A DNA stretch of 39,862 bases from a virus. A program made the position numbers and the translations under genes. The DNA is taken from positions 1 through 39,862 of IMG/VR virus record IMGVR_UViG_3300048837_000139; one strand, 5' to 3'. The notes under the pieces are model-generated. The model made no database searches. It was not told where the DNA came from and was given only the letters and a program-made list of their open reading frames with translations. This document shows positions 1 to 39,862 of this stretch, in pieces; positions within the stretch are counted from its first letter, which is position 1; the number at the start of each line of letters is the position of its first letter.

Positions 1-1047
1 CCAGCTTTGCCGCACCGCCTGCTTGTTGGCGAGGTTGGTCTGCACCGCGCCGCCGACGAGATGGGTGGCGTCCTGCATGTCCGCGTCGATGTCGAACCGG
101 TGCGGCCCGTAGGGCACCCAGCGGGTCTTCGCGTAGTCGTAAAGCTCGCCGAACCAGTGATCGGCGTGGTAGCTCAGGCCCGAGCCGTAGGTGATGGTGG
201 CCGGAAACGTGACCGTCGCGCCCGAGATCGTCCTGCCTGCGAACAGCGGAAACATCGCCTCGCCATAGGCCGCGCCGAAGCTGCCGGGGGCCGCGAACCA
301 CGACATCGCCGCAAGGCCCACATGCTGGCCATCGGCGGTGGCGAAGTCGTGCAGCGCCTTGTCGGCGGCCCAGGACCGGCCCGGATTGGCATCGTTCACC
401 AGCTCGCGCGGATCAGTGCCGGGCACGGTCTGGAAGATCACCGCGAACTTCTCGCCCGGCCGCGCGGCGATCAGCGTCGCGGCCAGAGCCGCCGCCCCCG
501 CGGTCAAGGGCGCCGCATCGGTGACGAGATGGCGCGCCGGTGTCGCCGCCGCGCCGTGGAACACTTGCACCGCCTCGGGGTCGGGCACGGCTGGCGGCGT
601 CGTGGCGTTGTGGAAGGTCGAGATGATGCGGTCCGGCTCCGACTGGCCCCAGATCGCGATGACATGGCCGACGCCGAAGCGCTGGGCGCCTTGCGCGGCG
701 ACGCCGGGATGTGCCTTCAGCCGCACCTGCGGCCGATACCAGGACGACGACTTCGGGGCAGAGATCGTGCCGCTCCACGTCCCGTCGCCGCCGACCGTGG
801 CAATATCAGCCCACGCAGTCGAAGTGCTGCCGCCGTCATCGACCGAAAGCGCGCGTGCCTGGACGACCTCGCCCGGCGTCCCGGTGCCTGACAGGGGAAC
901 GTCCGCGCTGTTGCGACCGAAGCCCGCACCACTGTCGAATAGAGTTCGGTCGCGGGAAAAGGCGTCGACGGCGACGGCGCCGAACTGCGCCGCGGTGGGA
1001 ACCGCCATGGTTGACCGCAGGAGAATGTTGAACCGTCGCTTTGTCAT
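1..1047 (-). CDS. Tail fibre/appendage protein with SGNH/acetylesterase-like motif (partial)
   Basis: The reading frame starts at ATG 1047 and stays open for 349 codons to the window edge, so the C-terminus is missing. About residues 45-125 look like a beta-sandwich (Ig-like) region rich in Gly, Ser and Thr. They are followed by a hydrophobic strand ending in G-Q-S-E at residues 134-137, which resembles the GQSN block of SGNH/sialate-acetylesterase-like hydrolases. The catalytic Asp/His block could not be assigned with certainty. It lies directly after the gpJ-like tail tip gene in transcription order, where siphoviruses place fibres or depolymerases. A role in binding or trimming a host surface glycan is inference. 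It could also be a purely structural fibre. Confidence 0.55.
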   Translation of the reverse strand, partial: MTKRRFNILLRSTMAVPTAAQFGAVAVDAFSRDRTLFDSGAGFGRNSADVPLSGTGTPGEVVQARALSVDDGGSTSTAWADIATVGGDGTWSGTISAPKSSSWYRPQVRLKAHPGVAAQGAQRFGVGHVIAIWGQSEPDRIISTFHNATTPPAVPDPEAVQVFHGAAATPARHLVTDAAPLTAGAAALAATLIAARPGEKFAVIFQTVPGTDPRELVNDANPGRSWAADKALHDFATADGQHVGLAAMSWFAAPGSFGAAYGEAMFPLFAGRTISGATVTFPATITYGSGLSYHADHWFGELYDYAKTRWVPYGPHRFDIDADMQDATHLVGGAVQTNLANKQAVRQSW

Positions 1048-1105
1048 CGCAATCCCGTTTCACGTACAACTAGCACATTCACTTGTAACTTGCAACTTTG
1101 ACCTG
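1048..1105 (-). promoter_or_regulatory. Intergenic site upstream of the fibre-like gene
   Basis: This 58-bp gap separates the tail tip gene from the downstream fibre-like gene. It contains TTTCACGT (plus 1058-1065), the half-site found at several other leftward gene starts. It also has an AT-rich stretch where TTGCAA and TAGTTG stand 17 nt apart on the minus strand, a weak promoter candidate. Function is inferred from position and motif sharing only. Confidence 0.35.
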
Positions 1106-3949
1106 TCACGGCCCATAGTATTGGCCGTAGCCCTGACCATAGCCGCCTTGGCGCACGTCGAACGGCAACCGGAGGCCCATCATCGACCGCCGCCCTGACG
1201 CCTCGGACACGAACTCGATGAACCCGTGGTCCACGACGAGGGTTGACGTGTCGATGGCATAAGACGTTCCCGAGAGTCCGGTGATCTCGTGGTCGAGAAC
1301 CCCGGCGACGTCGAGAACCCGCAGCACGGTCGTCTGCCCGGCTTCCCCGGCGACGGTGCCGCCGTCCCATTTGAGCGCGACGGAATCCTCGCTCGTCCGG
1401 TTGCGGTTCTCCCAGGTAGCGGTGATCGTCGCCGGAACCGGCACCCCGGTCGTCCCGAAACTGTAATCGACCCCGGCGAAGCCCGTCCCGTCCAACTGGC
1501 AGTTCGCGGGGCGGAACGGCAGATGCGGGCGTTCGGTGGCGGTGTAGTCAACCGGCGTCGCCTGACTGATCGGCAGCCGCCCCTCGGTGGTCCGGGGCAG
1601 ATACCAGTAGGTCACGTTCTCCCCGGCCGCCCGGATCGTCGGGTCGGTGCGGAGCGAACTGTCGGGGAACGCCCAGAGTCGCGTCCCGGCCGGCCAGTCG
1701 CGCGGGATCGTGTCCCAGATGCCGCGCGCCACCGTCCACTCGTCCAGCCCGGCGTCGTAGCTGTCGAGCATGACGATCTCGCCGGTCGCCTCGTCGTCCC
1801 CGAGCATCAACAGGTCGCCCTCGTCGGGCGCCTGCGAAAGAACGTCCGCGACCAGGAGCCCCGGCAATGTGCTGGCGACCTCGGGCACAAGCGCCGCCGG
1901 GATCGTCCCGGAGCGGGCAACCGGGAACGTGGAGACTGCCTCAACCACCGTCGAGCCGTTGGTCTTGACGACCGCCGTGTGCGCTTCCACGTCGAACGGG
2001 CGCGGCAACTGGTCGGCCATCAGGAGCGTCCCGACTTCCGGGTAGCGCGAGTCGATCTCGGCAATGTCGCCGCCGAGGCGCACCAGGGTCGGGAGCGGCG
2101 CGGTCACGGCTGCCTTGTAGGGCATGTCGGCCGGGGCGATGCGGTCGGTCGTCCAGAGCGATCCCTGCGGCGAGGAATAGGCGGTCTGTTCGACGGCGAA
2201 CACGTCCTCCACAATGTCGATGACGACCTTGCGGCTGTTGATCGTGCCGCGATCAACGTCCATCACCCGGACGATCATGTTGGTGATGTTCTCGGCGGGC
2301 CAGGAGAAAAAGAGCACGTCGCCGGGGTTTACATCCCAGAACTCCCGGTTCGCCGTCACCTGCGCCGAGAACAGCGGATAGCCAGACGCCGCCACGTCCC
2401 GATCCGCGACCTTCTGCGCGATGAACGGGTTGCGGAAAGCGTAGTAGTTGCGCGGCTCGGAAATCACGCCACCCTGGACGGCGATGCTCCCGAGGTTGTG
2501 CGACACCACGGTCGCTTCTTCCTCAGTCTGCGGGTCGGTGTAGCTGACGACGATCTCGTTGACCGTCTCCCCCCACGCCCGACGCTTCGGGTTGTCGATG
2601 GTGCAGTTCGACGGATCGAGGGTGCGCAGGCCGACCGTTGAATAGCCCCCTCGCAATGGCTTGAGTTCCCAAAGGCCGGTCGCCGGGTTCTGGTAGAGCG
2701 CAGCCTGAACGTGGTCGAGGACTTCCTGGATGATCGTCGCGACTTTATCCGACCGATACCAGCCGAAGGAGATTCCCATGAACTCGTCGTAGAAGACCTG
2801 CGCGGCGGCGTTGAAGGACGCCACGTCGATCAGAGCCGGGTCTTCGCCGCGACCCCATTCTGCGTTCACCATGCATTCGTAGATGACGTGCGCCGGATTG
2901 GCGTCTGGCAGGGTGCCGAGGGTTCCGTCGGGTTTGCAATGCGCGTAGTCGAGGTCGGGGTATTTCAGGCCGCGATAGCGGTAATCGACCCTCGCGTATT
3001 CAAAGAACGGCGACCAGAGAACGATCCATGCTTTGTAGATGACGAACCGCGCATTCGCCGGGATCAGGCATTCCACCGAAATCGACTTGTTACCGACCTC
3101 GTTGGAGTAGTCGCTTTGCGGGCCGCTACCCGGGGGAGACACGATCGGATTCGCAAAATCCGGGTTCCCGGTGCCATCGTCGGGGAAGAACCCGATCTCC
3201 GCGAAGAACTGCCCGGCGACGGGGCCGCCAGCGTCCCAGGTATAGCCGTCGAAACCGCACTTTGCGGTGAAGTTCGGGTTTCCGACGAGCGTGTCCAGTT
3301 CCTCGCGCGTCAGCCCGAGCGAGAGAAGATCGACGCGCGGCAGGTTCGTGTTCGTCCACGCGGGGTTGGAACTCGCGATGTAAAGGGCGTTGGCCCGCGC
3401 CTCGGGCGTATCCGTCGGCAACGCGCTGACAACATCGTCTGTGAATCCGTCACCGGCAGCGGTGATGCTGGCCGGAATGAACGATCCGTCCTCGGCCACC
3501 CCGACCGGGGGCATGATCCGGCTGTTGACAGGATCAAGACTCGTCGGAATCCGCGTCACCGACGCCTTCACCGGGGGGAGATAGGGGTTGTTGGACGACC
3601 AGCGGAAGCCGGAATTTCCGCCGCCACGGAAGAACAGGTGTGCAAGCCCCCGGTAGCCCGGCATGGTGGCGGGCGTACGCCCGGTGCGCGACGCGAGTTC
3701 GTCACTCGACACCTGGTCGTCGTCGCCGGGATAGAACTCGGCAACGCCGACGCAGCCACCTTCGGCATCGTCACCACCGAACAGGTCGGGCTGGTTCACG
3801 TCCTTGTCGGCGCGCACCTTCTCCCATCCGCACCAGATCGGCTTGTCCTTCACCCAGACCTGGTTGATCGCGTCCACAGGCCCGTGGCAGAGGCCGTAGT
3901 CGATGCTCATAAGAAAGTCGTAGACCTCGCGTTTCGGTTTACCACCCAT
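1106..3949 (-). CDS. Tail tip / host-specificity protein (gpJ-like)
   Basis: This is a 947-residue protein. The N-terminus (about residues 8-60, with the Y-D-F-L-M-S-I-D-Y-G-L-C-H-G-P-V-D pattern) and the middle (about 450-620, with DPQTEEE and NPGDVLFFSW segments) match the layout of phage tail-tip attachment proteins. It would form the tail tip that contacts the receptor and joins hub to fibres. The C-terminus is a short Gly/Gln/Tyr-rich repeat (GYGQGYGQYYGP). The ATG at 3949 overlaps the stop of the 68-residue gene upstream by 11 nt, so translation is probably coupled. It is the penultimate gene of the visible tail operon. The family call rests on position, size and N-terminal pattern. Confidence 0.8.
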   Translation of the reverse strand: MGGKPKREVYDFLMSIDYGLCHGPVDAINQVWVKDKPIWCGWEKVRADKDVNQPDLFGGDDAEGGCVGVAEFYPGDDDQVSSDELASRTGRTPATMPGYRGLAHLFFRGGGNSGFRWSSNNPYLPPVKASVTRIPTSLDPVNSRIMPPVGVAEDGSFIPASITAAGDGFTDDVVSALPTDTPEARANALYIASSNPAWTNTNLPRVDLLSLGLTREELDTLVGNPNFTAKCGFDGYTWDAGGPVAGQFFAEIGFFPDDGTGNPDFANPIVSPPGSGPQSDYSNEVGNKSISVECLIPANARFVIYKAWIVLWSPFFEYARVDYRYRGLKYPDLDYAHCKPDGTLGTLPDANPAHVIYECMVNAEWGRGEDPALIDVASFNAAAQVFYDEFMGISFGWYRSDKVATIIQEVLDHVQAALYQNPATGLWELKPLRGGYSTVGLRTLDPSNCTIDNPKRRAWGETVNEIVVSYTDPQTEEEATVVSHNLGSIAVQGGVISEPRNYYAFRNPFIAQKVADRDVAASGYPLFSAQVTANREFWDVNPGDVLFFSWPAENITNMIVRVMDVDRGTINSRKVVIDIVEDVFAVEQTAYSSPQGSLWTTDRIAPADMPYKAAVTAPLPTLVRLGGDIAEIDSRYPEVGTLLMADQLPRPFDVEAHTAVVKTNGSTVVEAVSTFPVARSGTIPAALVPEVASTLPGLLVADVLSQAPDEGDLLMLGDDEATGEIVMLDSYDAGLDEWTVARGIWDTIPRDWPAGTRLWAFPDSSLRTDPTIRAAGENVTYWYLPRTTEGRLPISQATPVDYTATERPHLPFRPANCQLDGTGFAGVDYSFGTTGVPVPATITATWENRNRTSEDSVALKWDGGTVAGEAGQTTVLRVLDVAGVLDHEITGLSGTSYAIDTSTLVVDHGFIEFVSEASGRRSMMGLRLPFDVRQGGYGQGYGQYYGP

Positions 3950-4145
3950 CGCCCCCGATCCTCCTTTTCGCCTGCGCGACGATCCTCTGCGCGGCGGCGT
4001 CTTCGATGTGTTCGACTTCTTCCAGGGGCAGGCCGTCGCGCGCGAGAAGGCGGAAATCCAGCCCCAGCGTCGCGCAATGGCGACGGACCCCGATGACGCA
4101 GTAGCCCGCGGCCCTGCAATCGTTGATGGTCACGCGCTCCGTCAT
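3939..4145 (-). CDS. Small tail-module protein, 68 aa
   Basis: This small protein begins MTERVTINDCRAAGYC and has three Cys in the first 25 residues or so (C10, C16, C24) and a charged helical C-terminus. No catalytic motif is seen. Its start overlaps the stop of the upstream 80-residue gene as ATGA, and its end overlaps the gpJ-like gene by 11 nt. This makes it a tightly coupled member of the tail-tip operon. In related phages this slot, between hub and tip protein, carries a small assembly protein or a cysteine peptidase; nothing here supports a peptidase. It is probably a tail-tip assembly factor, but this is inferred only from position. Confidence 0.7.
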   Translation of the reverse strand: MTERVTINDCRAAGYCVIGVRRHCATLGLDFRLLARDGLPLEEVEHIEDAAAQRIVAQAKRRIGGDGW

Positions 4146-4384
4146 TTCTTCTTGACCTTCACCTTCCGCGTGGCGATCTGCTTGTCCCAGAACCCGAGGT
4201 TGTTCACGCCCGTAATCGTCACGCTGCCGAAGACGACCGGAATCGGCCTCCCGGCGTCCGCTGTCGGGTCTTCCACGTCGCTCACGGACGGGGGTTTCGG
4301 CTGCTTCGGCTTCGGGGCCAGGAGGAAGCCCACGACCTGTAGGGCGACGCCCCAGGCGAGTTGCGCAAGGAAGGGAAGTGGCAC
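4142..4384 (-). CDS. Small tail-tip assembly protein with hydrophobic N-terminus, 80 aa
   Basis: A GTG start at 4384 is preceded by GAGGTAGAG on the minus strand. The first 23 residues are hydrophobic (FLAQLAWGVALQVVGFLLAP) and could be one membrane segment. A Pro/Lys-rich linker (residues 24-32) and a short beta-rich part containing GRPIPVVFGSVTITG follow. The GRPIPVVFG-type segment is typical of the small protein that precedes tail-tip proteins of many proteobacterial siphoviruses. It ends in a basic KVKVKKK tail. The stop overlaps the next gene's start (ATGA). The role, probably tail-tip assembly, is inferred from context. Confidence 0.65.
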   Translation of the reverse strand: MPLPFLAQLAWGVALQVVGFLLAPKPKQPKPPSVSDVEDPTADAGRPIPVVFGSVTITGVNNLGFWDKQIATRKVKVKKK

Positions 4385-4393
4385 GTCTCTACC

Positions 4394-5251
4394 TCACGTA
4401 TGGTTGTTCTTGTTGACGGGGTTCTCGGTCGGAATCCACGGCTGCCCGCCGTAGTTGACTTCGTTCGAGTGGAGCGCGCCGCACCCGGCAAGCGTGTGCG
4501 GGCAACCGAGGTAGGCCCGGAACGTGTCGCCGACCAGGAGCCGGATCGCCGGGCCGGTCATCACGACGACGCCACCCGGATCGACGCGGAGGATGCCGCG
4601 GAACTCGGTGCCGTCCACCGTGTCCCACTCGGCAAGCCCGCCGATGAAATCCACCTCGACGTTCGCGCCCATCCACCCGGCCGCCAGCGTGACCCTGTTG
4701 CCTGTGATCGCGGTGACGGTGCCCGCGCGCAACGCCGCCGCCTTGTTCGCCTGGCAGCGGGAGCCGTAAAGCACGAGCGGGCAGGGCCATTGGTAGTTGC
4801 GCCGAAGACCTGGGCGATTGAGCCCGCTTCCAGAGGCGGAACATACGAGCGTGTGAACGGCGCCCCCCGGAAGGGATTCCAGCACCCGCCCGGTCCAGAC
4901 CACGGGGAAATTCTCCCCTGTCGCCCAGCCAGCGGGATCGTCGGCGTTCGGGGCGTGGCCCTGACGCATGATCAGGCTGACGACGCTGCCGCCGGGGTAG
5001 CCCTGGAACAGTTGCGCGATCTCTGACGACCTGGCGACCTCGATCTGCAATTCGGATTCGGTGAATTTCGTTGTCGCCTTCACCGCCCCCGCCGAGATCG
5101 GCAGAGGGTTGTAGGTGATCCCGCCGTGGTCGATCTCCTGTTCGGCGTTGGTGTAGGCGTAGAACGACGACGGCCCGGTGCCGAAGATGAACTTGAACAG
5201 GTTCACCGGCTGACCGCGATCCTCGCTCGTCTCGAAGTCGTTGATCGCCAT
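4394..5251 (-). CDS. Phage BR0599-family tail protein (hub-like)
   Basis: This is a 285-residue protein. Two Cys-containing blocks mark the BR0599/DUF2163 type: C-P-L-V-L-Y-G-S-R-C at about residues 156-165 and G-C-P-H-T-L-A-G-C near residues 249-257. The C-terminal N-Y-G-G-Q-P-W-I-P-T-E-N-P signature follows at about 266-278. Proteins of this family sit at the tail tip in siphoviruses and gene transfer agents of alphaproteobacteria. The paired Cys may coordinate metal or form disulfides. The ATG at 5251 is 1 nt from the stop of the upstream distal-tail gene. The family call is strong; the exact structural place (hub) is inference. Confidence 0.85.
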   Translation of the reverse strand: MAINDFETSEDRGQPVNLFKFIFGTGPSSFYAYTNAEQEIDHGGITYNPLPISAGAVKATTKFTESELQIEVARSSEIAQLFQGYPGGSVVSLIMRQGHAPNADDPAGWATGENFPVVWTGRVLESLPGGAVHTLVCSASGSGLNRPGLRRNYQWPCPLVLYGSRCQANKAAALRAGTVTAITGNRVTLAAGWMGANVEVDFIGGLAEWDTVDGTEFRGILRVDPGGVVVMTGPAIRLLVGDTFRAYLGCPHTLAGCGALHSNEVNYGGQPWIPTENPVNKNNHT

Positions 5252-5252
5252 G

Positions 5253-6452
5253 TCACGGAGCCTCGTTCATAAGGGATTGCAGGGCGAAGGTGACTTCGGC
5301 CACCTGGTCCGTGACCCATTGAACTTCCAGCAGGTCTGTGGCGAAGCGCCATTGCGGGCACCACATGACGGTGGCCGAGGAGTCGACGGCTCGCACCCAG
5401 GGATCGGTCGTCGTCAAAACGCTATCAAGGCTGCCGGAAAGCGCCTGCGAGGCGATCCTGTTGACCTGGATGAAGCCATCCTTCCATTCGACGGCGAGAA
5501 CGGTATAGGTCTTCGACGTGGCAAAGGCGTCGCGGAACTCGCTCCCGGCGACTTCGATGGTGGACGATCCGACCGGGGCGTCGATCTTCGGGGAGATATC
5601 GTCCTGCCAGGTCGGCATCCAGAACGAGTTCCGCCGGCCGCGCATCCGCAGGAACAGCCCGATCAGTTGCTCGGCCTCGTCGGCTGACTTGCCGAGGTAG
5701 CCCATCTTGAGGGTGATCGTGTGATCGACGCGCGGCGTCCCGACCTCGATCAGCCCCGTGTCGAAATCCACCACGTCCTGCGTCTGCTTGAAGGTGATCG
5801 AGGGGGAACTTTTCCAGTTCGGCCTGGTCAGGAACAACTCTCGCCCCTCGAACAGCGTCGGGGTGGCCGGCGCGATCGGTTGCGGGTCGGCTGCCGGGTC
5901 CGCGTCGAACCTGGCGGAACCCGTCCATGTGCGGTTCGTTCTCGCCGCGAAGCTGACGGTATCCTGCACCCGCCCCCAGATTGCCGGGTGAACCCGCGAA
6001 CCGGGCGCGAAGTCCGTCACCAAGGGGGTTGAGAGCGTGAGTGTCGTCCCGGCGATCGAGGATACCTCTACGGACTCCATCGTATCCCCGTCGAACAGGA
6101 CGACGGTAGTGCCTTGAACCAGCCAGAACGGGACCGAATCGACGGAGAGGGTTGTCGCGCCGCCGGTCGCGGGTGCCGCCAGATGAACCGTTCTCCACCG
6201 CGCGGGAACGACGAAGCGCTTATGCTGCCCCGCTGCAAGATCGGCAACCTGACGGCGCATCTCGTCGGCGTGCAGGATTGCGTCGAAGGACAACGAGACA
6301 CGGGCGGTCTGGCGAAGGGCTTCGCGCTGCTCGCTCCCGTCCTCAGCCGTCAGAACACTGGTCTTGAATTGATATTCGACCGAAACCGGATTCGACCAGT
6401 TCGGCTGCGTCATGGCGATTGGGCCGACACGCTTCAGGGATTTCATGCTCAT
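5253..6452 (-). CDS. Minor/distal tail protein, 399 aa
   Basis: The protein is beta-rich, with no transmembrane segment. The first part (about 15-100) contains a WSNPVSVEYQFKTSV stretch and repeats a theme seen later (WKSSPSITFKQTQDVVDF, about residue 215 on). This suggests two related beta domains, as in distal tail proteins that ring the tape measure tip. It lies between tape measure and BR0599-type hub, the position of lambda gpM/gpL-like or Dit-like proteins. Its ATG overlaps the tape measure stop (ATGA), so it is translationally coupled. It is not recognised as a specific family; distal tail protein is the best guess from order. Confidence 0.65.
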   Translation of the reverse strand: MSMKSLKRVGPIAMTQPNWSNPVSVEYQFKTSVLTAEDGSEQREALRQTARVSLSFDAILHADEMRRQVADLAAGQHKRFVVPARWRTVHLAAPATGGATTLSVDSVPFWLVQGTTVVLFDGDTMESVEVSSIAGTTLTLSTPLVTDFAPGSRVHPAIWGRVQDTVSFAARTNRTWTGSARFDADPAADPQPIAPATPTLFEGRELFLTRPNWKSSPSITFKQTQDVVDFDTGLIEVGTPRVDHTITLKMGYLGKSADEAEQLIGLFLRMRGRRNSFWMPTWQDDISPKIDAPVGSSTIEVAGSEFRDAFATSKTYTVLAVEWKDGFIQVNRIASQALSGSLDSVLTTTDPWVRAVDSSATVMWCPQWRFATDLLEVQWVTDQVAEVTFALQSLMNEAP

Positions 6453-9400
6453 GTCCCGAGGATCGCCTTGATTTCCGTCCGGGAACCCCGGATCGCGTTG
6501 ACAAGGATGCGGCGCCCGCGGGGACCGGACAGCGAGCGGTCAACCACGTCGTCGGCATCGAACGTGTTGATGATGGTCGTCCCATTATTTTGGTTGATGT
6601 TGTTGCGATGCCGGGGGTCGTCCTCGGTCAGCATTTCCTCCCCGACCTTGGCGATGATGGGCCGTTCGTTCGGTTTCAGGCCGATCACGCCGCCCGTATG
6701 GTAGCGCGTCGCCCCGGCGAAGATGCCGGGAGACACGACGCGCCGCATGGCGATATTGGAACCGATCACGCCGCCGGTGTGAGCTACGCCGGTGAGAAGA
6801 TTGAGACCGCCTGCGATCTTGCCCCCGATGCCGCTGTTCTTGAGCGCGTTCATAATCGTCATTTGGACGATAAGCTGGCCGATCTGGATGAGCGCGTCCG
6901 AGACGAACTTGCGGAACGCATCGCCGAGGCTTTCCACGAAGCCCTTACCCTCGGCGAGCGACTGCGAAAACTGGTTGATCGCGTTCGAGGCCGCATTGCC
7001 CAGCATGTTGTTGATCTGGGTTCCGGTGACGCGCGACGACTCTCCCAGGTCTTTCGTCTTGAGTTTCAGCGCGTCCAGTTTCGCGATGGCGGCATCCGCG
7101 CCTGCTCCACCAAGGGAAGCGGTGAGTTGCTGCGCGTGGTTGATCGCCGCCGTCAATTCGACGTTCAGGGCTTCAATCTGCGCCCGAATGGCTTCGGCCT
7201 TTTCGCCGTCCCCGCTGTCACGGGCAATCTCGAATTCCTGCTCAAGCACCTTCCGGCGCTCGACCAGATCGTTGACCTTCTGCTCTGCCGCCGCGATCTG
7301 CTCCTGAGCGTCCTTCTCGGCGTTCTTGAGGCGAATGTTCTCGGCGATGCGTTGGCGATGCTGCTCGTCGAGAACGACGCCCTTCTCCTTGGCCTTCAAT
7401 TCCTCGTCGTAGATCGCAAGAGCAATCTCGCGGTCGGTGTTGTTCAGTTTCAGCAGGGAGTTTTCGTATTCCTGCCGGCTGAGACTTGTATCGAGACCTT
7501 CTAGATACGCCTGTTGCGCTTCGACGCGCTTCTGTTCTTCCTGAGTGGCCTCCTGTCGTTGCCTGGACGCCTCGGCCTCCTGGCCTGCGACACCGATGTT
7601 CGACTCGAACAGAGCCGCCTCGCGTTGACGACGCTCCGGGTTCGCGGGGAGTGCCCGAATGGCGTCGGCGATTCCTTCGGTCGTCTGCGTGCGAATGGCC
7701 TCGACGATGCTGCTCGGCAGAGAACCGTAGTTGTAGGCGATCGACCCAAGGGCGGCCTGCTGTTGCGGGTTCAGGGAGGCGTAGCGGTCTGCCCCAATCT
7801 GACCCTGAACACGCGGAAGGAATTCCTCCCCGATGCGGCGGTAGAGGTCGCGGTTCGCGTCTTCCACGCTCACCCGCATTCCTTGCGTGACGGCCTGAAT
7901 CGTGCCATCAGACAGAGTGATCGTGTCCGAGCCGTAACCGACGCGGTAGGCGTTCACGTCGTAGTAGGGTGTGTCGCGGAAACCTTCTTCCTTCCGGAGC
8001 AGTTTCGCCGTCACTTCGGTCGCGTCGGTTCCGGAAAGGTCGCCAAGCATCTGCTCGTCGAACTTCTGGTTGACGGCATCCCGCGCCGCCGAGGCGCGTT
8101 GCAGCGCCGCCGCCACTTCGTCCCACGATTTCGCCGCTTTCAACGCCTCCTGTTCGAGCACGTTGATCGCCGCCAGCTCGTTCAGCCTTTGCAGTTCAAG
8201 GGCGACCTCGGGAATCTTCTGTCCGAGTTTGTCGAACGGCGTCTCGGCAGCCTCGGCCTCCTTGCGCATCTTCGCAAGGGCCTCCTGGCCGGCGAGGTAG
8301 GCTTCGCTCCCCTCCATCCCGGCCTCTGCCATCTCGGCGAGGGCGTCTTCCAGTTCCTTGATCTGGTCGGCGTATTCTTCCTGTTCGGTGCGGGTTTCCT
8401 CGATCGCACTGGTGACGAGATCCTGCGCGTCGGCCAGTCGTTCGGCCGCTTCGATGGCATCATGCTTGGCGTTCACCGATTCTTCGATGGCCGCTGCTTC
8501 CTTCGCCCACAGGTCGGCCCAGTCGTCGAGTTTGTTGAGACCGAGTTCGAGCGCGCGGTTCAACGCCTCGCGCTTCGAGGTTTCGATTTCCGCCTGGCGT
8601 GCAGAAAGCCCGGCCTTCGCCGCTTCTTCGCCCCGAGCCTTGTTTGTCTCACCCAGTTCGGCAGAGAAATCACCGTAGGACTTCCGGAGTTCTTCCACCT
8701 TGTCGATCGTCAGGCCGGGATCGAAGTCCGAGCCGAGGGAATTCAGTTGCTCTTGGGTCTCCGCAAGCTGTGCCTGCATCTCCGCAAGCATCCGGTCGGT
8801 GCCGAGAAGCCATACCCAGAACGGAGACAGCGAAGAAACGTCTCCCCCGGACTGGATGAAGTTGATCGCGTTCGTGAGTTCCCGCGCCTTGTTCTTGAGC
8901 GCGTCGATATCGTCGACCTGCTGGCCGACCGAGAAATCACCGAGAAGGAAGCGGAAGAACGGACTGTCGACGAACGCCTTGCCCTCCTGGGCAAGTTGAT
9001 CGACGGCGCCGCCGAGCAGGTTGATGACCTCGACCGTCCCTTGAATTGGGGCACTGTTGGCGAGCGCGTCAACGAGACTGTCCCAAATCCCGCCAAGGGA
9101 CGAGAACGCACGCGACCAGGGGCCGGTCGCCTCCGTCGTGTCGGCCAGCTTCGCCTGCAAGGCGTCGAAGGCAAGTTCTTGCGCCCCGGCCGCGTCGCCG
9201 GCCGCGTACATCGCGCGGATGGCTTCCAGTTCGGCTGCCGTGAAGATATTCAGTTCCTTGTCGAACTCGCGCAGCGAGTCGAAGCCGCCCGAGAAGGCGT
9301 CGGACAACTGCTTCGCCATGTCGGGGATTTCCGCCCCGGTGAGGCCCGACAACTTCGCCGCCACGTCGGCAAGTTCCTGAAACCGATCCGTGCGAATCCC

Positions 9401-10855
9401 GGCGCGCGTGAACGTGTTCGCGATTTTCAGCGCGTCCTCGACCGAGCCGGCGATGCCCTTCATGGCGACGGCAGCCTGTGCGATCTCCGTCACGGAGTAG
9501 CTGGCCGCGTCGCCGAAGGCGGTCAGAACGTCGTCGGCGCCGTTCATGGCGGTGCGAGCGTCGGAGGCTTCCTGCGCCACACGACGCATTGCCGTCCCGA
9601 TCAGGACAAGCGCAACACCGGCAGCACCGGCGCGGGCCGGCGCACGTTCTAGAACCTGGAAAACACCCATCATCCCGCGCGAGAATGCGGGGAAGATTTG
9701 AAGCAACTGGCCGATCTGCTGCGCGAAGATTTGCAGGATGGGTTGTCCCATCGCAGCACCGGAAATCACGTCGTTGATCTGGTAGCCGAGGTTCGTGAGC
9801 TGATATGGACGCAGGCCGAAGGCCATGACGTCCTGATCTTCGCCGATGACGTCGGATCCCCAGTTCTGTCGCGCCCGGCGACCCTGCGCCCCCATCGCGC
9901 CGGTGGCCCCGGTGATCGCGGTCCCCATGCGGCCTTGCGACGCTGCGACGCCGAGGGCCTTCGCGTCGAGCGCGGCCAGGGAGGCCGTCAGCTTTCGGGC
10001 TTCGGCGGATTCAGCGCCGTACTTGGCGATGATCTCGCCCTGCACCGAGCGCAGTTCAGCCGCCATGCGCGCCGCGCGGTCGCGCGAAGTCTCCGTCGCC
10101 TTCGATGCGGCGGCCAGTTTCTTTTCGGCCGCCGAGAGGGCGCCGAGGCTGCTGGTCGCCTGCCGCGCCGCGTCCGAGGTCTTTTCGAGGTCGGCGGCCT
10201 TCTTGCTGAAATCGAGGAACGAACTCTGCGTCGCCCCTTTCATGCGCTGCATCTGCACTTCGAGGCCGGCGATATCGCGTTTCAGCGACTTCGCCTCGTC
10301 GGAGAACTTCCGCCCGAGGGCCGCGTTGGTCGAACCGAAGGACGGTCCCACCGCGTCAGCGGTCCTCTGCGACGAAAGGTAGCGTTTCGCCGAGGCGGCA
10401 GCGGCATCCTGAGCCGCCCGGAGTTCGTTGACACGGGCGCGCAGACCGTCGAGACTGCCAGCCGAAGCGGCAGCGGCCTTCTGCATCTCCGTGACGTTCC
10501 GTGAGAAATTGGCGAAGGACGAACCCGTCCCTCGCAACTTCTGCAACGTCGCGTATTGGTCGTTGAGCGCGTCGCGCGTCTTGTAAATCTTGTCCCGCAG
10601 ATTGACCATATCCACGGCGAGATCGCGCGTGTAACTGGTCTTGGCGGTCGCGGCCAGGGCCGCATACTGCTTCTGCAACTCGGCGACAGCGGTGCGCTGA
10701 TCTGCGATCGCCTGCCGCTGGGCAATGGACGCCTTGAGCACGTCCTTTCGGGACGCGCTCTTGGTGAACTGATCGAGGGCTTTCTGTCCGTTCGCGAGTA
10801 CCTTTGAGAACTCGTCGTGCGCCCGGATGCGTAGGTCAGCGTACTTTTCGGCCAT
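6449..10855 (-). CDS. Tape measure protein with embedded muramidase-like domain
   Basis: At 1468 residues this is the longest gene in the window. The N-terminal 300 or so residues are Ala/Lys/Gln-rich coiled coil. Hydrophobic stretches near residues 355-430 are typical of tape measures. Residues about 950-1087 resemble a GH24 (T4/pesticin-type) lysozyme: E957, then nine residues on D966, then Y-R-V-G-Y-G (970-975). The Thr of the T4 triad is replaced by Arg (R971). Another coiled coil (about 1090-1250) and two H-T-G-G-V-I-G repeats near the C-terminus complete the protein. It sets tail length and may open peptidoglycan during injection. The ATG at 10855 directly follows the TGA of the frameshifted chaperone ORF, with GAGGAAC as ribosome site. 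The tape measure call is very secure; enzymatic activity is inference. Confidence 0.93.
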   Translation of the reverse strand: MAEKYADLRIRAHDEFSKVLANGQKALDQFTKSASRKDVLKASIAQRQAIADQRTAVAELQKQYAALAATAKTSYTRDLAVDMVNLRDKIYKTRDALNDQYATLQKLRGTGSSFANFSRNVTEMQKAAAASAGSLDGLRARVNELRAAQDAAAASAKRYLSSQRTADAVGPSFGSTNAALGRKFSDEAKSLKRDIAGLEVQMQRMKGATQSSFLDFSKKAADLEKTSDAARQATSSLGALSAAEKKLAAASKATETSRDRAARMAAELRSVQGEIIAKYGAESAEARKLTASLAALDAKALGVAASQGRMGTAITGATGAMGAQGRRARQNWGSDVIGEDQDVMAFGLRPYQLTNLGYQINDVISGAAMGQPILQIFAQQIGQLLQIFPAFSRGMMGVFQVLERAPARAGAAGVALVLIGTAMRRVAQEASDARTAMNGADDVLTAFGDAASYSVTEIAQAAVAMKGIAGSVEDALKIANTFTRAGIRTDRFQELADVAAKLSGLTGAEIPDMAKQLSDAFSGGFDSLREFDKELNIFTAAELEAIRAMYAAGDAAGAQELAFDALQAKLADTTEATGPWSRAFSSLGGIWDSLVDALANSAPIQGTVEVINLLGGAVDQLAQEGKAFVDSPFFRFLLGDFSVGQQVDDIDALKNKARELTNAINFIQSGGDVSSLSPFWVWLLGTDRMLAEMQAQLAETQEQLNSLGSDFDPGLTIDKVEELRKSYGDFSAELGETNKARGEEAAKAGLSARQAEIETSKREALNRALELGLNKLDDWADLWAKEAAAIEESVNAKHDAIEAAERLADAQDLVTSAIEETRTEQEEYADQIKELEDALAEMAEAGMEGSEAYLAGQEALAKMRKEAEAAETPFDKLGQKIPEVALELQRLNELAAINVLEQEALKAAKSWDEVAAALQRASAARDAVNQKFDEQMLGDLSGTDATEVTAKLLRKEEGFRDTPYYDVNAYRVGYGSDTITLSDGTIQAVTQGMRVSVEDANRDLYRRIGEEFLPRVQGQIGADRYASLNPQQQAALGSIAYNYGSLPSSIVEAIRTQTTEGIADAIRALPANPERRQREAALFESNIGVAGQEAEASRQRQEATQEEQKRVEAQQAYLEGLDTSLSRQEYENSLLKLNNTDREIALAIYDEELKAKEKGVVLDEQHRQRIAENIRLKNAEKDAQEQIAAAEQKVNDLVERRKVLEQEFEIARDSGDGEKAEAIRAQIEALNVELTAAINHAQQLTASLGGAGADAAIAKLDALKLKTKDLGESSRVTGTQINNMLGNAASNAINQFSQSLAEGKGFVESLGDAFRKFVSDALIQIGQLIVQMTIMNALKNSGIGGKIAGGLNLLTGVAHTGGVIGSNIAMRRVVSPGIFAGATRYHTGGVIGLKPNERPIIAKVGEEMLTEDDPRHRNNINQNNGTTIINTFDADDVVDRSLSGPRGRRILVNAIRGSRTEIKAILGT

Positions 10856-11586
10856 TCACCGTTCCTCGATCATCCTGTTTATGGCGGCGCTGAACTCGCG
10901 AATCTTCTTGTTCGCTTCGGTGATTGCGGGTTTCGAGTCCGTGACCGGAAAGGTGTGGATCGCCATCTGGATCAGCACGGCCGCATTTGCCAAGTCGGCG
11001 TTCCTGCGTTCAGCCACGATTGCCGCCTCATCCAGTAGTCGCCCGATCGAGTAGGTGAAGACTCCGCTATGCCCGTTTGCCAGAAGAAGGCTTGCGTTCT
11101 TGCGGAGTCCCCAGATCCACTCTCTCAGCGTTTCCGGGCCGCCTTGATCTTGCCGGCGTTTTGCGCCGCTATCCCCATCGCTGCCCGGAACGTGTTGACG
11201 ACGATCCCCATCACCTTTCCCGGCCCGTTCTCCGAGTGGAACGTCAGTTTCGCCGCGGTCTCGACGATCTCGATGCGAAGGCCGACCGGCATCCGCGCAA
11301 CCGTGTCCATGTCTTCCTCGCTCTCGCAGCGAAGCGCGAAGTAACAGATCATGTTGACCATCGCCGGGGCCTCGGTGAGAAGTTCGGCCATGATCTGCGC
11401 CGTCCGGTCTTCGGTCAGCCCGTTCTCACGGGCTTCGGCGTAGATCGGGGCAATGTGCTCACCGTAGTCCCTTGCGAGGAAAACGGCTTGCTCAAGGGTG
11501 AGGCCGAAGACGGCCAGGGGTTTCGTCCCCGCAGCCGTCTTCGCCTGGATTTCCGCGAACGGTTCCTGGTAGTCACGCAGTCCCAT
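10856..11586 (-). CDS. Tail assembly chaperone, -1 frameshift product (gpGT-like)
   Basis: Downstream of the gpG-like ORF lies an open frame from about 11,214 down to a TGA at 10856-10858 with no good start codon of its own. It joins the gpG frame by a -1 shift. The joined protein would be about 243 residues: 124 from gpG and 119 from the extension. The extension starts with a polar Gly/Asp/Arg/Gln-rich linker. It then has a conserved-looking helical domain with L-R-E-W-I-W-G-L, G-H-S-G-V-F-T-Y-S-I-G-R-L-L-D-E and A-A-V-L-I-Q-M-A, the usual plan of tail chaperone T domains. It would recruit tail tube subunits to the tape measure. Position just before the tape measure and the exact slippery heptamer support it strongly. 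Confidence 0.85.
11125..11586 (-). CDS. Tail assembly chaperone (gpG-like), 153 aa
   Basis: An all-helical acidic protein lying between tail tube and tape measure, the position of lambda gpG. I chose ATG 11586 because AAGGAGG stands about 6 nt upstream; the frame also offers a TTG 15 nt earlier inside that ribosome site. The protein coats the tape measure and is not part of the finished virion, by analogy with lambda. A fraction of ribosomes should slip at GGGAAAG (codons 123-124) to make the longer gpGT-like form. The normal stop is TGA at 11125-11127. Confidence 0.85.
   Translation of the reverse strand: MGLRDYQEPFAEIQAKTAAGTKPLAVFGLTLEQAVFLARDYGEHIAPIYAEARENGLTEDRTAQIMAELLTEAPAMVNMICYFALRCESEEDMDTVARMPVGLRIEIVETAAKLTFHSENGPGKVMGIVVNTFRAAMGIAAQNAGKIKAARKR
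11215..11221 (-). other. Programmed -1 ribosomal frameshift site (GGGAAAG)
   Basis: On the minus strand the heptamer reads G-GGA-AAG in the gpG frame, the same slippery sequence and the same phase as in phage lambda G/GT. The zero-frame codons are GGA (11220-11218) and AAG (11217-11215). Slipping back one base enters the frame that stays open to 10856. Confidence 0.85.
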
Positions 11587-11610
11587 TGTGTCCTCCTTCA
11601 ATGGTCAGCC

Positions 11611-12390
11611 TTATGGCAGCACCGGGCGGCCGTCGCCGTAGAGCGCCGCGTAGCCCGACTTCTTGAGCACTTCCACGTTGAAGGGCAGGGTGGCCCATTC
11701 CTCGGTGATCAGCGCGAACTCGCCGTTGGGCGACAGTTTCACCCAGGGCATGTAGTAGTCGATGTTGAGACCGACCGGGTTGTCCGCGACGAACTTGAGT
11801 TCGCCTTCGATCTCGTCCTCGCCCGAGACGAACACGCTGCGCGAGTGCGCGGCCGTGTCGTAGGTCACGGTCAGGTCGGTGCCGTCGAGGATCGTTCCGC
11901 CAGCGACGATCTCGACCATCCCGAGTTCGGAATAGACGATGTAGTCGGTCCCGGCGGTGTAGGTTGTGGGAACGCTGTCCGCGACCGCCGTGACGGTGAT
12001 CTGACGGTCCCCGGACGGGTTCGCCAGCTTCGCGCCGATCTGATAGCGACGGCCCTGCACCGAGTCCGTGATCGTGTGCGAGAGTCCGGTCGCGCCGGCG
12101 TCGGTCTTGGTCGAGGTATCGGCGCCGATGAAGCGGGCGATGTTGTCTACGCGAATGTCGTCGCAGGTGATCGTGCCGGTGATATCCTTCGACAGCATCA
12201 CCGACTCGTCCTTCTGGCGGATGCCGCCGGTGGAGCCAAAGTGATCCAGTTTCTCCATCTCGGCGTTGAGCGTGAAGGCCGGGCAGTTGCCAAGCCACTC
12301 GAAGCCGGTCGGGGTCTGGGTGCCTGCGGCGAACGGCGAGAAGTAGAGTTCGCCTTTCCCGAGGCTCAGGTTTTGGGAGGATCGTGCCAT
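11611..12390 (-). CDS. Major tail tube protein
   Basis: A beta-rich protein of 259 residues with no membrane segment or catalytic motif. It starts MARSSQNLSLGKGELYF, has an early G-F-E-W-L-G-N-C segment and an insertion of Thr/Val-rich beta repeats (about 125-185). It ends with W-A-T-L-P-F-N-V-E-V. The slot between tail terminator and chaperone genes, and the strong ribosome site AAGGAG 8 nt before ATG 12390, fit a highly expressed tail tube. Subunits would stack as hexameric rings round the tape measure. An Ig-like domain could be present in the middle but was not proven. Confidence 0.82.
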   Translation of the reverse strand: MARSSQNLSLGKGELYFSPFAAGTQTPTGFEWLGNCPAFTLNAEMEKLDHFGSTGGIRQKDESVMLSKDITGTITCDDIRVDNIARFIGADTSTKTDAGATGLSHTITDSVQGRRYQIGAKLANPSGDRQITVTAVADSVPTTYTAGTDYIVYSELGMVEIVAGGTILDGTDLTVTYDTAAHSRSVFVSGEDEIEGELKFVADNPVGLNIDYYMPWVKLSPNGEFALITEEWATLPFNVEVLKKSGYAALYGDGRPVLP

Positions 12391-12434
12391 GTTTCACTCC
12401 TTGAGGGTTAGTCCCTTATAACGTGAAAATCAAA
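12391..12434 (-). promoter_or_regulatory. Intergenic site upstream of tail tube gene
   Basis: This 44-bp gap holds ACGTGAAA (plus 12421-12428) within GTGAAAATCAAATCAC, an inverted GTGA/TCAC pair. It also holds an AT-rich TTATAAGG on the minus strand and the tail tube ribosome site. The same CACGTT/AACGTG half-site occurs at other leftward gene starts. A promoter or regulator site is possible; evidence is motif sharing only. Confidence 0.35.
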
Positions 12435-12962
12435 TCACGCAAAGGGATTTTCGAGGTCTTCGACGACGGTGAGGGTTATGGGCAGGAAGAAGAACGCGGC
12501 GTCCGAAATCTGCCCGTCTGCGGGTCGGGTCACAGGTTGCCCGATTGCCAGTTCGGTCACACATGGCATACGATTGCCCTGACCGAACAGGTTCTTTCGA
12601 TCCCCCTTCGCCTTGGCGAGTGCCGAGACGACCTCGGCGCAGAGCACATAGGCGGGGTCGAGGGGATTGTCGAAGTCGTCCTTTGCGAAACCTTGCACGA
12701 GGATCTTCCACTTGCCTGCGCGCTCAGGGTTTCCGGACGGCGACTGCATCTGCTCCTGGTCGCGGAAATCCTCAAGGATCGAAACCAGAGGCAACGGCTC
12801 TGCGCCCGAGAATATATCCCGGCCGCGGAACACGCGCGACGCGGTGCGACCGGCATCATCGACGTAATCCGACAGGTCGTTGGTGTAGCCGTTCGCCGGC
12901 GTCACGGTCTTGATCTGGTCGGTGATGCCCTTCATCACCCTCAGACGGAAGGGATCAGCCAT
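12435..12962 (-). CDS. Tail terminator-like protein, 175 aa
   Basis: I start this at ATG 12962 because GGAGG precedes it; the frame is open further upstream but that part is out-of-frame overlap with the gpZ-like gene. It is a mixed alpha/beta protein with an R-V-F-R-G-R-D-I-F-S-G-A segment (about residues 45-56) and W-K-I-L-V-Q-G-F-A (about 91-99). Size and position, after a gpZ-like protein and before the tail tube, match lambda gpU-type tail terminators, which cap the growing tail. The first 8 nt overlap the gpZ-like stop. No direct motif proves the family. Confidence 0.65.
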   Translation of the reverse strand: MADPFRLRVMKGITDQIKTVTPANGYTNDLSDYVDDAGRTASRVFRGRDIFSGAEPLPLVSILEDFRDQEQMQSPSGNPERAGKWKILVQGFAKDDFDNPLDPAYVLCAEVVSALAKAKGDRKNLFGQGNRMPCVTELAIGQPVTRPADGQISDAAFFFLPITLTVVEDLENPFA

Positions 12963-13572
12963 TGCGTTCCTCCAAGGCGATGAGCCGGAAGAATTCAGCT
13001 TCGAGGGCGTCGAGCGTTTCCGGCGTAAGATCGTCGTAGACGCCCTCATTACGGGCGCTTATAAGCGCCTGGTCGACCGAGGGGCCGTAAAGCAACCACA
13101 GACGATCAGTGATCGGCTTCGGGCGGTAGGCGCCGGGCGGCGGGCCGCCGTTCGTGCGTACAGCTAGGCCGAGGTTGCCATTCTTCAAGCGCATGATAAA
13201 GGCGCGGCGAACGAACTTCCGGACGCCGGGCTTGACCATTACGTCGACCTCGCCGTTCTTGTGGCGCTGCCCTGGTCCAAGCGGTTTCGCCCGACTGAAC
13301 TGGGCGAGTGACGTCGGGCGCCCTTGACCGCGAACCACGGCTTCAAGGTTCACCTTGCTCGCCTTCGTCTCCACCCACAGGCGCTTGGAAGCAGGTCCAA
13401 GGTAGCGGGCCGGGAATGCGATCTGCGTGCGTACCGCCTTGTCGGCACGGGTGCGGGTCTTGTCGGCAATCTTGTTGATCGCCCGCGATGCAGCCTGAGC
13501 GACTTTCTCGGGAGGCAGGTTGCCGATGTAACCGCCTGCCGCGAAACCTTCTATGACGATGGCGAATTCCAC
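12955..13572 (-). CDS. Minor tail protein Z-like (gpZ), 205 aa
   Basis: A basic protein of 205 residues starting with GTG at 13572. Residues about 27-85 (A-S-R-A-I-N-K-I-A-D-K-T-R-T-R-A then a basic beta region with A-R-Y-L-G) and a second half with F-I-M-R-L-K-N-G-N-L-G-L match the plan of prophage minor tail protein Z. In lambda gpZ helps tail DNA positioning and head-tail joining. It lies between a head-tail joining protein and the terminator-like gene, as in lambda (Z-U-V). The family call is by eye. Confidence 0.7.
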   Translation of the reverse strand: MEFAIVIEGFAAGGYIGNLPPEKVAQAASRAINKIADKTRTRADKAVRTQIAFPARYLGPASKRLWVETKASKVNLEAVVRGQGRPTSLAQFSRAKPLGPGQRHKNGEVDVMVKPGVRKFVRRAFIMRLKNGNLGLAVRTNGGPPPGAYRPKPITDRLWLLYGPSVDQALISARNEGVYDDLTPETLDALEAEFFRLIALEERNG

Positions 13573-13576
13573 CGTA

Positions 13577-13981
13577 TCACCCAGGGAGGCCGGCGTAGGC
13601 CGGATCGTTGAAGTCGATCAGCGCGACGAAAGCACTGAGGTCCGGGTCGGACAGTTGCAGGACTTCGGCAGCCGCGTAACCGTCCTTGAAGGGGGCCGGG
13701 GTGCCGATGCGGTAAATCTCGGTCTGCGAGAGGATCACATATGCCTTCGGCAGAGGCTTCGGGACTTCCGCCTCGTCGAAGATGATCCGCGGGTCGATTT
13801 CAAGGAATCCGCTCGTCTGCGGCCAGGTGAATTCGTTCTGGGTCACGGATACCTTGGAATGAACCCTGACATTGCAGGGCACGGGAGTCCCGGCGGCGTG
13901 TGAGAGATACACCGCCGGGTACTCGAACGTCCGGTGGACGGTCGCCTTGGCACGAGCCTTTGTGTCGCGCCAGCCGGCCAT
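13577..13981 (-). CDS. Head-tail joining protein (gpFII-like), 134 aa
   Basis: A small beta-rich protein with no catalytic motif. It has a PVPCNVRVHSK segment and P-D-L-S-A-F-V-A-L near the C-terminus. The ATG at 13981 overlaps the preceding stop as TGATG. Size and slot (capsid, gpFI-like, this gene, gpZ-like) match lambda gpFII, which forms the surface to which tails bind. Function is assigned by synteny. Confidence 0.6.
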   Translation of the reverse strand: MAGWRDTKARAKATVHRTFEYPAVYLSHAAGTPVPCNVRVHSKVSVTQNEFTWPQTSGFLEIDPRIIFDEAEVPKPLPKAYVILSQTEIYRIGTPAPFKDGYAAAEVLQLSDPDLSAFVALIDFNDPAYAGLPG

Positions 13982-14295
13982 CAGATTTCCTCGACCTCAT
14001 CGGGGTCGGTCGTGGTCGCATCGGCGGTGCCAATGCTCGCGGTGTCCTCGCCCGTCTGCGCGGCAGCTTTCGTCGCCTTGGCGGGCTTCTCGGCTTTCGT
14101 CGCCGTGGCGGGCTTCTCGGCCTTGCCGTTGATGGCCTCGTAGATCGCCAGTTCCGAGTCGGTCGGAATGCGAACGGCAGTCAGTTTCAGCAGCCGGTCG
14201 AATTCGGCGTCATCGAACGACTGGACGCTGTTGATCGGCAGACGACGACGGTCCTTGCCGACCGTGATCTGGTGAAGGGTGAAACCAAGTTTCAT
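13981..14295 (-). CDS. gpFI-like head protein with Ala/Lys/Glu repeat, 104 aa
   Basis: I start at ATG 14295 (GGAG 6 nt upstream). The first 65 residues or so are a compact domain (F-T-L-H-Q-I-T-V-G, then helical L-L-K-L-T-A-V). They are followed by a low-complexity tail with two copies of A-E-K-P-A-x-A-T-K and an acidic end (DPDEVEEI). At DNA level the tail holds two near-identical copies around plus 14,068-14,125. Placement after the capsid gene suggests a lambda gpFI-type packaging accessory or head-completion protein. The flexible tail may bind prohead or terminase; that is inference. Confidence 0.6.
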   Translation of the reverse strand: MKLGFTLHQITVGKDRRRLPINSVQSFDDAEFDRLLKLTAVRIPTDSELAIYEAINGKAEKPATATKAEKPAKATKAAAQTGEDTASIGTADATTTDPDEVEEI

Positions 14296-14319
14296 GGCGG
14301 TCTCCAAGTTGAAAGTGAA

Positions 14320-14343
14320 GGCGGGCCGACAATACGGCCCGCC
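14320..14343 (-). terminator. Hairpin after the capsid gene (partial terminator)
   Basis: A perfect 9-bp GC-rich stem (GGCGGGCCG / CGGCCCGCC) with a 6-nt loop stands just after the capsid stop. On the minus strand it is followed by TTCACTTTC, only moderately U-rich. It may act as a leaky terminator or mRNA stabiliser that keeps capsid message above downstream genes. Confidence 0.55.
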
Positions 14344-14355
14344 CAAGTGTCAGGC

Positions 14356-15447
14356 TCAGGCGAGGACGTTCGCCAGGAGCGTCGCGTTCGGGTTGATCGG
14401 CACCATCAGCGGGGCGCCCTTGTGGGTGATGTACTCCACTTCGACGTCACCCTGCGTCACCCAGTTCTTCGGGAACAGGCGCATCGGCTCCCAATTGGCC
14501 GCGCGGTCGATGATGCGACCGAACGCCTGGAAGCCGTTGATTGCCTGCGGTGCCCCGGTGAACAGGATCTGCTTGGCGCCGATATACCGCGTCGTGGCGC
14601 CGGTGTTCTGGTCGACGTAGGTGGAATTGTCCACCCAGAGTTCGATCCGGGCACCGGAGCCGCCGCCGACCATCATCTCGCCGACCTTGAAGCGCGGCTC
14701 GCCCGGCACAAGGCCACGCTCGATCGTGATGTTGCCACCGCGAATGTTCGTGTCCATGTGGTCCAGGAACTCGGTGTCCTTGCGGACCACTTCCCAGACG
14801 TCGCCGCCCATGGTCGCCATGGTCGGCATCGCGCCGAATTCTGCCTGCGTCATGGTGTCCACGACGCTCTGGAAGAAGTCGACGATCGACACGCCAGCAT
14901 CACCGAAGCGAGCGCCGGCGCCAAGGGTGATCGTATGCCCGGCCGCCCGCTGGAAATCGACCAGCGTCTCCGGGTAGTCCTTCCCCTTGAGCGTGATCTT
15001 GCCGTCACGCAGGGCGATCGCCGCCATGTAGTTCAGCGTGCGGTCATACGCCTTGACGTGGGCGGCGGTCATCGCCGCGCGGATGAGGTAGAGGCGCTGG
15101 GTCGGCGAGAGCTTCACAGGCATCTGCGTCATGTTGGCGTCGATGCCGACGCGCCGGGTGAGCGGCATCAGCGGGTCGATGCGATCTTCCATCTTCACAT
15201 AGGCCGGCTTGAAGCGGTAGCCGGTCGCCGTGTCGTCGTAGATCGAACCGCCGCGCGCGAGCGGGAGCACGAAGGGCGCCAGCTTGCGGTTCTGGATCGG
15301 CATCTTCTCGAAGTCGATGTACTCGTCTTCCGAGAGGATTTCGCTCTGGAAGAACGAGGTCCAGACCAGCGGGTCCGGTTCGACGTTCCGCCAGACGCCC
15401 AGGAACTTGTTCGTGTCCCAGAGTTCGTAGTGCTGAGAGTCTGCCAT
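14356..15447 (-). CDS. Major capsid protein (lambda gpE family)
   Basis: A 363-residue protein of gpE size (lambda 341). It shows the N-terminal F-F-x-S-E-I-L-S-E-D-E-Y-I-D-F segment, the A-P-F-V-L-P-L-A-R-G-G pattern (about 56-66), Y-R-F-K-P-A-Y-V-K then D-P-L-M-P-L-T-R-R. Near the C-terminus it has a K-N-W motif (about 329-331) followed by a beta stretch. These are features of phage major capsid protein E (HK97 fold). The gene has a good ribosome site (CGGAGACC) and follows the decoration protein gene by 12 nt, exactly the D-E order of lambda. It builds the icosahedral shell. Confidence 0.92.
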   Translation of the reverse strand: MADSQHYELWDTNKFLGVWRNVEPDPLVWTSFFQSEILSEDEYIDFEKMPIQNRKLAPFVLPLARGGSIYDDTATGYRFKPAYVKMEDRIDPLMPLTRRVGIDANMTQMPVKLSPTQRLYLIRAAMTAAHVKAYDRTLNYMAAIALRDGKITLKGKDYPETLVDFQRAAGHTITLGAGARFGDAGVSIVDFFQSVVDTMTQAEFGAMPTMATMGGDVWEVVRKDTEFLDHMDTNIRGGNITIERGLVPGEPRFKVGEMMVGGGSGARIELWVDNSTYVDQNTGATTRYIGAKQILFTGAPQAINGFQAFGRIIDRAANWEPMRLFPKNWVTQGDVEVEYITHKGAPLMVPINPNATLLANVLA

Positions 15448-15459
15448 CTCTGGTCTCCG

Positions 15460-15885
15460 TTAGGCGCCGCGCTTGGCGACGATGATGGTGGTGGGAGTCG
15501 GAGCACCGGCAAAGGCAGCAGCCTTCTCGGCGTCCGTGTTGTAGGACGCATCCCAGACGAGAGCGTCCATGTTGAAGCAGCCCGAGTACCAGACCTGGCC
15601 GTTCACGTCGCCATCGGCGAGGCCGCCCGTGACCGCGTGGGCCAGGACGCCGATCGCCTGAACCGGCGTGACTTCCGAAGCCTCGACGGCGGCGACAAGG
15701 AAGCCGCTCGCATCGAGACCGACGACCGAGAACTGCGGCAGAACGACCGCAGCCTTGACCGGGTAGGAGTAGGCCGGGGCCAACTCGGGGTGGTTGCCCG
15801 CCAGGAGGAAGTTCTGGGTGTAGGTGTCCAGAACCTCGAAGCTGGCGATGCCGGGATCCGCATAGGGAGGGGTAACGGTTGCCAT
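15460..15885 (-). CDS. Head decoration protein (gpD-like)
   Basis: A 141-residue beta-rich protein in the place of lambda gpD, between protease/scaffold and capsid genes. It contains the hydrophobic A-I-G-V-L-A-H-A-V pattern near residues 77-85 and G-Q-V-W-Y-S-G-C-F-N, typical of head decoration proteins. Trimers bind and stabilise the expanded capsid. AAGGAGG stands before the ATG at 15885. The family call is secure by context and pattern. Confidence 0.85.
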   Translation of the reverse strand: MATVTPPYADPGIASFEVLDTYTQNFLLAGNHPELAPAYSYPVKAAVVLPQFSVVGLDASGFLVAAVEASEVTPVQAIGVLAHAVTGGLADGDVNGQVWYSGCFNMDALVWDASYNTDAEKAAAFAGAPTPTTIIVAKRGA

Positions 15886-15895
15886 GTTGGCCTCC

Positions 15896-16327
15896 TTACT
15901 TCGACTGTTGCTTCCTGAAGCCCGGCAGGCCGGCGCTCAGAAGCAGGGCTTCGTCGGCGGCGGCCTCGGACTTCTCGTCGTTGTCGTTGCCGTCGCCGAG
16001 GGATTCGTGTTCCGAACCCTTCATCGCGGCGTCGAGCATCCCTTTCGGGGCACCGGCACCCTGGCCTTTCGGCTCGTCCGACTTGAGCGCCTCTGCCTTC
16101 GTTTCCTCGGGCATCTTCGCCAGTTTCTCGGCGGCGGTCTTCGCGTCGACACCGAGTTCGACCATCAGCATCGCCGCTGCGGGTCGGTTCTTCGCTTCGT
16201 CGGAGCCGAGAATGCCCGTGATGCGGGCGCGTTCGGTTTCGGCGCCTTTCGTCTCCCCACCCGCGAAGGCTTCGGCCTTGGCGGAATCGAGGTCAGATTC
16301 GGTGAACTGGGCCTGTTTCTCGGCCAT
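15896..16327 (-). CDS. Nested scaffold protein (Nu3-like), 143 aa
   Basis: Within the protease gene and in the same frame, ATG 16327 (Met297 of the long form) is preceded by GAGGATGGAGAC, a usable ribosome site. The resulting protein, starting MAEKQAQFTESD, would be highly charged and helical, as scaffolds are. Lambda makes Nu3 from an internal start in C in the same way. The internal initiation is inferred from sequence and synteny. Confidence 0.7.
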   Translation of the reverse strand: MAEKQAQFTESDLDSAKAEAFAGGETKGAETERARITGILGSDEAKNRPAAAMLMVELGVDAKTAAEKLAKMPEETKAEALKSDEPKGQGAGAPKGMLDAAMKGSEHESLGDGNDNDEKSEAAADEALLLSAGLPGFRKQQSK

Positions 16328-17215
16328 GTCTCCATCCTCTTGCTGAGTGAATGTGGCCGCAAAGGCCGTTATCTCGTCGTCGATCGGCCCGCCGATACGA
16401 TCGGCCAGCCCGACTTCGAGGGCTTCGGGAGCCGTGTACGTTTGCGCTTCCGTGTCTCGGATCGCTTTTTCGTCCATCTCCCGGTTCCGGGCCACCAGGC
16501 CCACGAACTCCTTGTAGCTCGCGTCAACGCGAGACTGAATCTTGTCGCGCACACCCTTCGGCAGCGCCTCGTAGGGGTTGCCGTCAACCTTGTGCTTGCC
16601 GGCGAAGATGAAGGTGACTTTCACACCCTGCATCCGCATCCGCTCGGAAACCTCGATATGGGTCGCCACCACGCCGATCGAACCGACGCCACCGGAGCGC
16701 GTCACGCTGATATCGTCGGCCGCCGAGGCGATCGCGTAGGCGGCGGAATAGGCCGAGTCCGAGGCGAACGCCTTGATCGGCTTCTTGCCGCGCGAGGCGT
16801 GGATGAAATCGACCAGTTCGAAGTTCCCAGAAATCAGGCCGCCACCCGAGTCGATATCGAGTGCGATTCCCTTGACGTCGCCGTCGTTGAGACCGCGCTT
16901 GACCGCCTGGGTGATGTACTCGTAGCCGGTAGCCCATCCACCGAGTTGCCAGGGGAACTTGTTCAGGAGCACACCATGCACGGGAACGCGGAGAATGCCG
17001 TTCTTCACCGTGTAGGGGCGGTAGGCGGAACGCCAATCATCGGACGCGAACCAGAAATCGTCGGACGCCGACAGGTCGACTTGACTATCGGCCTGCTGCG
17101 CTTCGATCTGCTCAAGGATTCTCGTCGCCTGCATCGCGCAGACTTCGAGCCACGCGGCCAGTTCCTCGGCCACGAGCGCGGGTTGATTGTCGAAACGGGC
17201 AAGAATGGGATTCAC
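15896..17215 (-). CDS. S49-type head maturation protease (gpC-like) with scaffold tail
   Basis: This 439-residue protein joins an SppA-like serine protease domain (about 60-280) to a charged scaffold-like C-terminus (297-439). Visible motifs are I-D-S-G-G-G (121-126), A-Y-S-A-A-Y with the likely nucleophile S157, and S-G-G-V-G-S-I-G-V (174-182). G-K-H-K-V-D-G (206-212) carries the likely Lys partner. It cleaves scaffold and capsid precursors in the prohead. The start overlaps the portal stop (ATGA). The C-terminus is Ala/Glu/Lys-rich and contains an internal start for a separate scaffold protein, as in lambda C/Nu3. Confidence 0.9.
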   Translation of the reverse strand: MNPILARFDNQPALVAEELAAWLEVCAMQATRILEQIEAQQADSQVDLSASDDFWFASDDWRSAYRPYTVKNGILRVPVHGVLLNKFPWQLGGWATGYEYITQAVKRGLNDGDVKGIALDIDSGGGLISGNFELVDFIHASRGKKPIKAFASDSAYSAAYAIASAADDISVTRSGGVGSIGVVATHIEVSERMRMQGVKVTFIFAGKHKVDGNPYEALPKGVRDKIQSRVDASYKEFVGLVARNREMDEKAIRDTEAQTYTAPEALEVGLADRIGGPIDDEITAFAATFTQQEDGDMAEKQAQFTESDLDSAKAEAFAGGETKGAETERARITGILGSDEAKNRPAAAMLMVELGVDAKTAAEKLAKMPEETKAEALKSDEPKGQGAGAPKGMLDAAMKGSEHESLGDGNDNDEKSEAAADEALLLSAGLPGFRKQQSK

Positions 17216-18906
17216 GATTCACGCTCCTGCGGTGTGCCGGAAAGGGCGTTTTCCTGGTCCTGGGTGTCGGCCTCATAGACCGAGGGGATTTCCAGCTTGC
17301 GGTCGTTTTCCAGTTCCCGCTTGATCTGCTTGGCGGTGCGCCGCCAGTCGCCGCCGTCCCGGCGCGCGATCACGGCTTCCTTGGTCGTCAGACCGGCGGC
17401 GAGCGCCAGTTTGTCGGCCTGCGTCTCTTTCAGTGGGTCGATCATGCCGCGGCCGGCACCGATCCAGTCGGCTTGCGAGTAGGCTTCGGCGTTCAGACCG
17501 TCGTAGAAATTCGGGACGTTCGCACGCTTGAGCGTGTCAAGGTCGTTCCGGTTGATGGCTTCTTCCAGCCACAGGCGGTAGATGAACGACGCCACGCGGT
17601 CGGCCACCATGCGCTTCTGCGACTGCATCGACTTCCAGGCTTCACCGATCGAGGCGCGAGCCGACGAGTAGTTCGTCTTGGTGTAGTCCCGCGAGAACTG
17701 CTCGTAGGAGAGGTTGAGCGCCGACGCGATGTAGCGCAGCAGGTTCGCCATGAAGGCTTCGTCTTCTGGCCCTTGCGCGCCTGGATTCTGCAAATTCAAC
17801 TTCATGCCGGGTGGAAGGATCGGGATTGCGGCGCCGTCGATATGCAGGTTCTTCGAACCGCCGGAATATTCCTGAACGGATGCAAGGTAATCGAGCATCC
17901 ATTGCGTCGTCGGATTGCCGTCCGCTGCCGCCCCGGCGCCCACGGCCGACACCACGTCGTCCGGAAGTTCGGCCTCGAAGGCCGCGGCGTAGGTTGCAGC
18001 GATCACGGCCTTCTGGAGCTGCGTCTTGCGGAAATTCTTGGTGTACCGCATCTCGGTTAGTGCCGAGGTCAGGATCGAGATACCACGCGATTGCTCTGGA
18101 CGCATCTGCTCATAGACGTGCAGCACGTTGTCTCGCCCCCACGGGCGGTTCGCCGGAATCCGCGTCCATTTCTGCCGCGACAGGTCGCCGTAGTCATGGA
18201 ACGGACCTTCTGAGGGGTGCGAATTGCGGAACCAGTAGGCGATGGGGCGACCCTTGGTATCGACCTCGACGCCGTTCCGCATGTAGGGGTAGGTGCCGAG
18301 ATGATAGTCGGTCGGATTGCACAGGCGATCGGAGTCGATCATCTGGAACGCGGTGCGGTAGGGGCGTCCGACGCCCGGCATCCAGTCAGCGATCCCGGTC
18401 ACTTCGCCGCCGGCGACATAGACGCCCACGGCGAGTCGCACGATATCGGTCAACGTGCCGATACCACGGGCGTCGGCCCAGTGCTTCGGGCTTTCCGCCC
18501 AAAGAGAGAATTTGGTCTCGACTTCCTCCTGGAATTCTTCCTCCCAGGTGTCGTCTTCCTTGCCGAAAAGCACCTTTGTCGCAGGTCGCGCATTGAGCAT
18601 GTAGCGAGCGCCGACGATGGAATCCTTCCAGATCGTCGCACCGGAGGCCACGAGCGCGTCGTTGCGCACCATGTCGCGGGCGCGGGCGTCGATCGTCGCC
18701 TTCTCGGGCAGAATGTCGGCGTCGGCCGAGCGGAGCGATGGACGCCACATGCCGAGGTCGCTCAGTGTCTTGGAACCGTCGTGAGCCACGCCGCCGGTCC
18801 CGGTTCCTGCCGCCAGTTGAACCGGGACCGGCTCTGCCGCGCCGCCCGCGGGGAGGACGTCCACAGGACCGCCCAGCAGTTCTTGGAGAGTCGAATCCAT
18901 CACCAT
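17212..18906 (-). CDS. Portal protein (lambda gpB family)
   Basis: A 564-residue protein from ATG 18906, which overlaps the gpW-like stop as TGATG; a GTG one codon upstream is also possible. Lambda-type portal features include A-R-A-R-D-M-V-R-N-D (about 74-83), G-V-G-R-P-Y-R-T-A-F-Q-M-I-D-S-D-R-L and V-L-H-V-Y-E-Q-M-R-P-E-Q-S-R-G. The N-Y-S-S-A-R-A-S motif (about 408-415) is near invariant in this family. Twelve subunits form the vertex through which terminase pumps DNA. The C-terminal part is charged and may be trimmed during maturation. The stop overlaps the protease start (ATGA). Confidence 0.93.
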   Translation of the reverse strand: MVMDSTLQELLGGPVDVLPAGGAAEPVPVQLAAGTGTGGVAHDGSKTLSDLGMWRPSLRSADADILPEKATIDARARDMVRNDALVASGATIWKDSIVGARYMLNARPATKVLFGKEDDTWEEEFQEEVETKFSLWAESPKHWADARGIGTLTDIVRLAVGVYVAGGEVTGIADWMPGVGRPYRTAFQMIDSDRLCNPTDYHLGTYPYMRNGVEVDTKGRPIAYWFRNSHPSEGPFHDYGDLSRQKWTRIPANRPWGRDNVLHVYEQMRPEQSRGISILTSALTEMRYTKNFRKTQLQKAVIAATYAAAFEAELPDDVVSAVGAGAAADGNPTTQWMLDYLASVQEYSGGSKNLHIDGAAIPILPPGMKLNLQNPGAQGPEDEAFMANLLRYIASALNLSYEQFSRDYTKTNYSSARASIGEAWKSMQSQKRMVADRVASFIYRLWLEEAINRNDLDTLKRANVPNFYDGLNAEAYSQADWIGAGRGMIDPLKETQADKLALAAGLTTKEAVIARRDGGDWRRTAKQIKRELENDRKLEIPSVYEADTQDQENALSGTPQERES

Positions 18907-19124
18907 CACCCGAACACCGGACGCAGCGGGCCGCTCGGCCGGGTTGAGCCTGCGAGTTCGGCTTCAAGTTCCTTGATGTAGGTGCGCAAACGGCTTGCGT
19001 TCGCCTGGGTGTACCTCACGCTCGAACCGTCACTGTCCCTTACTTCCACGGCCTGTTCGCCCGTCATCAGGCGATGATAGGCGTCGCGGGCCTCGGCCAG
19101 TTTTTCGGCTGTAGTCAGCGCCAA
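18906..19124 (-). CDS. Head-tail joining protein gpW-like, 72 aa
   Basis: The frame is open upstream to TTG 19169, but I prefer TTG 19124. GGAGAGG stands about 9 nt before it, and the protein then starts at the place lambda gpW (68 aa) starts. Matching features are E-K-L-A-E-A-R-D-A-Y-H-R-L-M-T-G, then V-R-D-S-D-G-S-S-V-R-Y-T and a helix R-L-R-T-Y-I-K-E-L-E. gpW binds inside the head-tail connector and is needed before FII can join. No ATG is available in this frame. It lies between terminase and portal, as in lambda. Confidence 0.88.
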   Translation of the reverse strand: MALTTAEKLAEARDAYHRLMTGEQAVEVRDSDGSSVRYTQANASRLRTYIKELEAELAGSTRPSGPLRPVFG

Positions 19125-19184
19125 GGGGGTGCCCTCTCCAAGTTTCAAGCCAAGTCTTACAGGAACCAAACGAACATTGCAACT

Positions 19185-19211
19185 AAAACGTGATGATACC
19201 GCAAAACGTGA
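19185..19211. repeat. Two direct copies of AAAACGTGA between terminase and gpW-like gene
   Basis: AAAACGTGA stands at 19185-19193 and again at 19203-19211, 18 bp apart, in the only gap between large terminase and gpW-like gene. It is the same half-site as in the 19-bp palindromes at 22.7, 25.7, 32.5 and 35.8 kb. A regulator binding site is likely but not proven. Confidence 0.5.
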
Positions 19212-19214
19212 GCA

Positions 19215-21404
19215 TCAGGCCAGTTTCTTCGCCAGGTCGGCGAAGGATTGTCGCTTCCGGGCCGCTCCGACAGGTTGGGTGTCCCCGTCATCCCTGCCGA
19301 AAACGAACTCGTTCGCGTTCCACTCGTCGGCCCAGATCGGCGGGTCGGAGAAATTCAGCCTCTCGGCGCCGAAATGCACGAATGGGACCATCTTCTCGAC
19401 CGGCCGGATGGCGATACCAATAGCATAGTAGGTCAGGTCGAACGCCTCGTTGCGCCGCTTCGCCGGGTTCTCCCACCCCTTGTCTGTGCGGATTTCGGTC
19501 GTCATCTGCTTGTAGAACCAGTCAGGCGATGTATCCGGGTAGCGGATCATTCCGCCCCGTACATCGTCGGCGTCTTCCTCGTTGACGCGCCGCGCGAGCA
19601 TCTGCGACACGCGGTCTTTCAACTTGTTCGAGTTCAGCAGGAGCACGGGAATATCGCCGCGGGCGATCGCGTGCTTGTCCTTCTTGTGGGAATCAGGCCA
19701 GGTCGTGCGCGCCGCCGGGGCGATCTTGCTCGGTTCACCCTTGAGCGGGATGAACCGTGTGTGCGAGCCATCGCCGATCTTGCGGAGGCGCCGCCAGTGG
19801 TTGTAGGCGTTCGCCGCTGCACCCTCGCCGCCGCCGGTGTCGTAGCCCACAGCCCGGATCCGCATCCGCCGCCCGGAACCGTCCGCGAGCGGATAGGATC
19901 GAGTCAGCAACTCGTCGAGCACTTCCCAGTCTTCGGCGTAGGCGAACGGGTCGATCGGAAGCCGGTCGTCGTTGCCGTCCCGGCGGTTCGACAGACGGAA
20001 TTTGAAGCCGTCGACAATGGCGAGGTCTCCGTTCGGCATGAAGCCGTTGATCTGAACCACGAAGCAGGTCTTCTGCACGTCGACGGTGGCGATCAGGAAG
20101 CGCACGTCGAATGGAACGACCGGCTCGCCGTCGATTTCCTCCCACGGCTCGGCCTTCTCCTTCAACTGCTCGGGGACACGCTCGGAGAGGCGGTGCGCCG
20201 GGATATAGAACCCGCCCTGGTCGGTCGTGATCGTCGTCCGCAGCGGGCCGTCGTCGCCTGTATCTTCGAGTGCCTTCTGCGCCCGCAGGTACTTGACGAC
20301 GAGTTCTCCCATCGGCTGATAGGCCGCCGCCGGTCCCTTCAACCAGAACGAGGCGATATCGGAGCGCGCGATCTGCATTCCAGGGATCGGTTCAAGACGA
20401 TCGTCATGCGTCAACCTGGCGCCATCCGGCACCCACCGGCCGCCGAGGTTCAGTTTCATCTTCTCGCCGGGTCGGATGATGCAGCCGTTATGCGGACAGA
20501 CCATCACGGTCGCTTCCTTGGCGAGAATCGGGTCGGTGTGGCCGCCCCAGTTCAGCAGCTTGAAATCCGGCTCGAACCACTCCGCGCAACTCGGGCACTT
20601 CCAGTAGAATCGCCGCTTGTCTCCGCGGTTGTAGAGTTCGAAAATTCCGCGGATCGGCGGCGCCTCGTGCGGCGTGGCGGGAACCCACTTCGGATCCATG
20701 ATCTCCTTGTGCGGATTCGGCGACGCCTCCGCCACCGTCATCCCGAACCGCCCCTTGGTCTGCGTCCGCTTCTGCGCCATGTCGAATGGCGTGCCTTCGC
20801 CGTCGACGAGATCGGGCATCCGCTCGTAGTCGATCAACCACACCTTGCCGACCGTGATGTTCGACAGGTTGTTGGCGGTCGGATAGGTTATCAGCAGGCG
20901 CATCCCCGACAGGAAGGTCTTGTCGAAGGTGTTGTCGTCCTCGCGGCGTGTGAGCTGGCGGCGCCTGACCTCGGGCGAGGCTTGCAGGAACCGTTCGAGG
21001 TCGCCGTTCGACCACTTCCGCGCGTTCTCCCGGTCCATCTGAACGAACATCATGTCCTCGGGATCGGTGATGACCGTGTGCGCGATCCAGCCGAGGCCGG
21101 CCACGGATTTGCCCGTCCGCGCGGGGCCGACGAAGACCATGCCTTGATGGTTGAGGTCGGTGAGCGTGTTCATAGGCTCGACGAGATAGGGCGTCTTGAG
21201 CGGGGACCAGGGCGTCGAGTTGCCGGTGCCGGAACCCATCCGCATGAATTTCGAGGCCGCCTCGGACACGCTCATGCGCACTGGCGGCACCATCTCGGAG
21301 AAGGCCGCCGATGCAATATGTTCAAGCGTCGGATAGCGGGCTTCCTTGACCAGTTCGCGAATGGTCGGAGGCCGCATCTGCTTTTTCGGCTTGGGGGGTT
21401 TCAT
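19215..21404 (-). CDS. Terminase large subunit (GpA family)
   Basis: A 729-residue protein; I start at ATG 21404, which overlaps the SLOG gene stop (ATGA). The open frame extends further upstream only because it shadows other genes. Motifs: Walker A G-P-A-R-T-G-K-S (93-100), a likely Walker B at V-W-L-I-D-Y-E-R-M, and a zinc-like pair C-P-S-C ... C-P-H-N-G-C (about 280-330). The nuclease-type segment F-L-I-A-T-V-D-V-Q is near residue 440. These are typical of lambda gpA-like terminases, which cut at cos sites and pump DNA. A cos-type packaging mode is therefore expected. Confidence 0.95.
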   Translation of the reverse strand: MKPPKPKKQMRPPTIRELVKEARYPTLEHIASAAFSEMVPPVRMSVSEAASKFMRMGSGTGNSTPWSPLKTPYLVEPMNTLTDLNHQGMVFVGPARTGKSVAGLGWIAHTVITDPEDMMFVQMDRENARKWSNGDLERFLQASPEVRRRQLTRREDDNTFDKTFLSGMRLLITYPTANNLSNITVGKVWLIDYERMPDLVDGEGTPFDMAQKRTQTKGRFGMTVAEASPNPHKEIMDPKWVPATPHEAPPIRGIFELYNRGDKRRFYWKCPSCAEWFEPDFKLLNWGGHTDPILAKEATVMVCPHNGCIIRPGEKMKLNLGGRWVPDGARLTHDDRLEPIPGMQIARSDIASFWLKGPAAAYQPMGELVVKYLRAQKALEDTGDDGPLRTTITTDQGGFYIPAHRLSERVPEQLKEKAEPWEEIDGEPVVPFDVRFLIATVDVQKTCFVVQINGFMPNGDLAIVDGFKFRLSNRRDGNDDRLPIDPFAYAEDWEVLDELLTRSYPLADGSGRRMRIRAVGYDTGGGEGAAANAYNHWRRLRKIGDGSHTRFIPLKGEPSKIAPAARTTWPDSHKKDKHAIARGDIPVLLLNSNKLKDRVSQMLARRVNEEDADDVRGGMIRYPDTSPDWFYKQMTTEIRTDKGWENPAKRRNEAFDLTYYAIGIAIRPVEKMVPFVHFGAERLNFSDPPIWADEWNANEFVFGRDDGDTQPVGAARKRQSFADLAKKLA

Positions 21405-21895
21405 CCCAAAAGGTCCATCAGTTCGGGTTGCCAGCGGACCCACAGGTTCGTGACAGGGACACCCTTCTTCCGCGCGTAGGTGATGCAGTTGTGCGTTCCG
21501 CCGAACGAACCGTCCCACAACGCGATCACCGTCTCGGCGTGGTCGACCATCCACTCGTTCCGCGTCTGCAAGGCGCGGACGGCCGGCGTGAATTCGTCGC
21601 ATACGACGACACGTCGGTCTGCGAAGGAAAGCAGCCGGTGGTAGCGTTCTTGCGCCTCGGTAGGCCAGCGTCGTTCCTGCCCCTCGAAGGGGACCGCCGC
21701 CGTGAACGGGATACCAAGAAGAATGCAACCGGCGGCGACGGCCTGATCCCACCCGAGGGCCATTCCGGTGATGACGTGATCGGGTGCCATGAGGCGCAGT
21801 TGTTCGGCGGCGAAGGCCCCGAGCGCCCGGCGCGCGGTGATCCCATGCCCGCCGACTTTCTCGGGGCGATGGCCGGTGACGGCGATGGTTTTCAT
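21401..21895 (-). CDS. SLOG-family (YspA/DUF1273-like) protein, 164 aa
   Basis: It starts M-K-T-I-A-V-T-G-H-R-P-E-K-V-G-G, the typical first strand and loop of SLOG Rossmann-like nucleotide-binding proteins. V-I-T-G-M-A-L-G-W-D (41-50), a strand ending P-F-E-G-Q-E and A-L-W-D-G-S-F-G-G-T follow. These proteins bind nucleotides or nucleotide-derived ligands; some cleave glycosidic bonds. It is sandwiched between small and large terminase genes with ATGA overlaps on both sides, so it is made with the packaging proteins. Its role is unknown. A counter-defence function is a speculation based on SLOG use in nucleotide signalling. The C-terminus is E-L-M-D-L-L-G. Confidence 0.8.
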   Translation of the reverse strand: MKTIAVTGHRPEKVGGHGITARRALGAFAAEQLRLMAPDHVITGMALGWDQAVAAGCILLGIPFTAAVPFEGQERRWPTEAQERYHRLLSFADRRVVVCDEFTPAVRALQTRNEWMVDHAETVIALWDGSFGGTHNCITYARKKGVPVTNLWVRWQPELMDLLG

Positions 21896-22524
21896 TCCGC
21901 CGCGTCCTCGATCGGCATCCCGCCACCGCTGTCCAGTTCTTCCTCGATCGTCCGAGACATGGACGCATCCGTCGACGAGACGGACGGCATGTCGACCAGC
22001 TTCTCGCGGATGCTGACCAGCAGTTCGTTGCTGGAATCGACAATGGAGTTGTACTGCTCGTTGGTGAGGTCTTCCTTGCCAGGAAGGTCTTCGACCCACA
22101 TGCGGACTTCTTCCTTGATCATCATTGCCACGCGGCCGAAGACCTGCATCACTTCGTCCGTGTGCCAGAGGTCGTTCGAGGCTCGCATGACGCGGTTCCG
22201 CTGGTGGGCCGAGTCCCAGAACATCTTGTTGACGTAGGGCGGCAGACTGGCGGCGTTCTTCGAGGCAAACCATTCCTCGATGTTCCCGCGCGGCTGCACG
22301 AGATAGGACATGGCTTCGAGGAAATCGTAGAGCGGCGTGTCGACGCCCTTGTGCTTCACCCATTCCTTCGCCGGGCAGCGCGAGAGACGGGCGCGAATCT
22401 GGTAGGGCTGCTTCCCGAGCACTTGCGCCAGGAAGGTGATCCCCACCGGCTTGCGGAACGAGCCGACATGGACAGGTTCCTCGGAGGCGCTGCCGCCAAG
22501 AAGATCGTCGAGGTCGTCGCTCAT
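21892..22524 (-). CDS. Terminase small subunit (DUF1441-like), 210 aa
   Basis: I start at ATG 22524, which overlaps the stop of the AlpA-like gene (ATGA). The first residues are acidic (MSDDLDDLLGG). A helical region with F-L-A-Q-V-L-G-K-Q-P-Y-Q-I-R-A-R-L (HTH-like, about 27-43) follows. Then come Y-V-N-K-M-F-W-D-S-A-H-Q-R-N-R-V-M-R-A-S-N-D-L-W and a coiled C-terminal half. This plan fits DUF1441-type proteins found before GpA-type terminases. It would recognise the packaging site and recruit the large subunit. The identification rests on synteny and pattern. Confidence 0.75.
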   Translation of the reverse strand: MSDDLDDLLGGSASEEPVHVGSFRKPVGITFLAQVLGKQPYQIRARLSRCPAKEWVKHKGVDTPLYDFLEAMSYLVQPRGNIEEWFASKNAASLPPYVNKMFWDSAHQRNRVMRASNDLWHTDEVMQVFGRVAMMIKEEVRMWVEDLPGKEDLTNEQYNSIVDSSNELLVSIREKLVDMPSVSSTDASMSRTIEEELDSGGGMPIEDAAE

Positions 22525-22697
22525 CCCTGCGCCTCCATCCAGTCGTCCACGGCAGCCTCGGGCCAGACGGAAATCCGATAGGAGATGCGAACCTGCCGCG
22601 GGAAGCGGCTTTCCTTGATCCGGCGGTAGATTTCGCTCTTGGAAAGGCCAGTCTTCCGGATGACCTCTCCGAGCCGAAGTTGGCGTTTCTCTTGCAT
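22521..22697 (-). CDS. AlpA-family small HTH regulator, 58 aa
   Basis: A very short gene. It starts MQEKRQLRLGEVIRKTGLSK at ATG 22697 with GGAGG 5 nt upstream and ends with TGA that overlaps the small terminase start. The pattern L-x-x-V-I-R-K-T-G-L-S-K-S-E-I-Y-R-R-I-K, then F-P-x-x-V-R-I-S-Y-R and W-x-E-A-A-V-D-D-W-M, is that of AlpA/MerR-like excisionase-type DNA-binding proteins. As first gene of the packaging operon it may regulate the late genes. It could also bind near cos as an architectural protein, like a Nu1 HTH domain on its own. Confidence 0.85.
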   Translation of the reverse strand: MQEKRQLRLGEVIRKTGLSKSEIYRRIKESRFPRQVRISYRISVWPEAAVDDWMEAQG

Positions 22698-22721
22698 CGT
22701 GTCCTCCGATGAGTCGAAGGC

Positions 22722-22749
22722 ACAATATCACTTTTCGCGTGACAAGCAA
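22722..22749 (-). promoter_or_regulatory. Putative leftward late promoter with overlapping palindromic operator
   Basis: On the minus strand TTGCTT (plus 22744-22749) and TATTGT (plus 22722-22727) stand 16 nt apart, about 30-50 nt before the AlpA-like gene. The space between is filled by the palindrome TATCAC-TTTTCGC-GTGACA (22726-22744). A protein bound there would cover the promoter. The promoter call is weak; the palindrome is clear. Confidence 0.5.
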
Positions 22750-23136
22750 GTATTGCGATGATAGGAATATGGGCACCCGCCTTCTTGTGGGGCATCCAGT
22801 TCGAATCGTAAAGTTTGGTCTTGCCAGAATACGATCTCACCCGTAGGGATGCCCCTCACGAATGCGGCGTAGGCCGGTACAGCATTGTCGGCCTCCTGAG
22901 CGCGATGCTGGGCGGCGTCGCATTCGACTTGTCTTTCTACCGGCCTCTTGCCTCGTGGCGATAGGAGAAATGTTGATCCCGATGCCGGTTAGGGGTCATG
23001 CCGAGGGTGTCGGAACAAGCGGAAGGCGGGAGCCGCAATACACCCTACCCGCAGTTTACGGTGAGCGTGGAAGCCTCGGATAACGACGAACGGGCCTGAC
23101 ACCACGCAGAGAAGTGAAGGATGCCGCCTTCCGCGC
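22750..23136. other. Non-coding region next to terminase genes, possible cos/packaging region
   Basis: No convincing gene is seen in this stretch. It has two structures. One is a 9-bp inverted repeat GGGGCATCC (22789-22797) / GGATGCCCC (22847-22855) enclosing 49 nt. The other is an 11-bp inverted repeat GCGGAAGGCGG (23019-23029) / CCGCCTTCCGC (23124-23134). In lambda-like phages with GpA terminases cos lies just upstream of the small terminase gene, which is this place. The exact cut site cannot be seen. Confidence 0.45.
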
Positions 23137-23256
23137 TCACCCCAACAGCTCCCCAAGGCCCCGCTGCCCTTCGAGGTAGTCACTCCACCAGGTCATCATC
23201 CGCACGCGCTCGGGCCAATATTCGGCCGAGTTGTAGGCAGCCCGTAGGGGAGTCAC
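23137..23256 (-). pseudogene. Remnant of tyrosine integrase C-terminus
   Basis: Reading leftward from GTG 23256, a 39-codon frame gives P-L-R-A-A-Y-N-S-A-E-Y-W-P-E-R-V-R-M-M and then W-W-S-D-Y-L-E-G, ending at TGA 23137. The A-Y-N-x-A-E-Y ... E-R-x-x-M-M-x-x-W-x-D-Y-L pattern is that of the last helix of many phage integrases. Eight codons upstream of GTG is a TAA, so the catalytic part is gone. It could be a decayed integrase or an end brought in by recombination at an attachment site. It ends in G-E-L-L-G. Confidence 0.55.
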
Positions 23257-23339
23257 ATATCTAATAAAATCAATTCGTTAGGCGAACCCCTACCGGCAAT
23301 AATACCGTCATCGGGCGGGACACATTGGGACGAATGGAG

Positions 23340-25616
23340 TTAAGCGGCCGTCATCCAGGCGATTGCTGCCGGATCGAGCGCAGCGGCAACCGTGCGCGAA
23401 TCGAGCGCGCGGACATGCCGGTCGATGCGGGCACCTATCCAGGTGACGACCGGGACCGCCCACGAGTTGCCGAGCTGCTTGTAGCGCGGCCCATCGGCGG
23501 CGATGTTGAAGATCGTCCCGTCGATCTCGCAGAACGACGGGTCGCCCGCTGCCATCGCCTCGCGCGCCTTTTTCTGATTCGCCTCAGAGACAGGTGTCGT
23601 CGGAACGGCGGTCCATCGGTCCAAAAAACCTTGCAGACGTTCCGCCTCAACAGGCATTAGTCGTCTGACCGACATAGATTCCCGTTGCGCATGACAAGTC
23701 TCGGATCGCCCCACCTGGTGAACCTCTGATAGTGCTTGGAACAGTAACCGAACGCCTTCTGACGCTTCCCGCAAACTTCGCAGAATATAGGAGTCCGATG
23801 TTCCTTGATGTGACAGGACCGACAAAGCCTCTCCAGGTTTTCCGGCGAGTTGTTTCGCCAATCCTCGTCCTTGTGATGTACGTCCGTCCGGGCCGTGCTC
23901 CCACACCTGACGCAGCAAGTCTCCGGGGACGCCTTGCGTGCATGATAATGCGCTGTCATCCAGCCTACGTCTGACTTTTTCGGTTTCGCTTCGAAGGCTT
24001 GCGCCATGCAGCCACGATCGCAATATTTCTGGCGACCGAAATGCAGCAAGGACAGCAATTCCCCATTCGACATACGCTTTCTGACCAACTGCCTGCCGCA
24101 ATGTTGACAAAAGCGAACTGGCGTCGGCTTGGTAGGCATCCCCATTTCTGACCTCAAAATAACCCGCAACCGTAGGCACCCCTCGGCCGGTCCCGTCCTC
24201 GGAGCAGCCCTTGCCGTTGTTCGCGGTATTCGGGGCGTGCGTCCGGTCGCCGGTGACGCAGACGGCGAGTTGCCCGCCGGCGTTCGGATGGGAGTCCTTG
24301 TGCCCCATCGCCCGCATCGTCGGTGCCAGTTCCTCGGTCGCGTCGGCCCCGTAGTCCTTCGACGAGAAGGCGATGGCGATGCTCGCCTGGCCGCTCGACG
24401 AACCGCACCCAAGGGCGTGCGACAGGTCCACGCTGGAAATCGGATCCTGCGTCGGGTGGAAGGCGATCGCGGGCGGATGCGTCCCCGATGCGAGCGGATG
24501 GCACGGGGCGCCAGGCTTCGGGTTGCTGTAGTTCGACGGGCTGGTGATCTGCGTCGTGTCGATCGGAATGGGTTGCAACACGGCCGGGAAGCGGTTCTTC
24601 TCGGGCATGGTCTGGCCCTTGTGGAGAACAGCGTCGAGCGTCTGGCTGACGGGCGAGCCGTCCCACCATTGCGGGTAGACCACGGCTTGCGGTTGGCCTC
24701 CCCCGGAAGGGCTTTGCTTTGTTAGCGTGAGGGCGACGTCTTCGGAGAACTTCGGGGTCTGCTCCGTCGTCAACCCAACAGCGCGTCCAGATCGTTCAGC
24801 GGGCACGTCGTGCCCGCTACAGGCTCCATCGGTTCCTGGGAAACCGCCGCCTGTAGAGCGCGCATCAAGAGTTCCGGCAGTTTCTTGCCACGCTTCTCGG
24901 CTCGGCGCAGAATCCCGGCGCACGCCTTCGAACTCAAGAAGTATTTCGACGGGATCGAACCCCTCACGAGCACTTGCGACAACGAACACACGCTCGCGTC
25001 GTTGGGCCAGGCCGAAATATTGGGCATCGAGGGACCGCCACGCGACTGTCCTTTGGGGTCCAACGACACAACCAGCGTCCGACCACCGATTCCCTGACGG
25101 CTCAAGTGGCACGTCTTCGCCGGCAAGTCCAGCAAGGAAGCAGCCGAAAGCATTGGTCTTGTCGCTGAGAAGTCCGGGGACGTTCTCGTAGAAAATGATG
25201 CAAGGCTCGTCGCCATTCTCTGCCCTCTTGAGGTCGATTTCGTTTGCGATCTCAACGAAGGTCAGGGTTAGGTTGCCGCGGGTGTCGTCGAGGCCACGGC
25301 GCAGCCCCGCCAAGCTGAAACTTTGGCACGGACACCCCCCGCAGAACACGTCCGGAGCCTCGGCTTCGCCCGTGCGCACGAGATCGGGCAACTTCGTCAT
25401 GTCGCCCCAGTTCGTGACGCGATCGCCCCAGCGCATCTTGGCGATGGCGGTCTCGGTCTTCGGAAGCGGGAAGCGTGGCGCCGTGGCCCCGAGGCGATGG
25501 GAAAGCACGTTCGCGGCGGCCACGTCGACTTCCGCGAGCCACGCAGGCTCCCAGCCGAGACCATGCCACGCGACGCTGGCAGCTTCGATGCCGCTGCAAA
25601 CCGATCCGAAACGCAA
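23340..25616 (-). CDS. DNA (cytosine-5) methyltransferase, Dcm type, with insertion
   Basis: A 758-residue frame beginning at TTG 25616 (no ATG available; GAGGG upstream). C5-methyltransferase motifs: I, F-G-S-V-C-S-G-I (3-10); IV, P-C-Q with catalytic C97; VI, E-N-V (144-146); VIII, Q-R-R-E-R (205-209); IX, R-R-L-M-P-V-E-A-E-R-L-Q-G-F; X, Q-L-G-N-S-W-A-V-P. It would methylate cytosine in phage DNA against host restriction. Between the target-recognition region and motif IX lies a stretch of about 160 codons with no methyltransferase character, which is the out-of-frame shadow of an HNH gene. A second ORF overlaps motif VIII. Whether the insertion leaves an active enzyme is unknown. Confidence 0.88.
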   Translation of the reverse strand: MRFGSVCSGIEAASVAWHGLGWEPAWLAEVDVAAANVLSHRLGATAPRFPLPKTETAIAKMRWGDRVTNWGDMTKLPDLVRTGEAEAPDVFCGGCPCQSFSLAGLRRGLDDTRGNLTLTFVEIANEIDLKRAENGDEPCIIFYENVPGLLSDKTNAFGCFLAGLAGEDVPLEPSGNRWSDAGCVVGPQRTVAWRSLDAQYFGLAQRRERVFVVASAREGFDPVEILLEFEGVRRDSAPSREAWQETAGTLDARSTGGGFPGTDGACSGHDVPAERSGRAVGLTTEQTPKFSEDVALTLTKQSPSGGGQPQAVVYPQWWDGSPVSQTLDAVLHKGQTMPEKNRFPAVLQPIPIDTTQITSPSNYSNPKPGAPCHPLASGTHPPAIAFHPTQDPISSVDLSHALGCGSSSGQASIAIAFSSKDYGADATEELAPTMRAMGHKDSHPNAGGQLAVCVTGDRTHAPNTANNGKGCSEDGTGRGVPTVAGYFEVRNGDAYQADASSLLSTLRQAVGQKAYVEWGIAVLAAFRSPEILRSWLHGASLRSETEKVRRRLDDSALSCTQGVPGDLLRQVWEHGPDGRTSQGRGLAKQLAGKPGEALSVLSHQGTSDSYILRSLREASEGVRLLFQALSEVHQVGRSETCHAQRESMSVRRLMPVEAERLQGFLDRWTAVPTTPVSEANQKKAREAMAAGDPSFCEIDGTIFNIAADGPRYKQLGNSWAVPVVTWIGARIDRHVRALDSRTVAAALDPAAIAWMTAA
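23657..24145 (-). CDS. HNH homing endonuclease overprinted in the methyltransferase gene
   Basis: A 162-residue protein starting at ATG 24145 (GAGG six nt upstream; a second ATG lies two codons later). It has C-Q-H-C ... C-D-R-G-C (about 12-48) and an HNH core C-C-V-R-C-G ... D-V-H-H-K-D-E-D-W then N-N-S-P-E-N-L-E-R-L-C-R-S-C-H. A third Cys pair C-E-V-C-G-K-R-Q-K-A-F-G-Y-C-S-K-H-Y follows. It is read in a different frame from the surrounding Dcm ORF. Its stop TAA lies inside the Dcm S-V-R-R-L-M-P codons. Local GC is lower than around it, a sign of transfer. It probably cuts uninserted Dcm genes of rival phages. Confidence 0.85.
   Translation of the reverse strand: MGMPTKPTPVRFCQHCGRQLVRKRMSNGELLSLLHFGRQKYCDRGCMAQAFEAKPKKSDVGWMTAHYHARKASPETCCVRCGSTARTDVHHKDEDWRNNSPENLERLCRSCHIKEHRTPIFCEVCGKRQKAFGYCSKHYQRFTRWGDPRLVMRNGNLCRSDD
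24770..25027 (-). CDS. Overlapping ORF in methyltransferase gene (ILRRAEKRGK protein), 85 aa
   Basis: In the +1 frame relative to the methyltransferase, ATG 25027 opens an 85-codon ORF. It starts MPNISAWPNDASVCSLSQVL and includes S-K-Y-F-L-S-S-K-A-C-A-G-I-L-R-R-A-E-K-R-G-K-K-L-P. It ends in C-P-L-N-D-L-D-A-L-L-G. I recognise the KYFLSxxACxGILRRAExRGKxLP pattern from short hypothetical proteins of other phages, so this frame looks selected rather than random. It covers Dcm motif VIII and the start of the target-recognition region. Function is unknown. Recognition is from memory of the pattern, not a search. Confidence 0.6.
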   Translation of the reverse strand: MPNISAWPNDASVCSLSQVLVRGSIPSKYFLSSKACAGILRRAEKRGKKLPELLMRALQAAVSQEPMEPVAGTTCPLNDLDALLG

Positions 25617-25618
25617 AA

Positions 25619-25643
25619 TCCGACCCTCGTTGTGAGAGTCGGA
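25619..25643 (-). terminator. Hairpin between HTH gene and methyltransferase start (terminator or attenuator)
   Basis: On the minus strand TCCGAC-T-CTC pairs with GAG-G-GTCGGA round a 5-nt loop, followed by ATTTT. It stands 3 nt after the HTH gene stop. The 3' arm contains the GAGGG ribosome site of the methyltransferase, and its TTG start overlaps the T run. The structure could end HTH transcripts and also hide the methyltransferase ribosome site. Confidence 0.55.
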
Positions 25644-25645
25644 CC

Positions 25646-25975
25646 TTAGTGCAGAAACGTGAAAGAGTCCACGTTAAACGTGAAAGTCGAGTTCAGAAGC
25701 CGCCCGGTGCCGAGCGCAAGCCACGCTTCATCCTGCCCGGTGATCGCGGCAAGGGCACTCATTGCCTGCTTCCGCGGCAAGGTCTCACCATAGAGCCACT
25801 TGCGGACGGACTCCGGCGTGACCTGCACGTCAAACCGCTTGTCGAGTTGATCGACGATCCATTGCAGCCGACCGTAGTTCGGCGCCGGAACCAGAGGGTT
25901 GCTGTCGCAAGCCTGCCGGAACCTCTGCGCAAACTCAGGGTGGTGCACCTTCCCTTCCGCTTCGGTATTGAGCAT
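25646..25975 (-). CDS. Phage repressor-like HTH protein, 109 aa
   Basis: I start at ATG 25975 because GGGAGA stands 6 nt upstream; the frame also offers a GTG six codons earlier. Residues about 14-80 form a lambda-repressor-like HTH: F-A-Q-R-F-R-Q-A-C, then L-D-K-R-F-D-V-Q-V-T-P-E-S-V-R-K-W-L-Y-G-E-T-L-P as recognition region, then M-S-A-L-A-A-I. There is no C-terminal peptidase domain, so it is Cro-like in size. Two AAACGTGAAAG copies lie inside its last codons and could be its own binding sites. It is separated by about 80 bp from the helicase gene. Role as the main switch protein is inference. Confidence 0.75.
   Translation of the reverse strand: MLNTEAEGKVHHPEFAQRFRQACDSNPLVPAPNYGRLQWIVDQLDKRFDVQVTPESVRKWLYGETLPRKQAMSALAAITGQDEAWLALGTGRLLNSTFTFNVDSFTFLH
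25655..25686. promoter_or_regulatory. Two AAACGTGAAAG direct repeats with a 19-bp palindrome
   Basis: AAACGTGAAAG occurs at 25655-25665 and 25676-25686, exactly 21 bp apart (two helical turns). The second copy is the right arm of GTCCAC-GTTAAAC-GTGAAA (25667-25685), which has the same 7-nt spacing as the palindromes at 22726, 32455 and 35823. The repeats lie in the 3' end of the HTH gene and upstream of the methyltransferase. They are probably operators. Confidence 0.65.
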
Positions 25976-26053
25976 TTTGTCTCTCCCACCCACTCACTCA
26001 GGCTTGCATTTCAAACCCAAATTGAAATTAACGCGAATCGGTCGTCAAATCAA

Positions 26054-27478
26054 TTATACTTTAGTTACTGTTCGTTCGCGCCTCGCGAGCAACGCCAGGA
26101 TCATCTTCTCCTGCGACGCGCCATTCGCGGCAAGGTTCTCAAGAGCGATCTCGTCATAAGTACCTTCGGCGATGATCTGGTAGATGGCAACGATATCCTT
26201 CTGCCCAGGTCTCGGTAAGCGGGCGTTCGCTTGCTGGTAGAGTTCCAGGGAAAAGGTGAGGCCGAACCAGATGGCAAGGTGCCCGCCGTACTGAAGATTC
26301 AGACCGTGAGCGCACGAGGCCGGGTGTGCCACCAACTTCTTGATCCGGCCCGCGTTCCAGTCCTGAACGGCAGTCTTGCACTCGTTCAGCACAACGATAT
26401 CCGGGTGCCGCTTCCGAATCGCCTCAAGGTCGAACTTGAAGCCGTAGAAAATCAGCACCGGATCCCCTGCGGCCCGCTCGATCAACTCGTCAAGCGCGTC
26501 CAGTTTCTCGGTGTGAACCTCGACCGTGGAACCGTCTTCCCGATACATGCTGCCGTTGGCGAACTGCATCAGCTTGTTGGCAAGCACACCCTTCGAAACG
26601 GCCTCCACGTCGTAGGGTTCCGAATACAGTTCGCGCTCGAACTCCCGATAGTGCTCCATCACCTTCGACGGGAGTCTCACCCGCACCGGCACATACACCG
26701 GATCGGGAACGAGCTGCGGCGACGGGATCGTCACCATCAGGTCTTGGGACGCCGCCGTGATCTCGGCCTCGGCACCGGGCTTCGGCGTGATCTGGTGCGT
26801 GTAGCGGTTCACGTCGAACCAACGGTCGCGGAATGCGGTCTGGGTTCGTCCGAGGCGTTCGCCCTGGTCGAGAAGATAAATCTGCCCCCACAGGTCGCCG
26901 ATGCCGTTCGGCCGCGGCGTCCCGGTCAGGAGGTAGATGCGCGAAATCTTCCGCCTGGCGGCGGCGAGAACGCCGAAACGGGTCATGTTGCCGCCCTTGC
27001 GGATGCTGACGGTCCCGTCCTTCTTCTTGACCCTGGATCGCGTCGTGCGCTTCTTTCCCGCCTTGAACATCGACGACTCGTCGACGATCACGCAGTCCCA
27101 CGGCCAGCGGTCCACTCTCCCGATCTGCTTGGCGAGCCAAGGGAGAACGTCCTTGTTGACGATGGTGATTTCCACGTCCTGCCGCAGCGCCGCCTTTCGC
27201 TCCGCTTCGGTGCCGACGCAGACGGCGTAGGAGAGACAGTTCGTGTGCGCCCAGGTGCGGATTTCCTCGGGCCATGTCTCCTGCGCCACCAGTTTCGGGC
27301 CGATGATCAGGGCCTTCCGGATGGAGAACTCGTCGAATAGTCGGCGCAGCGTCGTGAGCGTGGCGCCGGTCTTGCCGGATCCCATCTTGGAGATGATGAG
27401 GCGGGCGTCGTGGCGCAGCATCTCATCGACGATCAACCGCTGCTGCTCGCGCAGCATGGATGCCGGTCGCAAGTTCAC
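26054..27478 (-). CDS. SNF2-like DEAD/DEAH-box helicase
   Basis: A 474-residue protein. I start at GTG 27478, which overlaps the VRR-NUC stop (GTGA); an ATG lies seven codons later. Helicase motifs: I, K-M-G-S-G-K-T-G (about 28-35); II, I-V-D-E-S-S-M-F (about 130-137); III, L-L-T-G-T-P-R-P-N-G (about 178-187); IV-V, V-L-I-F-Y-G-F-K; VI, Q-A-N-A-R-L-P-R-P-G-Q. In this phage type SNF2 helicases lie next to VRR-NUC and polymerase genes and act in replication or recombination. It uses ATP to translocate on duplex DNA. The gene ends 79 bp before the HTH gene. Confidence 0.92.
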   Translation of the reverse strand: MNLRPASMLREQQRLIVDEMLRHDARLIISKMGSGKTGATLTTLRRLFDEFSIRKALIIGPKLVAQETWPEEIRTWAHTNCLSYAVCVGTEAERKAALRQDVEITIVNKDVLPWLAKQIGRVDRWPWDCVIVDESSMFKAGKKRTTRSRVKKKDGTVSIRKGGNMTRFGVLAAARRKISRIYLLTGTPRPNGIGDLWGQIYLLDQGERLGRTQTAFRDRWFDVNRYTHQITPKPGAEAEITAASQDLMVTIPSPQLVPDPVYVPVRVRLPSKVMEHYREFERELYSEPYDVEAVSKGVLANKLMQFANGSMYREDGSTVEVHTEKLDALDELIERAAGDPVLIFYGFKFDLEAIRKRHPDIVVLNECKTAVQDWNAGRIKKLVAHPASCAHGLNLQYGGHLAIWFGLTFSLELYQQANARLPRPGQKDIVAIYQIIAEGTYDEIALENLAANGASQEKMILALLARRERTVTKV

Positions 27479-27780
27479 CGCCACGGCATGTAACTTCGCA
27501 GGTATTCGATCGCCTCGTCCGCGCGGTCGAATGTGGGCACCTTGACGCCGGCTTGCGCGAGACGTGCGTGCTCGCGGACCTGTGCGGCCGACCGTTCGCC
27601 TTTCGGACTCTTGAACTCGATCGGGAGCACGACACCGAAGCCGAAGAAGAAGTTGTCCGGGCACCCCCGGCGCCCGCGGTAACTCATCAGGCGCACCACC
27701 CAGCCGTGGTTCTCGGCCCAGGCAATCACCGCGTCCTCGACCGTAGACTCGCGGGTGCTCGTCATCTTGAACTCGCTCAC
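27475..27780 (-). CDS. VRR-NUC domain nuclease, 101 aa
   Basis: GTG 27780 overlaps the stop of the previous gene (GTGA); an ATG lies five codons later. The protein shows the VRR-NUC plan: E-x-x-V-E-D-A-V (12-19), R-G-R-R-G-C-P-D (catalytic D about 42), then V-L-P-I-E-F-K-S-P-K-G (E54-x-K56) and a Q-x-x-x-H-A-R-L helix. VRR-NUC proteins are PD-(D/E)XK endonucleases acting on branched DNA. It is coupled to the SNF2 helicase gene, a pairing common in phages. Function as a junction-processing nuclease is family-based. Confidence 0.92.
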   Translation of the reverse strand: MSEFKMTSTRESTVEDAVIAWAENHGWVVRLMSYRGRRGCPDNFFFGFGVVLPIEFKSPKGERSAAQVREHARLAQAGVKVPTFDRADEAIEYLRSYMPWR

Positions 27781-27998
27781 GCTTCACCCCCGAGCGGATC
27801 GAACAAATGGTGACGGCTCGTGCCGGCCCACCGTTCATGGCAGGACTTGTGCTCGACGATGTTGATATTCCGCATGTAGCGGTACTGCGGCCACGGGTAG
27901 GGCTTCGTCGCGTTGCCGAAAGTATGGCATCCGGCCCACGCCTCGACGCGATGACCGCAGCGGATGCAGACGCCTGCGTATCGGTTCGGATCACTCAT
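27777..27998 (-). CDS. Small Cys/His-rich protein, 73 aa
   Basis: I use ATG 27998, which overlaps the polymerase stop (ATGA); the frame also has an ATG five codons upstream. Visible features are Y-A-G-V-C-I-R-C-G-H-R-V near the N-terminus, a further C-H at about 28-29 and H-K-S-C-H-E near residue 50. Together these could bind one zinc ion. No known family is recognised. It is read between polymerase and VRR-NUC with overlaps on both sides, so it is part of the replication operon. It may be a DNA-binding accessory. Confidence 0.7.
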   Translation of the reverse strand: MSDPNRYAGVCIRCGHRVEAWAGCHTFGNATKPYPWPQYRYMRNINIVEHKSCHERWAGTSRHHLFDPLGGEA

Positions 27999-28957
27999 GC
28001 TGCCACCATCCATTCGCTGAGAACGTGGAACTTGTTCGCTTTGGTAAGGCGAATGCGCCTCATCTGCGGCTCAGGGGCACCATAGAAGCCGAGTTCGTGC
28101 AGGATCCGGTCGGCTTCCTCGACGTACCGCTCGTAGTCGATATCGTCGGGGAACTCGTCGGGGAGGCGCATCAGTTCGCGCGCCCCGTCCGTCTTCGGCA
28201 CCTTCTTGTAGTTGCCGGTCGCCTCGTTCGGAGCGTCCTCGTAGACCGCCTCGCCGTCCGTCGACCAGTAGTAGCGGATCGTCTTGCCGAGATATTTCCC
28301 CCGCCAGGTCGCGCCCTTTGTGACCTTGATGACGGTGATGAACTGCCGAATGTCCCGGCACCCGAAAATCGTGTCGCGCAGCGGCGTGCCGTGCTTGATC
28401 CGGGCGAGGGCTGCGTCCGAGCAAATCGTCATCTGCGGGTTCTTCATCAACTGGCCGCGCAGGTCGTTGTCGGCCGGGTCGCTCGACCACGGGTTCGCGA
28501 GCGGACCCTTGCGCTTGTGGCCGCCATTGGCCTTGATCGCGAAGTAGGAGTTGACCGACTGGTTGTAGAGCGCCGCATACTCGTTGAATTCGAGGTCGAA
28601 GCCGGTCTCTCGCTCCCAGGTAGAAGTGATTTCGGCGAGCGGGCCACCAAGGAGCCGGTCCTTCTCGATCCCCTCGAAATCGTCGCGGGGGAGGCGGAAT
28701 ACCACGCCGTCCGTGTTGCCGCTGACAACCGGGATGCCGGCCGTCTCGGCTCGCTCTATCAGCATCAGAAGTGCGAGCTGGCCGGTCAACGTGACCGAGA
28801 TCATCAGGTGCGGGGCATAGACGAAGGAGAACCGGCTGCCCAACGATCCGAAGCAGCCGTTCAATGACACCTTATAACCTTTGTCCTTGGCTTGAACTGA
28901 AAGCAATTCGGCCTTTTTGGCCGCGATGCGAGCCTTGATTTCGGCAATTTTATCCAC
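27995..28957 (-). CDS. Family B DNA polymerase, C-terminal fragment (motifs B and C)
   Basis: A 320-residue protein from GTG 28957, with AGAGGGA 7 nt upstream. The open frame extends to 28981 but that part overlaps the endonuclease gene. Polymerase motif B is [13 protein letters not shown] (29-41), and motif C is G-N-T-D-G-V (80-85). The first 25 residues form a charged helix. It lacks motif A and the exonuclease, which are on the separate N-terminal gene at 29611-30744. The two must meet to give an active enzyme. GTG overlaps the end of the HNH/AP2 gene by 8 nt. A split between motifs A and B is unusual but known from other split phage polymerases. Confidence 0.88.
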
Positions 28958-29618
28958 GGCGGAATCCCTCTTGGAGCACAATGGCGGCGTTCAGAGTTTT
29001 AGCCGAACCGACGTAAACTCGCTTCCCACCAGTTGTCTCCCGAACGATATATTTCCCGTGTTTTTCGTGAAACGTGATGCCCTTGACACCAGTCGACGAA
29101 TCCCGGCGCTCTCGACGTTCGGTCATTTTCATCGCGGCCTTCGGGTCGACGGCATACTTCTCGATGAAGAGTTCTCGGTAATCTCGCGCAGCTTCGGCCG
29201 TGTCGAAACGACCAAGATTCGCCCGCAATCCGTATTCTTGGTAGCGGGCTAAATAAGAGCCGTTCTGTAACAGATTGACACCAGGGTAAGGTGTTGAGTT
29301 TGATTTGAAATTTCGGCGGTTCAAACACTGTTCTGTTCGATCTGCCCACCGGCAGTTTTCAGGGGAATAGTCCAGTCCATTATCAATTCGTTCAATCGTC
29401 AGACCGGGTTCGTAGGTCGGAAACATATCTTCCGCGAACTTCGCGAAATGTCGCCACCTAGCGCAATAAGATATCCCGCGGCCACCGTAATTCTCGTAAT
29501 TCTCTGCATTTGGATTGGAGCAACGCGCTTTCATGCTCGCCCATACGACATATAGTGGATGCTCACGCACCCGGTAGCCGTCTACGAGAACCCCCCTCGG
29601 ATGGTAGGTTTCAGCCAT
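28950..29618 (-). CDS. HNH/AP2 homing endonuclease between polymerase halves, 222 aa
   Basis: Start ATG 29618 with GGAGG upstream. The N-terminal part is an HNH fold of the H-P-L-Y-x-x-W-x-x-M-K-A-R-C, Y-G-G-R-G-I, C-A-R-W type. [13 protein letters not shown] and N-R-R follow. The second half has two AP2-like DNA-binding repeats, Y-P-G-V-N-L-L ... [10 protein letters not shown] and G-V-K-G-I-T-F ... [10 protein letters not shown]. Base composition is clearly more AT-rich than the flanking genes, so it was acquired separately. It overlaps both polymerase fragments by 8 nt. No intron cores were seen, so it is a free-standing homing endonuclease gene that split the polymerase. Confidence 0.9.
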
Positions 29619-30744
29619 CGGAATTCCCCTCCAATTCCGCCAGTTCGCGTTCGAGTTCTTTGATCTCGTCCTTGAGTTGCTTCGCTCGTTTCTTCGCCTT
29701 CACCCGGTCGTCGCGAATGCCGCGGTAGATGTCGAGGAACTTCGGCCCGATCGTCTCGGGATACAGGCCGAGGGAAAGGATGATCGCGGGGTAGTAGGAG
29801 GCCACATCGGCGTCGATCAGCACGAATTCGTCGTCGGCCACCACGGCGCGATTCGCCTCGGTGCTGTGCAGCCCGCCGATGCCCATGCTGTAGGTCGACT
29901 CGCCGAGGGTGATCGGCATGTCCGAGAGCCATTTCGGCAGGTCCACCTTGCCGTCATCGCGGATAACGAAGGTGTGCGCCTGAATCCGGTCGAGAATGTC
30001 GCGAAGCTGCGGCGTCGTGAACCGGATGAAATCCGGCGCCTTGTAGCGGAAGGTCGAACCGGGTTTCACGGTCGGCCGGTCGAGACGATGCCCGAGCAAG
30101 GCTTCGGCGCGGTGCTTGATGATCGCCAGGCCGACCTGGGTGTCCGACTTCGAGCGCAGGTCGACGCCGATTTCCTCGGACAGCGCCACGCGCAGTTCGA
30201 TCGGCTCCTTCATCGCGTCCCAGAGATTCTGCGTCGCGTCCAGGTCTGAGTGCAGGCAGTAATGGGCCGTGAGGTCCATTTCCTCGTGCGTCAACTCGCG
30301 ATCCGGGTCGAACGGCAAGTCCTGCATCTGCTTGCCGTGCAGCCGACCGTTCAGGATCTTGAGACTGGCGAACGGGTTCGGCTGCGGTTCGATCAAATCC
30401 ACGGATGGAATTCCGTAAGGAAGCCGGAAGCCAATGACCTGATCGACCTCCCAGTATTTCACGCGACCGAGGATAATGCGGTCGGAGACGTCCTTGATTT
30501 CTCTCAGGGTCGGATACTCGCCGTTCTCCTTCTCGGTGCAGGCGTAGATCGCCACTGGCAGGTCGTAGGTCAAGCCATTGAATGTAATCGTGACCTTGCG
30601 TGTCAGGAAGCGACGCATCCACGCCCGGTCGAAGGTCGCGCGGTCGGACAATTCAAAGCCGGCTCGTTTTTCTTCCCCGTCGAGTTTGGCCCCGATGTAG
30701 AAGAAATTAGGATAGCACTCGATATCGACGAGGTATTGCTTCAT
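29611..30744 (-). CDS. Family B DNA polymerase, N-terminal fragment (exonuclease and motif A)
   Basis: A 377-residue protein from ATG 30744 (TGATG overlap with the preceding stop). Proofreading exonuclease motifs: I, V-D-I-E (D7, E9); II, F-N-G-L-T-Y-D (55-61); [11 protein letters not shown] (162-169). Polymerase motif A is D-A-D-V-A-S-Y-Y-P (311-319). The protein then ends in a long charged helix (about 340-372) and stops where fingers or palm would continue. The missing motifs B and C are on the next polymerase gene. It would replicate phage DNA together with the C-terminal fragment. The stop overlaps the endonuclease start by 8 nt. Confidence 0.9.
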
Positions 30745-31269
30745 CACAGCAGCCTCGCGAGTTCGTCGGTTTCAGGTACGGTGACGGGGACATACGGCCG
30801 GTCGTTCAGGAGTCTCGACCACCGTGTCTTCAATTCCGTAGGTTGATCTGTTCGACGCGGCTTTCCGTCCGTATGTTTCCATTGGCCGCCGCCGGCCGTC
30901 CCTTCGCAAACCCATCCGCTCGCTTTCAGTGACGTGCCGTCTTCTGCATCGGCGAGAATGTAGGTCTGAATTTTACGGTAGCCGAGAGCCTTCCCGACCT
31001 TCGCGGACGCTCCGTAAAGCATCGAGCAAGCGTTTCTCGTTCCGTCCGTTACGAGTCTCGTAACCTCAAGCACTTCCTTCGGGTTAACCATGCGGGCGAC
31101 CGGCCTGCCGACAATGGCTGCCCCCCCTAAGAGTTCCGTCATCAGCGATAACGCCGAGAGAAAACCGATGCCCGACGCACGGCTTATGGTGGCGATGCAA
31201 TGTCGCAACGAGTGCGTTCGCCTCCTTCAATTCAAGAGGCACAACGCGAAGGGGGATATACTGCCTCAT
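30744..31269 (-). pseudogene. XF1762-family (GNAT-like) gene with frameshift at a G7 run
   Basis: The N-terminus is read from ATG 31269 (M-R-Q-Y-I-P-L-R-V-V-P-L-E-L-K) up to D-D-G-T-L-R-G-G. The C-terminus (A-A-I-V-G-R-P-V-A-R, then E-V-T-R-L-V-T-D-G-T-R-N-A-C-S) continues in another frame to TGA 30744. The two meet at seven Gs (plus 31121-31127); removing one G gives one 174-residue protein reading L-R-G-A-A-I-V-G-R-P. The fold pattern resembles GNAT acetyltransferases, including the Mu Mom type. It overlaps the methyltransferase stop (ATGA), so a role in DNA modification is possible. It may be a real mutation, a slippage site or a sequencing error. Confidence 0.8.
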
Positions 31270-32447
31270 CCCAGCAACCTCGCGAGTTCGTCGTCTACGA
31301 CGGGGACGGGGACGGGGATGCCGAGGCGGCGGCGTGCAATCTCGGCATAAGCCGGATTCAGTTCGATCCCGATCCACTTGCGGTTGTTGCTCTGCGCCAC
31401 GAGGCCGGTCGTCCCGGCGCCGAAGAACGGATCGAGCACGGTCCCACCGACCGGGCAGCCTGCGAGAATGCACGGCTCGATCAGGTCGGGCGGATAGGTG
31501 GCGAAATGGGCCTCTTTGAAAGGCTTCGGTGCCACGGTCCAGACGGAACGCTTGTTCGAGCCGAGGGCAGCCTGCTCAGATTTCGAGAGTGCATCCCACC
31601 GCTCGTTGAAGCCGGCGTGACGCCGGTTGTGCCCGCGCTGTTTGTCGATTTTCTTGCGAGCGTTTTCGATGATGCGAGACTTCGTGCCGCTCGCGGACTG
31701 CGCCTTTCCGGCGGCAAAATCCTTGGTGTCAGAGCCGTTGTAACCCTCGGCAACCTGTTTAAGCAGGTCTTCGCTCGGCGGATTCTTGATCGCGTCGCCG
31801 TCGTAGAAGTAGTCGAACCCGCGCCACCGGGGCTTAGTGGCCTCGGCTTTCTCATCGGTCGGCGCCGACAGCCGTTCTGACAGGTCCGGTGAATGCGACC
31901 ACTCCCCGGTATCTGACGCCCGCCAAATCGTCGGCTTCCCGCTCTTGGCGAGCATGAAAATCTGTTCGTGCGCGCGGGTGCAGCGATCGCGCACCGATTC
32001 CGGCATCGGGTTTGGCTTCGCCCAGATCAACTCCTGGCGCAAATACCAGCCGTCCGCTTGCAAGGCGAAGGCGACGCGCCAGGGCACCCCGATCAGGTCT
32101 TTAGGCTTGAGACCGTAGTCGGCTGCCCGCTGTCCGCGTCCACCGGCACCTTGCCCGGCACCGTGCTTCGGGCCGCCCTTCTTCTGTTCGACCTGGTAGG
32201 TGCGGTTCGCTGCCCAACTGTCCCCGAGGTTCAGCCACAGCGTCCCATCGTCGCGCAGCACCCGCCTGACCTCGCGGAAAACCTCTACCAGTCGATCGAC
32301 GTAGGCATCAGGTGTATCCTCAAGGCCGATCTGCCCGTCCACGCCGTAGTCACGCAGCCCGAAGTAGGGTGGGGACGTGACGCAACAATGCACGGATTGA
32401 TCCGGCATCTGGCGAAGGGCGGTCAGGCTGTCGGAAACGAGGATCAT
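31266..32447 (-). CDS. Site-specific DNA methyltransferase, N4-cytosine/N6-adenine type
   Basis: A 393-residue protein. Motif IV T-S-P-P-Y (29-33) comes near the N-terminus and the S-adenosylmethionine motif I L-D-P-F-F-G-A-G-T-T-G near the C-terminus (about 343-353). This is the beta-class order. The S-P-P-Y form favours N4-cytosine but does not exclude N6-adenine. The middle (about 185-290) is a long charged region that likely reads the target. The C-terminus has V-P-V-P-V then D-D-E-L-A-R-L-L-G. No restriction partner is seen, so it is an orphan enzyme that likely protects phage DNA. It starts at ATG 32447, just after the palindromic operator at 32455. Confidence 0.92.
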   Translation of the reverse strand: MILVSDSLTALRQMPDQSVHCCVTSPPYFGLRDYGVDGQIGLEDTPDAYVDRLVEVFREVRRVLRDDGTLWLNLGDSWAANRTYQVEQKKGGPKHGAGQGAGGRGQRAADYGLKPKDLIGVPWRVAFALQADGWYLRQELIWAKPNPMPESVRDRCTRAHEQIFMLAKSGKPTIWRASDTGEWSHSPDLSERLSAPTDEKAEATKPRWRGFDYFYDGDAIKNPPSEDLLKQVAEGYNGSDTKDFAAGKAQSASGTKSRIIENARKKIDKQRGHNRRHAGFNERWDALSKSEQAALGSNKRSVWTVAPKPFKEAHFATYPPDLIEPCILAGCPVGGTVLDPFFGAGTTGLVAQSNNRKWIGIELNPAYAEIARRRLGIPVPVPVVDDELARLLG

Positions 32448-32454
32448 TCGAGAG

Positions 32455-32473
32455 TTTCACCTTAAACGTGAAA
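32455..32473. promoter_or_regulatory. Palindromic operator TTTCAC-CTTAAAC-GTGAAA
   Basis: A perfect 6-bp inverted repeat with a 7-nt spacer, 8 bp before the methyltransferase start and touching the T run of the upstream terminator. The same arrangement is at 22726, 25667 and 35823. It is probably bound by a dimeric phage regulator. Confidence 0.7.
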
Positions 32474-32496
32474 AATGGGCGAGCCGAAGCCCGCCC
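32471..32496 (-). terminator. Rho-independent terminator after the DUF2815 gene
   Basis: On the minus strand a GGGCGGGC / GCTCGCCC stem (one G-T pair) with a TTCG tetraloop is followed by ATTTTT. It lies 13 bp after the DUF2815 stop and ends the leftward transcript from 35.1 kb, or at least attenuates it. The methyltransferase to Dcm unit would then need its own promoter. Confidence 0.85.
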
Positions 32497-32508
32497 CAGT
32501 TGGCGGTT

Positions 32509-33186
32509 TCAGAGGTCGATATCGCCGCCCGACGACGAGCCGCCGGCCCCGAGGAAATCGTCGTCGTCGTCCAGGTCGTCGAAGTCGTCGTCGTCGACAT
32601 GCACGCCGCCGCCCTCGGCGAAGCGATCACCCCGCTCATGCGACCGGATGACCTCCACCGAGTTGAAGATGCCGTCCGAACCGCCCTTGTCGGTGCCGTA
32701 GAACGAGATCACGACGTCGGCGAAGACGCCACCGTAGCAGACGTCCAGGATTTCGTCGTAACCGATGATCCGCTTGTCGCGACCCTTGATGACCGGGCGG
32801 TTCTCGCCCGCCTTCGGCCCCGCGCCGGCGATCCAGTAGGTGCCCTTGTAGTGCTCGCGCACGACGCCATCGGCATTCTTCATGCGCTCGCCCTTGCGGA
32901 ACGAGCACCGCTTCCACTCGTCTTCCATGAGCGAGCGGAACAGGCCGGGCTTCTTCTTGAACTGCTCGCCGGCCGCTTCGAGCGCCGAGACGCACTTCTG
33001 CTTGTTTTCCTCGAAATATTTCGAGGCCGGGTCGAGGATGACGTTGACGGTGTGCTTGAGCTTGCCGCTGCCGTCCTTCGTCGTCGGCTTCTTGTCCTTG
33101 AGGCTGTCGCAGTAGGACAGGCGCACGCCCTTGAGTTGGACCGTGCGGCCGTCGCCGCGTTCCTCGACGGAGGGTTTGGTTGCCAT
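32509..33186 (-). CDS. DUF2815-family single-stranded DNA-binding protein
   Basis: A 225-residue protein starting M-A-T-K-P-S at ATG 33186. The core has V-R-L-S-Y-C-D-S-L, K-H-T-V-N-V-I-L-D, R-S-L-M-E-D-E-W-K-R-C-S-F-R-K-G and G-Y-D-E-I-L-D-V-C-Y-G-G-V-F-A-D-V, the DUF2815 pattern. The last 35 residues are strongly acidic (V-D-D-D-D-F-D-D-L-D-D-D-D-D-F-L). They end in a Gly/Ser stretch, like the acidic tails by which single-stranded DNA-binding proteins dock partners. It would coat single-stranded DNA during replication or recombination. It lies next to DUF2800, its usual neighbour. Confidence 0.9.
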   Translation of the reverse strand: MATKPSVEERGDGRTVQLKGVRLSYCDSLKDKKPTTKDGSGKLKHTVNVILDPASKYFEENKQKCVSALEAAGEQFKKKPGLFRSLMEDEWKRCSFRKGERMKNADGVVREHYKGTYWIAGAGPKAGENRPVIKGRDKRIIGYDEILDVCYGGVFADVVISFYGTDKGGSDGIFNSVEVIRSHERGDRFAEGGGVHVDDDDFDDLDDDDDFLGAGGSSSGGDIDL

Positions 33187-33189
33187 GTT

Positions 33190-33255
33190 TCAGGTCTCCG
33201 GTTGCTGGTTGTTGCAGGCTAGTTGCCCGACGAAGCGCAACCGCGCTTCGATCAT
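33190..33255 (-). CDS. Mini-ORF, 21 aa, between DUF2800 and DUF2815 genes
   Basis: ATG 33255 is preceded by GGAGGACTGACC, a strong ribosome site that overlaps the DUF2800 stop. The product starts M-I-E-A-R-L-R-F-V-G-Q-L. The stop TGA at 33190 is 3 nt from the DUF2815 start. The reading frame contains a 7-bp hairpin GAAGCGC-GGTT-GCGCTTC. It may be a coupling or leader peptide for DUF2815 translation; expression is not proven. Confidence 0.4.
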   Translation of the reverse strand: MIEARLRFVGQLACNNQQPET

Positions 33256-33257
33256 GG

Positions 33258-34547
33258 TCAGTCCTCCAAATCGTCCAGGTTGAACACGCTCATATCGACG
33301 CCCGACCGCTTGTCTTCGGCCGGCGCCAGCGACGGTTTGCCGGGCGGCGCAACGAGCAACTTTTCGAGCATCGCCCATTCCCGCGGGTGGCCCTTCTTCG
33401 CGCGGCCCGGCTTCAACTGCCTCTGCGCCTCGGTGATCCCGATCAGGGCCTTGGGTTTGAAGGCCCCTTCGCCGAGCGCCGAGCGCAGCACGATTTCGGC
33501 CCGCCGTTCGCTGCGGTAGGTACGCCCGCCACCAGAGACCATGACGACTTTCGAGCCGGGATCCGGCTGACCGGCGAGCGCGGACTCGAGACTCGCGGCT
33601 TCCAGTTCCTTGAGCCATTTCGTGATCTCGTTGCGCCGCCGCACCAGGCGGTAGCGGTACTCTGCGGTGAATTCCTCGTTGGTCGGAATCCTCCACGCAT
33701 CGCCGCCCGCCCCGGCGTCCACGGCGTCGAGTTCCCGCTTCATCCAGTTGTTGTAGGCCGGGCACCCGAGATAGCCGGCCTCGGGACGTGCAGCCCGCGC
33801 CGGGCAGTAGGTGCAAGCCTCGACGGATGGCACGAAGAAGGTGTGACCGGCAACGATATCGTTCCAGGTCTGCCGCAGCCGGTCGCCGAACGCGCGCAGC
33901 TCGTCGAGCGAGCACTTCCAGAACTTCATCCCGCGGCCGGGATCGTCCTCGCCGGTGTCGAGGAATTCCCCCGACAGGCTTTCCCTCGGAGAAAACGCCC
34001 GCGGTTGGTCGATGTTGACGAGAAGGCCGTCGATTTCGGTCGGCCAGTCGAGCCGGTCCATGATCGCGAGACCGTAGGCCATCTGCTGTTCGCAGCCGCG
34101 CGCCTCGACGCCCTTCATGCCGAATTTCAGGTCCGACAGCACGACCCAGGTCTCGCCCACCGTCGTCTGCCAAATCCACCAGGCGTCGGCGGTGCCGGTC
34201 TGCCCCGGAACCCATCGGCCGAGGTCGAGCGACTCTTCGATGTGCAGGTCTTCGGCGTGTTCGCGGATCCAGTCGATGCCGGCGTATAGCGCCTCGGCCA
34301 TGTCGTCGGTGAACTCGATCACATGGCCGGCATGGGCGATCTTCTGCCCGACGAAATCGACCGGATCGAAGCCGAGCGACAGGCACGCCTCGCGGACGTG
34401 ATGCGCGACGGTGCCCTCGGCCGTCCACCGCTCGACGTCATCCTCGTCTGTGATCAGGCCGCGCGCTTCCAGTGCCTCGATAAAGGCCACCGACGCCGTG
34501 CAGCGCATGGTTCGCGTAAGCGAGGAAGGGCGCAGACGGATGGTCAC
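33258..34547 (-). CDS. DUF2800-family PD-(D/E)XK nuclease (RecB/Cas4-like)
   Basis: A 429-residue protein. I start at GTG 34547, which overlaps the stop of the winged-helix gene (GTGA); the frame also has a GTG five codons upstream. Motifs: G-T-V-A-H-H-V-R-E (about 45-53), T-G-T-A-D-A-W-W (catalytic Asp), then V-L-S-D-L-K-F-G (D-x-K). E-Q-Q-M-A-Y follows, and Cys residues C-T-Y-C-P ... G-C-P probably hold an iron-sulfur cluster as in Cas4/AddB-type nucleases. It would resect DNA ends for recombination with the DUF2815 protein. The order DUF2800-DUF2815-polymerase is typical in phage replication modules. Confidence 0.88.
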   Translation of the reverse strand: MTIRLRPSSLTRTMRCTASVAFIEALEARGLITDEDDVERWTAEGTVAHHVREACLSLGFDPVDFVGQKIAHAGHVIEFTDDMAEALYAGIDWIREHAEDLHIEESLDLGRWVPGQTGTADAWWIWQTTVGETWVVLSDLKFGMKGVEARGCEQQMAYGLAIMDRLDWPTEIDGLLVNIDQPRAFSPRESLSGEFLDTGEDDPGRGMKFWKCSLDELRAFGDRLRQTWNDIVAGHTFFVPSVEACTYCPARAARPEAGYLGCPAYNNWMKRELDAVDAGAGGDAWRIPTNEEFTAEYRYRLVRRRNEITKWLKELEAASLESALAGQPDPGSKVVMVSGGGRTYRSERRAEIVLRSALGEGAFKPKALIGITEAQRQLKPGRAKKGHPREWAMLEKLLVAPPGKPSLAPAEDKRSGVDMSVFNLDDLED

Positions 34548-35107
34548 TTGCCGAATTCCCACGGCCAGCGGTAGTTCTGCGGAACGGCCATTCGGTAGCC
34601 ATCGCCCCAGTTCGTCGTGATCTCGACAGGGCAGTCCATCGTCGTCAGTTTCGCCCGAATCTTGCAGATGTAGACCTTGAGGACTTTGGAACCTTCGGCG
34701 TCGAAATCCCGAGACGGATTGCTCACGGCCTCAAGAACGCGCAGCGGGACGAGATGCCCGCGGCACCGATCCAGTTCGCTCAGGATGCGCGCCTCGGCCG
34801 GCGAGAAACCCATTTGCCGGAACCCGGAAAATGGAATGTTTCCTTCGTCGACCAGGAGCCGGTCGCAAAGGTCGAACAGGAAGTCCACGGCGTCGACCGG
34901 ACGCATTGCGTCGATGCGTTCCCGCAACCCCGCGATCACGCGCTTCCGGTCGGTGGTATCCAGTCCGAGTTTAGCCGCCGCGCGGGAGATACGCCCGCGG
35001 TTGAAACCGGTGTCGTCCACGATGGAGTCTACCCTCTCGCGGCCCGCAGCGTAGCGTTGCGCAGCGTCTTCAAGTCCGGGTTCCAGGGTTCCCGCCATGC
35101 TGTTCAT
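34544..35107 (-). CDS. Winged-helix regulator with PhoB-type C-terminal domain, 187 aa
   Basis: ATG 35107 has GGAGG 6 nt upstream. The N-terminal third contains a helix-turn-helix-like segment (V-D-D-T-G-F-N-R-G-R-I-S-R-A-A-A-K-L-G-L). The C-terminal 85 residues match the OmpR/PhoB winged helix: F-S-P-A-E-A-R-I-L-S-E-L, R-G-H-L-V-P-L-R-V-L-E-A-V, V-L-K-V-Y-I-C-K-I-R-A-K-L, then N-W-G-D-G-Y-R-M. No receiver domain is present. It may be the regulator that reads the recurring palindromes, or activate replication genes. It is first in the DUF2800/DUF2815 unit. Target is unknown. Confidence 0.75.
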   Translation of the reverse strand: MNSMAGTLEPGLEDAAQRYAAGRERVDSIVDDTGFNRGRISRAAAKLGLDTTDRKRVIAGLRERIDAMRPVDAVDFLFDLCDRLLVDEGNIPFSGFRQMGFSPAEARILSELDRCRGHLVPLRVLEAVSNPSRDFDAEGSKVLKVYICKIRAKLTTMDCPVEITTNWGDGYRMAVPQNYRWPWEFGK

Positions 35108-35213
35108 TACCTACCTCCTTGCGTCTTTCGAGACGGACGGCACGCTCTATCGGCGCCCTCGTCACAGCAGCGGACGCCTCGCATCGTCCACTACCGGCCG
35201 CCCGTCACGAAAG

Positions 35214-35233
35214 ACGCCCCCTTTCGGGGACGC
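35214..35233 (-). terminator. Hairpin terminator after the coiled-coil gene
   Basis: On the minus strand GCGTCCCC pairs with GGGGGCGT (two G-T pairs) round a GAAA tetraloop, followed by CTTTCG. It stands 9 bp after the stop of the 187-residue coiled-coil gene. The T run is short, so termination may be partial. Confidence 0.6.
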
Positions 35234-35242
35234 CTCTCACCA

Positions 35243-35806
35243 TCAGAGATCGTCGACTTCGCCGGCAGCGGCTTCGGCGGGAGCCGTCAGCGGGCCGTTG
35301 GTCTCGATCTCCGCGATGAACTCGTTGACCTTCTTGCGGAACGCCTTGCGCGCGTTCTGCGGAACCTCGGCGACGGTCTTCGCCTTGATCTTCTCGTGAT
35401 CAAGGACGCCGCGAACCTTCGTCATGCGCGCTTCGCGTTCTTCCTTGGTCAGCGGCGCGTCGTCGCTGGTGCCGAAGTTGACGTAGTAAGCGACGTGGGC
35501 CTTGAGCGCGCCGTCGCTCAGATCGTCCTCGGCCGGGGCTTCGGTCGGAGTCACAACGGCGGCCGTCTTCTCGGGCGCGGGTTTCTCGGCTTCCTTCACG
35601 GGAGCCGCCTCGGCCGACACCTCGACCTTCTCGGGCGCGGGTTTCTCGGCCGCCTTCTTCGTCTCGGCGACGGTCTTCTTCTCGGGCGCCGCTGTCGAGC
35701 GCACGGTCTCGATCGCCTCTCTGCGCACTTCGAGCAGCTTCGTGGTAACGGCGGTGAGTTTCTGTACTTCGTCGCGCAGGGCGGCGACTTCTTGTTCCAG
35801 TGCCAT
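35243..35806 (-). CDS. Coiled-coil, Ala/Glu/Lys/Pro-rich protein, 187 aa
   Basis: ATG 35806 has GGAGG 5 nt upstream. Residues 1-37 are a heptad-like coiled coil (M-A-L-E-Q-E-V-A-A-L-R-D-E-V-Q-K-L). Residues about 38-95 are a low-complexity linker with A-E-K-P-A-P-E-K twice. The C-terminal 90 residues are a compact helical domain (A-L-K-A-H-V-A-Y-Y-V-N-F-G, then A-R-K-A-F-R-K-K-V-N-E-F-I-A-E-I) ending G-E-V-D-D-L. The plan resembles an adaptor or regulatory protein. No family was recognised. As the first leftward gene after the divergent promoters it is probably early. Confidence 0.8.
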   Translation of the reverse strand: MALEQEVAALRDEVQKLTAVTTKLLEVRREAIETVRSTAAPEKKTVAETKKAAEKPAPEKVEVSAEAAPVKEAEKPAPEKTAAVVTPTEAPAEDDLSDGALKAHVAYYVNFGTSDDAPLTKEEREARMTKVRGVLDHEKIKAKTVAEVPQNARKAFRKKVNEFIAEIETNGPLTAPAEAAAGEVDDL

Positions 35807-35822
35807 GTAGTCCTCCGGTGAG

Positions 35823-35841
35823 TTTCACGTTGCAGGTGACA
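35823..35841. promoter_or_regulatory. Palindromic operator TTTCAC-GTTGCAG-GTGACA
   Basis: A 6-bp inverted repeat (one mismatch) with 7-nt spacer, lying between the leftward promoter at 35850-35879 and the start codon at 35806, so over the transcription start. A further TCACGTTTTACTTGA half-site stands at 35898-35912, on the rightward side of the divergent region. Confidence 0.65.
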
Positions 35842-35849
35842 ATGAGCGG

Positions 35850-35879
35850 ACTATAAACACGGCGCGAACCAAGTTTCAA
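35850..35879 (-). promoter_or_regulatory. Leftward early promoter (TTGAAA-18-TATAGT)
   Basis: On the minus strand TTGAAA (plus 35874-35879) and TATAGT (plus 35850-35855) are 18 nt apart, near the sigma70 consensus. It is in the only divergent intergenic region of the window. It should drive the coiled-coil gene and genes after it. Rightward promoters for 35995 on are probably nearby (for example TATAGC at 35930-35935) but are weaker matches. Confidence 0.6.
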
Positions 35880-35994
35880 GTCAAAAGTTGGTCAAAGTCA
35901 CGTTTTACTTGATTCCCGCCGAAGGAGCGTATAGCGTCGGTTTCTGACGGGCGAATTGCGCCCGAAACGCACTCACGGGCACGAGCACGAGCAC

Positions 35995-36324
35995 ATGGCA
36001 CAAGAAGAACAGAAGAAGCGTCGATCCGGAACCAGGAACAAAGGCCACCGGCGGCGCGAGGCCGGGCGCACGATGTACTACGACACCGAACTGCACGCGC
36101 TATTGGTACGCAATCTCCCTGAGTTCGTCCGAGGCGGACGTATCGCCGTTGCTATACTCGCGAAAGCAATGGGTTACAGCGCGTTCGCCGTCTACAAGAC
36201 GCTCGCCGAAAACCGCCTGTCGCCCCGCGCAATCAACAGGATCCTCGAAATCGACAACGAAGGGAAGGCACCGGGGGACGCTCGTCTCACCAAGGACGAC
36301 CTGCTGAAATTCCTCCTGAACTGA
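35995..36324 (+). CDS. Small HTH-like DNA-binding protein, 109 aa
   Basis: I start at ATG 35995; the open frame upstream (to 35956) is less likely. The N-terminus is very basic (E-E-Q-K-K-R-R-S-G-T-R-N-K-G-H-R-R-R). The second half includes I-A-V-A-I-L-A-K-A-M-G-Y-S-A-F-A-V-Y-K-T-L (helix-turn-helix-like) then L-S-P-R-A-I-N-R-I-L. It is the first rightward gene, 8 bp before the primase, so it is probably co-transcribed with it. It may regulate the divergent promoter region or act at the replication origin. Family is not recognised. Confidence 0.75.
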   Translation: MAQEEQKKRRSGTRNKGHRRREAGRTMYYDTELHALLVRNLPEFVRGGRIAVAILAKAMGYSAFAVYKTLAENRLSPRAINRILEIDNEGKAPGDARLTKDDLLKFLLN

Positions 36325-36332
36325 GGGGCGCC

Positions 36333-38894
36333 ATGCCCGCACCTACCCTCGCGCTAGACAGCGTTCTCGCCGCCTGTCGCCCCTTGATCGAGGCCGGCGC
36401 CGCGCTGCATTGGCTGAAACCCGGCGAAAAACGCCCGATTGCTGAGAACTGGTCGGCCGTACCAGTTCACACGTTCGACACGCTGAAATTCTCGCACACC
36501 CGCAACGCCAACGTCGGCATCCGGCTCGGCGAACCGTCGCGGACGGCTTTGGGCTTCATCCACCTGATCGACCTCGACATACGCGACCCGTCCAAGGCAG
36601 ACGAGGCGCGGGCAAAATTGCTCGAACTGTTGCCAATGTGCAACACTCTGCCCGAAGTCGTCAGCGGTTCTGGCGGCGAGAGTCGCCACTTCTACTTCAT
36701 CACCGACCGCCCGTTCCGGAAGACCAAGCTGGCGAAGTCGAAGACACACAAGATGGTCTTCGATCGCAAGTTGAACCGCGACGTGAAGAAGAACGATTGG
36801 GAGATCGACCTGCTCGGGACCGGCGCCCAGGCGGTGATCCCGCCCAGCGTCCATCCCGATACGGGCCTCGCCTACCGATGGTCCCGGCCGGTCGATTTCG
36901 ACATGCTCGACCTCGGAATCGGCCCCACGGTCCCGGCCGACCTGATCGCGAGCCTCGGCGCGGCCGGATCGGACGACGACGATATGTTCGCCGAGGACGA
37001 AGACGACCTCCTGGCCGAATGGCGCACGGCGCCGCTCGATCTGGCGGAAGGCGAAGTCGACCGGATCCTCACCGATCTGCCCGAGGAATGGGTCGAGGAC
37101 CGCGATACCTGGTATCAGACCGGCATGGCCCTGCACCACCACTTCCGCGGCAGCGAGGAAGGCTTCGAGAAGTGGTGCGAATGGTCGCAGCAGAGCGAAA
37201 AATACGACCCGAAGACGCAAAAGACCGTCTGGAAGTCCTTCAAGGGCAACCGGCGCCCGGTCACAATGCGTACGCTGATCCAGACGGCGAACGACGTGCG
37301 CCTGAAACGCGCGCTTCCTGAGATTACCACCGCGCCCCCCGAGGCGGAAAAAAGGGTGGAATCCGACGATCTGGGCGCGCTTTTGGGGCCGAAAACTACC
37401 GAAATTTCAACGATTTCCGACGATTTGGACGCGCTTTTGGGCACTTCGAGCCTCCCGGCGCCGGTTTCCGACGACGATGATGACGACAACTGGGTGACGT
37501 TGCTCGATCGCAACGAGGAAGGCCACCCGAAAGGCGTCCTGCACAACATCAAACTCATCGTGCAGCACGATATCAGGACGCGCGGCATCATCGCCCTGAA
37601 CGAGTTCACCCAGGACATTGTTCTGATCGCCAAGCCCGCCCTGGTAGCCAAGCGGCGCGAGAGCGCGAAGCCGGTGATCAACTTGACAGGCCCGCTATGG
37701 ACCGCAAACGACCCGGTGAACGGAACCCTGTGGATCGACTCCAACGACCATGCTGTCCGGGCCATGATCGAGGCCCCGAGAACCCAAGGGGGATACGCTT
37801 TGAAGGTCACAGACCGCGATTTGAAGGCGGCTGTTGATGGTGTTGCAAATATGCAACGCTTCCACCCGGTCAGGGCATATCTCGAAGAATGCGCCCGCAA
37901 CCACGACGGGCAGTTCGGGCGCTGCGAAAGCCTCTACACGGACTACCTCGGTGCGGACGATACGACCTACCACCGCGAGGCGGCCAAGCTGTTCTGCCTC
38001 GGTGCTGTAGCCCGCGTTTTCGAGCCTGGGCACAAGTTCGACTTCGTGCCGATTCTTGAGGGATTGCAGGGCAAGCGCAAGTCGACCTTCATCCGCGTGC
38101 TGGCGCGCGACTGGTTCGCGGAACTGACCGGCGATTTCCACAACAACGCGCAGATGGTCGAAAACCTGCAAGGCGCCTGGATCATCGAGATCCCCGAACT
38201 GCAAGGCTTCTCGCGAGCTGACACGAACGTCCTCAAGGGGTTCATCTCCCGCACCGTTGACCGGGCGCGTCTCGCCTACGACAAACGGGCCAGGAACTTC
38301 CCGCGGCAATGCGTCTTCTCGGGGTCGACTAACGACGACGAGTACCTGCGCGACCACACCGGCGGCCGGCGGTTCTGGCCGATCAAGTGCAACGTCGAAG
38401 GCCCCATCGACACCGATCGACTGGAACGGGAGGTCGACCAGCTCTGGGCCGAAGCCACGTTGCTCTATCGCGAGATGCGGGCAAACTGCAAACTCAAGGA
38501 ACTGCCGCTCTACCTGCAATCCGAGGACGCGATGGCGGAAGCGGTGATGCTCCAGGAAAGCCGCCGCGTGGACACGGTGGAGGACGCCCTCGCCGCGCGC
38601 ATCGAGGCGTGGCTGAACGAACCGATCGGCGCTGCGGACGAGGCCGACGATCTGGATCCGACCGCCCCGCAGAAGGTCCGCGATTTCGTGTGCGGTATTC
38701 AGGTGTGGGTCGAAATGGAGAAGGGCGATCCGGCCAAGTTCGGCCCGGCCGAGGCGGGACGCATCGGTAAGGCCCTGGGTCGGTTGCACGGCTTCCGCCA
38801 AATGTCTTTAAGACCCCATACTCGACGTTACGGGCGGCAGCGCGTCTACATGCGTGATGGAGTTGAGGCCCCGGTCACATTCACCGAGTTCTAA
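36333..38894 (+). CDS. Prim-pol/PriCT primase with VirE-type helicase domain
   Basis: An 853-residue replication protein. Domain 1 (about 1-190) is a primase-polymerase domain: H-L-I-D-L-D (D80, D82), G-G-E-S-R-H (H119), W-E-I-D-L-L-G-T-G-A-Q-A-V-I-P-P (155-171). Domain 2 (about 240-330) is a PriCT-2-like helical domain. A disordered acidic stretch (about 335-395) carries D-D-L-G-A-L-L-G and D-D-L-D-A-L-L-G. Domain 3 (about 500-760) is VirE/D5-like: Walker A G-L-Q-G-K-R-K-S-T near 575, E-I-P-E-L near 615, T-G-G-R-R-F-W-P near 676. It would open the origin, unwind DNA and make primers. GAGGGG precedes the ATG. Confidence 0.92.
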   Translation: MPAPTLALDSVLAACRPLIEAGAALHWLKPGEKRPIAENWSAVPVHTFDTLKFSHTRNANVGIRLGEPSRTALGFIHLIDLDIRDPSKADEARAKLLELLPMCNTLPEVVSGSGGESRHFYFITDRPFRKTKLAKSKTHKMVFDRKLNRDVKKNDWEIDLLGTGAQAVIPPSVHPDTGLAYRWSRPVDFDMLDLGIGPTVPADLIASLGAAGSDDDDMFAEDEDDLLAEWRTAPLDLAEGEVDRILTDLPEEWVEDRDTWYQTGMALHHHFRGSEEGFEKWCEWSQQSEKYDPKTQKTVWKSFKGNRRPVTMRTLIQTANDVRLKRALPEITTAPPEAEKRVESDDLGALLGPKTTEISTISDDLDALLGTSSLPAPVSDDDDDDNWVTLLDRNEEGHPKGVLHNIKLIVQHDIRTRGIIALNEFTQDIVLIAKPALVAKRRESAKPVINLTGPLWTANDPVNGTLWIDSNDHAVRAMIEAPRTQGGYALKVTDRDLKAAVDGVANMQRFHPVRAYLEECARNHDGQFGRCESLYTDYLGADDTTYHREAAKLFCLGAVARVFEPGHKFDFVPILEGLQGKRKSTFIRVLARDWFAELTGDFHNNAQMVENLQGAWIIEIPELQGFSRADTNVLKGFISRTVDRARLAYDKRARNFPRQCVFSGSTNDDEYLRDHTGGRRFWPIKCNVEGPIDTDRLEREVDQLWAEATLLYREMRANCKLKELPLYLQSEDAMAEAVMLQESRRVDTVEDALAARIEAWLNEPIGAADEADDLDPTAPQKVRDFVCGIQVWVEMEKGDPAKFGPAEAGRIGKALGRLHGFRQMSLRPHTRRYGRQRVYMRDGVEAPVTFTEF

Positions 38895-38929
38895 CTGGAT
38901 CAATCTTCGATCTGAACGCATTTCCGAAG

Positions 38930-38956
38930 GCCCGCCCACAGTGGCGGGCTTTCTTG
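38930..38956 (+). terminator. Rho-independent terminator after the primase
   Basis: A perfect 7-bp GCCCGCC / GGCGGGC stem with a 6-nt loop is followed by TTTCTT, 35 bp after the primase stop. It should end rightward transcription. Confidence 0.85.
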
Positions 38957-39003
38957 CATCTGGTTGCATGATTGATTTAACTTCATCTTGCGTAACTGTG
39001 AGT

Positions 39004-39316
39004 GGGACGGCGGGACAGACTAAAGCCCTACCTGTCCCATAGGCTGTCCCATTGTAAGTGCATGAAATGTAAGGATAAAAGAGCCTTTGGGACAGATGGG
39101 ACGGCGGGACAGGTCTTCTTACTCCTTTGTCGTATTTCCCCTTTTTTATTTTTCCACCTCCCACTTTGCTTTATCGCCAGGTCGATTATACCCTGAAAGA
39201 TACTCCTATAGAAAAAGCTGTCCCACCTGTCCCACCTGTCCTAACCATTGAAATTAAACAGAAATTTTGGGACAGCGTATGGGACAACTACTTTTCGACC
39301 TGTCCCACCTGTCCCA
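39004..39316. repeat. Clusters of GGGACA/TGTCCC repeats, candidate replication origin
   Basis: Six short clusters of TGGGACA or its complement TGTCCCA occur in alternating orientation: 39004-39017, 39033-39051, 39089-39112, 39219-39241, 39268-39285 and 39300-39316. Some are separated by AT-rich DNA. The cluster at 39089 can pair with that at 39219 over about 20 bp. The repeats lie downstream of the primase with no gene in the region, the typical place for iterons or single-strand initiation sites in phages with a prim-pol primase. This is not proof of an origin. Confidence 0.45.
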
Positions 39317-39392
39317 TCCTGCGCAAAGACACCGGAAATAGAACCAAATCAATTATACCGCCTACGCGCAGTAAATGGTAAGATCGAGCGAC

Positions 39393-39454
39393 TTTGCAAA
39401 CCCATCAAGCCAACAGACTTGATTTTCAGGAAATCAAGCCGCCGGGTTTGCAAA
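39393..39454. repeat. Nested inverted repeat (TTTGCAAACCC and CTTGATTT)
   Basis: An 11-bp outer inverted repeat, TTTGCAAACCC (39393-39403) / GGGTTTGCAAA (39444-39454), encloses an inner 8-bp one, CTTGATTT (39418-39425) / AAATCAAG (39431-39438). The sequence could form a cruciform or bind two dimers. Further TTTGCAA copies follow up to 39,720. Confidence 0.6.
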
Positions 39455-39613
39455 CTCTGCAAAGTCACTGTTGCAAAAATCACACAGGTTGAGAGTCGGG
39501 GTCGGCGCTCCCCGCCCCCGGCAGCCCTAGGCCGGAAGGAACCAAAGCCAGAAACACAAGCAATTTCAACGGCTTACATCCTTTCATTCAGATCAATCAT
39601 GCACCAGGACGCA

Positions 39614-39631
39614 TGTTGCATTGATGCAACA
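39614..39631. promoter_or_regulatory. 18-bp perfect palindrome TGTTGCATTGATGCAACA
   Basis: Two 8-bp arms (TGTTGCAT / ATGCAACA) with a TG centre, in an AT-rich non-coding stretch. It is typical of an operator or origin-protein site. No neighbouring gene start is visible in the window. Confidence 0.5.
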
Positions 39632-39784
39632 CATGCTGTTGCTAGATTACAACACCACTTTGCAATGCACCTGGCGCACTACACAAGCAACTGTAAACTA
39701 TAGCAAATTTTGCAAAGTCTCGCATCCTGGCGCGTGACATATGAGTCACGGCCGCCCAGCTCTGGCGCCTGGTAGCATCCTGGC

Positions 39785-39862
39785 AGGGCAGCGAGGCGCA
39801 GGGCAGCGAGGCGCAGGGCAGCGAGGCGCAGGGCAGCGAGGCGCAGGGCAGCGAGGCGCAGG
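39785..39862. repeat. Tandem 15-bp repeat AGGGCAGCGAGGCGC at window end
   Basis: Five exact copies run from 39785 to 39859, with a sixth started at the window edge. The unit is a multiple of three and could encode a five-residue repeat if a gene lies beyond, or be an iteron or other tandem array. The 900 bp before it hold no convincing gene. Confidence 0.75.

Follow-up and report, generated by a model that had tools for sequence, protein, structure and literature searches.

We found that a phage gene for a Dcm-type C5 cytosine DNA methyltransferase contains a second gene on the same strand, in its +1 frame, and codon comparisons among its relatives show that each frame encodes a protein whose amino-acid sequence is kept by purifying selection. 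The hidden ORF is almost certainly a genuine nested coding gene, and the evidence on its start argues that it is very probably translated by independent initiation and not by frameshifting. The gene lies inside one of the very commonly annotated phage genes, for instance inside dmt in the model phage P1, and is itself annotated in almost no record. CRISPRi work indicates that P1 plaque formation does not require dmt (PMC10695390). To our knowledge, dsDNA phages rarely have long nested genes whose conservation extends over different host phyla; an overlap common to phages of Proteobacteria, Firmicutes, and Actinobacteria would make this an unusually ancient example of DNA shared by two proteins.

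Extent and start of the nested gene

The window, that is, the whole stretch of 39,862 nt of viral DNA that was analyzed, comes from a tailed phage, as indicated by its ORFs for a GpA-type terminase large subunit (19215-22043, minus strand) and an SNF2-like helicase (26054-27994, minus strand). The features of the methyltransferase locus are the following:

23340-25616, minus strand: Dcm-type C5 cytosine DNA methyltransferase ORF (frame 0), 758 aa, TTG start
24770-25216, minus strand: nested +1-frame gene, likely ATG at 25216-25214, stop at 24772-24770, 148 aa
25224-25227, minus strand: Shine-Dalgarno-like GAGG of the nested gene, read from the sequence, 7 nt upstream of the ATG at 25216
24836-24982, minus strand: conserved C-terminal three-helix domain of the nested protein (SLSQVLxxxxIPxKYFLSxKACAGILRRAEKRGKxLPxLLxxAL), AlphaFold2 pLDDT 86-97, strongest double constraint; profile match at 24824-25027, E = 9e-39
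23657-24145, minus strand: HNH endonuclease, the other gene nested in the +1 frame of this Dcm ORF, ATG at 24145, 162 aa, GAGG 6 nt upstream

The main frame has the features of a C5 methyltransferase. PF00145 matches aa 1-216 (E = 2.9e-27), phrog_116 matches with E = 9.7e-68, and the catalytic motifs PCQ, ENV, QRRER (QRRxR), VRRLMPVEAERLQGF, and GNS are readable in the translation, with motifs IX and X present in the main frame and not in the nested small protein. An HTH-like regulator (25646-25993) is located immediately upstream of this ORF.

The initial annotation had described an 85-codon ORF at 24770-25027 in the +1 frame of the Dcm gene. This ORF is present, with 85 codons plus stop and the quoted KYFLS motif included, and reads MPNISAWPNDASVCSLSQVLVRGSIPSKYFLSSKACAGILRRAEKRGKKLPELL... 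Its length, on the contrary, had to be corrected to about 125-165 codons, as the ATG conserved in relatives lies far upstream of MPNIS. In the window, the +1 frame is open over 24773-25261, corresponding to 163 codons, and ends at 24770.

The conserved ATG of the relatives is found about 70 codons ahead of MPNIS and corresponds to Dcm codon 121. It is present in 64 of 72 loci, compared with 22.6 +/- 3.4 (maximum 32) after synonymous reshuffling of the Dcm codons, and it is preceded in 43 of 72 by a Shine-Dalgarno sequence of at least 4 bases (GGAG/GAGG-type), compared with 14.8 +/- 3.0; both counts are inflated by close Pseudomonas relatives, and the reshuffled null was built from the same sequences. 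The homologous codon of the window is ACG (25243-25241), and the next ATG is at 25216-25214. As the conserved ATG is replaced by ACG, the start of the window gene is a guess, with ATG 25216 being the likely one, supported by the GAGG and by the ATG and Shine-Dalgarno sequence of the relatives at nearly the same place. Translation of the nested gene would begin inside the methyltransferase gene, from an internal ATG served by a separate Shine-Dalgarno sequence.

Both frames are under purifying selection

We aligned the codons of 79 Dcm loci, of which 72 were kept after removal of near-identical sequences, giving 34 disjoint pairs that are still related to one another. Third-position differences per codon amounted to about 0.3-0.45 up to codon 120, dropped to 0.04-0.12 across the nested domain, and increased to about 0.4-0.5 past the nested stop. 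Accordingly, the ratio of observed to expected Dcm-synonymous changes was 0.99 upstream of the hidden start (codons 0-118), decreased to 0.62 at codons 118-170 (z = -11.5), 0.37 at codons 170-193 (z = -12.6), and 0.18 at codons 193-242, which encode the conserved nested domain (z = -25), and was back to 1.01 after the hidden stop (codons 245-281). The synonymous constraint on Dcm thus starts at the relatives' conserved ATG and stops at the nested stop.

Changes were then sorted by their effect in both frames, the first letter referring to Dcm and the second to the nested frame, with S or s meaning silent. Rates per site in the control were 0.472 for Sn, 0.124 for Ns, 0.103 for Nn, and 0.414 for Ss, and over the nested domain they were 0.082, 0.149, 0.045, and 0.574, respectively. 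Sn and Ns are both low over the domain; therefore, both proteins are constrained. This pattern was replicated in Firmicutes-type phages (18 pairs), enterobacterial phages and coliphages (24 pairs), and aquatic phages (31 pairs), and a P1-like set went in the same direction with few changes. The initial proposal of selection on both reading frames of this DNA is consequently borne out, with Sn falling from 0.472 to 0.082 beside an Ns of 0.149 and an Ss of 0.574 and with three further phage sets repeating the result; the third-position variation, which could have fitted the Dcm frame alone, does not.

Low third-position variation by itself would also fit a constraint acting on RNA or DNA, such as mRNA structure, a packaging or recombination signal, or a homing target, with no second protein involved. 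We rejected such a signal, which we consider highly improbable, because doubly synonymous changes are not reduced over the nested domain, Ss being at or above the control (0.574 versus 0.414); moreover, Ns exceeds Sn there, the same amino-acid pattern is found in AT-rich through GC-rich phages, and the constraint stops at the hidden stop. It could also be argued that over the nested stretch the hidden frame alone matters and the Dcm frame need only stay free of stops, as Ns (0.206) is higher than Sn (0.091) at Dcm codons 215-242, corresponding to the second half of the nested domain. However, over the whole domain Ns (0.149) is well under Ss (0.574), and over motif VIII it drops to 0.040, so that Dcm is constrained too; the overlap with the HNH gene, by contrast, does look like a case in which only the nested frame matters (0.62 versus 0.90). 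We regard dominance of the hidden frame alone as quite unlikely, and both frames being constrained as proteins is the reading that we keep.

Distribution of the nested domain

We searched 50,697 phage records by tblastn using the 161-aa +1-frame reading of the window, and 149 of them matched the nested frame. Within the aligned portion, identity reached about 60-65% for phages of Vibrio, Pseudomonas, Enterobacter, and Morganella; matches extended to P1 (dmt) and to Caulobacter, Mycobacterium, and Streptococcus phages. Homologues of the 85-aa frame are therefore not confined to close relatives but occur in phages of many host phyla. The consensus of the nested frame is MPNISxWPNDAxVCSLSQVLExxSIPxKYYLSxKACAGILRRAEKRxxxLPxLLxxAL, and the amino-acid pattern is kept across AT-rich to GC-rich phages. 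These comparisons confirmed that conservation of the nested amino-acid sequence in very distant phages is greater than expected by chance and than the Dcm frame accounts for.

We compared the match with annotated CDSs in 20 records, and in 18 it lay in the exact +1 frame of a gene annotated at the Dcm/methyltransferase position. One of the two exceptions, the MA12 record, has no annotation at the match. The other is Mycobacterium phage Thibault, where Dcm is interrupted by an HNH gene and, for this reason, the nested frame itself has a separate gene annotation (gp104, hypothetical). In this locus (L096, 644-2445, gp102-gp105), the split is near motif VIII with the nested frame downstream, and the HNH interruption is possibly an intron or a homing insertion.

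The nested domain was present in 227 loci, and 211 of these overlap Dcm motif VIII as recognized by pattern; several of the 17 other loci overlap a variant motif VIII missed by the pattern, and the remainder are contig ends, insertions, and frameshifts. We also carried out an unbiased search using the Dcm portion upstream of the overlap as query. This gave 160 loci, of which 156 had a recognizable motif VIII, and all of these 156 scored genes carried the nested domain. About 600 bacterial genomes of two phyla yielded 20 with a match, and every full-length match overlapped Dcm. No convincing stand-alone copy of the domain was found among the 227 loci, viral contigs, prophages, and these bacterial genomes; the non-overlapping cases of the stand-alone search were contig ends, insertions, frameshifted copies, and in-frame canonical Dcms, and the clean full-length matches were all on motif VIII. 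The searches thus show the nested gene in every scored member of this phage Dcm subfamily and not convincingly elsewhere.

The initial annotation had recognized in the ORF a pattern of small phage proteins. This does not hold, as no known free-standing family corresponds to it and essentially all copies are inside Dcm genes. Pfam, NCBIfam, and PADLOC contained no significant model for the nested protein. The only family with any similarity, phrog_16143 (139 aa, "DNA methyltransferase"), gives weak matches to the nested frame in certain phages (Mycobacterium phage NihilNomen, E = 1.6e-7), so that a few nested-frame ORFs may belong to it; the match is below significance for the window protein (E = 0.26), and the family description says nothing of an overlap. 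A search of the literature accessible outside subscription found no earlier description of the nested gene or of its overlap with Dcm.

Some loci have other arrangements. L549, L551, L552, and L554 belong to a different Dcm subfamily (GVPQSRRRLF...KALIPLVGRKQGYRV type) and have a shorter, diverged nested domain in the +1 frame; they are possible evolutionary intermediates. In addition, L224 (274-936) has Dcm motif VIII and a nested KYYLS domain in one frame, a fused reading that is apparently due to a frameshift or an assembly error.

Likeness to methyltransferases and possible role

AlphaFold2 applied to the 161-aa reading predicted three helices at residues 92-98, 109-122, and 128-140 (pLDDT 86-97), with low confidence at the N-terminus, giving a small, basic, helical C-terminal domain. 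A sequence search of the PDB with the nested protein returned nothing significant, and the best Foldseek match of the domain model in the PDB was not significant either (E = 5.7). Against viral models, Foldseek gave two marginal matches, one to a phage methyltransferase (E = 3.1e-3) and the other to Thibault gp104 (E = 5.9e-3).

We compared the nested profile with 36 canonical Dcms, and the best alignment was with the segment just past motif VIII (E = 7e-4, compared with 0.39 for the reversed profile). When the three closest enzymes were removed, the same position was found with a weak E of 0.021, the best of 100 column shuffles being 0.028. In-frame scans of canonical Dcms gave weak matches in 5 of 35 enzymes versus 3 of 700 shuffles, and in 4 of 18 versus 1 of 360 in a second scan. 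Moreover, one bacterial Dcm (L553, PLKKVLEKHVPEKYYFSAKAVQGML), picked by similarity, is matched in frame by the profile (E = 1.5e-6 per genome; hhalign E = 2e-8). The nested domain is thus likely, although not securely, homologous to the canonical post-motif-VIII segment (LxDILExxVDxKYxLS... in PF00145 enzymes), which it resembles by profile similarity at the matching region. In ordinary C5 methyltransferases, this segment is in frame, about 28-48 residues past motif VIII, while the nested domain is read in the +1 frame and extends over motif VIII; a simple frameshift therefore fails to explain the layout.

We tentatively favor a methyltransferase-linked role for the nested protein. It would serve as a small accessory subunit of the enzyme in whose gene it is encoded, a possibility to which we give slightly less than even weight. 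The nested helical domain resembles the canonical segment just past motif VIII, where the small DNA-recognizing domain begins. In addition, in the predicted structure of the main-frame Dcm of a relative (L016), residues 210-413 have pLDDT below 50 and are predicted to be disordered, with residues 1-209 and 420-485 mostly of high confidence, although the low values between motifs VIII and IX may be due simply to the alignment of 43 sequences being hypervariable and gappy there. Together, the domain match and this predicted disorder suggest that the two products of one gene could pair as a naturally split enzyme, in which the nested protein would supply or modulate DNA recognition. Taken further, a large class of phage cytosine methyltransferases would be divided over two frames, with a catalytic body and a separately started +1 small subunit providing the missing start of the DNA-recognition domain, one gene encoding both halves; we consider this general scheme speculative and rather doubtful. 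If the nested protein is a subunit, phage Dcm proteins purified or cloned without it would have been tested incomplete.

C5 cytosine methyltransferases made of two polypeptides, one large and one small, are known, as described for M.AquI and M.EcoHK31I (PMC3404938). M.AquI is split in the variable region after motif VIII, that is, in the region matched by the nested domain; its small polypeptide has the distal variable region and motifs IX-X, and that of M.EcoHK31I bears motif IX. Here, by comparison, the small protein corresponds to a post-VIII-like segment only, lies entirely inside the main gene, in its +1 frame, and occurs in phages of numerous hosts, and because motif IX is absent from it, the nested gene is not a member of these arrangements. 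Overprinted genes of the phiX174 type are likewise same-strand, out-of-frame, and inside another coding gene, with their own start and stop; here, the host gene is the methyltransferase of dsDNA tailed phages and the pair is common to phages of Proteobacteria, Firmicutes, and Actinobacteria. The genes of EcoHK31I also overlap out of frame.

Two other readings bear on the function and on the way the protein is made. If ribosomes were programmed to shift by +1 out of the Dcm frame, the product would be a truncated methyltransferase ending in the helical domain. In agreement with this, the offset is exactly +1, the likeness of the domain to the canonical post-motif-VIII segment means that a switch near motif VIII would give a canonical-looking order, and one contig (L224) has the fused reading. 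On the contrary, the constraint and the ATG with its Shine-Dalgarno sequence start about 70 codons before the domain, which would be needless for a switch near motif VIII and disfavors frameshifting; moreover, as the domain lies on motif VIII, an earlier switch would lose this motif, and the product would stop short of motifs IX-X. An unsystematic look showed no shared slippery site. We consider frameshifting unlikely. Alternatively, the nested gene could be real but serve some purpose other than methylation, for example counteracting restriction, inhibiting a host factor, or binding DNA, and it would then stay in place only since a gene overlapped in this way cannot easily leave. Nested genes are often functionally unrelated to their host gene, as for phiX174 E, and here the domain is small, basic, and helical and the main frame retains all catalytic motifs. 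However, the nested gene is found only with this Dcm subfamily, in every scored member, and its domain resembles a methyltransferase segment; an unrelated task is therefore a real possibility that we do not favor. Considering the sequence evidence as a whole, it is probable that the nested gene is coding and has its own internal initiation, with the partner role as the leading candidate function.

The same Dcm ORF of the window contains the second nested gene, encoding the HNH endonuclease (PF01844 above cut-off; phrog_1271, E = 4e-10). Among related HNH genes, 66 of 67 are nested likewise in an open Dcm-frame ORF. Two-frame rates in this overlap were 0.623 for Ns, 0.212 for Sn, 0.177 for Nn, and 0.904 for Ss; the HNH frame dominates selection here, and the Dcm frame is therefore weakly constrained. 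In another locus (L223, 2703-3943), two nested-type HNH domains are found in tandem across broken Dcm-like frames.

Follow-up and report, generated by a model that had tools for sequence, protein, structure and literature searches.

An HNH endonuclease gene lying out of frame within a stop-free phage cytosine-5 methyltransferase gene, one of a family with selection on both readings

Introduction

The homing endonuclease I-HmuI is encoded in a group I intron. In T4, the bypass in gene 60 is thought to protect the host gene from an endonuclease, and work on MobA reportedly tied a homing endonuclease to this bypass. The sections of the Atkins review drawn on here (PMC5009743) describe the gene 60 bypass element with its adjacent homing endonuclease, and also stop-hops, in which matched codons lie on either side of a stop and of which no natural in-frame case was known in 2016. 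Closest to the present case is the ShiLan domain, an HNH endonuclease hidden out of frame in a phage methylase (Genes 2025, 16:178; PMC11855218). The portion of that paper used here gives Pacc40 gp60 as a second published hidden out-of-frame HNH-like insertion, and an extract of a further phage report concerns the Applejack methylase (PMC12613952). Among the papers listed by literature searches, bioRxiv not covered, only the ShiLan papers and one genome announcement concern out-of-frame HNHs in methylases.

Here we describe a locus of this kind in a 39,862-nucleotide stretch of viral DNA (positions 1 to 39,862 of IMG/VR record IMGVR_UViG_3300048837_000139, hereafter the window) together with its relatives. 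Very probably, a mobile HNH gene, likely a homing one and free of intron and intein, sits in the linker of the methyltransferase, where it is read through and both readings are selected.

Results

The host gene (Table 1) is free of stops along its whole length, insertion included. Its product matches PF00145 over Dcm residues 1-216 (E=2.9e-27, Pfam scan), a part that we take to comprise motifs I-VIII, and also TIGR00675, below that model's cut-off; with PF00145 and a motif IX/X region it is a C5 cytosine methyltransferase. A search for near relatives of the Dcm protein gave only three loci at 32-34% identity, and a search for relatives of its C-terminal part gave none. Because no close uninserted relative was found, the empty site cannot be mapped to the base and the 5' border of the insertion is approximate.

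The nested gene begins with ATG, its first base falling on position 2 of a host codon, and its TAA (23659-23657) is placed within the Leu-Met codons of host SVRRLMP. A sequence-only reading had described an HNH gene with its own ribosome site in another frame of a Dcm-type gene, ending inside the S-V-R-R-L-M-P codons and leaving the Dcm frame without a stop over about 490 bp, and each of these points holds (ORF 24145-23657 with GAGG and ATG; 758-aa ORF open throughout). In the overlapping stretch there are two stops in the third frame and none in the host frame. Upstream of the ATG the HNH frame stays open, so that the ORF listing shows a longer reading of 251 aa from 24412. The HNH protein matches PF01844 with 23.0 bits against a gathering cut-off of 21.4 (E=9e-5) and has the HNH core, which places it among the HNH endonucleases; folded alone, its AlphaFold model reaches a pLDDT of 89.8. 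A PDB sequence search with the HNH profile gave no match and Foldseek against the PDB nothing at E<=0.001; VIA-align of the Foldseek candidates placed the HNH core, with Z 5.9 to 4h9d, 5.6 to 5h0m and 4.7 to I-HmuI (1u3e).

Elsewhere in the window (27995-30747), a DNA polymerase (phrog_1252) lies in two ORFs with another HNH gene between them (28950-29618, phrog_374), which is a classic gene-splitting or intron-like layout, with no Rfam intron match in the window.

Table 1. Coordinates of the methyltransferase locus in the window, and related loci with a Leu-stop-Leu site
Feature	Position	Strand	Remarks
Host gene, cytosine-5 DNA methyltransferase, Dcm/Dmt type, 758 aa	23340..25616	-	TTG start; PF00145, phrog_116
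Methyltransferase N-terminal catalytic part, residues 1-216	24969..25616	-	PF00145; mostly confident in AlphaFold model
Motif IX codons SVRRLMPVEAERLQGF	23625..23672	-	HNH TAA (23657-23659) inside these codons
Nested HNH endonuclease gene, 162 aa + TAA	23657..24145	-	PF01844; Cys pairs (zinc-ribbon-like) either side of HNH core; 21-row alignment
Shine-Dalgarno-like GAGG	24152..24155	-	six bases 5' of HNH ATG
Same DNA in host frame, ~160-residue methyltransferase insert, residues 491-654	23657..24145	-	no stop; partly selected
Host-frame Trp518 codon (third base of HNH Asn27 + GG of Gly28)	24063..24065	-	invariant in 23/23 nested loci
Leu-stop-Leu loci	L118, L119, L120, L121, L122, L123, L124		motif IX of methyltransferase

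The comparison with uninserted phage Dcm proteins that the sequence-only reading had proposed came out in its favour. In an alignment of 11 of the 23 inserted loci with 10 of the 13 uninserted rows in alignment A4 (L150, L168 and L189 left out), positions ~491-640 are occupied in the inserted loci and largely blank in the 10 uninserted ones, in which a variable linker is followed directly by motif IX; most of this segment has no counterpart there. Conservation of insert residues in relatives lacking the HNH gene, which would have spoken against an insertion, was not seen, the nested element occurring in 0/80 uninterrupted Dcm loci among the matches listed (at least 120 stretches, scanned with a pattern for one form of motif IX; a weak, partial HNH match of 26% in L217 is not counted). 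In the AlphaFold model of the host protein the two halves (~1-230 and 650-758) are confident and the linker (230-500) is disordered, while the insert is weakly helical with a pLDDT of about 37-62 per block, its first part (501-540) holding a conserved block. Three features of a hidden HNH insertion of the ShiLan kind are found here, namely an HNH in another frame, a stop-free host frame and absence of the segment from related methylases.

The HNH protein or its alignment was searched against virus contigs, species genomes and phage records, and loci were picked via the HNH, not by the state of the host frame. With one intact HNH retained per 90% identity, window included, the set has 24 members; matches shorter than 420 bases, a duplicate of the window (L027) and L007/L032, whose HNH has a stop, were left out. 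All but one (23/24) are nested in the same register with zero host-frame stops. The only free-standing relative, L056, has 16 stops in the host-register frame and, having no host frame, was left out of the host-frame identity, divergence, column, parsimony and ribosome-site analyses. Virus contigs supplied nested copies, as did Staphylococcus phage CUB-EPI_14 and two MAGs, one of Peptococcaceae and one of Methylococcaceae; in a Komagataeibacter phage (L002), a shorter and more distant HNH relative is nested in the same register. The annotation of CUB-EPI_14 has the methyltransferase only, an example of how such endonucleases can be overlooked. The host ORF matches PF00145 in 20/23, with no match in L033 and with L054 and L039 outside the scan (the near relative L041 matched). 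Host genes are interrupted outside the insert in L033, L037, L054, L108 and L123, and others are cut by contig ends. The plasmid collection gave no match to the HNH, and 113 genomes from the class of the L108 genome held no Leu-stop-Leu site and no nested HNH other than L108's own. Judged by these sequence comparisons, the nested HNH arrangement is a conserved family and not a one-off, and it recurs in phages of unrelated hosts.

Further nested or interrupting elements were observed. At L008:1394-2047 and 2995-3489, a single methyltransferase ORF has two HNH genes nested in it, from different families and in different registers, one belonging to the window family and the second being an HNH_3, ShiLan-like, in the other register. 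A frameshifted methyltransferase (L054, same contig as L122) has two HNH-family copies at ~3219 and ~3995, and another (L007:462-3686) combines a Hint/LAGLIDADG intein at the PC motif with a nested HNH that has a premature TAG, the host frame being intact. A terminase (L105:1981-4128) contains an intein-like segment whose open frame also encodes an HNH in another frame, a portal-like protein (L104:2523-4901) contains an intein-like segment, with a weak intein match, and an HNH in another frame, and a 2152-codon phage ORF (L095:1627-8085) has a nested out-of-frame HNH.

For each locus, the chance that the host frame stays free of stops was calculated for the same HNH protein and the locus's own codon usage. 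It is 1.7e-3 for the window (5e-5 when permuting its own synonymous codons) and, across nested loci, 3e-3 at most and down to 2e-17 in the AT-rich Staphylococcus phage; 4.9-23 host-frame stops are expected per gene and 0 are observed in 23/23 nested loci. In this register a stop in the host frame arises only where an HNH codon with T as its third base precedes AA, AG or GA; all amino acids have at least one codon with another third base, so that a stop is always avoidable and any protein can be written stop-free. In the other register, Met gives an unavoidable stop whenever all codons for the next residue begin with A, and 14 of the 23 HNH proteins cannot be encoded stop-free in it (probability 0). 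Selection for an open host frame is evident from the choice of codons.

Divergence among nested loci is 0.36, 0.33 and 0.55 at HNH codon positions 1, 2 and 3, and since positions 1 and 2 diverge less than 3, the HNH frame is dominant. Host-frame identity is 0.341 vs 0.287 in genes simulated with both HNH proteins and the open host frame preserved (HNH pairs at 50-60% identity), an excess of which codon descent could account for part. In the column test, a host-frame Trp is present in 23/23 nested loci vs 7.8 expected (P=8.5e-13) and a host-frame Phe in 16/23 vs 2.4 expected (P=8e-13), the window itself having Tyr. At the Trp site the HNH residue varies (Asn, Ser of both codon types, Gly) and its third base is always T, with 0 parsimony steps against 6.9 on average at HNH third positions; at the other invariant non-Met HNH third positions (Cys42, Asn98) the codons indicate that the alternative base would give a host stop, unlike at the Trp site. 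Half of the informative columns have a host-frame P<0.05, which indicates that the test is inflated by shared descent or codon bias, and with the 23 loci being related only the extreme columns are convincing. They show that the host-frame peptide of the insert is under selection as well as the HNH reading. The expected insert of about 160 residues made of out-of-frame codons is thus present (491-654), although the notion of a merely passive insert does not survive the selected host-frame residues.

A stop interrupts motif IX, at RRLTPL*LECxRLQ, in several of the methyltransferases with a nested HNH; the window has no such Leu-stop-Leu site. A scan of all virus contigs for any six-base insertion at one motif IX position gave seven loci (Table 1), two of them near-identical, and 7/7 read CTT or CTC, then TAG, TGA or TAA, then CTT (CTY-TRR-CTT). 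That all three stop codons occur speaks against a recoded stop. A nested HNH lies upstream in 6/7 of these loci vs 0/80 uninterrupted loci among the matches listed (Fisher 1.4e-8, relatedness ignored); in the exception, L123, the methyltransferase is disrupted in several frames. Past the stop, L118 and L121 have 15, 6 and 30 differences at codon positions 1, 2 and 3, a pattern expected of a stretch that has gone on coding, provided that the stop was already present in their common ancestor. A second scan, for insertions after ACCCCNCT, returned 24 stretches whose gaps measure 4-34 bases; 3 are the known Leu-stop-Leu loci and the remainder read as chance or other-frame matches, except for L141, an ordinary motif IX with TPLL before it. 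We regard the Leu-stop-Leu sites as candidate natural ribosomal stop-hops linked to a mobile endonuclease.

Discussion

We propose that an HNH gene invaded the disordered, length-variable linker directly 5' of motif IX in phage cytosine-5 methyltransferase genes, where it lies in the sole out-of-frame same-strand register in which host stops are always avoidable. Ribosomes in the host frame would read through and produce a methyltransferase with a ~160-residue insert, no splicing being needed because the register allows a stop-free host frame, while an internal start, often with a Shine-Dalgarno sequence, would give the endonuclease. By analogy with homing endonucleases, the HNH would cut uninserted alleles near motif IX and then be copied in, and the methyltransferase presumably retains its activity. 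Among 11 inserted loci, HNH identity exceeds methyltransferase-core identity in 43/55 pairs (means 0.59 vs 0.50), a weak signal that is consistent with lateral spread; the two identities correlate (r=0.73), which points to vertical inheritance in good part.

Of the competing explanations, the best placed is that the insert has been domesticated, no longer homes and owes its retention to the host-frame peptide, with target recognition as one conceivable role. This would accommodate the selected host-frame Trp and Phe, the location between the N-terminal part and motif IX, which we take to be near the target-recognition region, and the intact host frame of L007 despite its premature HNH stop. 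However, the HNH is intact in 23 nested loci and is the better conserved reading, and L007, whose contig is also listed as L032, is alone among the full-length copies seen in having a stop, which makes domestication unlikely.

How the endonuclease is expressed allows another reading, in which the HNH is a C-terminal fusion to the N-terminal half of the methyltransferase, made by ribosomal frameshifting near the junction and not from its own start. The HNH frame is indeed open far upstream in many loci (total HNH-frame lengths reach 354 codons in the window and 247 in L003), and about half of the loci have no clear ribosome site. On the other hand, the alignable region begins in most loci with a start codon, usually ATG, the upstream sequence is unconserved, and L009, L108 and L001 have a near-perfect Shine-Dalgarno sequence. 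Matches of at least four bases to this sequence occur at 12/21 starts vs 7.0 expected under base shuffling, a family-wide excess that is suggestive only; the count excludes L012 and L054, whose kept slice does not begin with Met. Frameshifting is quite improbable, and translation of the endonuclease probably initiates at its own start inside the host gene.

A self-splicing group I or group II intron with an HNH ORF, removed from the mRNA, would agree with an insertion that adjoins a conserved motif and with the fact that HNH homing endonucleases are often carried by group I introns. However, the covariance search for intron folds, called for by the sequence-only reading, found no recognisable intron RNA in Rfam terms, at lax or gathering thresholds, in 23000-25700 (E<=5), the whole window or 11 related loci, the host frame is open in 23/23, and selected host-frame residues would be pointless if removed. 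Neither is there an intein signature, as the window's host protein has PF00145 as its sole Pfam match, no Hint domain and no in-frame splicing blocks at the insert ends; the domain scan is able to detect an intein, having found one elsewhere in the L007 methyltransferase. Splicing of the insert is unlikely because the host-frame peptide is selected and a removed peptide would not be expected to be, with the intron itself highly improbable; most likely the insert is retained in the methyltransferase, in a disordered linker. The earlier claim of a solution other than intron, intein or gene splitting stands in that no intron or intein signature was found, but such a solution is not unprecedented, given what the cited portion of the ShiLan paper describes (PMC11855218). 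Hardly credible, finally, is that the insert is an ordinary part of the methyltransferase with a spurious or overprinted HNH ORF: the host-frame peptide is conserved more than the HNH reading forces, but the HNH reading is better conserved, matches PF01844, keeps its HNH and Cys residues and is modelled at pLDDT 89.8 vs a low-confidence host reading, the free-standing L056 exists, and most phage Dcm proteins examined are without the segment.

With a mobile HNH gene read through in the linker as the preferred explanation, a selfish endonuclease can enter a conserved gene without splicing machinery, through a register in which synonymous codons avoid stops. The host-frame residue signal provides a purely genomic argument for the insert staying in the enzyme, a point left open for the published ShiLan case in the part of the account used here. 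Were ribosomes to translate through them, the Leu-stop-Leu sites would count as natural stop-hops of the in-frame kind of which the cited sections of the review knew none in 2016 (PMC5009743). The more elaborate picture, a mobile cassette selected in both frames to which some lineages added a hopped six-base Leu-stop-Leu that may shield the host gene from the endonuclease, is offered as tentative and somewhat doubtful.

Among known systems, I-HmuI-type HNH homing endonucleases have the HNH core fold in common with the window HNH, but I-HmuI lies in a group I intron whereas the window HNH has no detectable one. As far as the T4 gene 60 account drawn on here goes, the likeness, a homing endonuclease with a ribosome-skipped insert, pertains to the stop-hop sites of the relatives and not to the window, which is without such a site; T4 has 50 bases and an adjacent endonuclease, whereas the relatives have six bases and a nested one. 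Pacc40 and Applejack are actinobacteriophages, and the extracts of their accounts make no link to cytosine-5 methyltransferases (PMC11855218; PMC12613952).

In the portion of its description used here, the ShiLan domain resembles our element in the out-of-frame HNH within an open phage DNA-methylase gene, the lack of an intron or intein signal, the HNH-ending TAA at the end of the insertion and the disjunct distribution (PMC11855218). However, ShiLan gp65 is a PF01555 methylase of N6/N4 type with an HNH_3 endonuclease starting at host codon position 3, whereas the window family has PF00145, PF01844 and a start at position 2, so that the window does not hold a ShiLan domain proper, with the same methylase family, HNH family and register; the two HNH proteins align weakly (27%, E=0.001). 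The ShiLan HNH starts with GTG and, per its authors, has no ribosome site, in contrast to ATG and GAGG in the window, and they view the host-frame peptide as a tolerated loop, whereas in the window family it is selected (PMC11855218). Taken together, the window element is of the same kind as the ShiLan domain published in 2025 and represents a separate and more widespread family.
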